From: Desulfovibrio piger
Lineage (GTDB): Bacteria > Desulfobacterota > Desulfovibrionia > Desulfovibrionales > Desulfovibrionaceae
Direction: 5' to 3'
Length of the DNA stretch: 64,000 nt
NCBI RefSeq assembly: GCF_951793255.1
Contig: NZ_OX636706.1
Location: 2,698,501 to 2,762,500 of the forward strand
In this document: piece by piece, positions 1 through 64,000 of the stretch
How the letters are laid out: each line of letters begins with the position of its first letter
How positions within the stretch are numbered: the stretch's first letter is position 1
The notes under the pieces: generated by a model
Seen by the model: the letters and a program-made list of their open reading frames with translations, nothing else
Database searches by the model: none
What the model was told of the DNA's origin: nothing
Made by a program: the position numbers and the translations under genes

Positions 1-875
1 TTCACAGAACCCTTGGCGGCCTTGATGGTCTCGATGGCCTTGGCGTCGCCTTCTTCCACCATCTGCCAGATGTCGTCAGCAGCACGCTTGGCGGCTTCGT
101 TGAACCAGGCCTTGTCCTGTTCCGGCAGGCTCTGGTAGAACTTTTCGTTGATGTACAGGGAGTGGATCACCAGGATGTGACCGGTCAGGGTGATCTGGGG
201 GGTGATCTCGTACATCTTCAGAGCCACGATATCGGACAGGGGGCTGTCGCCGCCGTCGATGACGCCCTGGTCAAGAGCGCTGGGCACTTCGGCGAAGGGC
301 ATGGGCTGGCCGCTGATGCCGCATTCCTTGGCAAAGTTGGTGTACAGAGGGATGTTGGGCACGCGCATGCGCAGGCCCTTCACGTCATTGACGCTGTTCA
401 GGGGCTTCTTGGTGTAGAAGTGACGGAAGCCCAGAGGGAAGGCGTTCAGGGTACGCAGACCGGACTTTTCGGTGAAGCCTTCATTGATCAGCTTGAAGGT
501 CTCGCCTTCCATGGCGCGGCGGGCGTGGTCATAGCTGTCGTACAGCATGGGGGTTTCCAGCATGGCCATGGCAGGATGCAGGGCCGAAGTCTGGGTACCC
601 GTGGCACACATCTGGATGATGCCCTTACGGGTGCTGGCGATGTAGGCATCTTCCTTGCCCAGGGTACTGTTGGGGAAGACCTGCACCTCGTATTTGCCGC
701 CAGACAGTTCCTTCAGATACTGGCCGAACTTGTGCATGCCGATGGTTTCAGGTTCGCCTTCGGGCTTCATACCGGCGATCTTGATGACGACGGTCTTGGC
801 AGCCATGGCAGGCGCAGCCAGCGCACCCATGACAAAGGCGCAGGCCAAAAGCAGTGCAACGATACGTTTCATCAT
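1..875 (-). CDS. TRAP transporter solute-binding protein, DctP family (3' end outside window)
   Basis: Periplasmic receptor that captures an organic acid and delivers it to TRAP membrane subunits, which would lie beyond position 1. About 291 residues are visible of a family length near 330. The N-terminus is a clear signal peptide (basic MKR, hydrophobic core, cleavage near AMA-A). It is followed by the DctP pattern: substrate-binding lobes with GTLGKE-like and LRMRVPN segments; the latter (around residue 170) carries the family's conserved ligand-binding arginine. ATG codons at 875 and 872 are both possible; GAGGTG lies just upstream and fits 872 better. It is divergent from the DeoR-type regulator at 1204, which is its likely controller. 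The substrate cannot be read from sequence. Confidence 0.92.
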   Translation of the reverse strand, partial: MMKRIVALLLACAFVMGALAAPAMAAKTVVIKIAGMKPEGEPETIGMHKFGQYLKELSGGKYEVQVFPNSTLGKEDAYIASTRKGIIQMCATGTQTSALHPAMAMLETPMLYDSYDHARRAMEGETFKLINEGFTEKSGLRTLNAFPLGFRHFYTKKPLNSVNDVKGLRMRVPNIPLYTNFAKECGISGQPMPFAEVPSALDQGVIDGGDSPLSDIVALKMYEITPQITLTGHILVIHSLYINEKFYQSLPEQDKAWFNEAAKRAADDIWQMVEEGDAKAIETIKAAKGSV

Positions 876-922
876 CCACCTCTGCTGATTTGGGATTGAG
901 ATAAGGAGCACCTTTTCCGCAC

Positions 923-946
923 CCTGACGGCCTTTTGCCCGTCAGG
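923..946. promoter_or_regulatory. Hairpin in leader of the TRAP receptor gene
   Basis: CCTGACGG (923-930) and CCGTCAGG (939-946) form an 8-bp stem about 50 bases upstream of the receptor start, so it lies in the probable 5' leader on the minus strand. It could attenuate or stabilise the transcript. No long T-run follows it. Confidence 0.35.
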
Positions 947-968
947 CCACCTGTTTCACAAAGCAAAC

Positions 969-987
969 CATCCGGCCGGGCCGGATG
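969..987. promoter_or_regulatory. Near-perfect palindrome, possible operator
   Basis: CATCCGGCC and GGCCGGATG are perfect inverted 9-mers around one central base, in the intergenic region between the divergent TRAP receptor and DeoR-type genes. The size and symmetry suit a dimeric repressor, but it could equally be a structured leader. Confidence 0.35.
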
Positions 988-1082
988 CCCTATCCGGGGA
1001 CCGATCCCGACAGGATGCCGGGAAAACAGGCGTATATACTTGTTTTTGTCATAAGCCTTAGACAGGCTCCGCGTCAATCAAT

Positions 1083-1117
1083 TTTCGTTTTTTGATAATA
1101 GAAGTTCGAAAACGAAA
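1083..1117. promoter_or_regulatory. Inverted repeat TTTCGTTTT / AAAACGAAA, likely DeoR-type operator
   Basis: Perfect 9-bp inverted repeats (1083-1091 and 1109-1117) with a 17-bp AT-rich spacer, 87 bp before the regulator start. TTTCGTTT-type half sites resemble operators reported for GlpR/DeoR-family repressors. The site lies between the divergent regulator and transporter genes, which suggests autoregulation and control of the TRAP system. Confidence 0.5.
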
Positions 1118-1203
1118 CCTTTTCATCCGATATCCGGGAGCGGCTTGCGCGGCCCCTGTCATTCCAGTATATTGCGGCATCCTCACCCCCATCAGGACAC
1201 CCC

Positions 1204-1965
1204 ATGACCAAGACAACGGAACGCCATCAGGCCCTGCTGCACATGCTCAACGCGCGCGGCTATGCGACCATCGACGAGCTCACCAAATGTTTTTCCGTGA
1301 CCCCGCAGACCATCCGCAAGGATATCAATACCCTGGCCGGACAGGGCAAGGTGCAGCGGTTCCACGGCGGTGTCGGCATGCCGCTGAGCACGGAGAACAT
1401 CCTTTACGAGCAGCGCAAAAAGCTCTTCCTGCCTGAAAAAAAGGCCATCGCCCAGATGCTGGCCAAACATATCCCCGACGGGGCCTCCATCTGCATCAAC
1501 CTGGGCACGACCACCGAGGAGGTCGCCTATGCCCTGCTGGGGCACAACAACCTGAGGGTGCTGACCAACAACCTCAACGTGGCCGCCATCATGGCCCGCA
1601 ATCCCAACTTCGACGTGGTGGTGGCCGGCGGCACGGTGCGGCATCACGACCACGGCATCATCGGCCCCAGCGCGGAGAATTTCATCCGGGAATTCCGGGT
1701 GGATTACGGCATCATCGGCATCTCCGGCATCGACCAGGAAGGCAACATGCTGGACTTCGATTACAGGGAGGTCTCGGTGGCCCGGACCATCATCGAATGC
1801 TCGCGCCGGGTCTTCCTAGCCACGGACAATTCCAAATTCGGCCGTTCCGCCATGGTCCGGGTGGCCAATGTCTGCGATATCGAAGCCGTGTTCTCCAATG
1901 CCCCGCTCGAGGAGCACTGGCAGCACATGCTCCAGGAAGCCGGGACGGAACTGTATCTGGTCTAG
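1204..1965 (+). CDS. DeoR/GlpR-family transcriptional repressor
   Basis: A 253-residue DeoR-family regulator. The N-terminal HTH (residues about 6-60) holds the family signature around TIDELTKCFSVTPQTIRKDI, with GKVQRFHGG closing the wing. The C-terminal DeoRC sugar-phosphate sensor domain (about 75-235) shows the INLGTTTEE phosphate-loop motif, TNNLNVA and GGTVR. Family members are usually inactivated by a phosphorylated sugar or polyol. AGGA lies 7 bases before the ATG. Its divergence from the TRAP receptor, with palindromes between them, suggests it controls that uptake system and itself. The effector is unknown. Confidence 0.9.
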   Translation: MTKTTERHQALLHMLNARGYATIDELTKCFSVTPQTIRKDINTLAGQGKVQRFHGGVGMPLSTENILYEQRKKLFLPEKKAIAQMLAKHIPDGASICINLGTTTEEVAYALLGHNNLRVLTNNLNVAAIMARNPNFDVVVAGGTVRHHDHGIIGPSAENFIREFRVDYGIIGISGIDQEGNMLDFDYREVSVARTIIECSRRVFLATDNSKFGRSAMVRVANVCDIEAVFSNAPLEEHWQHMLQEAGTELYLV

Positions 1966-2050
1966 CCGCATCCCGGATATGGGCGGCAAAACGCCAGATC
2001 TTCTCTGCGACCGCCCCAAGCCACGGCCTGCCGAACTGCCTGGAAACCGC

Positions 2051-2072
2051 TTTTGCCCGCCGGCCGGCAAAA
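2051..2072. terminator. Stem-loop after the DeoR-type gene
   Basis: TTTTGCC (2051-2057) pairs with GGCAAAA (2066-2072), with an inner GCCGGC. The A/T ends would make it a terminator on either strand. It is weaker than the hairpin at 2186. Confidence 0.4.
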
Positions 2073-2185
2073 AAACAGCTTCCCTGCAGAGCATTTCTCC
2101 AGTGCCCCGGCAAAGGACACACTGCCGGGCAATATGGCCTGACGCCAGTGAGCGCCCCTGTTCAGTTCCCCCCAAAATGGTAACG

Positions 2186-2231
2186 AAAAAGCCCCGACGC
2201 TTCCGCAGATGAAGGAAGGCCGGGGCTTTTT
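2186..2231. terminator. Bidirectional intrinsic terminator
   Basis: AAAAAGCCCCG (2186-2196) and CGGGGCTTTTT (2221-2231) form a GC stem with T-runs on both strands. It separates the convergent DeoR-type and NhaC-type genes. Confidence 0.85.
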
Positions 2232-2360
2232 ACATACAGGACACTGCCGGGAAAAATTCTCCACCAGATGCCGGGACTGCATACGACAGGGCAGAAAAAA
2301 CACGTGGAAAAGGACGCGGCCTCCTGCTCTTCCCTGCCCGACAGTCGCCGGGATACCGTC

Positions 2361-3638
2361 TTAGCGGCGCCGCAGCAGCATGTCCGTCAACGGCACCATA
2401 TACAGATAAAAAGCATAAGGCAGGCACTCCGGTCCCACGCCCATGATGGCGCAAGGAACGCTCCCGGCGATGCTCCAGGGGATGATGGCCGCCAGCAGGA
2501 CGATGCCGTTTTCCAGCGGCAGGACCATCTCCTTCCCGTTCTGCCAGAGAGGGGCGCACAGCTGCTTCGTCAGCATGATGCCGAGCGTCTGGTTGCAGCT
2601 CACGGCAGCCACGGGCAGGCCTGCCAGCACCGTGGTCCGAAAGGCCCCCAGCCGTAAGGACAGCCGCTTGCAAAGCGAAGAAAGGCCATCCAGCAGACCG
2701 GTCGCCTCCAGAAGGCCCGCATAGGCCGAAGTCAACAGGACGATGCCCGCCACCTGTGCCATGGAGAGCAGGCCGCCCCCCGCCAGCATCTCCATGCCCG
2801 CCGGAGGCTCATAGCCGAACACCAGACAGCGCAGCAAGGCAGCCGGTGACATCTGCTGGACAGCCAGAGAGACCACGCATCCGGCAAGGATACTGCATGC
2901 CATGATTTTTTTGACATCCCAGCGCAACAGCAGGGGGACCAGCATGAAGACGGCCGGCAGCAGGGCCCGGGCATCCAGCACCAGCCCGTCGGCAAACAGA
3001 CCGTCCACATGCGGCAGGCTCTCGGCCCGTGCCGACGGCAGCAGGACGTAGGCCAGGCAGACCAGAAAGAAGGGCAGCAGGGACGTACGCCACATGAGCC
3101 GTACGTTGTCATAGATGGACGTCCCTGTCAGGGCGCAGACCAGCGCCGCGCTGGACGACATGGGCGAACTTCGGTCCCCCACATAAATGCCGCTCATGAC
3201 CGCTCCGGCCGTCAGGAGCGGATCGAGCCCGGCCGTGCGCGCCAGCAGCATGAAGACGACGCCCAATGTACTGGCCGTGCCGAACGAGGTCCCAAGCAGC
3301 AGACTCAGCAGGCTGCACAGCAGGAAGACCCATAGATGAAAATGGGCAGGATCCACCCAGGGCAGGCAGTGGTGGATGATGTAGGGGATGGTCCCGGCCG
3401 AACGCCAGACCGCTGTCAGCATACCGATGAGGACGAAGATCTTCAGGATGTTGCCGATGGTCCGCACGCCCCTGCCGCACAGGCCCACGATCTCGCGGGG
3501 CCGAAAGCCCAGACGGAAAGCGTGCCCGGTAAAACACAGCAGTCCGAAGGCCAGAGCCCACAGCAAGGATGCGCCCGTGACGATGCACAGGGCCAGCCCA
3601 CCAAGAAACAGCGATATGACGACGGCGTTCATGGACAT
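2361..3638 (-). CDS. NhaC-type Na+/H+ or metabolite antiporter
   Basis: A 425-residue polytopic membrane protein with about 11 hydrophobic segments. It carries the NhaC-family landmark GDRSSPMSS followed by a hydrophobic run (around residues 150-160), and a second, similarly placed NQTLG motif in the C-terminal half (about residue 345). Family members exchange Na+ for H+, or malate for lactate with Na+. No neighbour defines the substrate. The gene stands alone between terminators. The Shine-Dalgarno is weak (GGAAT), but the ATG at 3638 gives the expected amphipathic N-terminus. Confidence 0.8.
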   Translation of the reverse strand: MSMNAVVISLFLGGLALCIVTGASLLWALAFGLLCFTGHAFRLGFRPREIVGLCGRGVRTIGNILKIFVLIGMLTAVWRSAGTIPYIIHHCLPWVDPAHFHLWVFLLCSLLSLLLGTSFGTASTLGVVFMLLARTAGLDPLLTAGAVMSGIYVGDRSSPMSSSAALVCALTGTSIYDNVRLMWRTSLLPFFLVCLAYVLLPSARAESLPHVDGLFADGLVLDARALLPAVFMLVPLLLRWDVKKIMACSILAGCVVSLAVQQMSPAALLRCLVFGYEPPAGMEMLAGGGLLSMAQVAGIVLLTSAYAGLLEATGLLDGLSSLCKRLSLRLGAFRTTVLAGLPVAAVSCNQTLGIMLTKQLCAPLWQNGKEMVLPLENGIVLLAAIIPWSIAGSVPCAIMGVGPECLPYAFYLYMVPLTDMLLRRR

Positions 3639-3779
3639 GATTCCATTCCACGCCCGCCCGGGCCTGTCAAACGCTTTTCCGCCGGCAAAGCCCCTGTCTC
3701 GCCGGCAGACTGCCGCCTGTCTGCCCTACCTGGACGATTTCCGGCAAAAGCCGCTTACCGGCTCTCCTGCATGACGAAA

Positions 3780-3822
3780 AGCCCGGCCCCTCGTGTAAAG
3801 AGGCCGGGCTGATCTTCTTTTT
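3780..3822. terminator. Intrinsic terminator
   Basis: AGCCCGGCC (3780-3788) pairs with GGCCGGGCT (3802-3810), with T-tracts on both sides. It ends the minus-strand transcript coming from the hydrolase gene or from a structured RNA just upstream of it. Confidence 0.75.
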
Positions 3823-3827
3823 TCCCT

Positions 3828-3950
3828 CTGCGGGCTCTCCCTCGCAGCGCAGAAACCTGGGTGCGTACTCTCCGCTGCCCTGAACTCAGGCCATCCCGCA
3901 GACAATACACAGGAAGGGGCAGGACACGGTCAGTCCTCCGCCTGCCCCTT
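3828..3950 (-). ncRNA. Candidate structured RNA or structured 3' UTR (unassigned)
   Basis: This 200-base gene-free stretch has several perfect stems. CTGCGGG/CCCGCAG (3828-3834 with 3895-3901) encloses GCAGCG/CGCTGC (3844-3849 with 3873-3878). Beside them is a 10-bp hairpin, AAGGGGCAGG/CCTGCCCCTT (3914-3923 with 3941-3950). Read on the minus strand, the structure is followed by the terminator at 3780-3822. I do not recognise SRP, tmRNA, RNase P or a known riboswitch. It may be a small RNA or only the 3' UTR of the hydrolase gene. Confidence 0.3.
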
Positions 3951-4010
3951 GCTGCCGGAGGAGACAGCCCCGCAAGAGCAGCCCTCCGACAACACAAGAA
4001 AGGGCTATGC

Positions 4011-4949
4011 CTACAGCGCCTTGCCGAAGAACTCTTTCAGGGCTTCCACCACCTGAGTGACGTATTCCGGCTTGTCGTACAGGTCCACGTGGCTGGCTCC
4101 TTCCACCATATGGATCTTCTTGGGCTCCCTGGCCCGCCGGTAGGCATCTTCCGTGAAATAGAGCGTATCCGCCCGGCTGCCCACGATGAACAGCAGAGGA
4201 CGGGGCGACACCGTATCCAGATAGGCAAAGGCATCGAAGGCCGCCAACTTGTCATTGCTGGAAACAAGGTAACGGTTGACGGACGTCGGATAACTGCAGC
4301 GCGGCGTCCTGTAATATTCGTAGGCTTCCCGCTGGATCACGGACGTATGCTCGTCGATCTCGTCCGGGCCGTCCGGAACATACTTCCAGCAAGGGGCTTC
4401 CTCTCCCCGGGCTGCCGCCGTTCTGGCGCGGGCCACTTCCTGCAGCAGCTTCTGCATGAAGTTTTCGATCTCGACACCGGGAAAGCCGTTTCTGGCGCTG
4501 TCGCCCACGTCCCAGGTGCTGATCCCGGCCGCCGCCTTGATGCGCACATCGGTCTGGATGGCGCTCATGGTATAGCCGCCCCCCGCGCAGACCCCCATGG
4601 CCCCGATGCGCTCTTCATCGACGTACGGCAGGGTGACGAGGTAATCCACAGCCGAGCGGATGTCCTCCACGCGCGAGAAAGGATCTTCCAGACACCGGGG
4701 CAGACCTTCGCTCTCGCCCTGATGGGAGGCATCGAATGCCAGGGCCACATAGCCGGCCCGGGCCAGATGCCAGGCGTAAAGCGAGGAACACTGTTCCTTC
4801 ACGCCGCCGCCGGGATGGGTGACCACCACCGCCGGATATTTGGCGTCCGCATCAAAACCATCGGGCAGGAACAGCAGGCCCGCCAAATTGAGATCGAACT
4901 TTTTGAACGAAACTTTTTTCCCTTCTTCGTAATGCGTCGCGTACTGCAT
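4011..4949 (-). CDS. Alpha/beta hydrolase, dienelactone-hydrolase/YcjY-like
   Basis: A 312-residue cytoplasmic alpha/beta-hydrolase without signal peptide. The nucleophile elbow reads GVCAGGG (around residue 120), a cysteine in place of serine, as in dienelactone hydrolases. The acid is probably the aspartate of GSRADT (about 258) and the base the histidine of GASHVDLY (about 283). THPGGG near residue 47 is the oxyanion segment. The family hydrolyses esters or lactones; the substrate here is unknown. It lies 90 bp downstream of the acetyltransferase gene on the same strand and may share its transcript. Confidence 0.8.
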   Translation of the reverse strand: MQYATHYEEGKKVSFKKFDLNLAGLLFLPDGFDADAKYPAVVVTHPGGGVKEQCSSLYAWHLARAGYVALAFDASHQGESEGLPRCLEDPFSRVEDIRSAVDYLVTLPYVDEERIGAMGVCAGGGYTMSAIQTDVRIKAAAGISTWDVGDSARNGFPGVEIENFMQKLLQEVARARTAAARGEEAPCWKYVPDGPDEIDEHTSVIQREAYEYYRTPRCSYPTSVNRYLVSSNDKLAAFDAFAYLDTVSPRPLLFIVGSRADTLYFTEDAYRRAREPKKIHMVEGASHVDLYDKPEYVTQVVEALKEFFGKAL

Positions 4950-5038
4950 ATTCTTTTCCTCTGTCCGGCGTTGAGCCGGTTCATGATCCGGCGGGACGAC
5001 CCGCAGGGCGGCGTCCTGCGTGCAACGGTACGGCAGGC

Positions 5039-5617
5039 TTAGGCGCCCTGCTCCACAGTTTTGATGATCCTGGCCGGAACACCAGCCACGATGGTACGCG
5101 GCGGAACGTCCTCACGGACCACAGATCCTGCCGCCACCACGGCGCCATCGCCCACATGCACCCCCGGCAGGAGGATGGCACCGGAACCGATCCAGACATC
5201 CTTGCCGATAACGATGGGCGCGATGTTGTGGACATGACGCCGGTCCGGCGGCAAGCCGTGGTTGATGGTGGCCAGGGTCACCCGGTGCCCGATGAGCGTC
5301 CCGTCACCGATGCTGATCCCGCCCTGATCCTGGAAACAGCAGCAGGCATTGATGAAAACACGGCGCCCGATGCGGATATTTTTGCCGAAGTCGGTATAGA
5401 ACGGCGGGAACAGTCGGAACGTCTCATCTATCGGACGTCCCGTGATCCGCCCCATGATCTCCCGGATCTCTTCAGGCGTATGGAAGGCATTGTTCAGCTC
5501 CGCGGTCAGGCGCATGGCCTCGTACGAATAGCCGTGCATGCAGTCAAAGGCTTCCGTGCCCGTGACCAGCGGCTGTCCCGCATCCAGGTGTTCCAGCAAT
5601 GTGTCCAGAGACATCAT
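5039..5617 (-). CDS. Sugar O-acetyltransferase (maltose/galactoside acetyltransferase family)
   Basis: A 192-residue LacA/Maa/NodL-type acetyltransferase. The N-terminal Mac domain (about 10-65) is followed by left-handed beta-helix hexapeptide repeats (about 75-185), visible as [20 protein letters not shown] and [14 protein letters not shown]. The catalytic histidine is expected in TINHG, around residue 117. The enzyme transfers acetyl from acetyl-CoA to sugar hydroxyls. AAGGAG sits 8 bases before the ATG. It is close to, and co-directional with, the hydrolase at 4011, so the pair could acetylate and deacetylate a related compound; that is inference. Confidence 0.88.
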
Positions 5618-5717
5618 GGCTTATTCTCCTTCATGATGAAGATCAGGCTGACCGCTGCCACAAGGCCTGATGGCGACCGCCTGCGTTCCCTGAGGAGATA
5701 GCAGAAAGGCAGTTATC

Positions 5718-5730
5718 AGGTAAAATACCT
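5718..5730. promoter_or_regulatory. Palindrome AGGTAAAATACCT upstream of the acetyltransferase gene
   Basis: AGGTA and TACCT flank AAA, 101 bp before the acetyltransferase start, in an AT-rich stretch suitable for a promoter. It is a possible operator with no recognised regulator. Confidence 0.3.
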
Positions 5731-5814
5731 ATATCAAATAGCTATCCATGTGTTTTAAGCATGATAAAGATTGTAGGCTGCGGGCCCTTTCCCGGCGTTT
5801 GCGGCCCATCGGCA

Positions 5815-6405
5815 TCACTGATCCAGCAGGGACCAGGCACAGCCGACCAGCATAGCCCCCAGCAATCCATTCGTCACGCGGGCATGCCGCTGGAAAACGC
5901 TCTGCAGACTGGCTCCCGCCACGGCCCACACGATGGTGCCCAGACTGCCCATCATGGTCAGGAAGCACATCCCGGCAAGAAGTGCCGCAACAGAATCATG
6001 GTGCGGCAGGATGAAGGCGGAATAGGCCGTCATGCCGTAGACCATGATCTTGACGTTGACGAACTGGAGCACGAATCCGGTCATGAAGCCCGCATCGGCA
6101 CGCCCGACACTGTTGCCCCCTGCCTTCGGCATGGCGGTCTTCCATGCCAGCCAGAGCAGATAGGCGCTCCCGACATAGCGCATGATCTGCAGGAAGGAGG
6201 CGGACAGCACGGAAAACGAGAAAGAAAGTACACCGCAAATGGCCATGACACAGAAAAAACCGCCGCAGATCCCGGCAAGAACAGGGATACTGCCCCTGAA
6301 TCCTGCCCGGCCGCCCGTCGTAAGAGCCAGGATGTTGTTGGGGCCGGGCGTGATGGCCGTGATGAAGGTGAATACGAAAAAAGCCGAAAGTACCGATGCA
6401 GGCAT
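5815..6405 (-). CDS. LysE/RhtB-family amino-acid or metabolite exporter
   Basis: A 196-residue inner-membrane protein with about six hydrophobic segments. The LysE-family hallmark ITPGPNN occurs near residue 18 and is followed by a G-rich segment (GGRAGFRGS). The start is placed at 6405 because GGAGG lies 5 bases upstream; a longer in-frame extension to 6468 lacks a ribosome site. The family exports amino acids or analogues by proton antiport. It is divergent from the LysR regulator at 6565, the usual arrangement for LysE/ArgP-type control. Confidence 0.85.
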   Translation of the reverse strand: MPASVLSAFFVFTFITAITPGPNNILALTTGGRAGFRGSIPVLAGICGGFFCVMAICGVLSFSFSVLSASFLQIMRYVGSAYLLWLAWKTAMPKAGGNSVGRADAGFMTGFVLQFVNVKIMVYGMTAYSAFILPHHDSVAALLAGMCFLTMMGSLGTIVWAVAGASLQSVFQRHARVTNGLLGAMLVGCAWSLLDQ

Positions 6406-6564
6406 GTGCCCCTCCGTAGCGTTTTGGGACGACTGTCGTATCTGTGACCCGATCCCGTACCGGGCCAAGCGACATCTCTGCAGAGTACGCTGATGACTTT
6501 ATGCGAAAAAACAAATATATTCGCAGCCATGATTCTATAATCTCGATATATTCTGGAGGGGCCT

Positions 6565-7494
6565 GTGGATACGCGCAGCATCGTCGTCATCAAGACCATC
6601 CTGGAAGAAGGCAGTTTCCAGAAGGCCGCGCAGCGCCTCAACTGCTCTCAGTCCACTGTGACCTTTCAGGTGCGCCAGCTCGAGAACGAGCTTTCTGTAC
6701 GCCTTTTCGAGCGTCTTGGGAGGCGCATGGTCTTCACCCCTGCCGGCAAGAGCATCCTGCCTCATATGGAAGCTATCCTGCATTCCATGCAGGCCATCAC
6801 GGCATGCAACGACCCTGCGTCCCTGCACGGGGAGCTGCGTGTGGCTGTGGCGGAATCCCTGCTCTCCTACAAGCTCCATGCCCTGCTCGGCGATTTCGTA
6901 GAGCGGGCTCCGGCTGTAAAGCTCCAGCTGCACAGCCTCAATTGTCACGACATCAGGGAAGGCATCCTCTCCGGCCAGTATGATCTGGGGGTCTATTATG
7001 ATGTGGGCGGACATCCGCACACGCTGGAAGTACTGCCGCTCGGCCAGGCAAAAGGGATCATCGTCGCCTCCCCCCTGCTCGCTCCCGGGCTCCGGGACTT
7101 CGATACGCCCCACCAGAGGAAAGAGACCAGCTTCATCATCAACGAGCCTCGCAGCATCTACAGGGAACGTATGGAAGCCCACCTTCGAGCCAGGGACATC
7201 CTGTTCCGCAACACCATAGAGCTTTGGAGCATCGAATCCATCAAAAAGACCGTGGCTGCCAACCTGGGGGTCTCCTTCCTGCCGACGTTTGCCGTAGAGC
7301 AGGAACTGGCCGCCGGGAGCCTGGTAGAGCTGCCGGCACGCATGTCCGGCCGCCAGGTCCAGGCCATCTGCGTCTGGCACAAGAACAGAGAAAGCACGCC
7401 CGCCATGCGCCTTTTCAGGGATCTGCTGCAAGCTTCCGCCCTGTTCCCGATGTTGATTCATGGCGTAATAACCGAGGAGATAAAAGTGGGATAA
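6565..7494 (+). CDS. LysR-family transcriptional regulator, 3' end altered by prophage insertion
   Basis: A LysR-type regulator. The N-terminal winged HTH (residues 1-60) includes GSFQKAAQRLNCSQSTVTFQV, and the LysR substrate-binding fold follows (about 85-290). The start is GTG at 6565 with GGAGGGG upstream. It probably regulates the divergent LysE-type exporter. The prophage starts at 7454, inside the last codons. Without it the sequence reads ATG TAA after codon 296, so the native protein ends there. The present frame runs on into phage DNA and adds 13 residues (LIHGVITEEIKVG). This small tail is unlikely to destroy function. Confidence 0.9.
   Translation: MDTRSIVVIKTILEEGSFQKAAQRLNCSQSTVTFQVRQLENELSVRLFERLGRRMVFTPAGKSILPHMEAILHSMQAITACNDPASLHGELRVAVAESLLSYKLHALLGDFVERAPAVKLQLHSLNCHDIREGILSGQYDLGVYYDVGGHPHTLEVLPLGQAKGIIVASPLLAPGLRDFDTPHQRKETSFIINEPRSIYRERMEAHLRARDILFRNTIELWSIESIKKTVAANLGVSFLPTFAVEQELAAGSLVELPARMSGRQVQAICVWHKNRESTPAMRLFRDLLQASALFPMLIHGVITEEIKVG
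7448..7453. repeat. Target-site duplication CGATGT, left copy
   Basis: Six host bases immediately before the phage left end. The same six occur at 46479-46484 after the right end. Mu-type phages usually make 5-bp duplications, so one base may be coincidental. Confidence 0.8.
7463..7473 (+). repeat. Left-end transposase-binding repeat GCGTAATAACC
   Basis: This 11-mer starts 9 bp inside the left end. Its perfect inverted copy is at 46436-46446 near the right end. ATAACC recurs close by (about 7491-7496). It is the probable binding site of the MuA-like transposase. Confidence 0.6.
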
Positions 7495-7527
7495 CCAGGG
7501 ATGAGCCGGGACATACCGGGAAGACAC

Positions 7528-7554
7528 TTTGCAATTTTATTGCGTGGGATGAAA
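7528..7554. repeat. Subterminal repeat, left copy
   Basis: TTTGCAAT, TTGCGT and ATGAAA, spaced by 4 and 3 bases, recur in the same order and spacing at 46395-46421 (21 of 27 bases identical). The copies sit at similar depths inside both phage ends, so they are candidate accessory transposase sites. Confidence 0.45.
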
Positions 7555-7561
7555 ATAGAAG

Positions 7562-7584
7562 GGGAGGCAAAAGCCTCCCTTTTT
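7562..7584. terminator. Intrinsic terminator at phage left end
   Basis: GGGAGGC (7562-7568), AAAA loop, GCCTCCC (7573-7579) and TTTTT. It lies between the end of the leftward early operon and host lysR, so it can insulate both. Confidence 0.8.
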
Positions 7585-7592
7585 CGTCTTTG

Positions 7593-7895
7593 TTAGATGG
7601 GGTTCGCGTCTGGCCGGAGAGTCTTTTCAGGCTGTCGACACATCATGGGTCTGGGTCCGTAGGGGGTGTTCTCCCACATCTGGGTAAGCCCACCGTAGGA
7701 CCGTTGGCTGTAGTCTTCTTCCATCGCTAGATACCGGTATCCTTCGACACAGATCGTCCGAAATTTGGATGAAGGTCTCCCGCCCTCGTATTCGGCATCA
7801 AGCTGTTGCATCCGCACCTCTTCGCAGCCGGAGAGCGATCCGGCCAGTACCAGCAGGGCTATCACCAGTATCCGCGTGAGGCAGTCCATACCCAT
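7593..7895 (-). CDS. Small predicted lipoprotein, phage early operon
   Basis: A 100-residue protein with a signal sequence and lipobox LSGC (cysteine near residue 23), so it is predicted to be lipid-anchored in the envelope. The mature part is short, charged and of no recognised family. It is the last gene of the leftward early operon and almost touches the HU gene. As an envelope protein expressed from the early or lysogenic region it could act in superinfection exclusion; that is inference. Confidence 0.65.
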   Translation of the reverse strand: MGMDCLTRILVIALLVLAGSLSGCEEVRMQQLDAEYEGGRPSSKFRTICVEGYRYLAMEEDYSQRSYGGLTQMWENTPYGPRPMMCRQPEKTLRPDANPI

Positions 7896-7896
7896 G

Positions 7897-8220
7897 TTAC
7901 TCGATCCTCACGAGCAGTTTTTTCCCGGCATTGAACGTCACACCACGCTTGGGTGGAAGGGACATAGGCTCGCCTGTACGCGGGTTGCGCACCATGCGGG
8001 CGGCCCGTGCTTTTACCTTCAGGCGGCCGATGCCCGGCAGCGTCACGTCATCCCCGGCAGCCAGCCGTGCAGCGCAGGCTTCGGCCAGAGCATCCAGGAC
8101 AACTTCCACGTCCACGGCGTGGAGATCGCGGGCGTCTTCCTCGCGTGTAATGCGCAGCACATCCTTGATCAGTTCCGCCTTGGTGACCAGATGGGGACGC
8201 TGTGTCTGTTCCTGACTCAT
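7897..8220 (-). CDS. HU/IHF-family DNA-binding protein
   Basis: A 107-residue HU-type protein. The C-terminal half shows the HU core: LPGIGRLKVKARAARMVRNP leading into the DNA-gripping arm, and a TFNAGKKL-like end. The N-terminal helices begin TKAELIKDV. It overlaps the Mor-type gene by 4 bases (ATGA). Mu transposition needs host HU and IHF to build the transpososome; a phage-borne copy next to the transposition genes probably serves that role or compacts DNA. Confidence 0.85.
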   Translation of the reverse strand: MSQEQTQRPHLVTKAELIKDVLRITREEDARDLHAVDVEVVLDALAEACAARLAAGDDVTLPGIGRLKVKARAARMVRNPRTGEPMSLPPKRGVTFNAGKKLLVRIE

Positions 8221-8555
8221 TGATCTTCCTCCTGTAACAAAACCCCGGGCAAGACGCCCTGACGCAGGCGCCGCCGGGAACGTTCCGCGCGGATGACCTG
8301 ATAAAGCGTCGATTCGCTCAACTTGTACCGCGCACGCAATTCCAGAACATTGTCGCCGGTGTATTCGTCAAAAATCCTGGCATCCCGGCGAGCCTTATCC
8401 TTCGGCAAATAGATTTGCTCGCCCCCGAACTCCAGCGCAATGCGCGTGGTGACCCGGCGGGCGAGCGTGGTGGTGCCATTCGCGAGCTCTTCCTCGATGA
8501 TGGCCTCTATCTGATTCAGCAGGTCTGAGCCGCGGTTAGTGCCGGACCTCGCCAC
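8217..8555 (-). CDS. mor: Mor-type transcriptional activator of middle/late genes
   Basis: A 112-residue protein of the Mor/C family. The diagnostic GGEQIYLPK segment lies near the middle, followed by RIFDEYTGDNVLELRARY and a C-terminal HTH (LSESTLYQVIRAE). Mor and C of Mu bind inverted repeats and recruit RNA polymerase to promoters lacking a good -35. No separate C gene is visible, so this protein may drive the two identical promoter modules at 26203 and 38695. It overlaps gemA by 20 bases. Confidence 0.85.
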   Translation of the reverse strand: MARSGTNRGSDLLNQIEAIIEEELANGTTTLARRVTTRIALEFGGEQIYLPKDKARRDARIFDEYTGDNVLELRARYKLSESTLYQVIRAERSRRRLRQGVLPGVLLQEEDQ

Positions 8556-9039
8556 AACCGCCTCCGATTATGGGAAGCCCGTCCAGCATGGGCGGCGCAT
8601 CCTGCTCCTTCAGGACCGACAGGCAAATCTCCCGCTTCCGGGGATCGTCGCAGCGGTCGAGCCACCGTTTCAGGGTCTCGATGACAAGCGAGAGCTGCTT
8701 TGTGCTGGCGTCTGCCAGGCCCCTCCCTGTGATACGGCGCACATAGGTGCCGAGGGCCTTCTCGGATCTGTCCCGGACGATGCCGCAATCGGCCATGGTC
8801 AGCCAGAGGGCGCGGACTTTCTTCGCCTGCGGATCATCCACAAGGCGGGCGCCCTTGTGGATGGCCTGGGGCGCGAAGCCGCGCCGCTTCAGTTCTTCCA
8901 TGACGCGCCACTGCTCGCGGGAGTTCGTGCCGCGCAGGGAGTTCTTTCCGATCGTATCGACCAGGAACATCCGGTAGGTCTCGTCATCCATGCCGAGCCG
9001 TGCCTTGGCCATGTGGATCATGCCGATCAGCTTGCTCAT
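8536..9039 (-). CDS. gemA: Phage regulatory protein GemA (Mu gp16-like, DUF1018)
   Basis: A 167-residue DUF1018 protein. The N-terminal IGMIHMAKARLGMDDETYR and the following REQWRVMEELKRRGF segment are typical of GemA. In Mu, GemA affects host gene expression and DNA supercoiling early in infection. An ATG with AGGGGGACGAC upstream sets the start. It lies between gam and the Mor-type gene, the same order as in Mu-like phages. Confidence 0.85.
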   Translation of the reverse strand: MSKLIGMIHMAKARLGMDDETYRMFLVDTIGKNSLRGTNSREQWRVMEELKRRGFAPQAIHKGARLVDDPQAKKVRALWLTMADCGIVRDRSEKALGTYVRRITGRGLADASTKQLSLVIETLKRWLDRCDDPRKREICLSVLKEQDAPPMLDGLPIIGGGCGEVRH

Positions 9040-9048
9040 GTCGTCCCC

Positions 9049-9570
9049 CTATGTCCTGTTGCCTTCCAGCTCCGTTTCGTTGAGCTCGTAGAAAAAGCCG
9101 TCTTCCTGCACCAGCTTGCAGCCCACATCCGCCAGCGTGTTGGGGCCGAGGGTGCGCAGGGCTTCCTTGTCCACTTCTTCCTTGATGCGGATGCAGTTGG
9201 TCATGCCGCGTTCCCTGAGAACGCCCAGCACCCGTTCCCAGGTCATTTTTTTGATGGTCCGCAGGCTGGACGAGACTCTGAAACCGATGGTGCCGAAAGT
9301 CAGCTCGCGGGACTTGCGGCCCTTGAACAACTCTTCCCGCCGGGCCAGGGCGAACTGCATAAGCGCCTGTTCGCGGGCTTCGATGTCTTTTTTCAGCGGT
9401 TCGCAGCGGGCGGCGCATTCCGTTTTCAGTTTGTCCACGTCCTCCTTGAGGGCGATCTCATGCAGACTGATCTGACGCTTGCGGGCGGCTATTTCGGCCA
9501 GGATGGCGTCGGCGTCTTCCACGGTGTTCACGACAGGGATATTGAGGACAGGTTTCACACGCTTCGTCAT
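9049..9570 (-). CDS. gam: Host-nuclease inhibitor Gam
   Basis: A 173-residue Mu Gam homologue, related to the Ku core. It binds double-strand DNA ends as a dimer and shields them from exonucleases. A long coiled coil (residues about 20-85, rich in E, K, A and R) is followed by the conserved RELTFGTIGFR segment. AAGGAG lies 8 bases before the ATG at 9570; a longer in-frame extension upstream lacks a ribosome site. It sits between the transposition ATPase and gemA. Confidence 0.88.
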   Translation of the reverse strand: MTKRVKPVLNIPVVNTVEDADAILAEIAARKRQISLHEIALKEDVDKLKTECAARCEPLKKDIEAREQALMQFALARREELFKGRKSRELTFGTIGFRVSSSLRTIKKMTWERVLGVLRERGMTNCIRIKEEVDKEALRTLGPNTLADVGCKLVQEDGFFYELNETELEGNRT

Positions 9571-9586
9571 GGCTGTTCTCCTTATT

Positions 9587-10762
9587 CTACGGCTGTACCT
9601 GCCGCACGATATCGGCGTCGACGAGGTCAAAGCCAAGTTCCGCCGCCAGATTCATGGCGGCTATGGCAAAATTGCTGATGGCCAGCGGGTAGCCAAGATA
9701 TACTCCGGCGGAATTGAGCCCGCGTGCCACGATCAGCTGGTCATGCAACTCCTCGATCCCGTCCGGGGAAAAAACATCCTCCAGGCAGGCGCCCGCCCTT
9801 TGGAAGCGGAAGGCGAGAAAGTCCCCGGGCTGCTTGATGGGCGGCAGCTCCACCACATCGCAGCGTTGCACCACCTCGCGCACGTCGCTCTGGGTGCTGG
9901 AGAGCTTGTCCCTGAGTTCGGTCTGCCCGATGAGGATGATGGACAGCAGGCGGCGCATGCCGTCCTTGAGTTCCCAGAATCGCTTGAGGGCCTTCAAGGT
10001 GTGCATGTGCAAGTCGTGGGCTTCTTCGATGACGAGGCAGTGCCGGAAGCCCGCACGGCTGGATTCCACCAGCACCTTGTGCAGCTTGCGGGCACGCATC
10101 TCCGGGCTGGACGGCACGCCGGTGCCGGGCGAGACGGTGGAGATGATGGCCTCGGCGATGTGCGGGGCGCGCAGCGGCTTCCCGTTCTTTTCCGATTCCG
10201 CCATGCTCAGGGTGTACGGTTCCACCACGATGACGGATTCCCCGTTGAGGCGCAGACGCTCCACCAGTTCCTCGCGCAGCGTGGACTTGCCGGAGCCGGA
10301 TTCACCAACCACGGCCAGGAAATTGCCGTTGACCGCGGCATCGTGCATGGTCTCACGCACAAAGCGGCTGTCCGGGTTCAGGTAGACATCCTCCACGCCT
10401 TGCGGATCTGCGAAGGGATCGCGCAGCAATTTGAAGTGCTGGCGGGTGGACATCTTGAGGTGCTGTTTACGGATGATCATATCGTTTTCCTCTTGGCTGC
10501 TTTCGCCATTCTTTTCTTTTACGTCCGTTTCTTCGTCTCTGAGCGCCCATTCCGCATCCAGACCGTTCGCGCCCGATTCTTCCAGCAGGGAGATCAGCGC
10601 ATTCTTAAGTCCGGTCCAGTCTGTTTTGGGCGGCAGCCCCTTGCGCAACAATATATTGATGGTCGCGGGGCTCACATTGCAGGCGGCCGCCGCCTGCCGC
10701 TGACTGATTTTATGGACGGCAAACAGGTTTCTGAGCGCCGCCGGATCTGTTAATTGGCGCAT
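9587..10762 (-). CDS. Transposition ATPase, MuB-like AAA+ protein with N-terminal HTH
   Basis: A 391-residue partner of the transposase. Residues 1-45 form a Cro-like HTH (ISQRQAAAACNVSPATINILL). The AAA+ domain carries Walker A GESGSGKST (153-161) and Walker B HCLVIEEAHD (about 241-250), with the arrangement seen in ExeA/TniB-type proteins. MuB-type proteins bind target DNA, stimulate the transposase and give target immunity. The start overlaps the transposase stop by 13 bases, implying coupled translation. Confidence 0.9.
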   Translation of the reverse strand: MRQLTDPAALRNLFAVHKISQRQAAAACNVSPATINILLRKGLPPKTDWTGLKNALISLLEESGANGLDAEWALRDEETDVKEKNGESSQEENDMIIRKQHLKMSTRQHFKLLRDPFADPQGVEDVYLNPDSRFVRETMHDAAVNGNFLAVVGESGSGKSTLREELVERLRLNGESVIVVEPYTLSMAESEKNGKPLRAPHIAEAIISTVSPGTGVPSSPEMRARKLHKVLVESSRAGFRHCLVIEEAHDLHMHTLKALKRFWELKDGMRRLLSIILIGQTELRDKLSSTQSDVREVVQRCDVVELPPIKQPGDFLAFRFQRAGACLEDVFSPDGIEELHDQLIVARGLNSAGVYLGYPLAISNFAIAAMNLAAELGFDLVDADIVRQVQP

Positions 10763-12555
10763 GCCCGTCCCCCTTCAAAGCGGATTACGGTCGCGGGACG
10801 CGGTGCAAAGCGCTCCTGAATGGCCCCGGCCAGCTCTTCCAGCGCCCCTTCCGGCACCTGCACGGGGAAGCGCTTGCGCACCAATGCCATGCAGGCAGCC
10901 GGACCAGCGCTCCATACCTCGCCGCACAGAGCCTTGAGGCGCTGCGCCGCCTGTGCGTGACTAAGCGGCATCGGCGCCGCCTGCGGTGTGTCCACGGGCA
11001 ACGCTTCGCCCTTCCGGCGCAGGTATTGCGGGGCCTCCTTCACGTCCGCCATAATGTCCAGACCGGCATACGGCACACGGTTGTGGGCCTTATGGGCCTT
11101 TTCGGCCTCTTCAAGACTGTCCGTCCCGTAGGCGCGCATCTTGATTTCCTTGAGGGCCGTTTCCGCCGGGGTATCAGGCGCACGGCGGAAGCTTTCGCCG
11201 ATGACCGGAGCTGTGATGTCACGCCCGGCAGCGTCCTTCTCGATGGGCTGGACTTCAAAGCGCAGCTCTTCGCCGCTCGGGAGCTCCTTGATGACCGTGA
11301 TGGCCGGAGCCCGGAAGGGATTGAGGCGCACCACCACGCTGTCGCCCACGCACAGGCCGTGGTAACCCAGCTCGCGCAAGTCGTATTCATGGACTCCACA
11401 AGCCCGGGTATCCACGCTGATGCGGAACTTGCCGTCGATCTTGCGGCGCACGTCCTGCCAGTGGGCGATGGCCTCCAGCACGGAGCGATCCACGGTCTTG
11501 AGCTGTCCGTCCGTGATGCCGATCCAGAGGTTGTTCCGGGGGCGTCCCGCACGCGTCAGAACGGCGTGGGCGTTGAAATGGCGTCGCCACGCATCCGCCT
11601 GTCGCTGGAGCTCTTCAATGGACGGGGTCTCCATGAAGCGCAGCCGGGACTCAAACCCCTTTTCTACCAGATTTTGCAGGCATTCTACCGTGCCCTTGGC
11701 GCGGGGATTGCCCGCTTCATGCGTCAGGGGGATGACACTAAGGTTATCGAGAAAGTCCCGCACAAGGGAGGAAAGGTTGCCGCTGCCCTTGTCCATGAGC
11801 AGCTGGACAGGGACGCCGTGCAGAGGGTCTCTTTCGCCACGATCGCTTATCGCTTCCACCAGTGTCCTGATGACCCCTTGAGCGTCTTCTCCCTTGGCCT
11901 GTTCGTAGCGCAGGTAAAACGCGTCGCTGAAGTGATCCGCGACGATGTAACGGACGACCCTCTGCCCGGCGATCTCCACCAGTTTCCCGGGCTTGTCCTT
12001 GTTATAGATTTTTTCGTCCAGAAGACGCACACCGCCGCCCTTAAGGCGGTAGAGGACGCAGACAGAGGCGTCGATCTCCCATGTGTGGTTGGGGTGCAGG
12101 CTGCGCAGCTCCGTGGCGGGGCGCGCCGCTCCCAGCTGGTCAGGATGGCAGGCGTAGCGGCGCATGGCGCGGGAAAGTGTCGAAGCGCTGGGCATGATGA
12201 CTTCTCCGGTCTCCGGGTTGACGATGCCGAGGCCGTTGGCGGCCAGACGCTCGCGGGCGGCCTTGATGGACGTGATCCGCTTGCCGGTCTGGCGCTCGCT
12301 CAAGTGGGAAAGTCCCCCGACAGCAAGTGCCAGCTCCCGGTCGACGCAGGTCTCGCCCTTGTCCGCCCGCGTTTTGCGTCCGCTGCTCCAGCCCGTATGC
12401 TTTTTGAGAAGGGCGTACACGCTCTTTTTGCTCTTTCCCAGCGTGGCGGCGGCGCGTTCCATGATGCGGCCGCGCTCACCACCAACGGCGGGAGCCGCCG
12501 CAAGTTCCTTTGCCGTTTCGTGCAGAAAATCTTGCTGTGCGGGCGTGAGAGCCAT
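10750..12555 (-). CDS. DDE transposase, MuA-like
   Basis: A 601-residue rve-type transposase that joins the phage ends to target DNA. N-terminal DNA-binding helices (about 1-140) precede the catalytic core, with D162 (WEIDAS), D255 (LMDKGSGN) and E291 (KGTVECLQ) as the DDE triad. A beta-barrel domain follows (about 380-450), then a C-terminal tail expected to contact the AAA+ partner. The length is close to MuA (663) and BcepMu-type transposases. It acts on the terminal repeats at 7454 and 46478. Confidence 0.93.
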   Translation of the reverse strand: MALTPAQQDFLHETAKELAAAPAVGGERGRIMERAAATLGKSKKSVYALLKKHTGWSSGRKTRADKGETCVDRELALAVGGLSHLSERQTGKRITSIKAARERLAANGLGIVNPETGEVIMPSASTLSRAMRRYACHPDQLGAARPATELRSLHPNHTWEIDASVCVLYRLKGGGVRLLDEKIYNKDKPGKLVEIAGQRVVRYIVADHFSDAFYLRYEQAKGEDAQGVIRTLVEAISDRGERDPLHGVPVQLLMDKGSGNLSSLVRDFLDNLSVIPLTHEAGNPRAKGTVECLQNLVEKGFESRLRFMETPSIEELQRQADAWRRHFNAHAVLTRAGRPRNNLWIGITDGQLKTVDRSVLEAIAHWQDVRRKIDGKFRISVDTRACGVHEYDLRELGYHGLCVGDSVVVRLNPFRAPAITVIKELPSGEELRFEVQPIEKDAAGRDITAPVIGESFRRAPDTPAETALKEIKMRAYGTDSLEEAEKAHKAHNRVPYAGLDIMADVKEAPQYLRRKGEALPVDTPQAAPMPLSHAQAAQRLKALCGEVWSAGPAACMALVRKRFPVQVPEGALEELAGAIQERFAPRPATVIRFEGGRACAN

Positions 12556-12569
12556 AGCCGCCCCCCCCT

Positions 12570-13580
12570 TTATTCCCTGTTGTCGTTCATGTCCGTCCCG
12601 TCGTCCTGCGGCAGCTCAAGGTATGCCCGCAAATCGACGTCGATCCCCGCGCCGAGAAGGGCCTCGGCCACGGAATTGGCCAGCACACTGACGCGCTTGT
12701 GTATCCACATGCAGGTTTCGTCCGTGGACCGTTCGTCCTGCATGACCGCGGCGCAGCGGGAGGCAAGGCCCATGACGGCCACGAACACGGCCTGACACTC
12801 GCTGTCCACATCGGCGCGTGCCTGCGCATTGGCCTCATTGCGTGCCGTGACCCTGTCGTCAGGGCTCATGCTGGTCAGCCGGGCCACCTGTTCTTCCAGG
12901 GCGTCCAGCTTTTCGCTTTTTTCCTTGCTGACCTTTTCCTTGGCCTGCATGTCGGCTTCCAGTTCTTTTCTGTCCGCCTTGGCCTTGGCCAGCTCCAGCC
13001 GAAGGTCGGCCAGCTTTTCCTTGACCTCTTCCGGGCCTTCGGCGGCGGCCACGTCATCCAGTATGGCCTGCCGCTCTTCCGGCGGCAGGGCCGCGATGCC
13101 GTTACGCAACAGGCGAAGATCCCGGTAGCCAAGGCCGAGCTTCTCCTGCATCTCCATAAAGTCCCCGCCGAACGCGGCGAGGCTCTGCAAATCTTCGTTG
13201 ATCTTCGTCTTGCTGTACCCATGGGCTGTGCAGAACTCCTCCCAGGTAGTGACGGTCACGGTCTCGCCGCTGGCCCTGTCGGTGACGCGGGCGCCCTTGT
13301 AAGCCTTGCTGTCGCGGATCTGGGCGAACAGCTTGAGCATGGCCACGCGGTTGGCCGTCTCGTTGTACTGAAAGGCGGTGATCATGCCCGCCGCCTCGGC
13401 AACGCGCAGGCTTTGCGCAAGCTGCGCCTTGGGCATCACGGCGGTATCCTGCCGCAATTCGTCCACATAGGCGCGGGTGGTCTGGTCACTCACGATGTCC
13501 GGCGTCGCGGGAGCCGGGCCGTCAAGAGGACGGCGGCCACGGGCAGGGGCGGCGATGACGGGGGTATCCATATCTTTCAT
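12570..13580 (-). CDS. Phage early protein with HTH-like region and long coiled coil, function unknown
   Basis: A 336-residue protein without a family I can name. The middle (about 75-135) has an EEFCTAHGYSKTKINEDL segment that looks like a helix-turn-helix or ParB-like recognition module. Residues about 165-235 form a K/E/A-rich coiled coil, so it probably dimerises. The ATG at 13580 is preferred over TTG at 13583, with AAAGGA upstream. It is the first gene of the transposase-ATPase block, so a DNA-binding or regulatory role in replication is likely. Confidence 0.7.
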   Translation of the reverse strand: MKDMDTPVIAAPARGRRPLDGPAPATPDIVSDQTTRAYVDELRQDTAVMPKAQLAQSLRVAEAAGMITAFQYNETANRVAMLKLFAQIRDSKAYKGARVTDRASGETVTVTTWEEFCTAHGYSKTKINEDLQSLAAFGGDFMEMQEKLGLGYRDLRLLRNGIAALPPEERQAILDDVAAAEGPEEVKEKLADLRLELAKAKADRKELEADMQAKEKVSKEKSEKLDALEEQVARLTSMSPDDRVTARNEANAQARADVDSECQAVFVAVMGLASRCAAVMQDERSTDETCMWIHKRVSVLANSVAEALLGAGIDVDLRAYLELPQDDGTDMNDNRE

Positions 13581-13603
13581 CAAGAATTCCTTTGTGGTTT
13601 GAG

Positions 13604-13690
13604 ACCTCCCCCTTCAGGGGGAAAAGGGAAGTTGACAAGACGGCGAAGCCGATGAAATCCTTTTCCGTAACTCCTCCCTTCAGGGAGGGG
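13604..13690. repeat. Two TTCA-loop hairpins in a 180-base gap
   Basis: CCCCC-TTCA-GGGGG (13608-13621) and CCTCCC-TTCA-GGGAGG (13673-13688) are near copies about 50 bases apart, between the coiled-coil gene and the small HTH gene. No promoter could be assigned. They may be a duplicated transcript-stabilising or terminating structure. Confidence 0.45.
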
Positions 13691-13759
13691 GCGATCCGCA
13701 CGGCCCCTATCCGTCGGTCGCGGAGTCAGTCGGCGGATGGGGCGACTGTGGATTGAAAC

Positions 13760-14074
13760 CTAAAGATACTGTCTGGCCTTGGCCTGCACGCGGGCCGCGA
13801 ACTGGTCACGCTGACGGGAAAGGTCGTCCATATACAGGGTGTACACTTGCATGAGGGCCGCCGGTTTCTCCGTGATGGCCCAGCGGTTCGTCTCCAGCCG
13901 TCGCACCCAGCCGGTACTTTCCAGCATGGCAAGATCCCGGCAAATGGTGCTGGGGCTGCATCCGAGGGCATCGGCGATCTCCTTGTTGGAGAGGCCGTCC
14001 AGCACCCGCTGGAAAAGCAGCTCCACGATCTTCAGGACACGGACGGGGGCCGCGTCGGTCGTCGGATGTCTCAT
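13760..14074 (-). CDS. Small winged-HTH regulator
   Basis: A 104-residue DNA-binding protein. Residues about 25-60 are an IclR/GntR-like HTH (GLSNKEIADALGCSPSTICRDL) followed by a wing, STGWVRRLETNRW. The C-terminus is a short helix pair. The ATG at 14074 overlaps the stop of the upstream gene (ATGA), which fixes the start. It probably regulates early phage transcription; the partner is unknown. Confidence 0.75.
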   Translation of the reverse strand: MRHPTTDAAPVRVLKIVELLFQRVLDGLSNKEIADALGCSPSTICRDLAMLESTGWVRRLETNRWAITEKPAALMQVYTLYMDDLSRQRDQFAARVQAKARQYL

Positions 14075-14796
14075 ATCCACCACCTCGGCTGCGCTGCCAG
14101 CTCAAACGGCTGGGGCGCGTCATCGCTTGCCGCCATGCGCACCTGGTTGAGCGGGATGCCCAGCTTGCGGGCATGGGCTATGGCGTCAGCCACGCCCTCG
14201 CTTTCACGCATCCCGTCAAGCAGCAGCACGACGAGGGCATCGCATGTTTCCAGCATCCGCAAAGAGGCCTCTTTCCAGAAGGGGTAATCCGTAGGCAGGC
14301 CGCGATCCGCCGAACAGGCGGCGTGCCGCATGGCCACCGGGCACATGACCCGCCAGCCGGAACGGGCGAACCACGCCGCGCACTGGCTGGCGATATCCGC
14401 ACGGGCTGCCCGCTTGGGGGCCTCGGGATGATGGTAGGAGGTGACGACGCACAGAACGGCGGGGTGGTCATCCAGCGCCCAGGTGGCGTCGGCAAGGCCC
14501 ACGTTTTCCACAAACCAGAGCTTGCCTTCGTCAAGCCAGCTTTCCGGCACGCGGCGCCCATGGGCGTGGCCGCAGGCGGGGCAGTGCCAGCTCAAGGTCA
14601 GCTCAAACGCGGTGCTCTGATAATTGTCCCGCCGGGTGATCTCGCACACGGCCATGTCCGGGACGGCATGCGGGGGCTCAGGGTTGTAATGCGGGACGCT
14701 TGCCGCCTGCACAAGGCGGCCGGGCCAGTCCTTCTTGAACCGGGGCGGTTCCACCTTGCGCCATTCAATGAGGGAATCAGGGTTGCACAGGCGCAT
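14071..14796 (-). CDS. Phage protein with Zn-binding segment and C-terminal DUF1937-like domain
   Basis: A 241-residue protein. The N-terminal part contains CPACGHAH (residues about 74-81), a probable half of a zinc site. The C-terminal 100 residues resemble DUF1937 / nucleoside deoxyribosyltransferase-like folds: GWRVMCPVAMRHA, YPFWKEASLRMLETCDALVVLLL, SEGVADAIAHARKLGIPL. Such domains may act on nucleotides or modified bases, but activity is not shown for most. GAGGT lies 6 bases upstream of the ATG. It is an early operon member. Confidence 0.65.
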   Translation of the reverse strand: MRLCNPDSLIEWRKVEPPRFKKDWPGRLVQAASVPHYNPEPPHAVPDMAVCEITRRDNYQSTAFELTLSWHCPACGHAHGRRVPESWLDEGKLWFVENVGLADATWALDDHPAVLCVVTSYHHPEAPKRAARADIASQCAAWFARSGWRVMCPVAMRHAACSADRGLPTDYPFWKEASLRMLETCDALVVLLLDGMRESEGVADAIAHARKLGIPLNQVRMAASDDAPQPFELAAQPRWWI

Positions 14797-14799
14797 GGT

Positions 14800-15306
14800 C
14801 TACCTCGCAAAGCTGGTGGTCATGTCTTCCACCTTCAGGATGTGCGGCAGGCAAAGGTACTCGACGCGGAAGGAATGCACGCGGCCGGTCACGCCCTTCA
14901 CAAAGATGATCGCCTCTCCAAAGGTGTCGGTCTCAAAGTGGGCAAGGCCGATCTCGGGCAGCCGGTCCGTAATGGCGAGGCCCGCCGCCTCTTCCGGGCT
15001 GGAGGCTTCCACCACGGGCGCGGTCTCCCAGGCGTCCTCGACGCCGTCACAGGCCTCTTCCGCAAGGCAGCGGTAGTCCTGCACGGGCAGCGGGGCCTCC
15101 GTAACCTCGGGCCGCACCAGCCCGCCGATCTCGTCCGCGACACCGCGCAGGGTGGCGATGACGCGGCGCAGCGTATCCCACTGATCCGTGGTCACATGGC
15201 CGGAAAAGGCGGCCAGTTCCGCGCAGGCGCTAAAAATGTCCTGGGCGGGGGTGGTGACGGGGGCTTGCGTTTCCATAGCGGGGGTGATATCTGTCTTTTC
15301 ACTCAT
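14800..15306 (-). CDS. Hypothetical phage early protein
   Basis: A 168-residue acidic protein with no family I recognise. The ATG at 15306 has AGGTG at a good distance; an in-frame GTG at 15315 is less likely. The N-terminus is low in complexity (T/P/A-rich). The rest is predicted globular, with an EEAAGLAITDRLPEIGLAHF segment. It ends 4 bases before the DUF1937-like gene, so the two are co-expressed. Confidence 0.6.
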   Translation of the reverse strand: MSEKTDITPAMETQAPVTTPAQDIFSACAELAAFSGHVTTDQWDTLRRVIATLRGVADEIGGLVRPEVTEAPLPVQDYRCLAEEACDGVEDAWETAPVVEASSPEEAAGLAITDRLPEIGLAHFETDTFGEAIIFVKGVTGRVHSFRVEYLCLPHILKVEDMTTSFAR

Positions 15307-15315
15307 ATCGTTCAC

Positions 15316-15564
15316 CTATTTGGTGGAGGCGGGGCTGTTGTTGGCTCCGCCTTTTTTGTTTTGGGATTCGTAGTGGTTCCTAAGTGTGGAATGGAAGCCG
15401 TAGTTCCAATACCAAACCGCCAAGTGGCGAGCGCAATACCGTATGCCCTCCACCGTCTTCTTTGTCTTGGAAAGGGAGCAGTCCACGGCATACTCGGCAC
15501 CAAGAGAAAAGCCTCTGGCAAACGCTTCCTTGACAAATTTTTCCAGCTCCCGTTCCCTGCTCAT
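15316..15564 (-). CDS. Small hypothetical phage protein
   Basis: An 82-residue basic protein, K/R- and aromatic-rich (YCARHLAVWYWNYGF), family unknown. Its ATG overlaps the stop of the BcepMu gp16-like gene (ATGA), consistent with translational coupling in the early operon. Confidence 0.55.
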   Translation of the reverse strand: MSRERELEKFVKEAFARGFSLGAEYAVDCSLSKTKKTVEGIRYCARHLAVWYWNYGFHSTLRNHYESQNKKGGANNSPASTK

Positions 15565-15782
15565 GCCGTCCTCCTTTCGTCCGTCGGCTCACCTTCCTTG
15601 ATGCCGAGCGCCACGGCGATGTCGTGCGCCACGCCGTAATTACCCTTGGCGCGATCCCGCAACAGCTCCTGCACCACGCGGACGGGAAAATTGTTGGCTC
15701 GCGCCCATGCGGCGGCGGTGAGGCCCTGCGCTTGCAGCCACTCCCGCGCCTCGGCGCGTGTGCGCAGCTTCTTCTTTTTCAT
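15561..15782 (-). CDS. DNA-binding protein, BcepMu gp16-like
   Basis: A 73-residue protein matching the BcepMu gp16 type: LRTRAEAREWLQAQGLTAAAWARANNFPVRVVQELL followed by a basic turn and IAVALGIKEG. The central helices form a compact HTH. In BcepMu the counterpart lies next to the early/repressor region and is thought to be a Ner-like regulator. GGAG lies 8 bases before the ATG. Confidence 0.75.
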   Translation of the reverse strand: MKKKKLRTRAEAREWLQAQGLTAAAWARANNFPVRVVQELLRDRAKGNYGVAHDIAVALGIKEGEPTDERRTA

Positions 15783-15982
15783 CGATAATCTCCTTTGTGG
15801 GTAAAGCCCGGATTATGCCGCTCCGGGCGGGCGTCCCGCATGGGCTTGCGGTATTCGCCGTTGCACGCTGCTCCGCGAGGTGAACGGAGGTCTACACGGT
15901 CGCGGTAGTCGGGGCTCAGGCCCTCGTGGGGCTCCGGCCCGCTTTGAGGTTTCCGGCTCCTCTGGTAGACTCTCTCATCCAC
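15779..15982 (-). CDS. Small basic hypothetical protein at the head of the early operon
   Basis: A 67-residue R/P-rich reading frame of unknown family. Support comes from position: its stop overlaps the next start by 4 bases, and its 3' end contains the next gene's ribosome site (AAAGGAG). The start is GTG at 15982 with no clear Shine-Dalgarno, so the true 5' end is uncertain. Confidence 0.4.
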   Translation of the reverse strand: MDERVYQRSRKPQSGPEPHEGLSPDYRDRVDLRSPRGAACNGEYRKPMRDARPERHNPGFTHKGDYR

Positions 15983-16026
15983 AGTTAATCCAACCCCGGA
16001 ACCGCTCCGGGAAAAGGAGCCGGAAA
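15950..16026. repeat. 12-bp perfect inverted repeat flanking the gene divergence
   Basis: TTTCCGGCTCCT (15950-15961) and AGGAGCCGGAAA (16015-16026) are exact inverted copies 53 bp apart. The right copy contains the ribosome site of the 16028 gene. They could form a hairpin across the divergent starts or mark the edge of an inserted gene. Confidence 0.6.
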
Positions 16027-16027
16027 T

Positions 16028-16495
16028 ATGGACATCACCAAGGATATGCAGGTTAAGGTTCTTGAGTATTTAAAAAATTTGGATGGTTATGCTTTTCCAG
16101 AATCTTTCGTTGAGGACATGGTCTCTATTGCCGGGAGTGAATATGACGCCTATCAGCTTTTAAAGTACCTTTCCGCCCATGAGCTCATTGAAGGACGAGT
16201 CGTGTGGAAAGGCTGCTTGTTATATCAAAGGCTCTCCATTACTCACCTTGGGCTTGATAGTCTTATGGACGATGGGGGACGAACGGCTGAAAATCAGCAT
16301 AGGTTTGTCACTCTGGATGCAAACTCGGTGGAATTGATTTGCGCCTTGATACGGCAGAGTTCTCTTGGCCAGCAGGAACAAAATAGCCTTGTTCAAAAAG
16401 TTCAGCGCCTTTCAGGGGAGACTCTAAAGCGCGCCATGGGCAAAACTGTGGATGTGGTTGTTCAGCATCTGGTGGAAGAATTTCTGTCAAAATGA
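16028..16495 (+). CDS. Cargo (moron) gene, winged-helix-like hypothetical protein
   Basis: A 155-residue protein on the strand opposite to the surrounding early genes and clearly richer in AT. The N-terminal 75 residues look like a winged helix (VKVLEYLKNL, YDAYQLLKYLSAHELIEGRVVW, ITHLGLDSL). The C-terminal part is helical (EFLSK end). AAGGAG lies 8 bases before the ATG. Orientation, composition and own ribosome site suggest a horizontally acquired gene expressed in the lysogen. Function is unknown; defence or exclusion is a guess. Confidence 0.65.
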   Translation: MDITKDMQVKVLEYLKNLDGYAFPESFVEDMVSIAGSEYDAYQLLKYLSAHELIEGRVVWKGCLLYQRLSITHLGLDSLMDDGGRTAENQHRFVTLDANSVELICALIRQSSLGQQEQNSLVQKVQRLSGETLKRAMGKTVDVVVQHLVEEFLSK

Positions 16496-16694
16496 AGATA
16501 AAATCATCTGTCCTGAAAACTTCCCCGGAGTTTTCAAATCTGTCGGCATTTGTAAAACGTCCCCAGCCGACATTGCTCCCCAGGAAAAGCCAAAAATCTT
16601 CCCGATCTTCACGGAGACTGAAAAATACCCCTTCTGGAGTCAGTACCAATCCGTTAAGCGGTATATTGGTGAATGTATTTTGAGTGCAGGACAT
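16308..16694 (-). CDS. Possible small early protein overlapping the 16028 gene
   Basis: A frame of 128 residues starting 11 bases after the stop of the zinc-finger gene, with AGAGGAA before the ATG. Its first 65 residues look protein-like (LNGLVLTPEGVFFSL, FWLFLGSNVGWGRF). The last 60 overlap the 16028 gene in antisense and look less natural. It may be genuine only in its first half, or truncated by insertion of the cargo gene. Confidence 0.35.
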   Translation of the reverse strand: MSCTQNTFTNIPLNGLVLTPEGVFFSLREDREDFWLFLGSNVGWGRFTNADRFENSGEVFRTDDFIFILTEILPPDAEQPHPQFCPWRALESPLKGAELFEQGYFVPAGQENSAVSRRKSIPPSLHPE

Positions 16695-16705
16695 TTCCTC
16701 TTCCC

Positions 16706-16975
16706 TCAATCAAGAAACTTTGCATAAAGGCATATCTGGCAGGGATGATTGTGCATCTCGCATTTCCTGGCTTCCCTGTAGGGGCAGTCCTCAGATTGGG
16801 GATGTTGAGGCAACGTTTTTTCCGTCTTGCCAAGGCGGGAGGCGATGCTGCGCAGCGCGCAATCCGCACAGATATGGCAGTGCTCGCCCATTCCGTTATT
16901 GGCCGTCACAGGCCCGCATTCCGCCTGCTCCCTGCCGCAAAAGTCGCAGTAAATATTACCCGTGGGGCTGATCAT
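16706..16975 (-). CDS. Small zinc-finger protein, first gene of the leftward early transcript
   Basis: An 89-residue protein with a ClpX-type C4 pattern: CDFCGREQAEC at residues about 10-20 and CHICADC at about 33-39. More cysteines (CPYREARKCEMHNHPCQIC) near the C-terminus could bind a second metal ion. AGGGG sits 6 bases before the ATG. It is the gene nearest the early promoter in the switch region, so it should be made first after induction. Function is unknown. Confidence 0.65.
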   Translation of the reverse strand: MISPTGNIYCDFCGREQAECGPVTANNGMGEHCHICADCALRSIASRLGKTEKTLPQHPQSEDCPYREARKCEMHNHPCQICLYAKFLD

Positions 16976-17045
16976 CGCTTTCCCCTGTTCTTGTGCCGCG
17001 CTCGCCTTTCCTGTAGGGAGGGGGAAGGCGTTTAACGGCGTCCTT

Positions 17046-17131
17046 TAATGAGGGTAAATTACCCGAATACAGATTAACGGTCAACCCGTTTTTGAGATAT
17101 TTTTAATAAAAATACCCTAATGAGGATTAGG
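17046..17131. promoter_or_regulatory. Lysis-lysogeny switch: early promoter and operators
   Basis: On the minus strand, TTGACC (17079-17084) and TAATTT (17056-17061) are 17 bp apart and form a good early promoter. Its -10 lies inside the palindrome GGGTAA-A-TTACCC (17052-17064). A second inverted repeat, CCTAAT-GAGG-ATTAGG (17116-17131), covers the ribosome site of the repressor gene. TAATGAGG occurs at both places (17046 and 17118). The layout suits repression of the early promoter and autoregulation by the protein encoded at 17133. Confidence 0.6.
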
Positions 17132-17132
17132 A

Positions 17133-17660
17133 ATGTCCCTCGCAGATCGTCTCCGCATTGTTCGCGGCTCAATGGGGCAAACCGAGTTTGCCAAGAAGAT
17201 AGGAAGTAGCCAAAGTGGCATATCAGCTTATGAAAAAGGACAAAGAAAACCAGATTACGAAACCCTAATCCGGGTATCAACGGAATTTGGGGTCACACTG
17301 GATTGGCTTCTGCTGGGTAAAGGGTCCATGCATCCTGCGGACCAGTTAGAGGGTGCCATGGAAGAAAAAACGACCGACATGTCGGTCGTTTTGAAAGGCA
17401 GGAACATACAACGCCCTGATTTTACAGAAAGACCCCAAAATAAAACGGCCGACATGTCGGTCGTTTGGGATCTCCAGCAAAGGCTTCTTGATGCTTTGCA
17501 AGAGCAAAATAACCTGCTCCGGGAGAATGCTCACTTGCGCCTTCAGCTGGAGCGCCGGGACATGCGCATCCGCGACCTGGAACGGGAGGTCGCCGAACTG
17601 CGGGAGGCGCGGAAGGGGCCTTCCGCTTATGGAGCTGGAGTTGCGGGGAGTGCTGGTTAA
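17133..17660 (+). CDS. Phage repressor, XRE-family HTH with C-terminal coiled coil
   Basis: A 175-residue repressor. Residues 5-60 are an HTH_3 domain (QTEFAKKIGSSQSGISAYEKG). There is no LexA/S24 peptidase domain. Instead, residues about 110-160 form an L/R/E-rich coiled coil for oligomerisation, and the linker contains two DMSVV repeats encoded by long DNA palindromes. It lies at the early switch and is divergent from the early operon, as the Mu-type c repressor should be. Without a peptidase domain, induction would not follow RecA-type self-cleavage. Confidence 0.85.
   Translation: MSLADRLRIVRGSMGQTEFAKKIGSSQSGISAYEKGQRKPDYETLIRVSTEFGVTLDWLLLGKGSMHPADQLEGAMEEKTTDMSVVLKGRNIQRPDFTERPQNKTADMSVVWDLQQRLLDALQEQNNLLRENAHLRLQLERRDMRIRDLEREVAELREARKGPSAYGAGVAGSAG
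17367..17392. repeat. 26-bp perfect palindrome inside the repressor gene
   Basis: AAAACGACCGACA and its exact inverse TGTCGGTCGTTTT meet at the centre. It lies in frame within the linker, encoding TTDMSVV. A second copy with one mismatch follows at 17443. Confidence 0.9.
17443..17466. repeat. Second copy of the repressor-gene palindrome
   Basis: The core CCGACATGTCGG is identical to the first copy, and the arms match except for one G/T pair at 17448/17461. It encodes TADMSVV. The copies are 76 bases apart, not a whole number of codons, yet both read DMSVV in the repressor frame because the intervening frame is adjusted. Confidence 0.85.
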
Positions 17661-17787
17661 GGTCTACGGAGTGCCCGAGAGGTAGTTTTTATGGATTATC
17701 GGGCAGCCAGCCAGAGTTCCGTGGCTGTCGTGATCGCATCCTGGGGGGATAAGGCCGAATTGAGGCCAGATGGATAGGGAGCAAGCT

Positions 17788-18651
17788 ATGAGCATTTTTA
17801 GCAAAATTTGCGGCCTATTTGCGACACCGTCCGCGCCGAAGGAACCGGACAAGCGCCCGAAGTCTTCAATGCGCATTAGCAAAAAAGTGGAGAATACATG
17901 GCTCCGCAATGACTTTGCCCGTGGAGAAGATGTTTTTTCAGCTGCGTTCCGCCAGGTCATGCGAGGCATTAGCATGGATGACTGTCTGCAGGATAAGATA
18001 TCGCAGGCTCTGTACGACAGCTTAAATGCTGGTGGACGAGAACAGGAAAAAAAGCTGTATTCCGTGCTGAAGGGGAAAGCTTGGTCGTGGCCAGATCTGG
18101 CCAACTGGCAGGAACATTTTCAATCGGCAGGGGAATGGCCTTATATGTGGCGAGGAGATCATCTCAATCCTACGTCACATGAGGGCATTTTATGCCGCTG
18201 TCCTGTTGATGGAGTAACAAGTTGGGAACTGGCCAGGCATATTGATAAAAAAACGCTACGGGGAGCCCTAGATCGGCTGAACATTCCATATACAACTGAG
18301 ACAAAAGTTGCCGATATGCGTGTTATGGTAAGGTCCATCCCTGTGTCGGATTTACGAGGCGCTCTTCCTGACGAGGTTTATCGGCAGGCTGAAGAAAAAG
18401 TTTCCGACGATTTATTGTGGGCAAAGTGTAAGCTCTTGGCACATACCGTGATTATGCGGCATGGCAAATTGACAATGGCCAATCGATGTACGCCATCTCC
18501 TCAAAAGTATCGTCCATTTCAGACAACTTGTCCTGTTGAAAGAAAATTTGGAGAAAAATGGGTGCGGGGTGAGCTTATTGGACTCCCCCCCTTTTTCCCG
18601 GGAGATCGTACATCGTTCTTACTTAGAAACAGCTCTCTCCATTTTCGTTAA
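17788..18651 (+). CDS. Cargo (moron) gene, hypothetical protein
   Basis: A 287-residue protein of unknown family, richer in AT than the phage core and placed between repressor and lysis genes, the usual moron position. GGGAG 6 bases before the ATG supports 17788 over 17770. A central segment (ELARHIDKKTLRGALDRLNIPYTTETKVADMRVMV) resembles a SAP/HeH-type helix pair, otherwise no motif. It ends just before a terminator. A very short frame at 17691-17777 with its own GAGAGG precedes it and may be a leader peptide. It probably serves the lysogen; function unknown. Confidence 0.65.
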   Translation: MSIFSKICGLFATPSAPKEPDKRPKSSMRISKKVENTWLRNDFARGEDVFSAAFRQVMRGISMDDCLQDKISQALYDSLNAGGREQEKKLYSVLKGKAWSWPDLANWQEHFQSAGEWPYMWRGDHLNPTSHEGILCRCPVDGVTSWELARHIDKKTLRGALDRLNIPYTTETKVADMRVMVRSIPVSDLRGALPDEVYRQAEEKVSDDLLWAKCKLLAHTVIMRHGKLTMANRCTPSPQKYRPFQTTCPVERKFGEKWVRGELIGLPPFFPGDRTSFLLRNSSLHFR

Positions 18652-18667
18652 TTGCATCATTCATCCA

Positions 18668-18694
18668 AAGGCCCGCCCCACCGGCGGGCTTTCT
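18668..18694 (+). terminator. Intrinsic terminator after the cargo gene
   Basis: GCCCGCC (18671-18677) pairs with GGCGGGC (18683-18689), followed by TTTCTTC. It isolates the repressor/cargo transcript from the lysis genes. Confidence 0.75.
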
Positions 18695-18803
18695 TCACCC
18701 CTCGTTTTCCTGAAATTCCACAATGTACCTCCAGGCCGCGCCGCGCTAGGGTAAGGCAATCGCCCCGCATAAGCCGGGCGCCACCCTGACCTCTGGAGGC
18801 GTT

Positions 18804-19136
18804 ATGCCCACCACATCCACCCGCCGGCAGCGTCTGCTGTCCACCCTGCGTCCTTTCTATGATTTTCGCGGTCTGTCCCTGCTGGCCCTGTGCGCCGTCA
18901 TCGGCCTGGTGACGGACCCTGCCGCCACCCTGGGCCTGGCCGGATACCTGGCCTATGTCATCGGCATGGCCGGGGCCGCAATCATGCTGGCCAAGATCGT
19001 CATGCCCTACCTGGACGTTTCCGAGCACGCGGCCTCGGCCCTCAATGAAGGCAACGTGGCCGGCGCCCTGGTGGTGCTGGCGCGCTCCCTGCTCATCGTC
19101 GGCTTCCTGGTCTGCATCATGGCCTGGGGGAAGTGA
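18804..19136 (+). CDS. Putative holin (phage membrane protein)
   Basis: A 110-residue protein with three hydrophobic segments (about 25-43, 48-65 and 88-107). It starts 5 bases after GGAGG and overlaps the endolysin start. Size, topology and position directly before endolysin and spanins indicate a holin that opens the inner membrane at lysis. It is not similar to a named holin family that I can recognise. The 18700-18800 leader must hold its promoter, but no clear hexamers are visible. Confidence 0.7.
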
Positions 19137-19807
19137 TGGCCGCCGGTTCCGCGTTGCTGGCCCTTCCTCTGCTGGCCCAGCTCTATCTGCCCATGCTCTA
19201 TGAGGAGCATTTGACCTACACTCCTGACTTCTACGACCCGGCCATCTACGCCGGGCAGGTGGAGCAGGAGACGTGCTACGGTCTTGGCAGCAAACGCTGC
19301 TGGAATCCGCGCACCGAGCTGAAAACGTCCCGCGAGTACGGTTTTGGCCTGGGGCAGATCACCATTGCCTACGACAGCAAGGGCCGGGTGCGCTTCAACA
19401 ACTTTGAAGACGTGAAGAAGCTGCACAAGGACCTCAGGCACTGGCGCTGGGAAGACCGCTACGACCCGCGCCTCCAGCTGCGGGCGCTGGTCATCAAGAA
19501 CCGCGCCAACTGGAATGCCCTCAAGGGCTGCGCCACGGACGAGGACAGGGCCGCCATGATGCTTTCCGCCTACAACGGCGGTCTGGGCGGCGTCCTGCAG
19601 GACAGGGCCTACTGCGGCCGCATCGCGGGCTGTGACCAGGGACGCTGGTTCGGCCATGTGGAGACCCACAGCCGCAAGTCCCGCAAGGGCATGGGCAAGG
19701 CCTATGCGGACAAGTCCCCCTACGGCATAAACCGCGCCTATGTGCGCAACGTCATGGGCGAAAAGCGGGAGCGCTACCGGGCGGCCCTGCAGGAGCTTGC
19801 ACGATGA
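19136..19807 (+). CDS. Endolysin, lytic transglycosylase-like
   Basis: A 223-residue peptidoglycan-cleaving enzyme similar to BcepMu-type SLT endolysins. Residues 1-20 are a hydrophobic signal or signal-anchor. The likely catalytic glutamate is in VEQETCYG (about residue 42), with GFGLGQITI and [10 protein letters not shown] as the transglycosylase motifs. ATG at 19136 and GTG at 19133 both overlap the holin stop. It works with the upstream holin and downstream spanins. Confidence 0.85.
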
Positions 19808-20178
19808 TGTGGCTTCTCAAACTGCTGCCCGGCAGCCTTCTGGAATGGCTGCTGCTGGTCTTTGTCCTGGCCGCGGCCTTTGCCGCCGGGCTGGCCCGGG
19901 GCATGGATGCCCGGGAAGCCGAGCTGCTGCCCCAGCTGGAAGCTGTGAGCCGGGAACGGGACGCCTGGCGTCTGACGGCCGCACAACGGCAGACAGGACT
20001 GGACGCCCAGACGGCCCTTGCCGATGCCTGCCTGAAGCGGGAGGCCGCGGCCCAGGCCGATGCCGCGGAACGCGAGGCCATCCTAGCCTTGCCGCCCGCC
20101 CCTCCCCATCCCACGGAGACCCTCCATGAAAATCCCCGTCGTGCGGCTGTGGCCCGTTATCTCAATCGTCCTCTGTAG
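19804..20178 (+). CDS. Inner-membrane spanin (Rz-like)
   Basis: A 124-residue protein with one N-terminal transmembrane segment (about 14-33), then an A/E/R-rich coiled coil reaching into the periplasm and a proline-rich end. This is the i-spanin plan. Its 3' half overlaps the o-spanin frame at 20126, the usual Rz/Rz1 architecture. It joins the two membranes in the last step of lysis. Confidence 0.75.
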
Positions 20179-20419
20179 CTGTGCGGCCCAGGCACCTTCC
20201 CCGCCGCCTGTGGTCCTTGCCCCGGCACATTGCCCGGCTCCGGCCGTGCCCCGGCTGCCGCAGCTTGATCCGGCGGCCCCCCTGGAAGGGGACGCCAACC
20301 TGGAGGCATTGCTGCACCGGGATGCCGTCATGCGCCGTTACATCAGCGGCCTGCGGGCGGCCCTGGACTGCTGGGAAGCCCAGACAGACAGCGGAGGGAC
20401 GCATGGAAACCCTGATTGA
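20126..20419 (+). CDS. Outer-membrane spanin (Rz1-like lipoprotein)
   Basis: A 97-residue predicted lipoprotein with a short signal and lipobox LCSC (lipidated Cys near residue 19), then a proline-rich stretch (APSPPPVVLAPAHCPAP) typical of Rz1. It begins inside the i-spanin gene in another frame, with GGAGAC just upstream. The mature part is longer than classical Rz1. Confidence 0.7.
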   Translation: MKIPVVRLWPVISIVLCSCAAQAPSPPPVVLAPAHCPAPAVPRLPQLDPAAPLEGDANLEALLHRDAVMRRYISGLRAALDCWEAQTDSGGTHGNPD

Positions 20420-20768
20420 TCTTTCCAAGGCCTTCGGCTGGCTGGCGGCCATCATCGTCAATCTGCTCATCGCCTGGATCGTCTGGAGCCTGCACAAAAA
20501 ATTTATGAACCGTGACGATTGCGAGGCCAACCGCAAGGCGGACAAGAAAGAACGGGAACGCTTCATCCAGCTGCTGACCACCCACGAGCAGGCCGTGCGC
20601 GAGCTGAACCTGCGTGTGGACCAGATGCCGCATGGCCTGGACGTGCGTCTGGAACGCATGGATGGCGAACAAAAGCGCTTGGCCGAGGAGATCAGCGGCC
20701 TGCGCGGCATAATGGAACGCGTGGAGCGGCAGGTGGACCTGCTGTTCCGCGGGCACATGAAGGATTGA
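20403..20768 (+). CDS. DUF2730 family phage protein (Mu gp25-like)
   Basis: A 121-residue protein with one N-terminal transmembrane helix (about 10-30) and a charged coiled-coil domain (ELNLRVDQMPHGLDVRLERM). This matches the DUF2730 group found between lysis and packaging genes of Mu-like phages. GGAGGGAC lies before the ATG at 20403. Function unknown. Confidence 0.75.
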   Translation: METLIDLSKAFGWLAAIIVNLLIAWIVWSLHKKFMNRDDCEANRKADKKERERFIQLLTTHEQAVRELNLRVDQMPHGLDVRLERMDGEQKRLAEEISGLRGIMERVERQVDLLFRGHMKD

Positions 20769-20771
20769 ACC

Positions 20772-21071
20772 ATGAGCGATATGCAGGACATCATCAGCAA
20801 GAACCGCCGTCTGGCCATCCTGCGCTTTCTGAGTGAGGAGCAGGACTACGCCATGAACACCAGCACCCTGCAGGCGGCCCTGCGGGCCATCGGCCACGGG
20901 GTGCCGCGCGATACCGTGGAGGCCGACGCCTTCTGGCTGGCCGAACAGGGCCTTGCCCGTTGCCGGCGTCTGGATGTGGGCGTCACGGTGCTCACCGTCA
21001 CCCCGCGCGGGGTGGAAGTGGCCCAGGGCATCGCCGGGCATCCCGGTGTGGACCGCCCCCTGCCGAGGTAG
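20772..21071 (+). CDS. Mu gp26-like phage protein (VpaChn25_0724 type)
   Basis: A 99-residue predicted winged-helix protein: RRLAILRFLSEEQDYAMNTSTLQAALRAIGHGVPRDTVEADAFWLAEQGL followed by a TVTPRGVEVAQG wing. It matches the small conserved protein that precedes the DUF3486 gene in Mu-like phages. It may be part of the packaging initiation set; not proven. Confidence 0.8.
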   Translation: MSDMQDIISKNRRLAILRFLSEEQDYAMNTSTLQAALRAIGHGVPRDTVEADAFWLAEQGLARCRRLDVGVTVLTVTPRGVEVAQGIAGHPGVDRPLPR

Positions 21072-21076
21072 CGGCC

Positions 21077-21631
21077 ATGCCCCGCACGAGCAAGGTCCGC
21101 CGCCTGCCCCCGGAGCTGCGCGAACAGCTCCACGCCATGCTGGACGCGGGCCATACCCTGGAAGAGATCACCGCCCACCTGAAGGCCCTGGGGGCGGACG
21201 TGTCCCGCTCCGGCCTGGGACGCTACAAGCAGCAGGTGGACAAGGTGGCGGCCCGTCTGCGCGAGTCCCGCGCCATGGCCGAGGCCGTCATGGAGCGTAT
21301 GGGCGCCCAGGCCGCCACCGGCAAGAGCGGCGCGGCCCTCATCGAGATGCTGACCACCCTCACCAGCGACTACCTGCTGCGCCGCATGGATGACCCGGAT
21401 GCCGAGATCGAGGTGGACGAACTGCGTGCCCTGGCCCGTACCGTCAAGGAACGCGCGCAGGCCGCCCGTGCCACCCAGGACTACGACCTGAAACTGCGCG
21501 AGGAGGCCCGCCGCGAGGCCGAAGAAGCCATGCGCAAGGCCGTGGAAAAAGCCGCTGAAGAAAGCCCGGCCGCTGCCGGCCCGGCGGAAGTCTTCGCCCG
21601 TATCCAGGCCGTCTACCGGGGAGAAGCCTGA
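21077..21631 (+). CDS. DUF3486 family protein (Mu gp27-like, probable small terminase)
   Basis: A 184-residue protein. The N-terminal 60 residues form a DNA-binding helical domain (RRLPPELREQLHAMLDAGHTLEEITAHL, SRSGLGRYKQQVD). The rest is a long helical, charged oligomerisation region. DUF3486 proteins precede the large terminase in Mu-like phages and are thought to recognise the left end for headful packaging. The ATG at 21077 is fixed by family length and the upstream gene end. Confidence 0.8.
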   Translation: MPRTSKVRRLPPELREQLHAMLDAGHTLEEITAHLKALGADVSRSGLGRYKQQVDKVAARLRESRAMAEAVMERMGAQAATGKSGAALIEMLTTLTSDYLLRRMDDPDAEIEVDELRALARTVKERAQAARATQDYDLKLREEARREAEEAMRKAVEKAAEESPAAAGPAEVFARIQAVYRGEA

Positions 21632-21867
21632 TGGACAAGGAAGATCTGACGGACGCCCGCAAGCGGGGCCAGGGCGTGCCCTTTGAAAGGATACGCCGCA
21701 TAGCGCTGCTGTCGATGCCCGTAAGCCCGGCTGCGCCGGACAACGGGCACGGAGCTTTGCACCGCCGTTCGGTCGCTACCGGCTATCTGGTGGGCCGTCT
21801 GGAACGCTTCAATGATGCCAAAAAGAAGGAGGTGGCCGACCGTGTCGTCCATGGGTTCCGCCGCTGA
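21631..21867 (+). CDS. Small hypothetical protein between terminase genes
   Basis: A 78-residue basic frame starting at the stop of the DUF3486 gene (TGATG) and overlapping the large terminase start by 26 bases. It carries the terminase ribosome site within it. No family recognised. Tight coupling supports expression. Confidence 0.45.
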   Translation: MDKEDLTDARKRGQGVPFERIRRIALLSMPVSPAAPDNGHGALHRRSVATGYLVGRLERFNDAKKKEVADRVVHGFRR

Positions 21868-23218
21868 GGCCCGTGCCATTCTCTATCCCTACCAGCGCCG
21901 CTGGATAGACGACCAGAGCCGCTTCAAGATCGGCATGTTCTCGCGCCAGACGGGCAAGACCTACACCAGCACGCTGGAGATCGCCGAGGACATGGTCAAG
22001 GCCGAGGTGGAAAAACGCCGTGTGCGCTGGGTCATCCTCTCGCGCGGGGAACGGCAGGCCCGCGAAGCCATGGAGGAAGGCCTCAAGGTGCATCTGCGGG
22101 CCTACGGGGCCGCCTTCGAGAGCCTGGAGTCGGACTTTCACCTGGCGGACGCCACCTCCTGCAAGTCCCTGGAGGTGGTCATGGCCCACGGCTCCCGTGT
22201 GACCGCGCTGCCTGCCAACCCCGACACGGCCCGAGGCTTCAGTGCCAACGTTTTCTTGGACGAGTTCGCCTTCCATGCCGACAGCCGCAAGATCTGGGCG
22301 GCCCTCTTTCCCGTGGTCTCCCGTAACGGCCTGAAACTGCGCGTGGTCTCCACGCCCAACGGCAAGGGCAACAAGTTCTACGACCTCATGACCTCCGCCG
22401 AGACGGCGGGCTGGTCCAAGCATGTGGTGGACATTTATCAGGCCGTGGCCGATGGCCTGCCGCGTGACGTGGAGGCCCTGCGGGCCGCCCTGAACGATCC
22501 CGACGCCTGGGCGCAGGAATACGAGCTGCAATGGCTGGACGAGGCCAGCGCCTGGCTATCGTATGACCTCATCAATGCCGTGGAGCATGAGCGGGCGGGT
22601 ATTGCGCAAAACTACGCGGGCGGCCCCTGCTATGTGGGCGTGGATATCGGCCGCCGGCACGACCTTTTTGTCATCTGGGTGCTGGAGGAAGTGGGGGACG
22701 TCTTGTGGACGCGGGAGATCATCACCCGGCGCGGGGCCAGCTTTGCCGAGCAGGACAGCCTGCTGGATGACGTGTTCCGGCGGTACCGGGTGCTGCGTTG
22801 CTGCATGGACCAGACCGGCATGGGCGAAAAGCCCGTGGAAGACGCCCGCCGCCGGCACGGCAGCGGCCGCGTGGAAGGGGTGCTGTTTACCGCATCCAGC
22901 AAGCTGGCCCTGGCCACGGTGGGCAAGCAGGCCTTTGAGGACAGACGCCTGCGCATCTCGCAAGGGGACGAGGCCCTGCGCAGCGACCTGCACAAATTGC
23001 AAAAGGTGGCCAGCCCTACGGGCGCACCCCGCTTTGTGGCCGATTCCGACAGCGGAGGCCATGCGGACCGCGCCTGGGCCTGCTTTCTGGCTGTCAACGC
23101 GGCCACGAGGCCTGCCGTCGTCCTGCCGGATCATGCCGTGCCCTCCGGCCCGGCCCGTGGGGGCCTTGGGCGCTTCACTGATCCCGACGCCGCCTTCATG
23201 CCTTACAGGAGGTTCTGA
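21842..23218 (+). CDS. Terminase large subunit (Mu gp28-like)
   Basis: A 458-residue packaging motor with ATPase and nuclease domains. The ATP-binding loop is SRQTGKT (about residue 34-40), and Walker B is VFLDEF (about 138-143). The nuclease domain has VGVDIGRRHDLFVI (about 260), CCMDQTGMGE and a late acidic segment HADRAW. GTG at 21842 is chosen because GGAGG lies 9 bases before it. It packages phage DNA from the transposed copies into heads. Confidence 0.92.
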   Translation: MSSMGSAAEARAILYPYQRRWIDDQSRFKIGMFSRQTGKTYTSTLEIAEDMVKAEVEKRRVRWVILSRGERQAREAMEEGLKVHLRAYGAAFESLESDFHLADATSCKSLEVVMAHGSRVTALPANPDTARGFSANVFLDEFAFHADSRKIWAALFPVVSRNGLKLRVVSTPNGKGNKFYDLMTSAETAGWSKHVVDIYQAVADGLPRDVEALRAALNDPDAWAQEYELQWLDEASAWLSYDLINAVEHERAGIAQNYAGGPCYVGVDIGRRHDLFVIWVLEEVGDVLWTREIITRRGASFAEQDSLLDDVFRRYRVLRCCMDQTGMGEKPVEDARRRHGSGRVEGVLFTASSKLALATVGKQAFEDRRLRISQGDEALRSDLHKLQKVASPTGAPRFVADSDSGGHADRAWACFLAVNAATRPAVVLPDHAVPSGPARGGLGRFTDPDAAFMPYRRF

Positions 23219-24708
23219 TGCCCGACATCCTTGCCAACCCCAACGCCCTGCCTGCCCGGGCGGACATGCAGGTCCGTTCCGACGGCATCCTTGATCTTGC
23301 CAACTTCGTGGCCGAAGTAGTGCCCGCTCCGGACAGCGTGCTGGCCTCCCTGGGCGGCGATCTGCGCGAATACGGCATGCTGCGCCGTGATGACCAGGTG
23401 GCCGCCCTCATGCAGCAACGGCAGGACAAACTGGTGGAAGCGGAATGGGAAGTGATCCCCGGCGGCGATGCGCCTGCGGACGTGGCGGCCGCGGACTTTT
23501 TGCGCGAGCAGCTGACGGGCTTCAACTTTGACGCGGCCTGCCGCAAAATGCACGGTTCCCTGCTGTACGGCTATGGTGTGGCCGAATGTCTGTGGGGACG
23601 GGACGGCAGCCGCATCACCTTACGGGACATCCGCGTGCGCGCGCCCTGGCGTTTCGGCTTTGCCAAGGACAGGCAGCTGAAGCTGCTGGTGGAGAGCCGC
23701 TGGTTGCCCATGCCGTCGCGCAAGTTCTGGCTGGTGACCTGGGGCGCGGAAGACGACGATAACCCTTACGGCATGGGCCTTGGGCACCAGCTGTGGTGGC
23801 CCGTGTTCCTCAAGCGCAACGGCGCCCGCTTCTGGGCCGCCTACCTGGACCGTTTCGGGGTGCCCACCACCAAGGCCGTCTATCCTTCGGACGAATCGGA
23901 CGCCGAGAACGAGAAGCGCAAAAAGGATGCTCTGGCCGCGGCTCTGTCCCTGCGCAGTGAAGGGGCCGTGGCCCTGCCCGAGGGCTTCGACGTTTCCCTG
24001 GTGGAATCCACCAGCCGGGGAAGCGGGGACTTCAAGGACTTCCTCGCCTATTGGGACGATGCCATCGCCAAGATCATCCTTTCCCAGACCGGCACCTCGC
24101 GCATCGGCCAGTACAGCGGCACGGCCGAAGTCCACAGCGGCATCGGCACCAGCGTGGTCAAGGCTGACGCGGATATGCTGTGCCAGTCTTTCAATACCGG
24201 CCCGGCGGTCTGGCTGACGGAGTGGAACTTTCCCGGCGCGCGGCCGCCCCAGGTCTGGCGCCGGGTGGAAGACCCCGCAAAGGTCAAGGCCGATGCCCAG
24301 AAGGACAAGGACACGGCGGCCCTGGGCCTGGAACTGACCGACGACGAGATCGCCCGCCGCTACGGCGACGCATGGCAACGCAGGCGTAGCGGGGCAAGCG
24401 CATCCGGGGCGGAGTTCGCCGAAGCCGGCACGGAAGGCCATGCCCCTGCCGAGCCCTACAGCGATACGCTGGCCCGGCAGGCCATGACACTGGCCGATGC
24501 CCCGCAAACGGCCATGATCGATGCCATCCGCACGGAACTGGACAAGGCCGTGGCGGAAGGCGAGGACCTGGCCTCCTTCGCGGAACGCATGCTTGCCCTG
24601 AACAAATTGTCCGGCGTGGATGATCTTGCCCAGATCCTCTACGGCGCCATGACCACGGCCCACCTGGCGGGCCTCAGTGGTGAGGAGGACAGCGATGCCG
24701 GAAAGTGA
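23218..24708 (+). CDS. Portal protein (Mu gp29-like, DUF935)
   Basis: A 496-residue portal that forms the dodecameric DNA gate at the capsid vertex. DUF935 features are present: RDDQVAALMQQRQDKLVEAEWEV near the N-terminus, LLYGYGVAECLWG, FKDFLAYWDDAIAKIILSQT and GIGTSVVKADADMLC in the core. The ATG overlaps the terminase stop. The C-terminal part is acidic and overlaps the start of the MuF gene. Confidence 0.92.
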   Translation: MPDILANPNALPARADMQVRSDGILDLANFVAEVVPAPDSVLASLGGDLREYGMLRRDDQVAALMQQRQDKLVEAEWEVIPGGDAPADVAAADFLREQLTGFNFDAACRKMHGSLLYGYGVAECLWGRDGSRITLRDIRVRAPWRFGFAKDRQLKLLVESRWLPMPSRKFWLVTWGAEDDDNPYGMGLGHQLWWPVFLKRNGARFWAAYLDRFGVPTTKAVYPSDESDAENEKRKKDALAAALSLRSEGAVALPEGFDVSLVESTSRGSGDFKDFLAYWDDAIAKIILSQTGTSRIGQYSGTAEVHSGIGTSVVKADADMLCQSFNTGPAVWLTEWNFPGARPPQVWRRVEDPAKVKADAQKDKDTAALGLELTDDEIARRYGDAWQRRRSGASASGAEFAEAGTEGHAPAEPYSDTLARQAMTLADAPQTAMIDAIRTELDKAVAEGEDLASFAERMLALNKLSGVDDLAQILYGAMTTAHLAGLSGEEDSDAGK

Positions 24709-25846
24709 GGTGCGTTTCGGCGGTGGGCCTTTTGAGGATGCCATCGCCCATTTCCGGCGCAAGGTGCGCGTGCCGGTCACGACCTACCGGGACCTGCCCG
24801 CGCAGATGCACGCCAAGGCTTTCATGGTGGCCGGGGCCGCCAATGACGCCCTGCTGGCCGACTTCCAGCAAAGCCTGTTGCAGGCCATGAAACAGGGCAC
24901 CACGCTTGCGGCCTTCCGTGACGACTTTGACCGTATCGTCAAAGCCCACGGCTGGCAGTACCGGGGCGAGCCGGGCTGGCGCAGCGCGGTCATCTTCAAT
25001 ACCAACATGCGCACGGCCCATATGGCCGGGCACTGGAAGCGCATGTGGGAAGATCGCGAGATGCACCCGTACCTGCGCTATGTGCAGGTGCAGCGTCCTA
25101 CCAAGCGCCCGGAGCATGCCGTCTGGCACGGCGTCATCCTGCCCATCGAGGACCCCTTCTGGGACGCCCACTTTCCGCCCAACGGCTGGGGCTGCAAATG
25201 TACGGTGCAGAACGTGAGCAACGCCCGCATGAAAGCCGAGGGCTGGCAGGTCAGCAAGGGCGTGGAGACCTTTCCCGGAGACGTGCCGGAAGAGTGGGCC
25301 TACAATGTGGGCAAGGCGGAGCGGGTGAGTACGGAGCGGGAGTCCGCAGCTTTTCGGCCTTTACCCACGGCGCGTGACTACACCGCCTACGGCAGGCCGG
25401 AGACCATCCCGGCGGATGCTCCCAGGGCTCAGGTAGGAGAAAAGGCGACAACGCGGCAGGGCCTTCTGCAGGCCGTGCGGAAGATGCTGCACGGTGAGGC
25501 CGCCGTCTTCCATGGGCCGGATGGCCTGGCCGTAGGAATCACCGCGCAAAGTCTGGGAAACCATCTTGCCCTTGACCGCGCGGAGTATATCCCCTTCATC
25601 CCGGAAGTGCTGGAAGAGCCTTACGAGATCTGGCTGCTGCCGTATGAAGACGAGAAGACGGGGCGTGTGGAATTGCGGCGCCACTACATCAAGGCCCTTG
25701 CTCTGGACAAGACGCGCTACGGCTGGATGATCGCGGAGTTTCGCAAGGGGGAGCTCTGGAATACGACCTTCATCTTGTCCCGCAGTGAAAAGGAGCTGCG
25801 CAAACGTCGCAAGGGTGTCCTGGCCTGGGCGCGAGCAGAAAAATAA
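24695..25846 (+). CDS. MuF head protein fused to C-terminal PBECR-like nuclease domain
   Basis: A 383-residue protein. Residues about 1-190 are the Mu gpF / SPP1 gp7 minor head domain, with VIFNTNMRTAHMAG, W-H-G, DPFWDAHFPPNGWGCKC as the usual signature. A linker leads to a C-terminal 100-residue domain (FIPEVLEEPYEIWLLPYEDEKTGRVELRRHYIKAL, and a final WNTTFILSRSEKELRKRRKG) resembling PBECR phage nucleases. MuF-toxin fusions are thought to deliver an enzyme with the DNA. GAGGAGG precedes the ATG; it overlaps the portal gene by 14 bases. Confidence 0.8.
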   Translation: MPESEVRFGGGPFEDAIAHFRRKVRVPVTTYRDLPAQMHAKAFMVAGAANDALLADFQQSLLQAMKQGTTLAAFRDDFDRIVKAHGWQYRGEPGWRSAVIFNTNMRTAHMAGHWKRMWEDREMHPYLRYVQVQRPTKRPEHAVWHGVILPIEDPFWDAHFPPNGWGCKCTVQNVSNARMKAEGWQVSKGVETFPGDVPEEWAYNVGKAERVSTERESAAFRPLPTARDYTAYGRPETIPADAPRAQVGEKATTRQGLLQAVRKMLHGEAAVFHGPDGLAVGITAQSLGNHLALDRAEYIPFIPEVLEEPYEIWLLPYEDEKTGRVELRRHYIKALALDKTRYGWMIAEFRKGELWNTTFILSRSEKELRKRRKGVLAWARAEK

Positions 25847-25848
25847 AA

Positions 25849-25921
25849 CCCCTTCGTCCCGCAGAGACAGGGGGCTTTCGCCAGCCTGCGTACGTTTTCT
25901 CATAAGAGAGGGACGAAGGGG
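25849..25921. repeat. 12-bp inverted repeat after the MuF gene
   Basis: CCCCTTCGTCCC (25849-25860) and GGGACGAAGGGG (25910-25921) are perfect inverted copies 49 bases apart. It could be a transcript 3' end or a regulatory fold. The rest of the gap up to 26168 holds no gene I can support. Confidence 0.6.
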
Positions 25922-26168
25922 AGTTCCCCTTTGGGGGGATTCAGAGCTGATACACAGCCTTGAAGACAGGATACGCGTCCGTTGCATCGGATGCAAGAAC
26001 TTTGCAAAAAGGCCAACACGTCAAATTTGCCCTGTGTCGCGTTTTTGTCCCGGCCCGGGCACTTGCCTGCCCTGCCGGGCTTTCGTTCCGTCTGCCCCGT
26101 TTACAGGCGTTTATAAACACATGTTCGCAAGACCGTCTTGCGCCACCTTTCATGCATTCCCTTGCCGC

Positions 26169-26202
26169 AGCCCCGGCCCTGTGCCGGGGCTTTGTGTTTT
26201 TT
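26169..26202 (+). terminator. Intrinsic terminator before the capsid operon
   Basis: GCCCCGG (26170-26176) pairs with CCGGGGC (26184-26190), followed by a T-rich tract to 26202. It ends the packaging transcript immediately upstream of a promoter-like module. Confidence 0.85.
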
Positions 26203-26247
26203 GTGAGAATCCTCACCAGATTTCCCCCGGCATCCTGTGCATGATGT
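26203..26247 (+). promoter_or_regulatory. Late promoter module, copy 1
   Basis: Palindrome GTGAG-AATC-CTCAC (26203-26216), then CAGATTT (26217-26223), 15 bases, and GCATGATGT (26239-26247). The same blocks with the same spacing occur at 38695-38739. CATGAT can serve as a -10; there is no -35, which fits Mor-type activated promoters with the palindrome as activator site. It precedes the protease-capsid operon by 15 bases. Confidence 0.65.
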
Positions 26248-26262
26248 CCAAAGGAGGACAGC

Positions 26263-27501
26263 ATGCAGGACAACAATCATGCTTCAGCCGTTGCGACGCA
26301 GGAAGCTACGGATGAAGACAGCAACGTGTTACATGGCAGGACAGCCCACAAAAACGCTGTCGCTATCCGTAAGCCCGCTGGTGCGGGCAACGGCTACCGC
26401 GCCATCCATATTTTTCGCCCCGGCAGACATACGTCCATGCAGGGGGCAACCATCGACTTTGGCGAGAGCGACCTGATCGCCACGGCCAACGCCTACGACC
26501 CGGCACGGCACGAAGCGCCGCTGGTCATCGGGCATCCCCGGGCCGACGCCCCGGCCTGGGGATGGGTAGGCGGTCTTACGGCGGACGGGGGCGGCCTTTT
26601 TGCCGCCCCCCGCCAGCTGGACCCGGCCTTCGCGGAGATGGTGCGGGCCGGGCGCTTCAAAAAAGTCTCGGCCAGCTTTTACACGCCCGACAGTCCCCAC
26701 AATCCCGTTCCCGGCGTCTATTACCTGCGCCATGTGGGTTTTCTGGGCGCCCAGCCCCCGGCGGTGAAGGGCCTTGCCCCGGTGAACTTTGCCGAGGGCG
26801 ACACGGACGAGGGCTGCGTCAGCTTCGACTTCGCGGAATCGCCGGGCCTGCTGCGCTGGCTGGCGGATCTGTTCCGGGGTCTGCGCGAATACGTCGTTGA
26901 AAAAGACGGCGCGGAGACCGCGGACAGGGCCATCCCCTCGTATGCCGTGAGCGGCCTTCAGGAAATGGCCGCGGCATCCGCGGCCCAGGCGGCCGAGATC
27001 CCCGCTTTTGCGGAAAACCTTCCCCCCAAAAAGGAGCACACCATGCAGAAACAGGAAACGCCCCCGGTGGAAAATGCCGACTTCGCCGAGACCAAGGCCC
27101 GTGCCGACGAGCTGGAACGCAAGGTGGCCTATCTGACCGGCATCGCCCGCAAGGAGCGCGCCAGCCGTGTGGTGGACAAGGCCCTGGCCGACGGCCGCCT
27201 GACGCCCGCCCAGAGCGTGGGCCTTGCGGACTTCATGGCCGGCCTGGACGAAGAAGGAACTTTCGACTTCGCCGAAGACGGCGGCAAGACCACCAGCATG
27301 AGCCCGGCCGCTTTTATGGCCGCGTTCCTGGAGCGCCTGCCCAGACAGGTGGATTTCAGCGAAGCCGCGCCCGGCGGCGAAGAAGCCCCGGATACCTCGT
27401 CCAATGACATTGCCCAGCGCGCCCTTGCCTATTGCGAGGAGATGCGCACCAAGGGCGTCACGGTAAGCATCACCGACGCCGTGGCGCATGTGAGCAAATA
27501 G
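26263..27501 (+). CDS. Phage protease/scaffold (Mu gpI-like)
   Basis: A 412-residue head-maturation protease with a scaffold C-terminus. The recognisable Mu I region starts near residue 45 (YRAIHIFRPGRHTSM, then APLVIGHP and APAWGWV, KKVSASFY). Residues about 7-45 are encoded by a 110-bp repeated element inserted in frame at the 5' end. AAAGGAGG sits 5 bases before the ATG. A second start at 27043 gives the nested scaffold. The protein processes the prohead and is then degraded. Confidence 0.88.
   Translation: MQDNNHASAVATQEATDEDSNVLHGRTAHKNAVAIRKPAGAGNGYRAIHIFRPGRHTSMQGATIDFGESDLIATANAYDPARHEAPLVIGHPRADAPAWGWVGGLTADGGGLFAAPRQLDPAFAEMVRAGRFKKVSASFYTPDSPHNPVPGVYYLRHVGFLGAQPPAVKGLAPVNFAEGDTDEGCVSFDFAESPGLLRWLADLFRGLREYVVEKDGAETADRAIPSYAVSGLQEMAAASAAQAAEIPAFAENLPPKKEHTMQKQETPPVENADFAETKARADELERKVAYLTGIARKERASRVVDKALADGRLTPAQSVGLADFMAGLDEEGTFDFAEDGGKTTSMSPAAFMAAFLERLPRQVDFSEAAPGGEEAPDTSSNDIAQRALAYCEEMRTKGVTVSITDAVAHVSK
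26286..26395 (+). repeat. 110-bp element with 9-bp terminal inverted repeats, copy A
   Basis: Ends AGCCGTTGC and GCAACGGCT. The outer parts are nearly identical to copy B at 33154-33263 (opposite strand), while about 29 central bases differ strongly. An inner hairpin GCCCGC-TGGT-GCGGGC is present. Homology with copy B extends 7 bases beyond the left repeat. It is MITE-like, and here it is read as part of the protease N-terminus. Confidence 0.8.
27043..27501 (+). CDS. Scaffold protein nested in the protease gene (Mu gpZ-like)
   Basis: An in-frame internal ATG at 27043 is preceded by AAGGAG with 7-base spacing, right after a Pro-rich linker (NLPPKKE). The 152-residue product is a charged helical scaffold (AETKARADELERKVAYL). 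Mu and lambda make the scaffold the same way, from an internal start in the protease gene. Confidence 0.7.
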   Translation: MQKQETPPVENADFAETKARADELERKVAYLTGIARKERASRVVDKALADGRLTPAQSVGLADFMAGLDEEGTFDFAEDGGKTTSMSPAAFMAAFLERLPRQVDFSEAAPGGEEAPDTSSNDIAQRALAYCEEMRTKGVTVSITDAVAHVSK

Positions 27502-27510
27502 GAGACCGCC

Positions 27511-27885
27511 ATGCCCAGGACCGATCTTTACGTCAATCTTTCCATCACCGGCGAGCTGGCCCCTTTCCGCATCGTGGCCCACGACGGCAGCGGCGGCTAC
27601 AAACAGGCCAAGGCCGCCACGGAGGCGTTTGTCGGCACGGCCGACGAGCTGGGCAAGCAGCCCAACGGCGGGGCCGATGTGGCCATGAGCGACCAGCCGG
27701 AAGTGGAAGCCGGCGGCGCCATTGCCGCGGGCGATCCCCTGACCAGCGATGCCCAGGGCCGCGCCGTCAAGGCCACGGCGGCCGGAAACCGCATCATCGG
27801 CTTTGCCTGCAAAGCCGCCACCGATGCCGGAGAGATCATCGACTACCAGTTCGCGCCCGGCTTCCTGGCCACGGCAGGCGCGTAA
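27511..27885 (+). CDS. Capsid decoration/cement protein (DUF2190 type)
   Basis: A 124-residue beta-rich, alanine-rich protein lying between protease and major capsid genes, the place of DUF2190 or Mu-type decoration proteins. The motif GGAIAAGDPLTSDAQGRAVKA followed by IIGFAC is typical. It should coat and stabilise the expanded head. Confidence 0.8.
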   Translation: MPRTDLYVNLSITGELAPFRIVAHDGSGGYKQAKAATEAFVGTADELGKQPNGGADVAMSDQPEVEAGGAIAAGDPLTSDAQGRAVKATAAGNRIIGFACKAATDAGEIIDYQFAPGFLATAGA

Positions 27886-27900
27886 TAAGGAGAGAGCATC

Positions 27901-28842
27901 ATGGCAACGACCACACCCTTTGCCACCAATCCCCAACTGACGGCCATTGCCCTGGCCTACATGAACCAGCCCTCGGACTATGTGGCGGATCACGTCATGC
28001 CCAGGGTCAAGGCCATCGGCAAAAAAGAGTTCCAGTACAGCATCTACGGTCTGGAATCCTTTGCCGCGCCCGACAGCCGCGTGGGACGCAAGGGCCGTCC
28101 CAACGAGGTCAGCCTGTCCAGCAGCCTGGCCACGGCGGCCATCGAAGATTACGGACTGGAAGACCCCATCCCGCAGGATGACATCGACCAGGGCCGCAAG
28201 GACGGTCGGGACATTGCCGGTGAATCCACGGAGTATCTGCTCTCCCTGGTCAAACTGGACCGCGAACTGCGCGTGGCGCGCCTCGTGCAGGACAAAAACA
28301 ACTATGCCGCGGCTTGCGTGAAGGAGCTCGGCTCCGGAGCGGGCATTGACGTTGCCACGGTGGACGCCGAAGCGGTCATCGCCGAGATGCTGGAAAAGCC
28401 CTTCATGCGGCCCAACATCGGCGTCATGAGCCAGAAGGTCTGGGACAGGCTTTCCCGTAACCCGCTGCTCATCAAGGCCATCAAGGGCGAGCTGGTGGGC
28501 AAGAAGCTGACCACGGCCGAGTTTTGCAGCTATTTCGAGCTGGAGCAGCTCTACATCGGCAAGGCCCGCGTCACCCGGCAGGTCAAGGGCAAGACGCCTG
28601 TCCCCGAGCGTGTCTGGGGCACGGGCATGGCTTTCCATTACCGCGACATGACCGCCAGCGAGCAGCGCGGCGTCACCTGGGGCCTGACCGTGCCCTATGG
28701 CCAGCCCTTTGCCGGGAGCCGCACGGACCCCGATATCGGCCTGCGCGGCGGCATTCGCATCCGGGCGGGCGAAAGCCTCAAGGAACTGGTGCTGGCCAAG
28801 GATGCGGGCTGCCTCATCACCGGGGCCATCGCCGCGAGCTAG
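27901..28842 (+). CDS. Major capsid protein
   Basis: A 313-residue HK97-fold capsid protein by position and sequence: N-terminal NPQLTAIALAYMNQPSDYVADHVMPR, then an extended charged arm (EDYGLEDPIPQDDIDQGR) and a C-terminal RVTWGLTVPYGQ-like region. AAGGAGAGAGC lies before the ATG. It is the main head subunit, acted on by the protease and scaffold encoded upstream. Confidence 0.88.
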   Translation: MATTTPFATNPQLTAIALAYMNQPSDYVADHVMPRVKAIGKKEFQYSIYGLESFAAPDSRVGRKGRPNEVSLSSSLATAAIEDYGLEDPIPQDDIDQGRKDGRDIAGESTEYLLSLVKLDRELRVARLVQDKNNYAAACVKELGSGAGIDVATVDAEAVIAEMLEKPFMRPNIGVMSQKVWDRLSRNPLLIKAIKGELVGKKLTTAEFCSYFELEQLYIGKARVTRQVKGKTPVPERVWGTGMAFHYRDMTASEQRGVTWGLTVPYGQPFAGSRTDPDIGLRGGIRIRAGESLKELVLAKDAGCLITGAIAAS

Positions 28843-28850
28843 GGGCCGTC

Positions 28851-29273
28851 ATGTATGCCACCCCGGAAGATATCCAGGCCCGCTACAAGGAAGTCTATAT
28901 CATGCTGGCGGGCAAGGACGCGGAAGGCAGGCCGGACTCGGCCGCTGTGGAACAGGCCCTGGCCGAAGCCGCCAGCGAGATAGACGCCATCCTGGGGACG
29001 CGCTTTGCCGTGCCGGTAACACCGGCTCCGCCTGTGCTGCGCCGCATCGCCGTGGATCTGGCCGTGGGGGCCTTGCCCCGCACCGGCGCCACGGAAGCCA
29101 GCATGTACGAGCGCCGTGCCCGTGAAGCGCGGGAGCTTTTGAACAAGCTGGCCGCGGGCGAGGCCAGCCTGGGGCCGGGCTATGACCCGGCCCCGGCGGG
29201 CAGCGGCGGCACGGGACGCATCGGTTATGTCGTGCGTCCGTCCGACTTCCGCCGCCGTCTGGAGGACTACTGA
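28851..29273 (+). CDS. DUF1320 head-tail connector protein (Mu gp36-like)
   Basis: A 140-residue protein with the DUF1320 pattern: YATPEDIQARY at the N-terminus, ALAEAASEIDAILGTRFAVPV, and VLRRIAVDLAVGAL. Such proteins form a ring below the portal. The ATG is 9 bases after the capsid stop and the stop overlaps the next start. Confidence 0.85.
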   Translation: MYATPEDIQARYKEVYIMLAGKDAEGRPDSAAVEQALAEAASEIDAILGTRFAVPVTPAPPVLRRIAVDLAVGALPRTGATEASMYERRAREARELLNKLAAGEASLGPGYDPAPAGSGGTGRIGYVVRPSDFRRRLEDY

Positions 29274-29782
29274 TGGCCGGAGCCACCCTGGAGTTTCGTT
29301 TTCAGGATGAGGAAGTGCGGGCCATGGCCCGGCGCTTTCGGGAGCAGCTTGCCCGGGTGCGCTTCAAGCCTCTGCTGACCTCCATCGGCAACGAGCTGAT
29401 CACGTCCGTGTCCCGCCGCTTCGAGACGGGTACGGCACCGGACGGCTCCCGCTGGCCGGAATCCCTGCGGGTCAAAATGACCGGCGGCCTGACACTCGTT
29501 GAAAACCACCGTCTGTGGGACTCCATCTCCGATACGGGGGCACAGGTATCCAGCCGCAGTGTGGAGATAGGCACCAACGTGGAATATGCCGCCATCCACC
29601 AGTTTGGCGGCGTCATCCGGGCACGTCGGGCAAAAGCGCTCCGTGTTCCCGGCATCGGCTTCCGCAAGTCCGTCACCATCCCGGCCCGGCCGTATCTGGG
29701 CCTTTCCGATACCGACGAGCGCGTCATCCAGGACCTCACCGAGGACTGGCTGCGCAAGAAACTGGCAAAAATGCGCCCGTAG
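29273..29782 (+). CDS. Phage virion morphogenesis protein (Mu gpG-like)
   Basis: A 169-residue protein of the tail completion/virion morphogenesis group: RRFETGTAPDGSRWPESL near residue 55, IGTNVEYAAIHQFGG (about 100-115) and a PARPYLGLSDTDE end. It is needed for joining heads and tails. Confidence 0.85.
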   Translation: MAGATLEFRFQDEEVRAMARRFREQLARVRFKPLLTSIGNELITSVSRRFETGTAPDGSRWPESLRVKMTGGLTLVENHRLWDSISDTGAQVSSRSVEIGTNVEYAAIHQFGGVIRARRAKALRVPGIGFRKSVTIPARPYLGLSDTDERVIQDLTEDWLRKKLAKMRP

Positions 29783-29795
29783 CGCGGAGACGATC

Positions 29796-30350
29796 ATGCT
29801 TGACAAATACCGGGCCGCCATCGCGGCCCATTTGAGAGAACATCTGCCGCCCTCCGTCACGGTCTGCGAGCTGGGCAACTCCCTGGATGACACGGAGCTC
29901 CAGCGTCTGTGTCTGGCCGCTCCCGGTGTGGGCGTGGAGATCATCGGGGCCGATGGCGTGGAGCTCAAGGGCCGCAGCCCCTATGTGACCGTCAACGTGG
30001 GTGTGTCCGTGGTGGCAGGCCCGGGGCGTGACGGCCAGCCTGCGGACAGCGCGGTGCTGGTGCTGGCCGCTCTGGTGGCCGGTGTCATCGCGGATCAGCG
30101 CTTCGGCCTGGACTGCATGCGTCCGGAGAGCGTGCGGGCCACCAACATCACCAGCGGCGACCAGGCCACCAACAACGTGGCCCTGTGGACCGTCACCTGG
30201 AAACAGGCCGTGGATGTCTCCAATGTCATCACCTGGCCGGAGCTAGACGACTTTTTGCGCTGCTATACGCGCGAGAAGAAGGACGGCCCCGTGACCATCG
30301 AAACGCATCTTCCCGGCGCATCCGCCGGAAAGGAGAACACGCATGTGTAA
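29796..30350 (+). CDS. Mu gp37-like protein (DUF1834), tail terminator candidate
   Basis: A 184-residue protein with the DUF1834 layout: an N-terminal helix (YRAAIAAHLREHL), beta strands (SPYVTVNVGVSVV) and a terminal TVTWKQAVDVSNVITWPELDDFLRCYTREK. It likely caps the tail tube at the head end. The stop overlaps the DUF2635 start. Confidence 0.8.
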   Translation: MLDKYRAAIAAHLREHLPPSVTVCELGNSLDDTELQRLCLAAPGVGVEIIGADGVELKGRSPYVTVNVGVSVVAGPGRDGQPADSAVLVLAALVAGVIADQRFGLDCMRPESVRATNITSGDQATNNVALWTVTWKQAVDVSNVITWPELDDFLRCYTREKKDGPVTIETHLPGASAGKENTHV

Positions 30351-30528
30351 GCGCATCACCCCGCGTACGGGGCTGGTGGTACGGCGTCCCGATACGGGCG
30401 AGATCCTGCCGCCCGACGGGGCCGTGATCCCCTTGGGGCCGCACCGTGCCTACTGGCTGCGCCGCCGGAAGGACGGCGATGTGAGCATCACGGACCCGGC
30501 AACCCCTGAGAGCGAGGAGGTGGACTAA
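30343..30528 (+). CDS. DUF2635 family protein (Mu gp38-like)
   Basis: A 61-residue small protein: ITPRTGLVVRRPDTGEILPPDGAVIPL followed by AYWLRRRKDGDV. This is the DUF2635 signature. It sits between the gp37-like and tail sheath genes in all Mu-like maps and overlaps the sheath start by one base. Confidence 0.85.
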   Translation: MCKRITPRTGLVVRRPDTGEILPPDGAVIPLGPHRAYWLRRRKDGDVSITDPATPESEEVD

Positions 30529-32003
30529 TGGCTGTCTCGTTCAATGCCATCCCCGCGGATATCCGCGTGCCGCTCACCTATATCGAGTTCGACAACTCCG
30601 GAGCCGTGTCCGGCACGCCGGTCATGGAGTGGCGCGTCCTGCTGCTGGGACAGGCCGAAGCCGACTGCGCGGGCGAGCTGCTCAAACCCGTGCTGATGAA
30701 CACCGCGGACCAGGCGGCCCGCCTGTGGGGCCGGGGCAGCCAGATCGCGGACATGGTGCGCCATGCCAAGCGCAACAGCACCATGCTGGAGATCTGGGCC
30801 ATGGCCGTGCCGGACGATAACTCCGCCGTGGCCGCTACCGGCGAAGTGACCCTGTCCGGCAAATGTACGGCCACGGGCGTGCTGTGCCTTTATGTGGGCG
30901 GCAGGCGCGTGCGTGTGCAGGCCGTAGGCGGTGAAGAGCTGGCCGCCACCGTGGCCCGTGTGGTGCAGGCCGTCAATGCCGACGGCGAGTTGCCCGTCAC
31001 CGCCGCGGTCAAGGAAGCCTCGCCCGGTGTGCTGACCCTGACCTGCAAATGGAAGGGCGCCACGGGCAACGACATCGACCTGGCCGTCAACCTGTCCACG
31101 GACGACAGCTTCCCTGCGGGCCTTACCGCTTCCTGCGGCAAAATGGCCTCGGGCACGGCTGACCCGGACATGGAAAACATCATCACCGCCATGGGCGATA
31201 CCTGGTGGAAGGCGCTGGTGCTGCCCTGGAACCAGAAGGACGGCCGTGTGCTGCTGGAAGAATGGCTGGACGCGCAGTTCGGCCCCCTGCGCCAGCAGGA
31301 ATGCCAGGCTTTTCTGGCCTATCGCGGCACCCTGTCCGAGACCTCCACCTACGGCAATGCCGGGAACTCGCAGCTGGTGAGCTGCATGGGCATCGGCTCC
31401 ATCCCCACCTCGCCCTGGAACGTGGCTGCCGCCTATGCCCTGCAGGCCGCGACCTCGCTGGCCAATGACCCGGCGCGGCCCCTGCAGACCCTGGAGCTTG
31501 TGGGCGTCATGGCGCCGCCCCGGGAAAAACGCTGGAGCATGGAAGAGCGCAATATCCTGCTCTATGACGGCATCGCCACCTATCGCATCGCCAGCGACGA
31601 TACGGTGCAGATCGAGCGCGAAGTGACCATGTACCAGACCAATGCCTGGGGCTCGCCCGATCCCTCGTATCTTGACGTGCAGACCGTGGCCACCCTGGGC
31701 TACTGGCGCTATGCCGTCAACGCCCGCATCCAGCAGAAGTTCCCGCGCCACAAGCTGGCTGACGACGGTACGGCCTACGGGCCGGGCAATGCCGTGGTCA
31801 CGCCCTCGGTCATCCGGGCGGAACTCATCGCCCTGATGCGCGAGCTGGAAGAAAAGGGCCTGGTGGAGAACGTGGAGACCTTCAAGGAACAGCTCATCGT
31901 GGAACGCAATGCGGACGACCGCAACCGCGTGGACGTGCTGGCCCCGCCGGATCTGGTCAACCAGTTCCGCATCTTCGCCTGCCTGACCCGCTTTGTCCTG
32001 TAA
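30528..32003 (+). CDS. Contractile tail sheath protein (Mu gpL-like)
   Basis: A 491-residue sheath subunit of a myovirus-type tail. Features are an N-terminal IPLTYIEFDNS region, a central GATGNDIDLAVNL beta domain, AYRGTLSETSTYGNAGNSQLVSC, and the C-terminal REVTMYQTN and LRYAVN-like segment. It contracts around the tube to drive DNA injection. It confirms that the phage is a myovirus. Confidence 0.92.
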   Translation: MAVSFNAIPADIRVPLTYIEFDNSGAVSGTPVMEWRVLLLGQAEADCAGELLKPVLMNTADQAARLWGRGSQIADMVRHAKRNSTMLEIWAMAVPDDNSAVAATGEVTLSGKCTATGVLCLYVGGRRVRVQAVGGEELAATVARVVQAVNADGELPVTAAVKEASPGVLTLTCKWKGATGNDIDLAVNLSTDDSFPAGLTASCGKMASGTADPDMENIITAMGDTWWKALVLPWNQKDGRVLLEEWLDAQFGPLRQQECQAFLAYRGTLSETSTYGNAGNSQLVSCMGIGSIPTSPWNVAAAYALQAATSLANDPARPLQTLELVGVMAPPREKRWSMEERNILLYDGIATYRIASDDTVQIEREVTMYQTNAWGSPDPSYLDVQTVATLGYWRYAVNARIQQKFPRHKLADDGTAYGPGNAVVTPSVIRAELIALMRELEEKGLVENVETFKEQLIVERNADDRNRVDVLAPPDLVNQFRIFACLTRFVL

Positions 32004-32015
32004 GGAGGGACGCAT

Positions 32016-32240
32016 ATGACCGTCAAAGAACTTATGGAAAAACTGGCCGGACTGCCGCCGGACATGCCCGTCATGTACGACGACAAGACAACCTTCGGCC
32101 TTGATCTGGCCGCGGTTTCCGAGGTGTGTATCGGGCTGGATGACGAAAATCTGGAAGTGCTCGTCATTCACGCCGAGGGCGGCCATCCCGGCGCCACCCT
32201 GGACGAGATCGACCGGCGTGAAGCCGGGGGAAAGGAGTAA
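32016..32240 (+). CDS. Small hypothetical phage protein
   Basis: A 74-residue acidic protein (MTVKELMEKLAGLPPDMPVMYDD) of a type often seen in phages but without assigned role. AAGGAGGG lies upstream and the next gene follows after 3 bases. Its place between sheath and tube suggests late expression. Confidence 0.65.
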   Translation: MTVKELMEKLAGLPPDMPVMYDDKTTFGLDLAAVSEVCIGLDDENLEVLVIHAEGGHPGATLDEIDRREAGGKE

Positions 32241-32243
32241 GCC

Positions 32244-32600
32244 ATGCCGCAGATCACAGGCAAGGCCGTCATCCGTGTGGACGGCGAGGAATGGCGCACC
32301 GAGGACGGCGCCAAGCTGAACCCCGGCGGCGTCACGCGCGAGGCCAAGGTGGGCGGCGGCAAAGTGCATGGTTTTGCCGAAAAGACCAAGGAACCGGAAC
32401 TGGAGTGTGCCGTCTATCACACCCGGGATACGGACCTGACGGCCATCAATGCCATCAGGGACGCCACCGTGGTCTATGAATCCGATACCGGAGACCGGTA
32501 CGTCCTGCGCAGCGCCTTTGTGACCGAACAGGGTGAACTGGACGCGGAAAACGGCACCATCAACGTCAAATTCAGCGCCATCTCGTGCGAAAGGATCTAG
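32244..32600 (+). CDS. Tail tube protein (Mu gpM-like)
   Basis: A 118-residue tube subunit: ITGKAVIRVDGEEWRTEDGAKLNPGG at the start, then PELECAVYHTRDTDLTAINAIRD and ending in a GTINVKFSAISCERI strand. It forms the inner tube surrounded by the sheath. Confidence 0.88.
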   Translation: MPQITGKAVIRVDGEEWRTEDGAKLNPGGVTREAKVGGGKVHGFAEKTKEPELECAVYHTRDTDLTAINAIRDATVVYESDTGDRYVLRSAFVTEQGELDAENGTINVKFSAISCERI

Positions 32601-32602
32601 CC

Positions 32603-33097
32603 ATGACCCAACCCGCTCTGAAGGATTTTACCCCTGTGGACGGTATTACCGTGGCCGAAGGCGGCCAGGTGCGTGTCGAGCTTGAAGACGGCCTTGTGGT
32701 GGGCTCCGCCACCTACACGGTGGCCGTGCTGCGCCAGCTCAATGCCGGGGCCGTGCTGGCCGCGGCCGAAGCCGCGGAACGCCTGGTCTCCACGGCTACG
32801 GGCCTGGAGCTTGTTTCCTCCCCGGCTCGCATGGGGGCGGAATTGCTGCGCCGTCAGATCGCACGTCTGGAGGACGATAACGGCGGCAAGTTCGACGGGC
32901 CGCTCTCTCTGGAACATCTGGGCAAGGCCTCGGCCCGAGATCTGGACAGCCTCAATTTTGCCGCCCGCCTGCTGGATCAGGGGGCGGAAAAAAGCCTGGA
33001 AGGAGTAGCCGGCCGGGGGCGAAATGCTGCCGGTAGCGACCAGTCTCGAGATGCTGCTGGCCCGGCTGGCCAGCCGGGCGGGGCTGCCGGTGAGTGA
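32603..33097 (+). CDS. Tail assembly chaperone, short frame-0 form (Mu gp41-like)
   Basis: A 164-residue protein. Residues 1-135 are the Mu gp41-like chaperone (LEDGLVVGSATYTVAVLRQLNAGAVLAAAEAAERL, QIARLEDDNGG). The last 25 residues are low-complexity G/A/R, a sign that the frame is not the main one there. At 33015-33022 lies GGGGGCGA, the -2 slippery site known from Mu. Slippage there joins the frame ending at 33155. Confidence 0.8.
   Translation: MTQPALKDFTPVDGITVAEGGQVRVELEDGLVVGSATYTVAVLRQLNAGAVLAAAEAAERLVSTATGLELVSSPARMGAELLRRQIARLEDDNGGKFDGPLSLEHLGKASARDLDSLNFAARLLDQGAEKSLEGVAGRGRNAAGSDQSRDAAGPAGQPGGAAGE
33015..33022 (+). promoter_or_regulatory. Probable -2 programmed frameshift site GGGGGCGA
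   Basis: In frame 0 the codons are CGG GGG CGA. Slipping back two bases makes the next codon GAA and then ATG CTG CCG. The octamer is the one described for the tail chaperone frameshift of phage Mu, and it lies at the expected place before the tape measure gene. Confidence 0.75.
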
Positions 33098-33155
33098 GGG
33101 GGCGTCCTGGCCGCTCCAGAGGCTCCTCCGTTTTTTGCACTATGTGAAGCACTAG
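33024..33155 (+). CDS. Frameshift extension of the tail assembly chaperone (gp41'-like)
   Basis: A 43-residue frame (MLPVATSLEMLLARLASRAG and on to HYVKH) that becomes the C-terminus of a 184-residue fusion after the -2 shift at 33022. It could also start at ATG 33024. Its stop (33153-33155) lies at the very edge of repeat element B, so the extension may have been cut short by that insertion. Confidence 0.65.
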   Translation: MLPVATSLEMLLARLASRAGLPVSEGASWPLQRLLRFLHYVKH

Positions 33156-33263
33156 CCGTTGCCCGCGCCAGCGGGCTTACGGATAGCGACAGCGAGTTCT
33201 TCACGTCGCCTGTCGCGTAACCTGTTGCTGTCTTCATCCGTAGCTTCCTGCGTCGCAACGGCT
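33154..33263 (-). repeat. 110-bp element with 9-bp terminal inverted repeats, copy B
   Basis: The ends AGCCGTTGC and GCAACGGCT match copy A. The outer arms are almost identical to copy A (one difference in the right arm), but the central 29 bases are about half different. It fills the space between the chaperone and tape measure genes. The tape measure ribosome site, AGGA at 33271, is just outside it. Confidence 0.8.
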
Positions 33264-33281
33264 GAAGCATAGGATTGCATC

Positions 33282-35273
33282 GTGGCGAACCTGCGCACCT
33301 CCTTCACACTTGATCTTGGCGGCAATCTCATTACCCGGGCCAAGGCCTTTTCTACGTCCATATCGGGCATGGCCCGGCAGATACGTTCCAGTCTGGGCGG
33401 CCTCAACGGCGTGGCCGCCCAGGCCGGGAAAGGTCTTGAGGCCCTGACCGGTCGCTATGCCGCGGGCCTGGCCGGACTGGGCGTCAGCTACAAGGCGGCC
33501 CAGGCTGTCATGGACAGCGCCCGTCTGGACAAGGGACTGATGCGTACCAGCCAGACCATGGGCCTGACCGCACAGCAGGCGGTCGATGCCCGGCGCGAAC
33601 TCTTCGCCATGGCACAGCGGACGGGTCAACCCATCGAGAAGCTCAAGGCCGGCCTGGATGACCTGGGGGCCTCGGGGATGGAGTATGCGCAGGCCCTGGA
33701 ATCCATCAAGGCCATCAACCCTGCTATGGCCGTCACCGGGGCCAGCGGCGAACAGCTGGCCAGTGCCCTGAGTGTGGTGGGGGAAAGCTTCAAGTTTGAT
33801 TTGTCCAAGGCCGGTGTGGCCGTCAAGCTGCTGGACCAGATGACCGTGGCCGGACGTCTGGGCAAGGCGGAGCTGGAAGACCTTTCCTCCATCGTTTCCC
33901 GCGTGGGCGTCAACGCCAAGAGCGCCGGATTGAGCTACACCCAGAGCCTGGCCTTCATCGAGCAGCTTTCCCAGATGGAGAAAGAGCCGGAGCGCCTGGC
34001 CACGCTGGTGGACTCCACGCTGCGTCTGTTCACCAACCAGAACTACCTGAAGGAAGCGGCCAAGGTCACGGGCGTCAAATTCTATGATGCCAAAGGCGAA
34101 CGGCGGGCCGCCTTCGATGTTTTGCGGGATATCGCCAAGAAGTACCAGAAGTTCAAGACCGATGCCGAACGGGACAAGGCCTTTTCCCAGGCCTTCGCCA
34201 AGACGGATCTGGATACCCAGCGGGGCTTGCGTTACCTGTTCAGCGCCGGTGTGCTGGACAATCTGGACAAGCTCAACGCGGAGATCGAGGGCGCATCCGG
34301 GACCATCGCCCGCGATCTGCCGGACGCCATCAACAACAGTGTGGACCAGGTGGGACGCCTGAAGGCGGCGCTTTCCCAGGCCGCCGATGACTTCGCCAAG
34401 CCCTTCAACGAAGCCATCGCGGGCGGCATCGCCATGCTGCTGGATGGTGAGGGACTGTCCGGCAAACAGTTGCTGGGCGGCGCGGCCGCTGCGGGCGTGG
34501 CCGGATATGGCGCCCTCAAGCTGGCGGGCATGGGCCTTTCCCGCCTGGGCGGCAAGGCGGCCGGCGGGCTTGTCTCCACCGTGGCCCGGCAGGCTGGGCT
34601 TGCCGGGCTCAAGCTGCCGCTGCCCGTCTATGTGGTCAACAAACAGATGAGCCTTACCCGTGAGGCCATGCTGGGCCAGTCGGGCGGCGCTCCCGCAGCT
34701 CCGGGGGCTCCAGGCGGAAAAAAGGCCGGCAAGGGCAAAACGGTCTCCGGGGCACAGCTTGACGGGGCCAAAAGCGCGGGCCGGGGCGCGGCTCTTTTGA
34801 CTGCGGCTGCGACAGTGGCGCCGGTCCTTTTTGATTCCGATGCCACCATGGCTCAAAAGGTCGATGCCGCGACAGACGCGGCCGGCGGCCTTGCCGGTGG
34901 TTGGGCGGGCACGGCGGCCGGCGCCAAGGCGGGCGCGTTCCTTGGCGGTTTTTTGGGGCCTTTCGGCGCTGCCGCCGGTGGTGTCGTGGGAGGCGTGGCC
35001 GGGGGCATCCTGGGCTCGGAGCTGGGACAAAGCCTTGTCTCCACCGTCAAAAACTGGCTCGGCGTTGGGGAAGGTGAAAACCCGGCTCTGCAGAAAACGA
35101 TGCAGACTTTCTTGACCTCCATGCAGCAGGTCGTCGCCGCCATCCCCACGGGCGGCATCGCTGTGGACGTCAACGTGACGGGCAATGCCCAGGCCGCCAT
35201 CCGGTCCAGTAACGGCAATATCGACAGCGGCCTGTCCTATTCCCGGCAGATAGCCAACGAGATGATGGAGTAA
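33282..35273 (+). CDS. Tail tape measure protein
   Basis: A 663-residue protein that sets tail length and passes into the host on ejection. The N-terminal 400 residues are the phage tape-measure domain (GLMRTSQTMGLTAQQAVDARRELFAMAQRTGQPIEKL). The C-terminal part has glycine-zipper, membrane-active segments (GAKAGAFLGGFLGPFGAAAGG). The start is GTG at 33282, 7 bases after AGGA. It is rather short for a myovirus, implying a tail of roughly 100 nm. Confidence 0.9.
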   Translation: MANLRTSFTLDLGGNLITRAKAFSTSISGMARQIRSSLGGLNGVAAQAGKGLEALTGRYAAGLAGLGVSYKAAQAVMDSARLDKGLMRTSQTMGLTAQQAVDARRELFAMAQRTGQPIEKLKAGLDDLGASGMEYAQALESIKAINPAMAVTGASGEQLASALSVVGESFKFDLSKAGVAVKLLDQMTVAGRLGKAELEDLSSIVSRVGVNAKSAGLSYTQSLAFIEQLSQMEKEPERLATLVDSTLRLFTNQNYLKEAAKVTGVKFYDAKGERRAAFDVLRDIAKKYQKFKTDAERDKAFSQAFAKTDLDTQRGLRYLFSAGVLDNLDKLNAEIEGASGTIARDLPDAINNSVDQVGRLKAALSQAADDFAKPFNEAIAGGIAMLLDGEGLSGKQLLGGAAAAGVAGYGALKLAGMGLSRLGGKAAGGLVSTVARQAGLAGLKLPLPVYVVNKQMSLTREAMLGQSGGAPAAPGAPGGKKAGKGKTVSGAQLDGAKSAGRGAALLTAAATVAPVLFDSDATMAQKVDAATDAAGGLAGGWAGTAAGAKAGAFLGGFLGPFGAAAGGVVGGVAGGILGSELGQSLVSTVKNWLGVGEGENPALQKTMQTFLTSMQQVVAAIPTGGIAVDVNVTGNAQAAIRSSNGNIDSGLSYSRQIANEMME

Positions 35274-35276
35274 GCC

Positions 35277-36458
35277 ATGCGTGCCCGCAGCTTTTTCAGC
35301 AACCTGCGCGAGGCCTCCTTCCGGGGCGCCCGTTTCGAGGTGGACGATGTGGAAGCCTCGGGCGGTCGCCGTGTGGTGCTGCACGAGTACCCGTTGCGGG
35401 ATACGCCCTACAGTGAGGACCTGGGCCGCCGGGCGCGGGAGTTTTCGGTGCGCGGCTATATCATCCAGGGCCGCACGTATGATTACGCCACGGCCCGGGC
35501 GGACGTGCTCAAGGCCCTGGAAGCCTATGGCCCCGGCGAGCTGGTGCATCCCTGGCATGGCGAGGTCAATGTGGTGGTGGACGACTACCGCCTGCGCGAG
35601 AGCATGGAGCGCGGGGGCCTGCTTGAGCTGGATATCCGCTTTCGGGAAGCCGGACAGCTCACGAACCCCACCGCATCCGCCGATACGGCCAAGGGGGTCG
35701 CTTCGGCCGCCACAAGTGCCCGGCAAGCCCTGAAGAACAGCTTTTTGTCCGCCTTCGCGCCCGCCCTGGACGAGATCGACAAAGTGGCCACGGCGCTCAA
35801 TGACGCGGCAAGCCTTGCCATGGAATACCTGGGCCTGCCCCAAAGCCTTATTGCGGAAGGGCTTGCCTATGTTCAAAGCCTGATCGCCACGCCCGCGGCC
35901 TTCTTCGATGCCCTGGTGTGGCTCTTCGGAGGGCTGCTCGGCAATGAGAGCGGGGAAAAAGCCCTGGCTGCTCCCGTGTCGGATGCGTCCTTCAGCATCG
36001 CATCCGGGGAAGGCACCGCGCCGCTGGAAAGTATCCTGGGCGGCAGTGCCGTCATCACCATCGAAGCCGAGCGCGTGATCCGCGATACCGTCGCCCAGGT
36101 GGTGGTCATAGAGACCGCCGCATCCACGGCCCACACGGAGTACGCCACGGCCGACGACGCTCTGGCGGATCGGGATGCCGTGGTGGAAGGCCTGGATACC
36201 ATTGAGCCGGCGGCTGATGATGCCGTCTTTCTGGGTCTTGCCGAGCTGCGCCGGGCCGTAGTGACGGACCTGACCACACGCGGCGCGGAGCTGCCGCGCG
36301 TGCGTTCCGTGACCCTGCCGGGCACCGTGCCCGCGCTGGTGGCCGCCTACCGCATCCATGCGGATGCGGGGCGTGCTGATGAGATCGTGTCCCGTAACCG
36401 CATCCGCCATCCCGGCCGCGTACCGGGCGGCACCCCGCTGGAGGTCCTGAGTGAGTGA
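35277..36458 (+). CDS. DNA circularisation N-terminal domain protein (Mu gpN-like), baseplate
   Basis: A 393-residue protein. The first 130 residues are the DNA_circ_N domain (EASFRGARFEVDDVEASGGRRVVLHEYP, YGPGELVHPWHGEVNVVV), followed by a helical alanine-rich region. Despite the name, the Mu homologue is a baseplate/tail component. It overlaps the next gene by 8 bases. Confidence 0.88.
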   Translation: MRARSFFSNLREASFRGARFEVDDVEASGGRRVVLHEYPLRDTPYSEDLGRRAREFSVRGYIIQGRTYDYATARADVLKALEAYGPGELVHPWHGEVNVVVDDYRLRESMERGGLLELDIRFREAGQLTNPTASADTAKGVASAATSARQALKNSFLSAFAPALDEIDKVATALNDAASLAMEYLGLPQSLIAEGLAYVQSLIATPAAFFDALVWLFGGLLGNESGEKALAAPVSDASFSIASGEGTAPLESILGGSAVITIEAERVIRDTVAQVVVIETAASTAHTEYATADDALADRDAVVEGLDTIEPAADDAVFLGLAELRRAVVTDLTTRGAELPRVRSVTLPGTVPALVAAYRIHADAGRADEIVSRNRIRHPGRVPGGTPLEVLSE

Positions 36459-37515
36459 ACGCAAGCCCGACATTATCCTGGAGGTGGACGGCCGGCGTTA
36501 CGGCGGCTGGAAGTCCATAGACATCAGCCGGGGCCTGGAGCAATGCGCCGGGACCTTCAGGTTGTCCGTCACTGACCGCTGGCCGCAGCAAAATGAACCG
36601 CGCGGCATCAAGGCCGGGGCCGCCTGCCGTGTGACCATCGACGGCCGGGCCGTCATCACGGGCTATGTGGATGATGTGGAAGTCTCCTGGAGCGCCACCT
36701 CCCACGAGTATCGCGTCTCCGGACGAGACAAAACGGCGGATCTTGTGGACTGCTGCCCGCCCTCCCTGCAACTCAAGGGCGCGGACCTGCCCGCGCTGGC
36801 CCGCCGCTGGGCCAGGCTGTTCGGCATCGAGGTCATGGTGGAAGCGGAATGCAACAAGGCCGTGCCCGGTTTCAAGACCGAAGAAGGCGAGACCTGTTTC
36901 GAGATGCTGGAACGGCTGGCGCGGGCCAATGCCGTCATGCTCACCAGCGACGGCGACGGCCGTCTGGTCATCACCCGCGCCGGCACACGCAAGGCGGCCG
37001 CCGCCTTGCAGATGGGCGGCAATCTGCTGCGCCTTGCTCTGTCCTCCAGCATGAAGGATCGCTTTTCGGAAGTTACTGTCAAAGGCCAGTCCGCCGGTTC
37101 CGATACCTGGGACGGCCCCGGCAATGCCCAGGCCAAGGGGACGGCCACCGATCCCAACGTGCCCCGCTACCGCCCCCTGACCATCATCGCGGAACAGGAG
37201 GAGTTCGGCAGCGCCACCACCCGCGCCCGCCACGAAGTTGCCGTGCGCTATGGCAAGGGGCATCAGGCCCGGGCGCTGGTCAACGGCTGGTATGCGGGAA
37301 CGGAGCTCTGGCAGCCCAATCGTCTGGCCGACATCCTGGACAGCAGCGGGCAGGCCATGGCCACCTGGCTCATCGTCAATGTGAGCTGGCACATGGACGA
37401 CCGGGGCTGCCTTACGGAACTTTCCCTGTCCCCCAGGGAAGCCTATGAACTGCTGCCCGAGATGCCCAAGGAGGCAAAGGGCAAAAAAGGCAAGGAGGCC
37501 TCGTTATGGCTGTAA
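36451..37515 (+). CDS. Baseplate hub protein (Mu gpP-like)
   Basis: A 354-residue hub protein (gp27-like fold): ILEVDGRRYGGWKSIDISRGLE at the start, VTIDGRAVITGYVDDV, GRDKTADLVDC, and a middle helical domain with ETCFEMLERLARANAVML. It connects tube to spike. Start overlaps gpN; the stop overlaps the gpV-like gene. Confidence 0.9.
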   Translation: MSERKPDIILEVDGRRYGGWKSIDISRGLEQCAGTFRLSVTDRWPQQNEPRGIKAGAACRVTIDGRAVITGYVDDVEVSWSATSHEYRVSGRDKTADLVDCCPPSLQLKGADLPALARRWARLFGIEVMVEAECNKAVPGFKTEEGETCFEMLERLARANAVMLTSDGDGRLVITRAGTRKAAAALQMGGNLLRLALSSSMKDRFSEVTVKGQSAGSDTWDGPGNAQAKGTATDPNVPRYRPLTIIAEQEEFGSATTRARHEVAVRYGKGHQARALVNGWYAGTELWQPNRLADILDSSGQAMATWLIVNVSWHMDDRGCLTELSLSPREAYELLPEMPKEAKGKKGKEASLWL

Positions 37516-38153
37516 TGATCCCCGGGCGCCTCCTGCGCTCCCTGCAACGGCGCATGGCCACCCTGGTTGGCCGGGCCGTGTTATTGGCCGTCAATGCCGG
37601 GACAGGCCTGCAAAGCGTGCAGGTGCGCATCCTGGCCGACGAGGTCATGGACGGGGTGGAACATATGGAGCCGTATGGCTTCACCTCCAACCCCCTGCCG
37701 GGCGCGGAAGGCGTGGTCCTCAATGTGGCCGGACAGCGCGGCGCCTGCGTGGGCGTGAACTTCGGCAACCGCGGCGTGCGTGTGGCCGGTCTCAAGAGCG
37801 GCGAGGTCTGCATCTATACCGACGAGGGCGACAAAATCACCCTCAAACGGGACCGGCATGTGGAGATCGAGACCCTGCACCTTGTCATCCGGGCACAGGA
37901 AGACGTGCGCGTGGAGACAAAAAGCTACGCGGTCAGGGCCACGCAGGGCGTCACCTATGAGACGCCGTCCTTTGGTCTTGGCGGAGGATCGGGCGGCTGC
38001 ACGGCGAATATTGCCGCCGACATGGCCATCACCGGCAATACCACGCAACATGGCACTATCACCGCCAGCGGCGATGTGACGGCCGAAGGCATCTCCACCG
38101 CCCATCACACCCATCCCGGCGATTCCGGCGGTACTACGGGGGTGCCGCAATGA
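37506..38153 (+). CDS. Baseplate assembly/spike protein (Mu gp45, gpV-like)
   Basis: A 215-residue spike protein. An OB-like domain (VQVRILADEVMDGVEHMEPYGFTSNPLPGAEGVVLNV) is followed by a triple-beta-helix needle (repeating IETLHLVIRAQEDVRVETKSYAVRA) and a terminal HTHPGDSGGT metal-binding type motif. It pierces the outer membrane. Confidence 0.9.
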   Translation: MAVMIPGRLLRSLQRRMATLVGRAVLLAVNAGTGLQSVQVRILADEVMDGVEHMEPYGFTSNPLPGAEGVVLNVAGQRGACVGVNFGNRGVRVAGLKSGEVCIYTDEGDKITLKRDRHVEIETLHLVIRAQEDVRVETKSYAVRATQGVTYETPSFGLGGGSGGCTANIAADMAITGNTTQHGTITASGDVTAEGISTAHHTHPGDSGGTTGVPQ

Positions 38154-38638
38154 GGCGCGTCAATGACCTGGCCCTGCTTCCCCCAGCGCCTCTGGACGTG
38201 GCCGGGCCGGATTGCGGCATGGAGGCCGGGGATCTGGTGGCCGAAAACACGTTGCGCACGGCCGTCATCCTGTCCCTGTTCCTGGACAGGCGGGCGGACG
38301 ATGATGACGTTTTGCCCAACGGCAGCAATGATCGGCGCGGCTGGTGGGCAGACACCGTGGCACCCATGACGGAATACGGCATCGGTGGCGGGCTCGCTTC
38401 CGGGGACCGTATCGGTTCCCGTCTCTGGCTGCTTTCCCGCGAAAAGCAGCTTGCCGGCGTGCTGGACAGGGCACGACACTATGCCGAGGAGGCCCTTGCC
38501 TGGCTGGTGGAGGACGGCGTGGCCACAGCTGTCAGCGTCACGGCCTCCAGCCCTAGGTCTGGCTGGCTTGCGCTTGAGGTGACGATCACCTTGCCCGACT
38601 CCAGCGAATACCGGGAAACATTTCCTCTGTCCGTCTGA
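38150..38638 (+). CDS. Mu gp46-like baseplate wedge protein
   Basis: A 162-residue protein of the GP46 group: MEAGDLVAENTLRTAVILSLFLDRRA at about 23-48, GGWWADTV, and GSRLWLLSREKQ. It is part of the baseplate wedge. The gene ends just before a repeat fragment, a terminator and a promoter module. Confidence 0.85.
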   Translation: MRRVNDLALLPPAPLDVAGPDCGMEAGDLVAENTLRTAVILSLFLDRRADDDDVLPNGSNDRRGWWADTVAPMTEYGIGGGLASGDRIGSRLWLLSREKQLAGVLDRARHYAEEALAWLVEDGVATAVSVTASSPRSGWLALEVTITLPDSSEYRETFPLSV

Positions 38639-38639
38639 A

Positions 38640-38666
38640 GTTTCCCGCGTCGCAACGACTGAAGCA
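38640..38666 (-). repeat. Fragment of the 110-bp element, copy C
   Basis: Only one end is present. Read on the minus strand it gives ATGCTTCAGTCGTTGCGACG, differing at one base from the same part of copies A and B. It lies between the gp46-like stop and a terminator. Confidence 0.6.
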
Positions 38667-38668
38667 TG

Positions 38669-38694
38669 GCCCGGTTTTTACCGGGCTTTTTTTT
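38669..38694 (+). terminator. Intrinsic terminator between baseplate operons
   Basis: GCCCGG (38669-38674) pairs with CCGGGC (38681-38686), followed by eight T. It directly precedes the second promoter module, the same order as at 26169-26247. Confidence 0.85.
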
Positions 38695-38739
38695 GTGAGA
38701 ATCCTCACCAGATTTTTACAGGCGCTCCGGGCATGATGT
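38695..38739 (+). promoter_or_regulatory. Late promoter module, copy 2
   Basis: GTGAG-AATC-CTCAC (38695-38708), CAGATTT (38709-38715), 15 bases and GCATGATGT (38731-38739), identical in blocks and spacing to 26203-26247. If CATGAT is the -10, transcription would start at about the ATG of the next gene (38744), giving a leaderless message. Confidence 0.65.
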
Positions 38740-38743
38740 GTCC

Positions 38744-39799
38744 ATGCCATTTGAACGTCCCTCCCTCCGGGAACTCATTGCCCGCATCCAGGCCGATATG
38801 GACAGCCGTCTTGACGGCCAACCCTGGCTGCGCCGCCGCCTGCTGGCCATCCTGGCCCGCATGGAGGGCGGCGTGGCCCACGGCCTGTACGGCTATCTGG
38901 ACTGGCTGGCCCGGCAGATCATGCCGGATACGGCCGAGACCGAACATCTGGAACGCTGGGCCTCCATCTGGGGCATCACACGCCGGGCCGCCACACAGGC
39001 AGCCGGGTATGCCGTTTTCAGCGGCGAGGATGGTGCCGCCATTCCCGCCGGTACGGAAGTACAGAGCCCGTCCGGGCAGATCTACGCGACCCTGGCCGAT
39101 GCCTGGATCGAAGACGGTACGGCCCGTGCGGCCATCGAGGCTGTGGAGGCCGGGCCGGACGGCAATGCATCCGACGCAACGCCCTTGCAGCTGACCATAC
39201 CGGTGGCAGGCGTCCAGGCCCGGGCCGCAGCTTCCGGCAACATCACCGGCGGCGCGGCAGCGGAAACGGATGCCTCCCTGCGCACGCGCCTGCTGTCGCG
39301 CATCCGCACCCTGCCGTCGGGCGGGGCCGCGCGCGATTACGTTACCTGGACACTGGAGGTGGCGGGCGTGACCCGCGCCTGGTGCTACCCGGGCGAGATG
39401 GGCCGTGGCTCCGTGACCGTGCGCTTCATGATGGACGATACCTATACAAACGGCATCCCCCAGCCGGAAGATGTGCAGCGCGTCGCGGATCATCTGGACG
39501 GTCTGCGGCCGGTCACGGCGGATGTCTATGTGGTGGCCCCCGTGCCGGAGCCCGTCAACCTTGATTTGCGCATCAGCCCGGACAATCCCCGGCTTCGCGT
39601 GGTGGTGGCCGAGGCCGTCTGGGCCGTCCTGCGTCGCGATGCCGTGCCCGGCGGCACGGTCGTCATCTCCCGCCTTAACGAGGCCATTTCCGGTGCTGAA
39701 GGTGAGGAAGACCACGTTCTCTTGTCTCCCACCCAGAATATCCAGATCCCCACCGGCAAGATTGCCGTGCTGGGCAGCATCACCTGGGAGGAGGCATAG
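38744..39799 (+). CDS. Baseplate J-like protein (Mu gp47-like)
   Basis: A 351-residue wedge protein: LRELIARIQADMDSRL, HGLYGYLDWLARQIMPDTAETEHLERWASIWG at the N-terminus, GTEVQSPSGQIYAT and GGAARDYVTWTLEVAGVTRAWCYPGEMGRGSVTVRF in the core. The ATG at 38744 matches the family start; the in-frame GTG at 38738 also reads. There is no Shine-Dalgarno in front of either, which is unusual for this operon. Confidence 0.9.
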   Translation: MPFERPSLRELIARIQADMDSRLDGQPWLRRRLLAILARMEGGVAHGLYGYLDWLARQIMPDTAETEHLERWASIWGITRRAATQAAGYAVFSGEDGAAIPAGTEVQSPSGQIYATLADAWIEDGTARAAIEAVEAGPDGNASDATPLQLTIPVAGVQARAAASGNITGGAAAETDASLRTRLLSRIRTLPSGGAARDYVTWTLEVAGVTRAWCYPGEMGRGSVTVRFMMDDTYTNGIPQPEDVQRVADHLDGLRPVTADVYVVAPVPEPVNLDLRISPDNPRLRVVVAEAVWAVLRRDAVPGGTVVISRLNEAISGAEGEEDHVLLSPTQNIQIPTGKIAVLGSITWEEA

Positions 39800-40383
39800 T
39801 GTCCTACCGCGAGCAGTTCTTTGCCCTGCAGCCGCCGGGTCAGGCCCTGCCCACAGACCCGGACAGCGTCTGGGGCCGCCTGCTGGACGGTCTGGCGCGG
39901 GAATACGGCCGCACGGAGAGCCGGAGCAGCGCCCTGGTACGGGAATCCGATCCACGGCAGTCCGCGGAGCTGTTACCCGACTGGGAGCGCGTCTGCGGCC
40001 TGCCCGGAGACTGCGCCATCGCCTGGGACAGTACCTTGCAGGCCCGCCGTGCGGCCGTGGTAGCCCAGCTGACCGGCGCCGGGGGCCAGCGTATCGCCTA
40101 TTTTCAGCAGCTGGCGGCCCTGCTGGGCCTTTCCATCCGCGTCACGGAATACCGCCCCTTCCTGACCGGACTTTCCCGCTGTGGCCAGCGCCTCAACGGC
40201 GACCACGGCGTGCGCTTCGTCTGGTCCGTGGTGGTCAGGGGGCAGCGTGTGCTGCGCTTTCGCTGTGGGGCCAGTGTGCCGGGGGAACGCCTGCTGGACT
40301 TTGCCCGCCGGGAAGATCTGGAATGCCTGCTGCGCCTCTACGCCCCGGCCCATACGGTAATCATCATCGGATACGAGGAATAA
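39799..40383 (+). CDS. DUF2313 tail protein (Mu gp48-like)
   Basis: A 194-residue baseplate protein of the YmfQ/DUF2313 group: FFALQPPGQALPTDPDSVWGRLLDGLAREYGR, ELLPDWERVCGLP, RRAAVVAQLTGAGGQ, ending with LRLYAPAHTVIIIGYEE. The start is GTG at 39799 overlapping the gp47-like stop. Confidence 0.88.
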   Translation: MSYREQFFALQPPGQALPTDPDSVWGRLLDGLAREYGRTESRSSALVRESDPRQSAELLPDWERVCGLPGDCAIAWDSTLQARRAAVVAQLTGAGGQRIAYFQQLAALLGLSIRVTEYRPFLTGLSRCGQRLNGDHGVRFVWSVVVRGQRVLRFRCGASVPGERLLDFARREDLECLLRLYAPAHTVIIIGYEE

Positions 40384-40385
40384 GC

Positions 40386-41189
40386 ATGAAATACGCGCCC
40401 CCCATCGGGCAGGAAGCCCAGGGCGAAGAAGCCCACTATGTCGACGGCAACCCGGAACTCGGCATCCTTGGCTCGCCCGTACCCGCGGCTGCCATTGAGC
40501 AGGGCCAGCGGGAGCTTTTGCACGTCATCAAACAGGCAGGCCTCACGCCCAGCAGCGAAGACCTGACCCAGCTTTTCCAGGCCATCGGCAAGCTGATCAG
40601 CAAGCGTGTGCCCATCGCCAGCAAGGAGACCGCCGGTATCGTCAAACCCGGGGCCGGGTTGCAGATAGGGGAAGACGGCACCCTGGACGTACTGGTCTCC
40701 GCCGTATTGCCCGGCACGGTAGTGGCCTTTGCCGGTTCCTTCGGTGGTGAGGGAAACCGCCATCCCATACCGCTGGGCAGCTCGGAACCGGATACGTCCT
40801 GGGTCTTGTGCGACGGCGGCAGCGACGGCAAGGGCGGCACCGTGCCCAACCTGCTGGGCCGTATGATTCTGGGCGCGTCCGATGCCCACCCGGCCGGCTC
40901 CACTGGCGGCTCGGAGACGCATTCACACAGTCTGTCCGGCACTGTGGGTGAGACCACGCTCACGGTGGAGCAGATGCCAGCGCATGGCCATAGTTATATT
41001 TCCCGCGCATCAAGCCGCGACTGCGGATATGCAAGCGGTTCCCCCATGTTCTGGCAGAATACTACCACAGCAAACACCGGCAATGCTGGTGGCTCTCAAT
41101 CCCACACGCACACGCTGGACGGGGCATCTGGGGAAGCCAACGGCCTGCCCCCGTACTACGCGCTGGCGTGGATCATGCGGACGGCTTAA
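40386..41189 (+). CDS. Tail fibre with phage collar domain, expressed version of the shufflon
   Basis: A 267-residue receptor-binding fibre. The N-terminal part (MKYAPPIGQEAQG, ELGILGSPVPAAAIEQ, QAGLTPSSEDLTQLFQAI) attaches to the baseplate. The middle is the tail-collar domain (PGTVVAFAG, WVLCDGG, TVPNLLGRMILGA, GGSETHSHS). From 40932 (residue 183, LSGTVG) the last 85 residues are one of four interchangeable tips. All end with GGSQ-H-H and LPPYYAL. The junction contains the 14-bp site repeated three more times downstream. Confidence 0.92.
   Translation: MKYAPPIGQEAQGEEAHYVDGNPELGILGSPVPAAAIEQGQRELLHVIKQAGLTPSSEDLTQLFQAIGKLISKRVPIASKETAGIVKPGAGLQIGEDGTLDVLVSAVLPGTVVAFAGSFGGEGNRHPIPLGSSEPDTSWVLCDGGSDGKGGTVPNLLGRMILGASDAHPAGSTGGSETHSHSLSGTVGETTLTVEQMPAHGHSYISRASSRDCGYASGSPMFWQNTTTANTGNAGGSQSHTHTLDGASGEANGLPPYYALAWIMRTA
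40932..40945 (+). repeat. Shufflon crossover site 1 (inside expressed fibre gene)
   Basis: CTGTCCGGCACTGT, read in frame as L-S-G-T-V. Identity with site 2 extends over about 34 bases with one mismatch. Confidence 0.8.
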
Positions 41190-41228
41190 TCCGGCAGAAG
41201 GCGCGGCCTGCGGGGGGCATGACCGGGT

Positions 41229-41242
41229 CTGTCCGGCACTGT
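41229..41242 (+). repeat. Shufflon crossover site 2
   Basis: CTGTCCGGCACTGT in direct orientation relative to site 1, at the head of cassette 2. Confidence 0.8.
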
Positions 41243-41486
41243 GGGCGAGACCACGCTCACAAAAGAGCAGATGCCCAGCCATACGCATGGTTATCGCAAG
41301 GTGACGGCATGGTATGGCTGGAACGGTACAAATGATGGCAATGACTGCAAACCGCCGAGCGACGGACAGCCCACGGATGCCACAGGCGGTTCCCAAGCGC
41401 ATGCACACGCGCTCTCCGGGGAGGCCGGGAAAGCCGATACACTACCGCCGTACTACGCCCTCTCCTTTGTTATGCGGTGCGCATAA
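41229..41486 (+). pseudogene. Silent tail-fibre tip cassette 2
   Basis: An open frame of 85 residues from the crossover site to the stop, the same length as the expressed tip, with no start codon at the site and no ribosome site. It begins LSGTVGETTLTKEQMPSHTHG and ends LPPYYALSFVMRCA. The variable middle (YGWNGTNDGNDCKPPSDGQP) is unrelated to tip 1. Not broken: it is a stored donor, so pseudogene here means unexpressed. Confidence 0.85.
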
Positions 41487-41712
41487 TAAAGGAGAGCACA
41501 TAGTACGGGGGGAGGTTGGAAGCATCGTCCAAAGTTCCCTCCAGGGCATGGCTATGGGGTTGCGATCCGCCTGTTGCATCAGTCGTTTGTTTGCCGGAGT
41601 TCGCACTGCCCTTGGCTTCTGCAATATCGCCATAAGTGCCCTTGTTGAACGTATGAGTATGGCTTGGCATCTGCGCCACGCTCAAGGTCGTGCTGCCGAC
41701 AGTGCCGGACAG
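41470..41712 (-). pseudogene. Silent tail-fibre tip cassette 3 (inverted)
   Basis: An 80-residue tip on the minus strand: LSGTVGSTTLSVAQMPSHTHT, a variable middle (YGDIAEAKGSANSGKQ) and an LPPYYVLSFIMRTA end. Its stop region overlaps that of cassette 2 by 17 bases (41470-41486), where the two 3' ends form a shared palindrome. Confidence 0.85.
41699..41712 (-). repeat. Shufflon crossover site 3
   Basis: CTGTCCGGCACTGT on the minus strand, inverted relative to sites 1 and 2. The next base is C where the other sites have G. Confidence 0.78.
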
Positions 41713-41750
41713 GCTGGCCGAAGGCCCTGCAAGCTACGTCAGCCGCCGGA

Positions 41751-41999
41751 TCAGGACGTCCGTATAATGAACGAAAGGGCGTAATACGGGGGCAGGCCGT
41801 TGGCCTCGCCAGACGCCCCGGTCAGATCATGGGTGTGGGGTTGGGAGCCACCGGTCGCAGAGGTATTTCCCGACTTGGTATTGACCCACTGTCGATAGCG
41901 GGTCCCCTCGCCGTTGTATTCGGTCGGGATATTGATGCCATGCCCATGGCTGGCCAGCTGCGCCACGGTGAGCGTCGTGGCGCCCACAGTGCCGGACAG
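41751..41999 (-). pseudogene. Silent tail-fibre tip cassette 4 (inverted)
   Basis: An 82-residue tip on the minus strand: LSGTVGATTLTVAQLASHGHG, a variable middle (NIPTEYNGEGTRYRQWVN) and GLPPYYALSFIIRTS. Its C-terminal third is closest to that of the expressed tip (both have GASGEANGLPPYYAL). It is in frame for joining to the fibre body at site 1. Confidence 0.85.
41986..41999 (-). repeat. Shufflon crossover site 4
   Basis: CTGTCCGGCACTGT on the minus strand, followed by GGG as in sites 1 and 2. It marks the outer edge of the cassette cluster. Confidence 0.8.
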
Positions 42000-42039
42000 T
42001 CTGCTGGATAATTGAAAAGTCCAACAATGGAGAATCGTT

Positions 42040-42261
42040 ATGTGGTTTGAATTGATGCCGCACGGAATGCGGGAAATAACGGACGATGAAATTGTGGCCA
42101 AGGCAGAGCAAATCAAGGCGCATCGCGCTTTACAAGGCGGAGCCGGTCACGAGACGACGCCCCCGACACTCTACCCCTGGCAAATGCCTTCTCATTCTCA
42201 CACCATAAACCGCTGTGGAGGTTGCTACCATGCCCACTGTTACTGTTGTCCCCTCCGATAG
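42040..42261 (+). CDS. Small hypothetical protein after the shufflon
   Basis: A 73-residue frame: MWFELMPHGMREITDDEIVAKAEQIKAHRAL, then a segment QMPSHSHTINR that resembles the start of a tail-fibre tip, and a Cys-rich end overlapping the next gene. The first half is protein-like and lies where Mu-like phages carry fibre accessory genes. The QMPSHSH part may be a remnant of a fifth cassette. Confidence 0.5.
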   Translation: MWFELMPHGMREITDDEIVAKAEQIKAHRALQGGAGHETTPPTLYPWQMPSHSHTINRCGGCYHAHCYCCPLR

Positions 42262-42754
42262 CCTGATCATCGTCGATGGCGCGGCCCTCGTTTTCCCGTT
42301 TGACGCCCCGACAAATCTGCATGCCCTGCAATGGCGTGGGGGCACTGGCCATACCGAGTGGACGGATGGCCCCAACCAGCCACTGACTGCTGAGGATTAT
42401 GACGAGCAGGTCGCGCCGTTCGTGAAGCTCTGGCAGGCGGAAAAAGCACGCTTGGAGAAGAAAGCCGCCGAGGAGGCTGCCGCCCGTGCGCTCCCCGATG
42501 CCAAGTCCGCCAAGCAAAGCGAGATCCAGAACGGCTACGACGCCGCTCTGGCGGCCTCCCTGACCATGCCCGCCGCTTCTCCTACGGCGCAGGACGTGAG
42601 CATCGGCGCGGCCCTGTTGGCTGTAGATGATGCGGAGGGGCTGGCGTATGTGCAGGCTCTGCATGCCGCCCGCCGTGACGAACTGCTGGCCGCCGTGGAG
42701 GCCGCCGAGACCGTAGAGGCCGTGCAGGCCGTGGTCGTGGACTATGACGTATAG
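42230..42754 (+). CDS. Putative tail fibre assembly protein
   Basis: A 174-residue protein with a beta-rich N-terminus (SLIIVDGAALVFPFDAPTNLHALQWRGGTGHTEWTDGP) and a helical K/A/E-rich remainder (WQAEKARLEKKAAEEAAARAL). The layout resembles fibre assembly (tfa or DUF4376-type) proteins that follow fibre genes. GGAGG precedes the ATG at 42230. It should help fold all four fibre versions, since it lies outside the invertible region. Confidence 0.6.
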   Translation: MPTVTVVPSDSLIIVDGAALVFPFDAPTNLHALQWRGGTGHTEWTDGPNQPLTAEDYDEQVAPFVKLWQAEKARLEKKAAEEAAARALPDAKSAKQSEIQNGYDAALAASLTMPAASPTAQDVSIGAALLAVDDAEGLAYVQALHAARRDELLAAVEAAETVEAVQAVVVDYDV

Positions 42755-43472
42755 CCTGGCGGGACAGACCATCACCGCTCCGGACACGGGCGGGCATGGC
42801 CTGGATATGAGCAACGGGCAGGACTGGCTGGTGGAGGATTGCCTCATCGACCTGTCGGCCTGCCCGCTGGATCAGCTGGATGAGGCTGTGGGCGTGGTAT
42901 GGGGCAGCAGTGCCGTTTTTCGACGCTGTGTCATCCGGGGCGCGGGCAAGTTGGTGCTGTGCGGCTCCGGGGATACGGATAAATTGAACGTTGAACGCGG
43001 CAAGACCGTCACCTTCGAGGGCTGCGTTCTTGAGAACTTCGGGCGACGGGGACCGGAAGCGCAGTCCGGCATGCGGGTCATCCTGCAGGACTGCCTGATC
43101 CGCAACTGGGGCGCTCCGGACCGCTTTGACGTGCGGTCCTTCGGGGCTTGGGCGCATCACGGCGGCAGCATCGAGGCCGTGGGCTGCGTCTTTGACCAAT
43201 CCTGTCTCTGGCGCGGCTGGCATATCATGGTGCGGGACTGGCTGGCCCACATCGGCCAAAGCTGGAACGACGAAGGCCCGCGCGGCCTGTTGCGTCCGGC
43301 CAACTGGCTGCCCGGTGTCTGCCGGGGGCTGGTGGCCACAGCGGGCGGACAGGTCCGGGCCGAGAACTGCCATGCCACACGCTGGTGGATACGTCTTGAA
43401 GGGCACCGTGGCCCGCATATGAGCCGCAGCCAGGCGCAGGCGCTCATGGCCAGACTGGAGAACATGCTATAG
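42744..43472 (+). CDS. Right-handed beta-helix protein (pectate-lyase-like fold)
   Basis: A 242-residue protein with repeating short strands: WLVEDCLIDLSA, AVFRRCVIRGAG, VTFEGCVLENFG, VILQDCLIRNWG, IEAVGCVFDQS, VRAENCHATRW. This is a single-stranded beta-helix with cysteines stacked at the same rung position. Such folds occur in tailspikes and polysaccharide lyases. It lies between fibre assembly and recombinase genes, so a second receptor-binding or surface-degrading tail part is possible. No catalytic residues could be assigned. Confidence 0.7.
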   Translation: MTYSLAGQTITAPDTGGHGLDMSNGQDWLVEDCLIDLSACPLDQLDEAVGVVWGSSAVFRRCVIRGAGKLVLCGSGDTDKLNVERGKTVTFEGCVLENFGRRGPEAQSGMRVILQDCLIRNWGAPDRFDVRSFGAWAHHGGSIEAVGCVFDQSCLWRGWHIMVRDWLAHIGQSWNDEGPRGLLRPANWLPGVCRGLVATAGGQVRAENCHATRWWIRLEGHRGPHMSRSQAQALMARLENML

Positions 43473-43492
43473 GCCTCCCACAAGGAGGTCAT

Positions 43493-44383
43493 ATGGCAAC
43501 AAAACACAAACGGGCGACCATGACGGCCCGCCAACTGGCAGAGGACTATCTGGCCCACCAGATCACGCGGGACGTGACCCGCACCAGTACCCGGCATCAC
43601 CTCAACCAGCTGCTGACCCTGTTCGGGGGCTGGCAGGCCCGCCGGGTGGGCGCGGCCCAGATGCAGGAGTTTTTGGCCGCCCAGAAGGCGCGCGGCGTCA
43701 TGGCCACCACAGCGCACCACCGCGTCCGCCTGTGGCGTACCGCCCTGGCCTGGGCCGTGGAGACGGGCCGCCTGCCCGCGTCGCCTCTGGCGGGTTTCCG
43801 GCTGCATCGTCCGAAGGCTAGGCGCATTGATCCGCCCACGCGGGCCGAGGCCGTGCGTATGTATAAGGTAGCCGCGCCGCATATCCGGCGTGTGATCGTC
43901 CTGGGCATGGCGGCCGGGCCGCGTATCGGCCCCAGCGAGCTTTTCCGGCTCACTTGGGGGGACGTGGAACTGGCGGCGGGCTACATGAGGATGCCCAACG
44001 CTGCCAAGGGGGCCCAAGAAGACAGCAGGATCGTCCCCATCCGGGACGACATCCTGCCCCTGTTGCGGGCGTGGAGAGGGGAAGACGAGAAACAGGGCTG
44101 CCCGTGGGTCATCCACTGGCAGGGCCGCCCTGTGCGCTGCATAGGCCATGCCTGGCATCAGGCCCGAAAAGCGGCGGGCATCACGCGGCGCATAACGCCT
44201 TATAGCCTGCGCCATGCCATGCCCACGGAAGCTCTTGAGCATGGCGCGGATGTGCAAGCGGTGGCTGAGGTCATGGGCCATGCTGATCCCACCATGCTGC
44301 TGCGTGTCTATCAGCACACGCGCTACAGGCTGCGGAAACAAGCGGTCAATGCCGCACCCGGCCTGCGGCTGGACAAGATTTGA
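43493..44383 (+). CDS. Tyrosine recombinase, probable shufflon recombinase
   Basis: A 296-residue phage-integrase-family enzyme. The N-terminal SAM-like core-binding domain (about 10-95) precedes the catalytic domain with R144 (AGPRIGPSEL), K172, R240 (YSLRHAM), H263 (MGHAD) and nucleophile Y273 (RVYQHT). Tyr237 replaces the first histidine of the HxxR motif, a known natural variation. GGAGG precedes the ATG. The phage integrates by its DDE transposase, so this enzyme is free for another task. Its place 1.5 kb from four inverted and direct sites in the fibre gene makes it an Rci-like tip-switching enzyme by inference. Confidence 0.85.
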   Translation: MATKHKRATMTARQLAEDYLAHQITRDVTRTSTRHHLNQLLTLFGGWQARRVGAAQMQEFLAAQKARGVMATTAHHRVRLWRTALAWAVETGRLPASPLAGFRLHRPKARRIDPPTRAEAVRMYKVAAPHIRRVIVLGMAAGPRIGPSELFRLTWGDVELAAGYMRMPNAAKGAQEDSRIVPIRDDILPLLRAWRGEDEKQGCPWVIHWQGRPVRCIGHAWHQARKAAGITRRITPYSLRHAMPTEALEHGADVQAVAEVMGHADPTMLLRVYQHTRYRLRKQAVNAAPGLRLDKI

Positions 44384-44390
44384 CAGTGGC

Positions 44391-44410
44391 GGGGGCGTTG
44401 CAGCGCCCCC
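44391..44410. terminator. GC hairpin after the recombinase gene
   Basis: GGGGGCG (44391-44397) and CGCCCCC (44404-44410). No T-run follows, so termination is uncertain. A further inverted pair, CGGATAG (44444-44450) and CTATCCG (44463-44469), lies before the com-like gene and could be a control site. Confidence 0.45.
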
Positions 44411-44555
44411 ACCGACGGGCCTGACAAGCCCGCCACGGCCCCACGGATAGAAAAACGACCCTCTATCCGCAGAGTATCCGCCTTGTCTGAAGTCTCGGCG
44501 AGAGACGTCATCAGTATAGGCGTTTATATCATGGGGCGCAACATGATTGCATACC

Positions 44556-44774
44556 ATGAAACAGGAGCAACTTACCGAGATCCGTTGCCGCCATTGCGGC
44601 AAACTGCTGGCTAAGGCTTGGGCAATCGAAGTGTATCTGGAACACAAATGCTCCCGCTGCGGGGCGTATAACATTCTGCGGGCCACGCGCCCCAATTCGG
44701 AACATCCAGAGCGTCCACAGGAGCATTGTCATGCTGAAAGTGGGCAGCCTGTTCAGCGGAGCCGGTCTGTGTGA
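44556..44774 (+). CDS. com: Com-like zinc-finger translational activator
   Basis: A 72-residue protein of the Mu Com type: IRCRHCGKLLAKA and HKCSRCGAYN supply four cysteines for one zinc, followed by a polar tail. In Mu, Com binds the mom mRNA and opens its start for translation. Here the 3' end overlaps the start of a C5 DNA methyltransferase by 44 bases, as com overlaps mom in Mu. The ATG at 44556 has no strong ribosome site. Confidence 0.85.
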   Translation: MKQEQLTEIRCRHCGKLLAKAWAIEVYLEHKCSRCGAYNILRATRPNSEHPERPQEHCHAESGQPVQRSRSV

Positions 44775-45570
44775 CCTTGGCCTGAGCTGGGCGGGATTCA
44801 GGCATCAATGGTTTTGCGAAATCGACCCGTTCTGCCGGATGGTTCTCGCAAGGTACTGGCCGGACATTCCTCTTTATGAGGATGTGAATACTCTGAAAGG
44901 CTCTGAACTGCCGCCCGTGGACGTGCTCTGCGGCGGCTTCCCCTGTCAGGACGTATCCCAGGGAGGGAAACATGCGGGAATCAAGAAGGGCACGCGCAGC
45001 GGCCTGTGGCTCGAATACGCACGACTCATCGGAGAAATACGTCCCCGGTACGTCATCATCGAAAACGTCCGGGGCTTGCTCGCCAGGGGAATTGAGATCG
45101 TCCTGCAAGATTTGGCCGAGATCGGGTATGATGCGGAATGGGAAGTGCTTTCCGCAGCCGCCCTTGGTGCCCCTCATCGGCGCGAACGCGTGTTTGTTGT
45201 TGCCTTCCCCCACAGTAACGGCCCTGACCCAGAGCGTAGGCTTTTATCTCCGCTCCAAAGAATCGTGGGAGAAGTCGACCAACCTTTCGGCATACTTGCT
45301 TGGCTTGGAATACGGATTGTCGGGCAAAGCCGCGAAGCCGTCCGGCACGCATATCCCGGCCCCGTCCTTTATTGAGTGGATGATGGGCGTGCCGGAGGGC
45401 TGGACTATCCCGTAAATATCCCGCCCGTTCCCCGGCGGGTTCTTCCTGAATGGCGCAGCCGCCTGAAGGCTCTGGGGAACGGCATCCTGCCCCAGCAGGC
45501 ATATGCTGTGGGAGCCTGCATCATGGCGCGCGAGGGAAGGCGCGTTTCCCCCATGCCGTTTGACTCCTGA
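44731..45570 (+). pseudogene. C5-cytosine DNA methyltransferase, apparently frameshifted
   Basis: The first frame (44731-45375, 214 residues) holds motif I (LFSGAGLCDLGLS), IV (GGFPCQDVS), VI (IENVRGL) and VIII (RRERVFVVA). The following target-recognition part is in another frame (LLPSPTVTAL to FIEWMMGVPEGWT, ending at 45415), and motif X (RLKALGNGILPQQAY) is back in the first frame after a stop, up to 45570. Two compensating shifts, near 45200 and 45412, explain this. As read it lacks the end of the SAM fold and should be inactive, unless the reads contain errors or recoding occurs. It was meant to methylate phage DNA against host restriction. Confidence 0.75.
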
Positions 45571-45588
45571 GAACCGAGAGTTCCAGCG

Positions 45589-46365
45589 ATGAGGGCCACG
45601 AGCCCCGTTTTGAAGAAGAAATATATGGATTCTCACTTTCAAACGGACGGTATCTCGCTCTATCAGGGGGATGCCCTGCGCGTCCTCACAACCTTGCCTG
45701 AGGCAAGCGTGGACGCAGTCCTCACCGATCCGCCGTATTCCAGCGGAGGCGTCACTCTGGGGGCACGACAGGCCGACCCGGCACAAAAATATCAGTCCAG
45801 TGGAACAAAGAAGCAATATCCGCCCATGCTGGGCGATTCCAAGGATCAGCATAGCTGGATCATGTGGTGTACGCTGTGGCTCGGCGAATGCTGGCGCATT
45901 GCCCGCGAAGGTGCACCGCTCATGGTGTTCACCGACTGGAGGCAGCTTCCGGCCCTGAGTGATGCCGTGCAAGCCGCAGGGTGGAAATGGCTGGGCATCG
46001 TGCCCTGGGACAAGCGAAGTGCCCGCCCGCAAATCGGCAAGTTCCGCCAGCAGTGCGAATATGTGCTGTTCGCCGTCAAAGGGCGTTTCATTGCCCATAC
46101 GCGAACCTGCTTGCCTGGCGTGTATGGCTACCCTGTGATTGCCGCCAGAAAAGTGCATCTGACCAGCAAGCCGGTGGAGCTCATCGAAGACCTGCTGGCT
46201 GTGGCGGCTCCACAGGCAACTGTCCTGGACCCGTTCATGGGCGGTGGGAGCGTGGGCGAGGCATGTATCAGGACTGGCCGGAGCTATATCGGCATGGAGC
46301 TGTCGCCAGAGTATTACGAAATCAGCCGCAGTAGGCTGACAGCCGTGCTCGCTGAACGCACATAG
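45589..46365 (+). CDS. DNA methyltransferase, N4-cytosine/N6-adenine type
   Basis: A 258-residue beta-class methyltransferase: catalytic motif IV TDPPYSSGG (about residue 47) comes before motif I DPFMGGGSVGEA (about 213) and the ELSPEYYEISRSRL end. It is complete. ATG 45589 is given; ATG 45625 (MDSHF) is the alternative and neither has a strong ribosome site. It is the last phage gene before the right end. With com and the C5 enzyme it forms an anti-restriction DNA-modification block. Confidence 0.88.
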   Translation: MRATSPVLKKKYMDSHFQTDGISLYQGDALRVLTTLPEASVDAVLTDPPYSSGGVTLGARQADPAQKYQSSGTKKQYPPMLGDSKDQHSWIMWCTLWLGECWRIAREGAPLMVFTDWRQLPALSDAVQAAGWKWLGIVPWDKRSARPQIGKFRQQCEYVLFAVKGRFIAHTRTCLPGVYGYPVIAARKVHLTSKPVELIEDLLAVAAPQATVLDPFMGGGSVGEACIRTGRSYIGMELSPEYYEISRSRLTAVLAERT

Positions 46366-46397
46366 AAAAAGGCGAGGTCGCAGGACCCCGCCTTTTT
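46366..46397. terminator. Bidirectional terminator at prophage right end
   Basis: AAAAAGGCG (46366-46374) pairs with CGCCTTTTT (46389-46397), with T-runs on both strands. It closes the late transcript before host DNA. Confidence 0.85.
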
Positions 46398-46421
46398 GCA
46401 ATGATGTTGCGTCCTATGAAA
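46395..46421. repeat. Subterminal repeat, right copy
   Basis: TTTGCAAT, TTGCGT and ATGAAA with the same spacing as at 7528-7554, in direct orientation; 21 of 27 bases match. It lies 57-83 bp from the right end. Confidence 0.45.
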
Positions 46422-46435
46422 TATCGAGCCACACA

Positions 46436-46446
46436 GGTTATTACGC
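46436..46446 (-). repeat. Right-end transposase-binding repeat GCGTAATAACC
   Basis: Exact inverted copy of 7463-7473, 32 bp inside the right end. Confidence 0.6.
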
Positions 46447-46478
46447 TTCCTCAAGGGGATTTTTAACGGCGCGCATCA

Positions 46479-46484
46479 CGATGT
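46479..46484. repeat. Target-site duplication CGATGT, right copy
   Basis: Follows the phage end CATCA and continues into AACGG. Joining 7453 to 46485 gives CCG ATG TAA, the restored end of lysR. Confidence 0.8.
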
Positions 46485-46624
46485 AACGGCTGCTGCAGCG
46501 TCTACCATGCCGGAGCCCTGCCCCGTCCGCTCATGGCTCGGCCCGCCCCCTGCCTTCATTTCCGCATGACAAGCCCATGACAAAGCTGTAGGGTGCCCCC
46601 CGTAACGCGCAATGGAGGATGAAC

Positions 46625-47542
46625 ATGCCGGGTTCCAACGCTACCGGGTTGATGCTGGCCCTGCTCACGGCCTTATTCTGGGGGGCCCTGCCGCTGGCCC
46701 TTAAACACCTGCTTTCCACGGTGGATGCACTTTCCATCGTCTGCCTGCGCTTCTGGGTAGCTGCCGCCTGGACATGGGGCCTTTCCTGCCGACATCCCGG
46801 CAACAGCACGCCGCTGGGCCGCCAGGAAAAGATTCTGCTGGTCTTGGCCGCTGCGGGCCTGAGCTGCAACTTCGTGTTCTTCAACTCGTCGGTGGCCTAC
46901 CTCAGCGCCTCCGCCTGCCAGATCCTGGCACAGGCGGGCCCCGTCCTCCTGCTGCTGGGCAGTGTGTTCGTCCTGCGCGAGCCCTTCCTCCCCATCCAGG
47001 GGGGGAGCGTCATCGTCCTGCTTGGGGGCCTTCTGCTGTTCTTCAACACCCGGCTGCTGGAGCTGGCCAACGGTGACATGCTCATCGGCATGGCGCTGGG
47101 AATCATGGCCGCCGTCGTCTGGGCCAGCTACGGCATCGCCCAGAAAGTCCTGCTGCGCACGATCTCACCCGGGCGCATCATGCGTTTCATCTATCTTGCC
47201 GGTGCCCTGGCCCTGACGCCGCTCTCCACTCCTTCGGCCTTTCTTGAGCTGGACTCGTTGCAGACGGCCTGCCTGATCTTTGCCTGCATCAATACCATCG
47301 TCGCCTACGGTGCTTTTTCCACGGCCATGAAGAACTGGCATGCCGCCAAGGTCAGCGCTGTGGTCACCACCACCCCGCTGTTCACACTTGGCCTGGAAGC
47401 CCTGGGGGCGCTGGTCCTGCCCCAGGTCTTTCCTCTGGAGCACCTGGGCCTGCTCAGCCTGCTGGGAGCTGTCGTCGTCGTGCTGGGGGCCATGGGCATC
47501 GCGCTTGGCCCCATGCTGCACCTGCCGCACAAGCGATCCTGA
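46625..47542 (+). CDS. EamA/DMT-family transporter
   Basis: A 305-residue inner-membrane protein with ten hydrophobic helices in two EamA repeats (about 8-140 and 152-295). Landmarks are ALFWGALPLALK near the start and YGIAQKVLLR at the second repeat. The family exports metabolites or amino acids. ATG 46625 lies 6 bases after GGAGG; the ATG at 46619 is too close to it. Before the prophage arrived it lay about 140 bp behind lysR on the same strand. Confidence 0.85.
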   Translation: MPGSNATGLMLALLTALFWGALPLALKHLLSTVDALSIVCLRFWVAAAWTWGLSCRHPGNSTPLGRQEKILLVLAAAGLSCNFVFFNSSVAYLSASACQILAQAGPVLLLLGSVFVLREPFLPIQGGSVIVLLGGLLLFFNTRLLELANGDMLIGMALGIMAAVVWASYGIAQKVLLRTISPGRIMRFIYLAGALALTPLSTPSAFLELDSLQTACLIFACINTIVAYGAFSTAMKNWHAAKVSAVVTTTPLFTLGLEALGALVLPQVFPLEHLGLLSLLGAVVVVLGAMGIALGPMLHLPHKRS

Positions 47543-47655
47543 CCCGATCGCACGCCGCACGGCAGGATCCCCACAAAGGATTCTTCCTGCTTGGCGGCGC
47601 AAAACGGCCTGCCTTCAGCCTGGAAATACAGGACCTTCCGCCCGCCAGCTTCAAC

Positions 47656-47684
47656 TTGACAGCGCGCGTCAGACTGCTTTACAA
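47656..47684 (+). promoter_or_regulatory. Promoter of tRNA-Arg(CCT)
   Basis: TTGACA (47656-47661), 17 bp, TTACAA (47679-47684), ten bases before the tRNA. Confidence 0.8.
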
Positions 47685-47694
47685 GATACGACGC

Positions 47695-47771
47695 GCGCTC
47701 GTAGCTCAGTCGGATAGAGCGATTGCCTCCTAAGCAGTAGGCCGCAGGTTCGATTCCTGCCGGGCGCACCA
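47695..47771 (+). tRNA. tRNA-Arg (anticodon CCT)
   Basis: A 77-base cloverleaf with encoded CCA. Acceptor GCGCTCG pairs with CGGGCGC, the D loop is AGCTCAGTCGGATAGAGC, the anticodon loop CTCCTAA and the T arm GGTTCGATTCC. It reads AGG codons. Single-copy tRNA-Arg genes are frequent integration sites, but the prophage here did not use it. Confidence 0.95.
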
Positions 47772-47783
47772 CAATAAAATCAA

Positions 47784-47817
47784 TGGGATACCGGTAAAAA
47801 CGGTGTCCCATTTTTTT
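47784..47817 (+). terminator. Terminator after tRNA-Arg(CCT)
   Basis: TGGGATACCG (47784-47793) pairs with CGGTGTCCCA (47801-47810), with one T-G pair, and is followed by seven T. Confidence 0.85.
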
Positions 47818-47951
47818 GGGCTTTGCGACCATTTTGCGACCATCCTGCGCGCTGCTGCGAATAAGTTTACGGTTGTGAGCTGTTACGAAACTTGAGAACA
47901 GCGCTCGGCACCTTTTCGACGTGGGGCCGGTGGCTAGAGATTGCTCCAAAC

Positions 47952-48000
47952 GAGAAAGGGCGTGGGGGTGTCATTTAGACATCCCCACACGCCCTTTCTC
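47952..48000. terminator. Long hairpin in the tRNA intergenic region
   Basis: GAGAAAGGGCGTG plus GGGGTGTC (47952-47972) pair with GACATCCCC, one bulged A and CACGCCCTTTCTC (47978-48000), loop ATTTA. It is a stable bidirectional structure in a 500-base gene-free stretch (47772-48278), in which I see no coding region. TTTGCGACCA occurs twice at about 47821-47841. Confidence 0.6.
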
Positions 48001-48239
48001 TGTTTGCTGATCCAGCCCGTTTTAGCCAATAATGGAAGACCCAAACAAGGCACACGGGACTTGGGCTGACGCGAAGACATTCCCTCTGCCAGGCGGACCA
48101 GCTCCTGTCGTCTGCAGTCCTCCCACGGCCTTGTTTGCCATCCCTGTTGCGTGCTGGCTGACGGGTGCGCACGCGTGTCAGCCAAGCATCTCTTAAAAAG
48201 TCCTCACGCGGGGCCCCAAAATGCAGAAGACAACAAAAA

Positions 48240-48275
48240 AGCGGTCAGCCTGTTACAGCTAACCGCTTGTTTTTG
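48240..48275 (-). terminator. Terminator after tRNA-Arg(ACG)
   Basis: On the minus strand, AGCGGTTAGC pairs with GCTGACCGCT (with one mismatch) and is followed by TTTTTTG. Confidence 0.75.
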
Positions 48276-48278
48276 TTG

Positions 48279-48355
48279 TGGTGCGCCCGAAGAGATTCGA
48301 ACTCCTGGCCTACAGGTTCGTAGCCTGTTGCTCTATCCAGCTGAGCTACGAGCGC
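48279..48355 (-). tRNA. tRNA-Arg (anticodon ACG)
   Basis: A 77-base cloverleaf with encoded CCA. Acceptor GCGCTCG pairs with CGGGCGC, anticodon stem ACAGG/CCTGT, loop CTACGAA, T arm GAGTTCGAATC. It reads CGT (and, after deamination to inosine, CGC and CGA). Confidence 0.95.
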
Positions 48356-48368
48356 GTCGTGAAAAGCT

Positions 48369-48396
48369 ATGTATAGCAATCGCCCTGCCCTGTCAA
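48369..48396 (-). promoter_or_regulatory. Promoter of tRNA-Arg(ACG)
   Basis: On the minus strand, TTGACA (48391-48396) and an AT-rich TATACATA segment 15-17 bases downstream, just before the tRNA. The remaining 48397-48740 shows no gene. Confidence 0.65.
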
Positions 48397-48740
48397 ACAT
48401 TTTTGCGTAAAAAAATCAATTTTTATGCAGCCGCTCTTATCAGCCGTCCCGCTTTCGATGGGACCGCATGGCAGCCCAGGCCCCTTTCCCCACACTTTAT
48501 GCCGCCATAGGAACACCGTCTGACGACGCAGGCTAGCTGCCTGATGTTACCGCAAAAGCCGGGGACAGAATCAGCCCGTGAAAAGGCTTGTTCCCCCTGG
48601 AACACGAACTACCCAGCGACCTGGTCCCACCGATTGCGACAGTTCAAAAAAACTGGCCCCCTTTGGGCTGAGAGGCGGCCCCCTTCCCCCCTCACGGGCA
48701 CAGGCAGTACAAGGCAAGGGCCACATACCGCTTGCAGCAT

Positions 48741-48784
48741 AAAAAAACGGGCTCCAGCTTCACTGGAACCCGTCTGTTTTTTTA
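48741..48784 (-). terminator. Terminator after tRNA-Pro
   Basis: ACGGG-TT-CCAG stems (about 48747-48773 on the + strand) with T/A runs on both sides form the terminator for the leftward tRNA-Pro transcript. Confidence 0.75.
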
Positions 48785-48862
48785 TGGTCGGGATGGCGCG
48801 ATTTGAACGCGCGGCCTCAGCGTCCCGAACGCTGCGCTCTAGCCAAACTGAGCCACATCCCG
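48785..48862 (-). tRNA. tRNA-Pro (anticodon CGG)
   Basis: A 78-base cloverleaf with encoded CCA. Acceptor CGGGATG pairs with CATCCCG, anticodon stem CAGCG/CGCTG, loop TTCGGGA, T arm GCGTTCAAATCGC. It reads CCG. A TTGCAT-N17-TAATGT promoter is visible upstream on the minus strand. Confidence 0.95.
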
Positions 48863-49014
48863 TTGCAAGAGAGGACATTACACCGAAGGCCTGCCGTATG
48901 CAAGCTTTTTTTTCAAAAAAATTTTTCTCCGCTCATGTCAGGTGGTATCCGTTCCTGCCCGGCGGAGTCCCGGACATGGCGGTACATGTTTTGCGCATAT
49001 CGGGCAATTAGGCT

Positions 49015-49042
49015 TTGACTTTATGAAAAAAGGGGCTAAAAT
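49015..49042 (+). promoter_or_regulatory. Promoter of the APC permease operon, now separated by an IS
   Basis: TTGACT (49015-49020), 16 bp, TAAAAT (49037-49042). Without the IS it would lie about 50 bp before the permease ribosome site. The IS1-family element at 49078 now stands in between. Confidence 0.6.
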
Positions 49043-49069
49043 GCACATACCGGTTCGTCTGCCCGGTAA

Positions 49070-49077
49070 AAATTTTT
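49070..49077. repeat. IS target duplication AAATTTTT, left copy
   Basis: The same eight bases follow the IS at 49837-49844. IS1-family elements usually duplicate 8-9 bp. Confidence 0.8.
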
Positions 49078-49087
49078 GAGAGTATTG

Positions 49088-49480
49088 CTAAAAGAATGAT
49101 AAAATATCTTCTCTTTGCCCGTTCACATGAAATCTGGCAAAGAGAGATATTGTGAGATCAACCATTCGCAAGGACCTTGAAACCACCTGAGATTTACGTT
49201 TGAAACGGGCAAACCAGTGTCTTTGGCGGGCATTATTTCGCTCAATTCGCACGGTTCCCCGTTTTCCTTGAATGAGGTCGTCCTCGGGTATTTCCCGTGG
49301 ATATACTTTCCAGTTGTCGGTACAGAAGAACCAGACAGACCAGCGGCGAAGCCTTGCCATCAATCTTGCAAGAGTGCTTTGGTCACGATTGCCACATTCC
49401 CAGTCAATGAGTTGACCGGTATCGCGACAATAAGCTTTCCAGAGCCATAGTTTGTTTTTTTTGAATGCAAATAGTGCCAC
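49088..49480 (-). CDS. insB: IS1-family transposase catalytic part (InsB')
   Basis: A 130-residue frame with the IS1 DDE domain: FFCTDNWKVYPREIP (second D) and RIERNNARQRHWFARFKRKS (E). It has no start of its own; it is expressed as an InsA-InsB' fusion after a -1 shift at eight A (49455-49462), where frames SKK-T and FKKN-K meet. The first D is in the shared LDEMWHYL segment of the other frame. Confidence 0.88.
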   Translation of the reverse strand: MALFAFKKNKLWLWKAYCRDTGQLIDWECGNRDQSTLARLMARLRRWSVWFFCTDNWKVYPREIPEDDLIQGKRGTVRIERNNARQRHWFARFKRKSQVVSRSLRMVDLTISLFARFHVNGQREDILSFF

Positions 49481-49782
49481 ATCTCATCAAGTTCTATGAT
49501 GACAGCTTCCCCAGGAGAAGGCTTTTCATAAGTTTTTTCAGCGAAATCCCGGACCCAACGCATGACGGTCGATGTTGCAACTCCATAAATACGTGCTATG
49601 GCATTAAACGAAAGGCCCAAAGTATAAAGCAGGATGGCCATTGCCTTTTCCGTTGCCGGTCGTCCTCTGGGAGTGTCACGGGTAAATTGAAAACCGCAGT
49701 CTTTGCAGCGAAATCTCTGACGCTCCAAGTGTCTTCCATTCTTCACAATCCGCTCTGACGCACATTTTGGACAGTATTGCAT
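49360..49782 (-). CDS. insA: IS1-family InsA, zinc-ribbon/HTH protein
   Basis: A 140-residue frame. The N-terminal zinc ribbon (YCPKCASERIVKNG, FRCKDCGFQF) and the HTH (LLYTLGLSFNAIARIYGVATSTVMRWV) bind the IS ends. The region IIELDEMWHYLHSKK carries the first catalytic D of the fusion transposase. Frame 0 continues past the A8 slippery site to 49360; alone, InsA acts as a repressor in IS1. Confidence 0.88.
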   Translation of the reverse strand: MQYCPKCASERIVKNGRHLERQRFRCKDCGFQFTRDTPRGRPATEKAMAILLYTLGLSFNAIARIYGVATSTVMRWVRDFAEKTYEKPSPGEAVIIELDEMWHYLHSKKTNYGSGKLIVAIPVNSLTGNVAIVTKALLQD

Positions 49783-49836
49783 AAAGAACTCCTTAACTGG
49801 AGTATGCCATTATAACATTCTTTATGCAATACTTTC

Positions 49837-49844
49837 AAATTTTT
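49837..49844. repeat. IS target duplication AAATTTTT, right copy
   Basis: Lies 2 bases before GAGG, the permease ribosome site (49847-49850). Confidence 0.8.
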
Positions 49845-49857
49845 TTGAGGTTGCTTT

Positions 49858-51237
49858 ATGTCGAACACAGGTTCCACGGACAATTTTGGCTACGGCCAGG
49901 AGCTGAAGCGCGAACTCAGCTTCAAGGACGTATTTGTTTACGGTATGCTGTTCATGGTGGTCATCGCCCCCATGTCCATCTATGGCTACATTTCCAAAGA
50001 CAGCCATATGATGGCGCCCTTTGTCTACTTTGTGGGCATCTGCGCCATGTTCTTCACGGCCCTGAGCTACATGAAGATGAGTAACCGCTTCCCCATCGCG
50101 GGCTCTGTCTACGCTTATGTGCAGCGCGGCCTGAACCACCATGTGGGCTTCATCGCCGGCTGGCTCATCCTGCTGGACTATGTGTTCGTGCCCGCCCTGC
50201 TCTATCTGATGACCGCCAACTGGTGTGTGGAACTCTTCCCGGCCACCCCCCGCTGGATGTGGGTCATCGTGTTCGTGGGCATCAATACCCTCATCAACGT
50301 CCGCGGCATCACCTATACCGCTCGTGCCGACTGGATCATGTTCTATGTGGAAGCCGTGGTCCTGGCCCTGTTCATCGGCTTCGGCCTCAACTACGTCCTT
50401 GGTGAAGGCGGCGGCACCGGCCAGCTGGTCATGGATCCCCTGTATCGCCCCGGCGAGATGAACCTGCAGTTCATCGGCCTGGCCTGTACCATCGCCTGTC
50501 TCTCCTTCCTGGGCTTTGACGGCATCTCCACCCTGGCCGAAGAGACCCACCGCCCCGAAGTGACCATCGGCCGCGCCACCATGGCCGCCCTGCTCTGCAT
50601 CGGTTTCCTGTTCATGCTCCAGACCTACGTGGCCACCATCATCCAGCCCGACATGAGCAAGATGAACCCCGACACGGCCTTCTTCGACGCTGCCGAGCTC
50701 GCCGCCGGTGACTGGTTCCGCAAGGTCCTGCTGGTGGTCAACATCCTGGCCGTGGGCATCGCCAATACCATGAACGCCCAGGCCGCCACCTCCCGCGTGC
50801 TGTACGGCATGTCCCGCGACAACGTGCTGCCCGGCGTCTCCGGCCTGTTCCGCAAGGTGCATCCCCGCTTCCAGACCCCCTACATCGCCACCATCGCCGT
50901 GGGTATCTTCTCCATCCTGGTGGCCGAGCTCTCCACCGTGGAAGACCTGGCCCGCCTGGTGAACTTCGGCGCCCTGACCTCCTTCATCCTGCTGAACCTC
51001 GCCGTGTACAATTTCTTCTGGCGTCGTGAAAAGATGCGCGGCGGCAAGGCCCTGCTCAATTATGTGATCTGCCCCTTCTGCGGCGTGCTCATCCTCGGTT
51101 ATGTGTGGCTCTCCTTCGACAGCATGACCCAGATCGTGGGCTTCAGCTGGCTGGCCATCGGCCTGGTCATCGGCTACGTCAAGAGCAAGGGCTACAAGGT
51201 CGTCCCCGAAGCCTTCCGCAAGAGCGATATGGTGTAA
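49858..51237 (+). CDS. APC-superfamily permease
   Basis: A 459-residue membrane protein with 12 hydrophobic segments in the APC pattern: GMLFMVVIAPMSIYG (TM1 break), NRFPIAGSVYAYVQRGL, and FLGFDGISTLAEETHRP in TM6, all typical of amino-acid/amide permeases. GAGG lies 7 bases before the ATG. It is co-directional with, and 22 bp before, an acetamidase, suggesting that it imports the amide or a related nitrogen compound. An IS1-family insertion separates it from its own promoter. Confidence 0.88.
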   Translation: MSNTGSTDNFGYGQELKRELSFKDVFVYGMLFMVVIAPMSIYGYISKDSHMMAPFVYFVGICAMFFTALSYMKMSNRFPIAGSVYAYVQRGLNHHVGFIAGWLILLDYVFVPALLYLMTANWCVELFPATPRWMWVIVFVGINTLINVRGITYTARADWIMFYVEAVVLALFIGFGLNYVLGEGGGTGQLVMDPLYRPGEMNLQFIGLACTIACLSFLGFDGISTLAEETHRPEVTIGRATMAALLCIGFLFMLQTYVATIIQPDMSKMNPDTAFFDAAELAAGDWFRKVLLVVNILAVGIANTMNAQAATSRVLYGMSRDNVLPGVSGLFRKVHPRFQTPYIATIAVGIFSILVAELSTVEDLARLVNFGALTSFILLNLAVYNFFWRREKMRGGKALLNYVICPFCGVLILGYVWLSFDSMTQIVGFSWLAIGLVIGYVKSKGYKVVPEAFRKSDMV

Positions 51238-51259
51238 CCTTCATTGCAGGAGTTGAATC

Positions 51260-52150
51260 ATGCAGTACTTTGACAAGGTCGTTTATACCTTCAGTGCCGA
51301 CAACGAACCCACCGGCACCATCGATTCCGGCGAGATCGTCATCTTCCGCACCCAGGACTGCTTCAGCAACCAGATGCATTCCGAAAGCCAGCTGGTGACC
51401 AGCTGCGACTACAGCAAGATGAACCCCGCCACCGGCCCGCTGTTCGTGCGCGACGCCCAGCCCGGCGACGTCATCAAGGTGGAACTGCTGGACGTGCAGT
51501 GCGACACCATCGGTACCACCACCCTGCCCAAGATCGGCCCCCTCTGGGACAAGTGCGAGACCCGCACCAAGCGCATCCCCATCGAAAACGGCAAGGCCGT
51601 CTTCAATGACGTGACCTTCCCCATCAATCCCATGATCGGCGTCATCGGCGTGGCCCCCGAAAAGGGCAAGAGCGTGCCTTGCGGCTACCCCGGCAGCCAC
51701 GGCGGCAACCTGGACTGCAAGCTGATGGTCAAGGGCAACACCGCCTACTTCCCCGTGCGCGTGGAAGGTGGTCTGGTGCAGATGGGCGACATGCACGCCG
51801 TCATGGGTGACAGCGAACTGTGCGGCACCGGTCTGGAGATCAACGGTACCGTCATCGCCCGCGTGAGCGTCATCAAGAACTGCCCGCTGGAATGGCCCGT
51901 GCTGGAGACCGCCGACACCTGGTACACCATGGCCAGCGCCGCCGGCTATGAAGAAGCCCTGCGCCACGCCAGCGTGCAGATGCAGGGCCTGGTGGCTGCC
52001 GCTACCGGCTGGGATGCCACCGACGCCTACCTGTACATGTCCCTGCGCGGCGACCTGGAAGTCTGCCAGGCCTGCAAGCCCTGCGAAGTAGACCTCATCG
52101 TGCGCCTGGGCGTGCCCAAGGCCGACATGAAGCGTCCCCTGGTTGGCTAG
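51260..52150 (+). CDS. Acetamidase/formamidase family amidohydrolase
   Basis: A 296-residue FmdA/AmdA-type enzyme that splits short amides to acid and ammonia. Family landmarks are SGEIVIFRTQDCF, PATGPLFVRDAQPGDVIKVEL, GYPGSHGGNLDCK with metal-binding candidates, and GDMHAVMGDSELCGTG. CAGGAG lies 8 bases before the ATG. With the upstream permease it forms a two-gene amide-use operon ended by a strong terminator. Confidence 0.9.
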   Translation: MQYFDKVVYTFSADNEPTGTIDSGEIVIFRTQDCFSNQMHSESQLVTSCDYSKMNPATGPLFVRDAQPGDVIKVELLDVQCDTIGTTTLPKIGPLWDKCETRTKRIPIENGKAVFNDVTFPINPMIGVIGVAPEKGKSVPCGYPGSHGGNLDCKLMVKGNTAYFPVRVEGGLVQMGDMHAVMGDSELCGTGLEINGTVIARVSVIKNCPLEWPVLETADTWYTMASAAGYEEALRHASVQMQGLVAAATGWDATDAYLYMSLRGDLEVCQACKPCEVDLIVRLGVPKADMKRPLVG

Positions 52151-52178
52151 CAGCTGACCGTCCGACACGACGATACTG

Positions 52179-52214
52179 AAAAAGGCTGTCCGCATCTTGC
52201 GGGCAGCCTTTTTT
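52179..52214. terminator. Bidirectional terminator after the acetamidase
   Basis: AAAAAGGCTGTCCGC (52179-52193) pairs with GCGGGCAGCCTTTTTT (52199-52214), one T-G pair. It serves the acetamidase operon and the convergent DnaJ-C28-like gene. Confidence 0.9.
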
Positions 52215-52244
52215 CGTGTCCTTTTGCCTGAGAAACAGAAGAGG

Positions 52245-52643
52245 CTATTTTTTCCTGTCGTGCCGGGAAAGCCGCTCCAGCAGGCGGTCGTAATACGTGT
52301 CGTCATCAAGATTCAGGGGACGCTGATGCTTCATGCGGGCCTGCAGGATCATGAAGCGCAGCTTCTGCATCTGGCGCACGCGCTCCTGCTCGTCCTCGCA
52401 ATGTTCCAGCATGTCGGCCAGATTGCTGATTTCCTTGCGCTCGGCCAGTTCCGGCGGCACACAGCCGGCGTTGCGCAGCACCTTGTAGGCCATGCGCAGC
52501 TCCGGGGGAACATGGCTGTCGTCTTCCAGTTCCAGCGGTTTGCCCCGGCCGGGAAGGTCATCAAAATCGCCCTTGGCCATGGATTCTTCGATGCGGCGCT
52601 CGGCAATGGACTGGATGACGGACCAGGGGCTGACCTCAGACAT
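52245..52643 (-). CDS. DUF1992 protein (DnaJ homologue subfamily C member 28-like)
   Basis: A 132-residue protein with the DUF1992 core: IAERRIEESMAKGDFDDLPGRGKPLELEDDSHVPPELRMAYKVLRNAG. No J-domain is present. GGA GG lies 5 bases before the ATG at 52643, which fixes the start over an upstream in-frame one. It overlaps the end of mutS by 8 bases, so both are in one transcript. Function unknown. Confidence 0.88.
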   Translation of the reverse strand: MSEVSPWSVIQSIAERRIEESMAKGDFDDLPGRGKPLELEDDSHVPPELRMAYKVLRNAGCVPPELAERKEISNLADMLEHCEDEQERVRQMQKLRFMILQARMKHQRPLNLDDDTYYDRLLERLSRHDRKK

Positions 52644-55356
52644 GTTTTTCCTCCGTATCGGGAGCATCGGCCCAGAGCTTTTTCCACTCCATGATCAGCT
52701 TGAGGGCCGCCAGCGGCGAAAGCTCCTCGGGATCCAGGTCCCGCAGCAGCAGGACCAGCGGATGCGGCCCGGCGGCCGGTGCGGCAGGGATGTCGATGGG
52801 CAAAGACGGAGGCTCTTCGCGGGCGACCCGCTTTTCCATGCCGGGAAGCGCCAGCGTCTCCGTCTGGGGCGACATGCGCTTTCCCTCGCCCCGGCTTTGC
52901 TCCAGTTCCGCCAGGATGGCCCGTGCCCGCTGCACCACCGGCGCAGGCACGCCTGCCAGGCGGGCCACCTCCACGCCATAGCTGCGGTCCGCAGGGCCGG
53001 GCACCAGCTTGTGCAGGAAGAGGATGTCGCCCCCGTATTCCCGGATGGCGATATTCATGGTGAACACGCCGGGCACGCGTTTTTCCAGCGCCGTCAGCTC
53101 GTGATAATGGGTGGCGAACAGGGTGCGCACTTCGCCATGCGCCCGGGCCGCCAGATCTTCCACCACGGCCCAGGCCAGGGCAACACCGTCATAGGTGCTG
53201 GTGCCGCGCCCGATCTCGTCCAGGATGACCAGGCTGCGCTTGGTGGCCTGCCGCAGGATACGGGCCGTCTCCATCATTTCGACCATGAAGGTGCTCTGCC
53301 CCTGGGCCAGATTGTCCGAAGCGCCCACACGCGAGAACAGCCTGTCCACCAGCCCCAGGCGCGCCCGTGTGGCCGGGACCATGGAACCGGTCTGCGCCAG
53401 CAGGCAGATGATGGCCACCTGCCGCAGCACCGTGGACTTGCCCGCCATGTTGGGACCGGTGAGCAGGCACAGGCGGCGCCGGGCATCCAGCGTGATATTG
53501 TTGGGCACGAAATTGGCCGCGCCTATCATGGCCTCCACCACCGGGTGGCGGCCTTCCTCGATGAAAATGTCGGCACTGCCGTCCAGTTCGGGACGGCACC
53601 AGCCGTTGCGGCGCCCCACCTCGGCAAGGCTCTGCCAGTAGTCCAGATGGGCGATGACGTCCGCCATGTGCAGGATGCGCTCCCGCTGCTGGGCCATAAA
53701 GGTGCGCAGATCCTGATAGAGCTGATATTCCAGCGTCTTGCGTTTTTCGGAAGCGGAAAGGAGAGCTTCTTCCAGCTCCTTGAGGGCGGGCGTGGTGAAG
53801 CGTTCGGCATTGGCCAGGGTCTGGCGGCGGATGAAATGTTCCGGCACCGGCCCGCTGTGCGCGGCCTTGCTCAATTCATAATAATAGCCGAAGACCCGGT
53901 TGAATCCCAGCTTGAGCTTGGCGATGCCGGTCTCCTGCTGTTCGCGGGCCAGCTCTTCCTGCAGCTTCTGCTCGCCGTGTTCCACCAGATCCAGCAGACG
54001 GTCCAGCTCGGCATTGTACCCGGCCTTGAACAGGCCGCCGTCCGTGATGACCACCGGCGGGCTGTCCACCAGCGCGCTGCGCAGCAGATGCGCACAATCG
54101 GCCAGATCGTCCCAGCCCTTGAGCAGCTCATGGATGACACGGGGCGCGTCCTCCCCGTTCTCCTGCCCGGGCAACGGATATTTCCCGTCCAAGGGCTGCG
54201 TCAGGGCCGCCAGAACGGCAGGCAGGGCCGCAAGGCTGTTGCCGAGGGCGATGAAATCCCGCGGGGTGGCCCGGTTGACCGTCACGCGCGTGGAAAGGCG
54301 CTCCAGGTCATAGACGTCCTTCAGGGCTTCCCGCAACAGGGCCCGGCGGTTGTCATCATCGTGCAGCAGGGCCACGGCGTCCTGCACGGCCAGGATGGGG
54401 GCCGCTTCGCGCCACGGATGCCGCAGCATGTCTTCCAGCAGGCGGCCGCCCATGGGCGTCATGGTATCGTCCAGCACATGACGCAGGGTCCCCTTGCCCT
54501 TGCGGCCGTTGAGGCGCTGGAAGATCTCCAGATTGCGTTCCGTCACGTCGTCCACCAGCATGTGACGGCCCAGGTCCAGCGGCTGGAAGGGCATCAGATG
54601 CTCGGGGCGGCGCTTCTGGGTCTGCTCCAGATAGACCAGCAGCGCGCCGCAGGCCCGCACGAGGCAGGGCTTGTTCTGCAGGCCCAGGGCTGCCAGTTCC
54701 TGCACGGACTGGGCTTCCAGCAAACGGCGTTCGGCCTTGCGGGCGTCGAAACCGGCCACGGGACGACGCAGCAGGCGCACGCCTTCCAGCAGGCATTTGG
54801 GCGGCAACTCCTTGTCGTCCGGCACCAGCAGCTCGCGCGGGGCCAGCTTCTGGATCCATTGCCAGAGCTCGGGCAGGCGCTTCACCTCCATGCCGGACCA
54901 CTGGCCCGTGGAGATGTCCGCCCAGACGAAGGCCCCGTTGTGTCCCTCCCAGAAAGCGGCTCCCAGATAATTGTGGCTGCGGGCGTCCAGGTTGGCGTCT
55001 TCCAGTACGGTGCCGGGCGTCACCACGCAGGTCACGGCCCGTTGCACGAGCCCCTTGGCGGCCTTGGGGTCTTCGGTCTGGTCGCAGATGGCCACATGGA
55101 AGCCCTTGTCGATGAGCTGGGCGATGTAGGCCTGTGCGGCATGCCAGGGCACACCGCACATGGGCACGGGGTTTTCCGTGTCCCGGCTGCGGCTGGTCAG
55201 GGCGATCTGCAGTTCCCGGGCCGCGGTGACGGCATCGTCGAAGAAGAGCTCGTAAAAGTCGCCCATCCGGTAGAACAGCAGCGCATCAGGGTAGTCGGCC
55301 TTGATGCGCAGATACTGCTCGAACATGGGAGTCAGCTTGGGAGTTTTTTCTGCCAT
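52636..55356 (-). CDS. mutS: DNA mismatch repair protein MutS
   Basis: A 906-residue MutS that finds mismatches and starts repair. Domain order: mismatch-binding domain I with the family FYELFFDDA motif (near residue 33), connector, lever and clamp, then the ATPase with Walker A TGPNMAGKST (about 630-640), DEIGRGTSTYDG (signature/Walker B) and FATHYHEL. A C-terminal tail ends in a helical dimer segment. It is complete. Confidence 0.97.
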   Translation of the reverse strand: MAEKTPKLTPMFEQYLRIKADYPDALLFYRMGDFYELFFDDAVTAARELQIALTSRSRDTENPVPMCGVPWHAAQAYIAQLIDKGFHVAICDQTEDPKAAKGLVQRAVTCVVTPGTVLEDANLDARSHNYLGAAFWEGHNGAFVWADISTGQWSGMEVKRLPELWQWIQKLAPRELLVPDDKELPPKCLLEGVRLLRRPVAGFDARKAERRLLEAQSVQELAALGLQNKPCLVRACGALLVYLEQTQKRRPEHLMPFQPLDLGRHMLVDDVTERNLEIFQRLNGRKGKGTLRHVLDDTMTPMGGRLLEDMLRHPWREAAPILAVQDAVALLHDDDNRRALLREALKDVYDLERLSTRVTVNRATPRDFIALGNSLAALPAVLAALTQPLDGKYPLPGQENGEDAPRVIHELLKGWDDLADCAHLLRSALVDSPPVVITDGGLFKAGYNAELDRLLDLVEHGEQKLQEELAREQQETGIAKLKLGFNRVFGYYYELSKAAHSGPVPEHFIRRQTLANAERFTTPALKELEEALLSASEKRKTLEYQLYQDLRTFMAQQRERILHMADVIAHLDYWQSLAEVGRRNGWCRPELDGSADIFIEEGRHPVVEAMIGAANFVPNNITLDARRRLCLLTGPNMAGKSTVLRQVAIICLLAQTGSMVPATRARLGLVDRLFSRVGASDNLAQGQSTFMVEMMETARILRQATKRSLVILDEIGRGTSTYDGVALAWAVVEDLAARAHGEVRTLFATHYHELTALEKRVPGVFTMNIAIREYGGDILFLHKLVPGPADRSYGVEVARLAGVPAPVVQRARAILAELEQSRGEGKRMSPQTETLALPGMEKRVAREEPPSLPIDIPAAPAAGPHPLVLLLRDLDPEELSPLAALKLIMEWKKLWADAPDTEEKHV

Positions 55357-55433
55357 ATGCGTAATTGCGCAGCGGCGCCATCCAAGGACGACGCCGCTGC
55401 AGAAAAATGCGCCTGATGCGCGGGGAAAAGGGA

Positions 55434-55874
55434 CTAGGCCTTGTCAGGATCGGGAGCGGTCACTTCTTCCGGCTTGGCCTCGGCCTTCTCCTTGGCGGGA
55501 GCGGCTTCGATGGCCTGGGCCTTTTCCTGGGAGACCTTGCGGAGGAAATCGCCGCGCGCGGTCTCACCGTCCAGGCTCTTCTTCAGCTTGGCCACTTCAC
55601 GTTCCAGAGCGGACACACGCCACTTGCTCTTCATGTAACGGGCCGTCAGGTGCATCTTGTCCCACAGCAGCAGGGCCACCGCCAGCAGGGCGCCCACGAA
55701 GAAGGCCACGATGACGATGAAGTAGAACGGCAGCGGGATGGACGTCATCTCAGGCACGAAGAAGAGATTGAGTTTGAGCGTCATGGCCGTCGACAGGGCC
55801 GTCTGGTTCTGGAAGAAGAAGACCAGACTGAAGAAAATCAGCAGAACAAGTAACAGGACCTTTATATAGCGCAT
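55434..55874 (-). CDS. LapA-domain (DUF1049) membrane protein
   Basis: A 146-residue protein with two transmembrane helices (about 5-22 and 48-70), then a cytoplasmic coiled coil (KSKWRVSALEREVAKLKKSL) and an E/K/A-rich tail. This is the LapA layout; in enterobacteria LapA works with LapB in lipopolysaccharide control. No lapB is next to it here. Confidence 0.82.
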   Translation of the reverse strand: MRYIKVLLLVLLIFFSLVFFFQNQTALSTAMTLKLNLFFVPEMTSIPLPFYFIVIVAFFVGALLAVALLLWDKMHLTARYMKSKWRVSALEREVAKLKKSLDGETARGDFLRKVSQEKAQAIEAAPAKEKAEAKPEEVTAPDPDKA

Positions 55875-55899
55875 AGTCTCCTCCTCTGCGCGGTGGTGT

Positions 55900-56382
55900 T
55901 CAAAACCTGTCGAAATACGGCTTCAGATGAGCATAGCTGCTGCGCAGATGTTCCGGGATCGTGCGCACCTCGTCCATCACGGCCATGAAGGAGGAATCCC
56001 CGTTCCAGCGCGGCACGAGATGGAAGTGCAGATGTTCCCGGATACCGGCTCCGGCAGCCTGCCCCTGGTTGAGGCCGATATTGATGCCTTCGCAGTGAAA
56101 ATGTTCCTGCAGCACCAGAGTGCAGCGCTGCATCAGGTCCATGATCTCGTGCGTCTCATCCGTTTCAAGCTGGGCCAGCGCCATCACATGCCGATAGGGA
56201 CAGACCATGATATGCCCGTTGCTGTACGGGAATTTGTTCATGATCACAAAAGCATGCCTGCCCCGGTACAGGACCAGTCGCTCCTCGTCTTCATCCCTGC
56301 TTTCGGGAAGACAAAAAACACAGCTGTCCGGTTTGGGACCAAGGATGTACTCGATGCGCCAAGGCGTCCACAATTGTTTCAT
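55900..56382 (-). CDS. HIT-family nucleotide hydrolase
   Basis: A 160-residue histidine-triad protein. The motif HLHFHLVPRW (about residue 118) carries the H-x-H-x-H triad. CVFC near residue 21 may bind zinc with other residues, as in the Ap4A phosphorylase-like branch. ATG 56382 is chosen, with GAGGAAAAG upstream. It likely splits adenosine polyphosphates or AMP conjugates. It lies next to the PolyA-pol gene. Confidence 0.88.
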   Translation of the reverse strand: MKQLWTPWRIEYILGPKPDSCVFCLPESRDEDEERLVLYRGRHAFVIMNKFPYSNGHIMVCPYRHVMALAQLETDETHEIMDLMQRCTLVLQEHFHCEGINIGLNQGQAAGAGIREHLHFHLVPRWNGDSSFMAVMDEVRTIPEHLRSSYAHLKPYFDRF

Positions 56383-56444
56383 TTTCTTTTCCTCAATACA
56401 CGGCTTGCGCTTCAAGGGCAAGTCCTGCCCTGAACGCCGCTCTT

Positions 56445-59126
56445 TTATTTAGGAAATACGCCTTCCTGCCGGGCCATGTCCAGCGCCAGACGACGCTGGC
56501 TGTCCGCATCCGGGGTCTCTCCGTCCAGCTTGCCGACCAGTACGGCCCGCAGGATGCGCCCGAACAGCGGTCCCGGCGCGATGCCCATGTCGCGCAGATC
56601 CCGGCCGTCGATATCCGGCTTTTCACGGCGCCACTGGGTGATGTAACGGGAAAGGTTCTTTTGCAGCCCGCTGTCTTCCACACCGGCCATGATGTAGAGC
56701 AGGAACTCCAGCGAGAACTTTTCCAGCAGCAGATACAGCTCGCTGATCCTGCCTGTCCCGGCCTCAAAGGCCTTTTGCCAGCGGGCCAGCTTGGGCTGCA
56801 CATGCCGCATGGACTCCCGCTGCTGCAAGATCTCCTGCTTGCGTCCTTCGGGCAGCCCCAGGGCGGCGAAATTGGCGGAGACTTCGGCATAGTTCAGCCG
56901 GTGTCCCAGGGCCAGGAAGTAGATCAGCCAGTTCTCGACGCTCTCATCGAAATACAGCAGGCGGTACCAGTTGAGCATGGAGCGTACCTGCTGCAGGATC
57001 TGGCGCTTGCTCGGCGTCAGGGTCAGGGAGGGCCCCAGGGCCCGCAACAGGCCCAGGCCATCCAGGCGCTCGAAACAGGCCGCGGGATCGTCTTCGTCAC
57101 ATATATGGGTATATTCGTTGAAGATACGCTTTCCGGACAGTTTGTCCAGCATATGCAGGCTGAGCAGGTTCTTGATGAGCTTTTCCGCGCTGGGCCCGAT
57201 ATGAAAGCCATACCGCTGTTCAAAGCGCACCGCCCGCAGGCTGCGTGTGGGGTCTTCCACGAAACTCAGGGTGTGCAGCACGCGCAGCACGCCTTCCTTG
57301 ATGTCACGCTGCCCGCCGAAAAAGTCCACCAGCTGCCCGTAGGGCGTGCAGTCCAGGCGGATGGCCAGGGCATTGATGGTGAAGTCTCGCCGGAACAGGT
57401 CCATCTTGATGGACGAAAGCTCCACCGTGGGCAGCGCCGCCGGGGATTCGTAATACTCCAGGCGCGCGGTGGCCACATCGATGCGCTGTTCCAGGCCGTC
57501 TTCGTCATGGTAGATGACCATGGACGTCAAAAACTTGCGGTGTTCACGCACACGGCCGCCCAGTTCGGCGGCCAGGGCCCGGGCAAAGGTCACGCCTTCG
57601 CCCTCCACCACGAAATCCACGTCATGGTTGGGCCGGTCCAGCAAAAGGTCGCGCACGAAGCCGCCCACCACATAGACAGGCATGTTCAGCCGCTGCCCCA
57701 GACGGCCCGCCAGCTCCAGCAAATGGCGCACCCGTGCGGGCAGACGGTCACGCAGCAGCTTGGCCACATTGCGCTCGCGCGAGTTGTTTTCCTGATAGTC
57801 CAGGACCTGACCGGGCTCGGAGGTCATGACGTTGATGAGGTCCGTGCGGGTCACCACCCCCACCACCAGTTCCTTGTCCACGATGGGCACCAGACGCTGC
57901 CGGCCGCCCACGATGATGGACGAGATGTCCCGCAAAGGCGCATCCGGGGCCAGGCTCTTGATATTGCGACGCATGTAGTCGTCCACAGGCCGGTCGCCCA
58001 GCTTGTGGCTGGTGGCGCGGGAAGCCGTCTGGGCATCCAGGATGCCGATGCAGTGGCGTGTCCCGGGCTTGAAGACAGGCACGGCCTTGAGGCCGAAATG
58101 CATCATCAGGGTATCGGCCTCACGCATGCTGCGGTCCGACTCGATCCCCACCGCCGGGGACGACATGTAATCGCTGGCGGTCTTTTCCGGCCCTGCCTGC
58201 ATGTGCAGATTGCGCACGATGGCGTCATGGACCTCGTTGAGGGTCAGGTTGCGGATGGAGGCCGACGCGGCATAGGCATGCCCGCCCCCGCCAAGCTCCG
58301 CACAGATGCGGCCCACATTGATGGCATCGCTGCGGCTGCGGGCCACCACCTGCACCCGGTCTTCCATGCGGCCCACGGCAAAAAGCACCGTGAACTTCTC
58401 CATCTCCATCAGCCGATGGGCCAGATAGGCGAAATCCCCCAGGTAGTGTTCCATGGAGGCCTCGGCGATGACCACCGGCTCATTGTTGATATGATAGACG
58501 CGCGCCGACTCCAGCAAACTGTTGAGGGCCCGCACATGCAGGCTGGTCAGCTCATGGGCCGCCATCTCGTTGATGGCGTTGACATCCATGCCCTGGGTCA
58601 GCAGCCAGGCGGAACTTTCAAAATCCAGCGGCGTGGTGGAACTGTAGGTGAACGAGCCCGTGTCCCCGTAGATGCCGAGCCCCAGCAGGGTGGCGTCCGC
58701 GGCTTCCAGCACGATCCCCCGTTGCCGCAGCTCCCGCACCAGCAGGGCCGTGACCGAGCCCACGGTCTCCACATGACTCGTCTGGGCCGGGACATCCTCG
58801 GACGAGGCCGGATGATGGTCCCAGACCTCGACGGTCACCCCTTCCCTGTCCAGCAGGGTCGACACATGCCGGACACGCTCCCGCTGGCGCGTATCCACCA
58901 GCACGAGATGCGTGATCTCGTCCCAAGGGATGTCGGCACTTTCGGTCAGATGGTAGCGTTTGGCATCCAGCGAGGCCACGACCTTTTGCAGGCCGCGCTC
59001 CTGCGTCCCGGGAAACAGCAGCAGACTGCCGGGGTAGAGGAAGTGGGCAGCCAGCATGGCCGCAAAGGAATCGAAATCGGCATTGGCATGGCAGGTGACC
59101 AGGATCCGGGGAGAAGATGCGGACAT
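56445..59126 (-). CDS. DHH-CBS-PolyA-polymerase fusion (tRNA nucleotidyltransferase type)
   Basis: An 893-residue multidomain protein. Residues about 7-310 are a DHH/DHHA1 phosphoesterase (TCHANADFDSFAA, VDTRQRERVRH, WDHHP, GGGGHAYAAS). Two CBS domains follow (about 315-430). The C-terminal part is a class II nucleotidyltransferase with VYVVGGFVRDLLLDRPNHDVDFVVEG and DLFRRDFTINALAIRL. Such long forms add A or CCA to tRNA 3' ends in deltaproteobacteria-like species. All catalytic motifs are intact. Confidence 0.92.
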   Translation of the reverse strand: MSASSPRILVTCHANADFDSFAAMLAAHFLYPGSLLLFPGTQERGLQKVVASLDAKRYHLTESADIPWDEITHLVLVDTRQRERVRHVSTLLDREGVTVEVWDHHPASSEDVPAQTSHVETVGSVTALLVRELRQRGIVLEAADATLLGLGIYGDTGSFTYSSTTPLDFESSAWLLTQGMDVNAINEMAAHELTSLHVRALNSLLESARVYHINNEPVVIAEASMEHYLGDFAYLAHRLMEMEKFTVLFAVGRMEDRVQVVARSRSDAINVGRICAELGGGGHAYAASASIRNLTLNEVHDAIVRNLHMQAGPEKTASDYMSSPAVGIESDRSMREADTLMMHFGLKAVPVFKPGTRHCIGILDAQTASRATSHKLGDRPVDDYMRRNIKSLAPDAPLRDISSIIVGGRQRLVPIVDKELVVGVVTRTDLINVMTSEPGQVLDYQENNSRERNVAKLLRDRLPARVRHLLELAGRLGQRLNMPVYVVGGFVRDLLLDRPNHDVDFVVEGEGVTFARALAAELGGRVREHRKFLTSMVIYHDEDGLEQRIDVATARLEYYESPAALPTVELSSIKMDLFRRDFTINALAIRLDCTPYGQLVDFFGGQRDIKEGVLRVLHTLSFVEDPTRSLRAVRFEQRYGFHIGPSAEKLIKNLLSLHMLDKLSGKRIFNEYTHICDEDDPAACFERLDGLGLLRALGPSLTLTPSKRQILQQVRSMLNWYRLLYFDESVENWLIYFLALGHRLNYAEVSANFAALGLPEGRKQEILQQRESMRHVQPKLARWQKAFEAGTGRISELYLLLEKFSLEFLLYIMAGVEDSGLQKNLSRYITQWRREKPDIDGRDLRDMGIAPGPLFGRILRAVLVGKLDGETPDADSQRRLALDMARQEGVFPK

Positions 59127-60064
59127 TACGACTGACTCCGTGGATGGAACTGCCTGTGCAGGGCATGGAGGCGCTCGGCCTGCACATGGGTATAGATCTC
59201 GGTGGCGCTGATGTCGGCATGGCCCAGCAAAAGCTGCACGGCCCGCAGGTCAGCCCCGCCTTCCAGCAGGTGGGTGGCAAAGGAATGGCGGAAGGTGTGC
59301 GGCGAGATGGAGCGCCGTATGCCCGCCAGCAAGGCGTATTTCTTGACCATCTTCCAGACGTACTGGCGGCTCAGGCCCTTGCCGGAACGGTTGAGGAAAA
59401 GGTAGCGGCTCTGGGGCGAAAAGTCGTCACGCCAGAAGGACAACCACTGCTGCAACAGATCGAGCACCAGGGAATGGAGCGGCACCAGCCTGTCCTTGGC
59501 GCCCTTGCCCGACACCAGCACCAGCCCCCGCTGCATGTCCACATCCGCCACCAGCAGGTTGCAGACCTCCGAGACGCGCAGGCCCGCCGCATAGAGCATC
59601 TCCAGCAGGCAACGGTCACGACGGCCGCATTTCTCGCGCATGTCCGGCAATTGCAGCAAGCGGTCCATCTCGGCCTTGCTCAGGACTTCCGGCAGATACT
59701 GGGGCAGACGCGGGCTTTCCAGCAGGCTGGCGGGATTGCTCTCCAGCAGGCCTTCTTCCACCGTATACTCGAAAAAGCCGCGCAATGCCGACAAGCGCCG
59801 GGCCAGCGTGCGTCCCGCATTCTTCCGGGCTCGCAGCCAGGCCAGATACAGGAACAGGTCATGTTCATCGAGGCTGGTCTTGTCGCCGGCATCCAGCTCG
59901 TCGAGGAAAAGGAAAAAATTTTCCAGATCCTGCCGGTATGAGACCACCGTACGCATGGAAAGGCCCCGCTGGGCCAGCAGGTATTCCCCCCAGGCCGGGA
60001 TCTGTTTTTTCAGGATCTGCAGAGATCGCTCCGTCGCCTCAGGCAATGCACTTTTTTCCGTCAT
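59126..60064 (-). CDS. xerD: Site-specific tyrosine recombinase XerD
   Basis: A 312-residue recombinase for chromosome dimer resolution at dif. Core-binding domain (about 20-105), then catalytic residues in AAGLRVSEVCNL (R), GKGAKDR (K), SPHTFRHSFATHLLEGG (H and R), LLGHADI (H) and the nucleophile in TEIYTHV (Y). The length is usual for XerC/XerD. It shares a base with the next gene's start and is a host gene, not connected to the phage shufflon enzyme. Confidence 0.92.
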   Translation of the reverse strand: MTEKSALPEATERSLQILKKQIPAWGEYLLAQRGLSMRTVVSYRQDLENFFLFLDELDAGDKTSLDEHDLFLYLAWLRARKNAGRTLARRLSALRGFFEYTVEEGLLESNPASLLESPRLPQYLPEVLSKAEMDRLLQLPDMREKCGRRDRCLLEMLYAAGLRVSEVCNLLVADVDMQRGLVLVSGKGAKDRLVPLHSLVLDLLQQWLSFWRDDFSPQSRYLFLNRSGKGLSRQYVWKMVKKYALLAGIRRSISPHTFRHSFATHLLEGGADLRAVQLLLGHADISATEIYTHVQAERLHALHRQFHPRSQS

Positions 60065-60139
60065 GTCATCATGCTAGCTGCCTTGGACGGATTGGGCAAG
60101 ATTTTTGACAGCATCCGGGCAAATGTCTACAAGGAGGCC

Positions 60140-60652
60140 ATGACTGCACCGACCATCACCGTTTTTGTCTGTCTGGGTTCCAACACTCCCGATGCCGCCC
60201 ATATGCTCTCCCTGGCCGTGGAGCGGCTGCGTGCCTTGCCCCGTGCCCGGGTGGATGCGCTCTCCGGCATCTACCTGACCGAACCGCAGGACTATGCGGA
60301 TCAGCCCTGGTTCCACAATCAGGTCGTCCGCATGGAGCTGGAGGCCGACTGGACCCCGCAAAGCTTCGTCCGGGCCTTGCTGGCGGAGGAAAAACTGCTG
60401 GGCAGACAACGCAGCAGCGATCCGGCCCTGCGCTTCGGACCGCGCTGCATCGACATGGACCTGCTGCTCTTTGGGGACAGCCAGTGCGACGCGCCGGAAA
60501 GCATCGTCCCCCACCCGCGCATGTGCCAGCGCGCCTTCGTCCTCATCCCTCTTTGTGATGTGGGCGCCGCCTGCCGCATCCACGGACGTACCCCGGCGCA
60601 ATGGCTGGCCGGGCTCAAGTATCGACAGGAAGGTCAGAGAATTTTTCAGTGA
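60140..60652 (+). CDS. folK: 6-hydroxymethyl-dihydropterin pyrophosphokinase FolK
   Basis: A 170-residue HPPK of folate synthesis, transferring pyrophosphate from ATP to hydroxymethyldihydropterin. Motifs: FVCLGSNTPDA at the start, DQPWFHNQVVRME, LLAEEKLLGRQRSS and RFGPRCIDMDLLLFG with the metal-binding aspartates, then HPRMCQRAFVLIPL. AAGGAGG is very close (2 bases) to the ATG at 60140; a longer in-frame start exists at 60071. Confidence 0.93.
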   Translation: MTAPTITVFVCLGSNTPDAAHMLSLAVERLRALPRARVDALSGIYLTEPQDYADQPWFHNQVVRMELEADWTPQSFVRALLAEEKLLGRQRSSDPALRFGPRCIDMDLLLFGDSQCDAPESIVPHPRMCQRAFVLIPLCDVGAACRIHGRTPAQWLAGLKYRQEGQRIFQ

Positions 60653-60731
60653 CGCGCAAAAACTCTTATGCTATCCTGGGTTGCGATAAAGAATGAGACC
60701 CTGCTCTACGCAGGAGAAGGAGAGCGACCAT

Positions 60732-61025
60732 ATGTGGAAATGGCTTGTGCTGGGTCTGGCCGTTTACGTCCTGTACCGACTGTTTGCCAATGATTTTCTG
60801 AAGAAGAAAAAGGAAAACGCCGAAGACCAGGCCGCTGAAGTCGAGCGCAAGGTCGCTGCCGGCGAGATGGTCAAAGACCCTGAATGCGGCACCTATGTCT
60901 CCGTGGACGGTAATATCTCCGTGCGCGACGGCGACAAGGTCTACCGTTTCTGCAGCTACGAATGCCGCGACAAATTCCTGGAACGTCTCCAAGAAGGCGG
61001 CCGTGAGCTCCCGCCCCGCGACTAA
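60732..61025 (+). CDS. Small YHS/TRASH-domain membrane protein
   Basis: A 97-residue protein. An N-terminal transmembrane helix (about 2-20) and a basic linker precede a TRASH/YHS metal-binding motif (MVKDPECGTYV, YRFCSYECRDKFLE) with three cysteines. The ATG at 60732 has GAAGGAGAG upstream. It may sense or bind a metal at the membrane. It is close behind folK and followed by a terminator. Confidence 0.8.
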   Translation: MWKWLVLGLAVYVLYRLFANDFLKKKKENAEDQAAEVERKVAAGEMVKDPECGTYVSVDGNISVRDGDKVYRFCSYECRDKFLERLQEGGRELPPRD

Positions 61026-61048
61026 GCGGTGCGTTTATCCCGATCCCC

Positions 61049-61080
61049 AAAGCCCGTCATCGTACGGGCTTTTTCTTTTT
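61049..61080 (+). terminator. Terminator after the TRASH-domain gene
   Basis: AAAGCCCGT (61049-61057) pairs with ACGGGCTTT (61064-61072), followed by TTCTTTTT. The next 400 bases (61081-61480) contain stop-rich frames only; I see no supported gene there. Confidence 0.85.
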
Positions 61081-61480
61081 GCAGGCAGCGGGCCCGAGCG
61101 AGGGAGGTCCGCAGGTCCCCTAGGTATAGGGGACAGTGCCTTCCTTCTTCCAGGCAGGATTCCCTGGGCAAACAAAAATCGTCCTTTCCAGCCCCCAACC
61201 AACTGCCGATACTAACTCCAGGCCCCAAACAGGAACTGCCCGGAATCCGGCGAATCCCGAGCAGTTCATCATCGTTCCGTCTGAAGATGTGGCCATGCGG
61301 ACCAGCACCCGAGGACATGCGCCTACCTGGGCGATGTCCGCACGCAATCCCGCAGGCGTCCTCCGGAAATCATCCTGTATCTCCGACCTAGTAGTGGACG
61401 TCTACTATGGAGAATGGCTGGTCGTAGGAAGATCGTACCAAATCTCGCTGAGCCGCTATCAAACTGGGGCAGGTCTTCAT

Positions 61481-62251
61481 CTATCTCTTCAGTGGTGCGG
61501 TGAATTCCATCCAGATCACCGCCCCCAGCTCCACATCCTTGAGTGCGCCCTGATGCTCCATCTTTTTCCTGTCCGTCTTCAGGGCCGCAAAACCCCACCA
61601 GCCCGGCCAGGGGGCGCAGTACGTAAAGACGCCGTTCTCATCCGTCTTGATCACCTGGGTCATGAAATAGACGTTGGGGGTCGTATAGAGATCATCACAA
61701 TTGTAGTATTCCACTTCCACCTCGGCACCGGGAACCGGTTTACCGTCCAGCAGCACACGGCCCTGGAAGATATTGCCGCTGTAGTTGGCAAAAGGACGAG
61801 TCAGAGGAATGATCTCCATTTTCAGCCCCAAAGGAACATCCCAGCCTTTCTCGTCGCCAAAAGCAGCTACAACTGTTTTGGTATAGTGGATGATGAAACG
61901 GTCTTCCTCGGGATCGAAATAGGGGGCAGACTCCATGGCAAACTGGTACACGCCGGGCTGTTTGACCTCATAGACAGCCCGCCAGGCCTGATGCCCGATG
62001 ATGGTAGCCGGCTTGAGCATCGCCTTGAGATCTTCCACCTTCCCTTCCCTGGTAACAGTCAGGGACTTGGGCGGCTGCATATCCAGGCCCCGCATCTCCA
62101 TAGGATAGGCGGAGAAAACATCCAGCTTCAAGGAAGATTCTTTGTCTTCCATTACCGTCGAAGATGAGGGAATGAGCATACTGAACTGGGCTTCCGCCCG
62201 GCCACTCAGACACATAAGCAGGGCAACTGCCATGCATACTATTTTCCACAT
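61481..62251 (-). CDS. DUF4198 periplasmic protein
   Basis: A 256-residue exported protein with a signal peptide (KIVCMAVALLMCLSGRAEA). The mature part is beta-rich: QFSMLIPSS, FDPEEDRFIIHYTKTVVAAFGD, GRVLLDGKPVPGAEVEVEYYN, TDENGVFTYCAPWPGWWGFAAL. This fits DUF4198 proteins, often found with cobalt/nickel uptake systems. GGAG lies 8 bases before the ATG at 62251. No transporter gene is adjacent in the window, so the metal role is only family context. Confidence 0.8.
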   Translation of the reverse strand: MWKIVCMAVALLMCLSGRAEAQFSMLIPSSSTVMEDKESSLKLDVFSAYPMEMRGLDMQPPKSLTVTREGKVEDLKAMLKPATIIGHQAWRAVYEVKQPGVYQFAMESAPYFDPEEDRFIIHYTKTVVAAFGDEKGWDVPLGLKMEIIPLTRPFANYSGNIFQGRVLLDGKPVPGAEVEVEYYNCDDLYTTPNVYFMTQVIKTDENGVFTYCAPWPGWWGFAALKTDRKKMEHQGALKDVELGAVIWMEFTAPLKR

Positions 62252-62555
62252 GCTGCTTTCTCCTTGGATTTCGTCAAATAGGGATATTCGCCCACTGTCC
62301 CGCGGATACCTGCAGGTACGAAAAAATAGCACATTGACTTTGCAACTTGCTTGGGCTCTTCCCACTTACGCTACATGTCAGCCAAAAGGCAACGCCCTGT
62401 CAATATTGCGGATCTCTCGGTAAAGCTGTCCAAAGGCATGACTGCAGCAGGGAACTCAGGCTCTGCCTGCTACAGATGGAAGCCGCCTGCTCTTCTTCAC
62501 AGGCACTTCCATCCTCGCACAGGCCCAGCGACAAAAGTTTTTGGAAGGGAGGGGC

Positions 62556-62598
62556 GCGGGGAGGGAGAACCTTTTTCCAAAAAGGTTTCCCTCCCCGC
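62556..62598. repeat. Strong hairpin in a gene-free stretch
   Basis: GCGGGGAGGG with AACCTTTTT (62556-62576) pairs with AAAAAGGTT and CCCTCCCCGC (62579-62598). It may be a bidirectional terminator or a dispersed intergenic repeat. The rest of 62252-62654 holds no gene I can support. Confidence 0.65.
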
Positions 62599-62654
62599 AA
62601 GCTGTTCTCTCTTCAAATCTCCAGGCGCCTGCCTGCCGTCCCCAAAACAAAAAA

Positions 62655-62713
62655 ATCCCCGGCGGAGCGGGGACAAAAAAAGACCCCCTCGCGCTGAGAG
62701 CTGCAAGGGGGTC
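62655..62713 (-). terminator. Tandem rRNA operon terminators
   Basis: On the minus strand the first hairpin is GACCCCCT/AGGGGGTC (62682-62713), followed by seven T. The second is TCCCCG/CGGGGA (about 62656-62673), followed by another T-run. They lie right behind the 5S gene. Confidence 0.88.
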
Positions 62714-62723
62714 TCGAACAATC

Positions 62724-62838
62724 TTTGGCAGCGGCCTACTTTCCCACATGACGTTATGCAGTATCATCGGCGATGGAGAGCTTAACTTCCGAGTTCGGAA
62801 TGGGGTCGGGTGTACCCTCTCCTCTATGGCTACCAAAG
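62724..62838 (-). rRNA. rrf: 5S ribosomal RNA
   Basis: About 115 bases. The ends TTTGGTAGC and GCTGCCAAAG pair. The middle contains the universal CCGAACTCGGAAGTTAAGC segment and the GGGAAAGTAGG end. Confidence 0.95.
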
Positions 62839-62884
62839 AAATTTGGTAAATTTATTGAAACAGGGATGGAAGGTTTTTTCGAGA

Positions 62885-64000
<1,116 letters not shown>

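Follow-up and report, generated by a model that had tools for sequence, protein, structure and literature searches.

The stretch of DNA analysed here (the window, 64,000 nucleotides, C1:2698501-2762500) is part of a single-contig, 3.08-Mb genome of Desulfovibrio piger and contains a prophage extending from about 7.45 to 46.48 kb. Two minus-strand genes encode a predicted DDE (rve) transposase, MuA-like by position (10750–12555; PF00665 with 24.3 bits and an IS481 model with 3e-12, both below the cut-off), and an AAA ATPase, MuB-like by position (9587–10762; PF13401 (AAA_22) with 63 bits, above the cut-off), and the plus-strand genes include terminase, portal, Mu-like protease, sheath, tape-measure, baseplate J, and Mu Gp48. 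The right end of the prophage (CGGCGCGCATCA, 46467–46478), ending in ...GCGCATCA, adjoins different DNA at another locus of the same genome (locus B, see below). The proposed left end is at 7454, and both proposed ends (TG...CA) are flanked on their outer side by the 6-bp repeat CGATGT, a match for which the estimated chance expectation is about 0.05 in the 3 kb searched. The preliminary description had termed this prophage Mu-like, a label that a weak transposase match, the ATPase, the Mu-named structural genes, and the flanking repeat favor but do not settle. The proposed left end lies near the 3' end of a gene for a LysR-type regulator (6565–7494, plus strand).

Behind the tail-fibre region, the plus strand carries genes for a tail-fibre assembly-like protein (42230–42754, scanned as 42233–42754; phrog_4912, tail fiber assembly, 3e-7), a right-handed beta-helix-like protein with a weak match (42744–43472; PF13229, 23.3 bits, below the cut-off of 25.9), a tyrosine recombinase of 296 aa, the proposed tip invertase (43493–44383; PF00589, 2.3e-20), and, as prophage cargo, a C5 cytosine methyltransferase (44731–45375; PF00145) and an N6/N4 DNA methyltransferase (45589–46365; PF01555). 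The order S-U-gin-com-mom of phage Mu resembles this succession of fibre, assembly protein, recombinase, and DNA modification, and Mu carries mom where methyltransferases or Mom sit in these prophages. The cargo beside the recombinase differs, with the two methyltransferases (44731–46365) in the window and in one half of locus B, and Mom (PF25680; L009 2268–3074, minus strand) in the other half.

The expressed tail-fibre gene (40386–41189, plus strand, 267 aa) comprises a 182-residue body (40386–40931), a recombination site, an 85-residue tip (tip 1), and the stop codon. No Pfam family could be assigned to the fibre; its best match among the PHROG tail and tail-fibre families was 1.1e-18, and the profile of its C-terminal part matches the PDB tail-fibre chains 9qgo (3.4e-12) and 9nxk (2.1e-11). 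An AlphaFold2 model of the fibre (42 rows) was set aside for its mean pLDDT of 41. Exact copies of the 14-mer CTGTCCGGCACTGT are found at four places in the window and nowhere else in it, two in each orientation: site 1 within the fibre gene (40932–40945, plus strand; 13-bp core 40933–40945), site 2 (41229–41242, plus), site 3 (41699–41712, minus), and site 4 (41986–41999, minus). When up to three mismatches were allowed, the window held 14 matches, the four exact ones and ten with 2–3 mismatches, against a mean of 7.9 in shuffled windows, where 14 was reached in 2 of 100. Across the 3.08-Mb genome the exact 14-mer has eight copies, confined to three clusters, and the reversed 14-mer gave no match in the whole genome.

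As the preliminary description had stated, the site is shared by the fibre gene and three silent segments and reads LSGTV in frame at all four copies, each opening a complete tip with conserved ends and a different middle (85, 85, 80, and 82 residues for tips 1 to 4). The silent tips each start at a site: tip 2 (41229–41486, plus strand, 85 aa), tip 3 (41470–41712, minus, 80 aa), and tip 4 (41751–41999, minus, 82 aa). Tips 2 and 3 converge and their 3' ends overlap by 17 bp (41470–41486), so together they make up one double-headed segment. Variation at the fibre consists of whole tips exchanged at fixed sites. A simulation of the window locus by inversion only reached 12 arrangements, four each expressing tips 1 and 4 and two each expressing tips 2 and 3. 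The proposed four-tip system holds in that inversion alone can bring every one of the four tips to the body, but the overall pool of tips is far larger (see below). A further stretch (42160–42220, plus strand) codes for WQMPSHSHTI, which resembles a tip start without a site and is perhaps a fossil tip.

When the sites of this locus are aligned with those of the other loci described below (36 sites, 13 loci), the core is T-x-TCCGGCACTGT (TxTCCGGCACTGT), where x is constant at each locus and varies between loci; two of the 36 sites carry variants inside the 13-bp core. Position -2 is T at all 36 sites, though it lies outside the search pattern. The base at -1 (x) agrees in 37/37 within-locus pairs, against 0.41 between loci, and none of 400 label shuffles matched this, a comparison that overstates independence as the loci are related. 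It is G at the window locus (locus A), B, C, G063a, and V111, A in G018, and T at the remaining loci. Position -3 varies within loci (16/37 pairs agree), as do positions further upstream, and at +11 the agreement is 20/37. The site of the preliminary description is thus an exact 14-mer at the four window copies, but across loci it becomes a 13-bp core with one locus-specific base and no fixed 14-mer. The site listing has 40 entries and the alignment 36, the matches that start no tip (L102, L106), an assembly duplicate (L104 8988), a copy of the L111 contig (L109), and the single sites of L105 and L110 having been omitted, and the variant sites L111 9671 and L112 2430 added; among the 36, L103 7254 is followed by N, opens no tip, and is 6.8 kb away from its partner site.

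Among 40 tip starts defined by protein sequence (SGTV..[TV]TL, the L104 duplicate included), 36 code SGT as TCC GGC ACT, whereas the nearby TTL has 16 different codings, which argues for a constraint at the DNA level. The body copy of the site often reads ACAGT-NTxTCCGGC-ACTGT, so that TxTCCGG is central in a short dyad. From this dyad and the within-locus identity, TxTCCGG would be a 7-bp strand-exchange overlap, with ACTGTSGG as a conserved right arm and a degenerate left arm, and a base that is constant at each locus and variable between loci is as expected of such an overlap. Both the locus E and the G018 recombinase share 92% identity with that of the window, yet x is T, A, and G, respectively, which fits a base required for matching rather than for binding. 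With the pattern TNTCCGGCACTGTSGG, which would miss other site sequences, at least two clustered sites were found in 6 of 79 genomes of the genus, and clusters in none of 209 other genomes of the family, six of which had one match each. These single sites in other genera were taken as chance, given the 0/209 clustered genomes. Outside the six cluster genomes, the genus gave 23 single or scattered matches; a reversed control run on all 79 genomes gave 14, so little weight can be put on a single match.

Four further loci with the site core, which bring the total to five, came to light when the genome was searched with the site and with the window region. A body is present with two tips at locus C (2.916 Mb) and with four at each of loci D (0.174 Mb) and E (0.488 Mb), and locus B (1.781 Mb; L009, C1:1776000-1788000) is bodyless, with two tips between two outward-facing right halves. 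The comparison between D and E is the most informative. Their fibre bodies are identical over 457 bp (0 mismatches), and a two-tip block of 488 bp lies in opposite orientations with 485/488 identical positions, whereas a same-orientation alignment matches in just 322 of 515 columns. The block is located directly behind the body in D and behind one extra tip in E, and the next tip block is identical (289/289 bp). It follows that an inversion with its ends at the sites occurred; it was not the sole change, since each locus has one extra tip with respect to the other, so that segments were also gained or lost. A different kind of exchange is seen between C and the window: the expressed tip of C (L010 5997–6236) matches silent tip 3 (41470–41709, minus strand) in 119 of the first 120 bp and then diverges, so that only the first half of this silent tip sits on the C body. 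Such mosaic 3' halves indicate that homologous recombination acts too.

Several minor features of these regions can be mentioned. The halves of locus B come from different shufflon phages, and the locus looks like a deletion between two prophages; its right flank has only partial matches to csd1 (cas8c), and cas7 was not found in the genome. Two other fibres (L025 2614–4113, plus strand, and L026 4428–5918, minus strand) begin their tip with a similar sequence, LSGSTGATTL, but lack the site, and no spare tips were seen within the stretches fetched. A gene that is macro-domain-like by eye stands behind the fibre assembly gene in L010 (7038–7592), L024 (6298–6864), and L031 (9419–9973), always on the plus strand.

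Outside this genome, G018 (another species, one contig) matches the window at 94% over a 5-kb stretch that extends to 35 bp beyond site 1, and the match resumes at 91% from the assembly gene onward, with different tips in between. Near the site, over the last 450 bp, the identity between both bodies is 60–81%, so a portion of the body was swapped too. L033 (Desulfovibrionaceae A70_62, contig MGBC000161.6, which we take to come from the mouse gut catalogue) has on one scaffold the body joined to a tip P and a second body copy, 328 bp, mismatch-free and in the opposite direction before an N gap, joined to a tip Q. Two orientations of a locus would lead an assembler to such a double junction, although it could also be an artefact. 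In D. piger ATCC 29098, 568 N occupy the place of the tips, between the body and the assembly gene.

A similar turnover of tips is apparent among fibre proteins. From the best 120 of 2016 homologues, a ranking that favors the window body, 116 were parsed and four had no parsable junction; the body was at least 95% identical in 113 of the 116. The tips on these 113 bodies form 37 clusters at 75% identity, and in 53 of the 113 the tip is less than 60% identical to tip 1. Two of the silent tips of the window are found fused to this body elsewhere, tip 3 in P0106 (99%) and tip 4 in P0089, as a 93% identical version. Tips recur in different phages.

The recombinase gene (43493–44383) is full length and located 1.5 kb downstream of the tips. 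Its product carries R144, K172, R240, H263, and Y273, which we take to be the catalytic residues of tyrosine recombinases, and the usual HxxR motif reads YSLR. Loci A and E each have a full-length recombinase of one family downstream, B is flanked by one on either side, and homologues stand downstream of the loci L101 (92%), L112 (80%), L104 (72%), L109/L111 (71%), L034 (65%), L032 (89%), and L031 (93%), recurring beside fibres only 36–80% identical to that of the window. No homologue was present in the stretches of C (12 kb), L100, and L110; the nearest further PF00589 domain to C is about 8 kb beyond (2924589). At locus D the gene is cut down to its N-terminal third (L023 3882–4184, minus strand), despite its tip block being inverted with respect to E, and G061, of the same species and with a three-site locus, gave no recombinase match at E<=1e-40 genome-wide, its contig ending beside the locus. 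Broken relatives of the enzyme are found in L032, L035, L036/L103, L058, and L111. In L058 (G072; 1498–3415) a split recombinase (50% and 59% identity) accompanies tips that open at TCTGGRACTGT, suggesting that site and enzyme changed together.

Among the 79 genomes of the genus, clustered sites and close recombinases go together (5/1/1/72; Fisher p 1.6e-6, and 1.7e-5 without the own genome), where close means at least 390 bits, a cut-off picked after the table had been seen; at the looser E<=1e-40, 31 of the 79 have a relative. In NCBIfam the matches of the enzyme, to XerC/D and relatives, all scored far below cut-off, and the 20 listed matches in a phage collection (of 103 records) are all under 30% identity. 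Recombinase patterns found only distant matches in IMG/VR (21% identity), and the DNA-site pattern found three contigs, two of them carrying a recombinase at 71% and 80%. For a recombinase from an N. vulgaris plasmid (44.6%), which was set aside, the incomplete annotation shows no tail genes.

The elements established above (sites, tips and orientations, one past inversion, and tip turnover) very likely belong to a tail-fibre shufflon, in which one body can be joined to four tips at 13-bp cores and the adjacent recombinase would invert them. This reading, already put forward in the preliminary description, is strengthened by the inverted block at D and E beside identical bodies, the 37 tip kinds among the best 120 of 2016 homologues, the scaffold with two body-tip junctions, and the tyrosine recombinase recurring at such loci. 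The recombinase at 43493–44383 would pair two inverted sites and exchange strands in TxTCCGG, with body-tip junctions falling within TGTCCGGCACTGT, and the inversion would bring another tip in frame with the body. The resulting fibre would have a different variable region and likely bind another receptor. Each tip may thus bind a different host receptor and tip switching may widen the host range. Sister loci without an intact recombinase would be served in trans.

Some of the data could also be accounted for by ordinary homologous recombination between prophages, the 13-bp sites being merely conserved coding sequence without any programmed inversion. The tips do have common conserved 5' and 3' ends, the C and A tips match at 119/120 before diverging, tips recur in different phages, and a portion of the fibre body was swapped between A and G018. 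Nevertheless, the silent copies hold TxTCCGG exactly while -3 and beyond vary, synonymous codons are nearly fixed within the site and free just outside it, and the D/E block is inverted with its ends at the sites beside identical sequence, all of which makes this explanation very improbable. It is also improbable that a genuine shufflon is inverted by some other enzyme (host XerC/D or another integrase) with the adjacent gene as a passenger. There are 22 PF00589 domains in the genome to choose from, and C and D lack an intact neighboring recombinase; against this, homologues recur in the same place beside fibres 36–80% identical to that of the window. Moreover, the prophage is predicted to integrate by its transposase, which leaves the recombinase free to be the invertase and otherwise without evident use. 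We infer that it is the inverting enzyme.

A shufflon that was formerly active and is now frozen in this genome would agree with the single arrangement per locus in a single-contig genome, with the truncation at D, and with B as a rearranged bodyless remnant. We consider it rather unlikely, as the window recombinase is full length with its catalytic residues present, the two copies of the D/E block have just 3 differences in 488 bases, and a relative has two junctions on one scaffold. As far as can be judged from sequence, the shufflon is real and probably still active.

Phage tail-fibre tips are also inverted in the G segment of Mu and in the Min system of p15B, and the Gin system has two states, in contrast to the four tips and 12 inversion states here. 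Double-headed segments are also a feature of the R64 shufflon. Gin and Min are described as serine recombinases (PMC6109161), and the Gin, Min, and Cin systems differ in this from the tyrosine type (PF00589) found here. The closest resemblance is to the Rin shufflon of Bifidobacterium dnaJ2 prophages, which has a receptor-binding protein whose N-terminus is constant, spare tips for its C-terminus that each stand behind a short asymmetric repeat (rix, 11 bp), an adjacent XerD-like tyrosine recombinase, and a recombinase-less second phage locus proposed to be served in trans (PMC6109161); Rin is reported for Eggerthella lenta, too (PMC8778435). The window locus shares a constant fibre body with several alternative C-terminal tips, a short asymmetric repeat opening each tip (here a 13-bp core, 36 sites), and an adjacent PF00589 recombinase of XerC/D-like length (296 aa), a length that by itself suggests absence of an arm-binding N-terminal domain. 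The differences are the site (TxTCCGGCACTGT here, rix TTCCCTAACCC in PMC6109161), the hosts (Actinobacteria there, a Mu-like Desulfovibrio prophage here), and the arrangement, with tandem tips there and double-headed segments plus a locus-specific site base here.

In R64, the sfx sites have a variable left arm, a 7-bp core, and a conserved right arm, and Rci swaps the C-terminus of pilV (PMC11852207). The present sites would have the same anatomy, the 7-bp core being our inference, and here too the C-terminus of a surface-binding protein is swapped. However, R64 varies a pilus tip on a plasmid rather than a phage fibre, and the additional C-terminal domain of Rci has no counterpart in the window recombinase, which ends 23 residues after Y273. 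As to inversion without deletion, as in R64, D and E differ by one extra tip each besides their inversion, so that segments are also gained or lost. For D. piger prophages, Mu-like groups and retroelements have been described in an article whose main text has 0 occurrences of shufflon, inversion, and recombinase (PMC12724379). We found no description of this system in the open-licence literature on Desulfovibrio prophages or shufflons, as far as the available portions of those sources extend (PMC12724379, PMC8778435, PMC3414803), and general searches of the open-licence literature gave no such report.

Tyrosine-recombinase tip shufflons were thus already known from Bifidobacterium and Eggerthella prophages; what sets the present case apart is the Mu-like prophage, a chromosome with five loci, the large pool of tips, and an overlap base that differs from locus to locus. 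These findings extend such tip shuffling from phages of Actinobacteria to Mu-like prophages of gut Desulfovibrio. More tentatively, and in our view doubtfully, the loci could form a genus-wide network of tip exchange with an address code, where one recombinase family and one site serve all members and base -1 (G, T, or A) sets the compatibility group. Prophages would shuffle their own tips, these would drift into a common pool of dozens, prophages lacking an intact recombinase would be driven in trans by other prophages of their cell, and events between direct sites would delete the chromosome between prophages, an idea suggested by locus B lying beside a broken cas operon.

The site anatomy gives a testable prediction on the strand-exchange overlap. 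A D. piger prophage induction study reported that cross-infections gave no suitable host (PMC12724379), and tip switching is one possible reason for this failure. The 37 tip kinds on one body (among the best 120 of 2016 homologues) represent a natural library with which tips could be linked to receptors. Loci of this kind may be assembled unreliably, as the 568 N of ATCC 29098 illustrate, so that the fibre genes in databases may each show one of several states.
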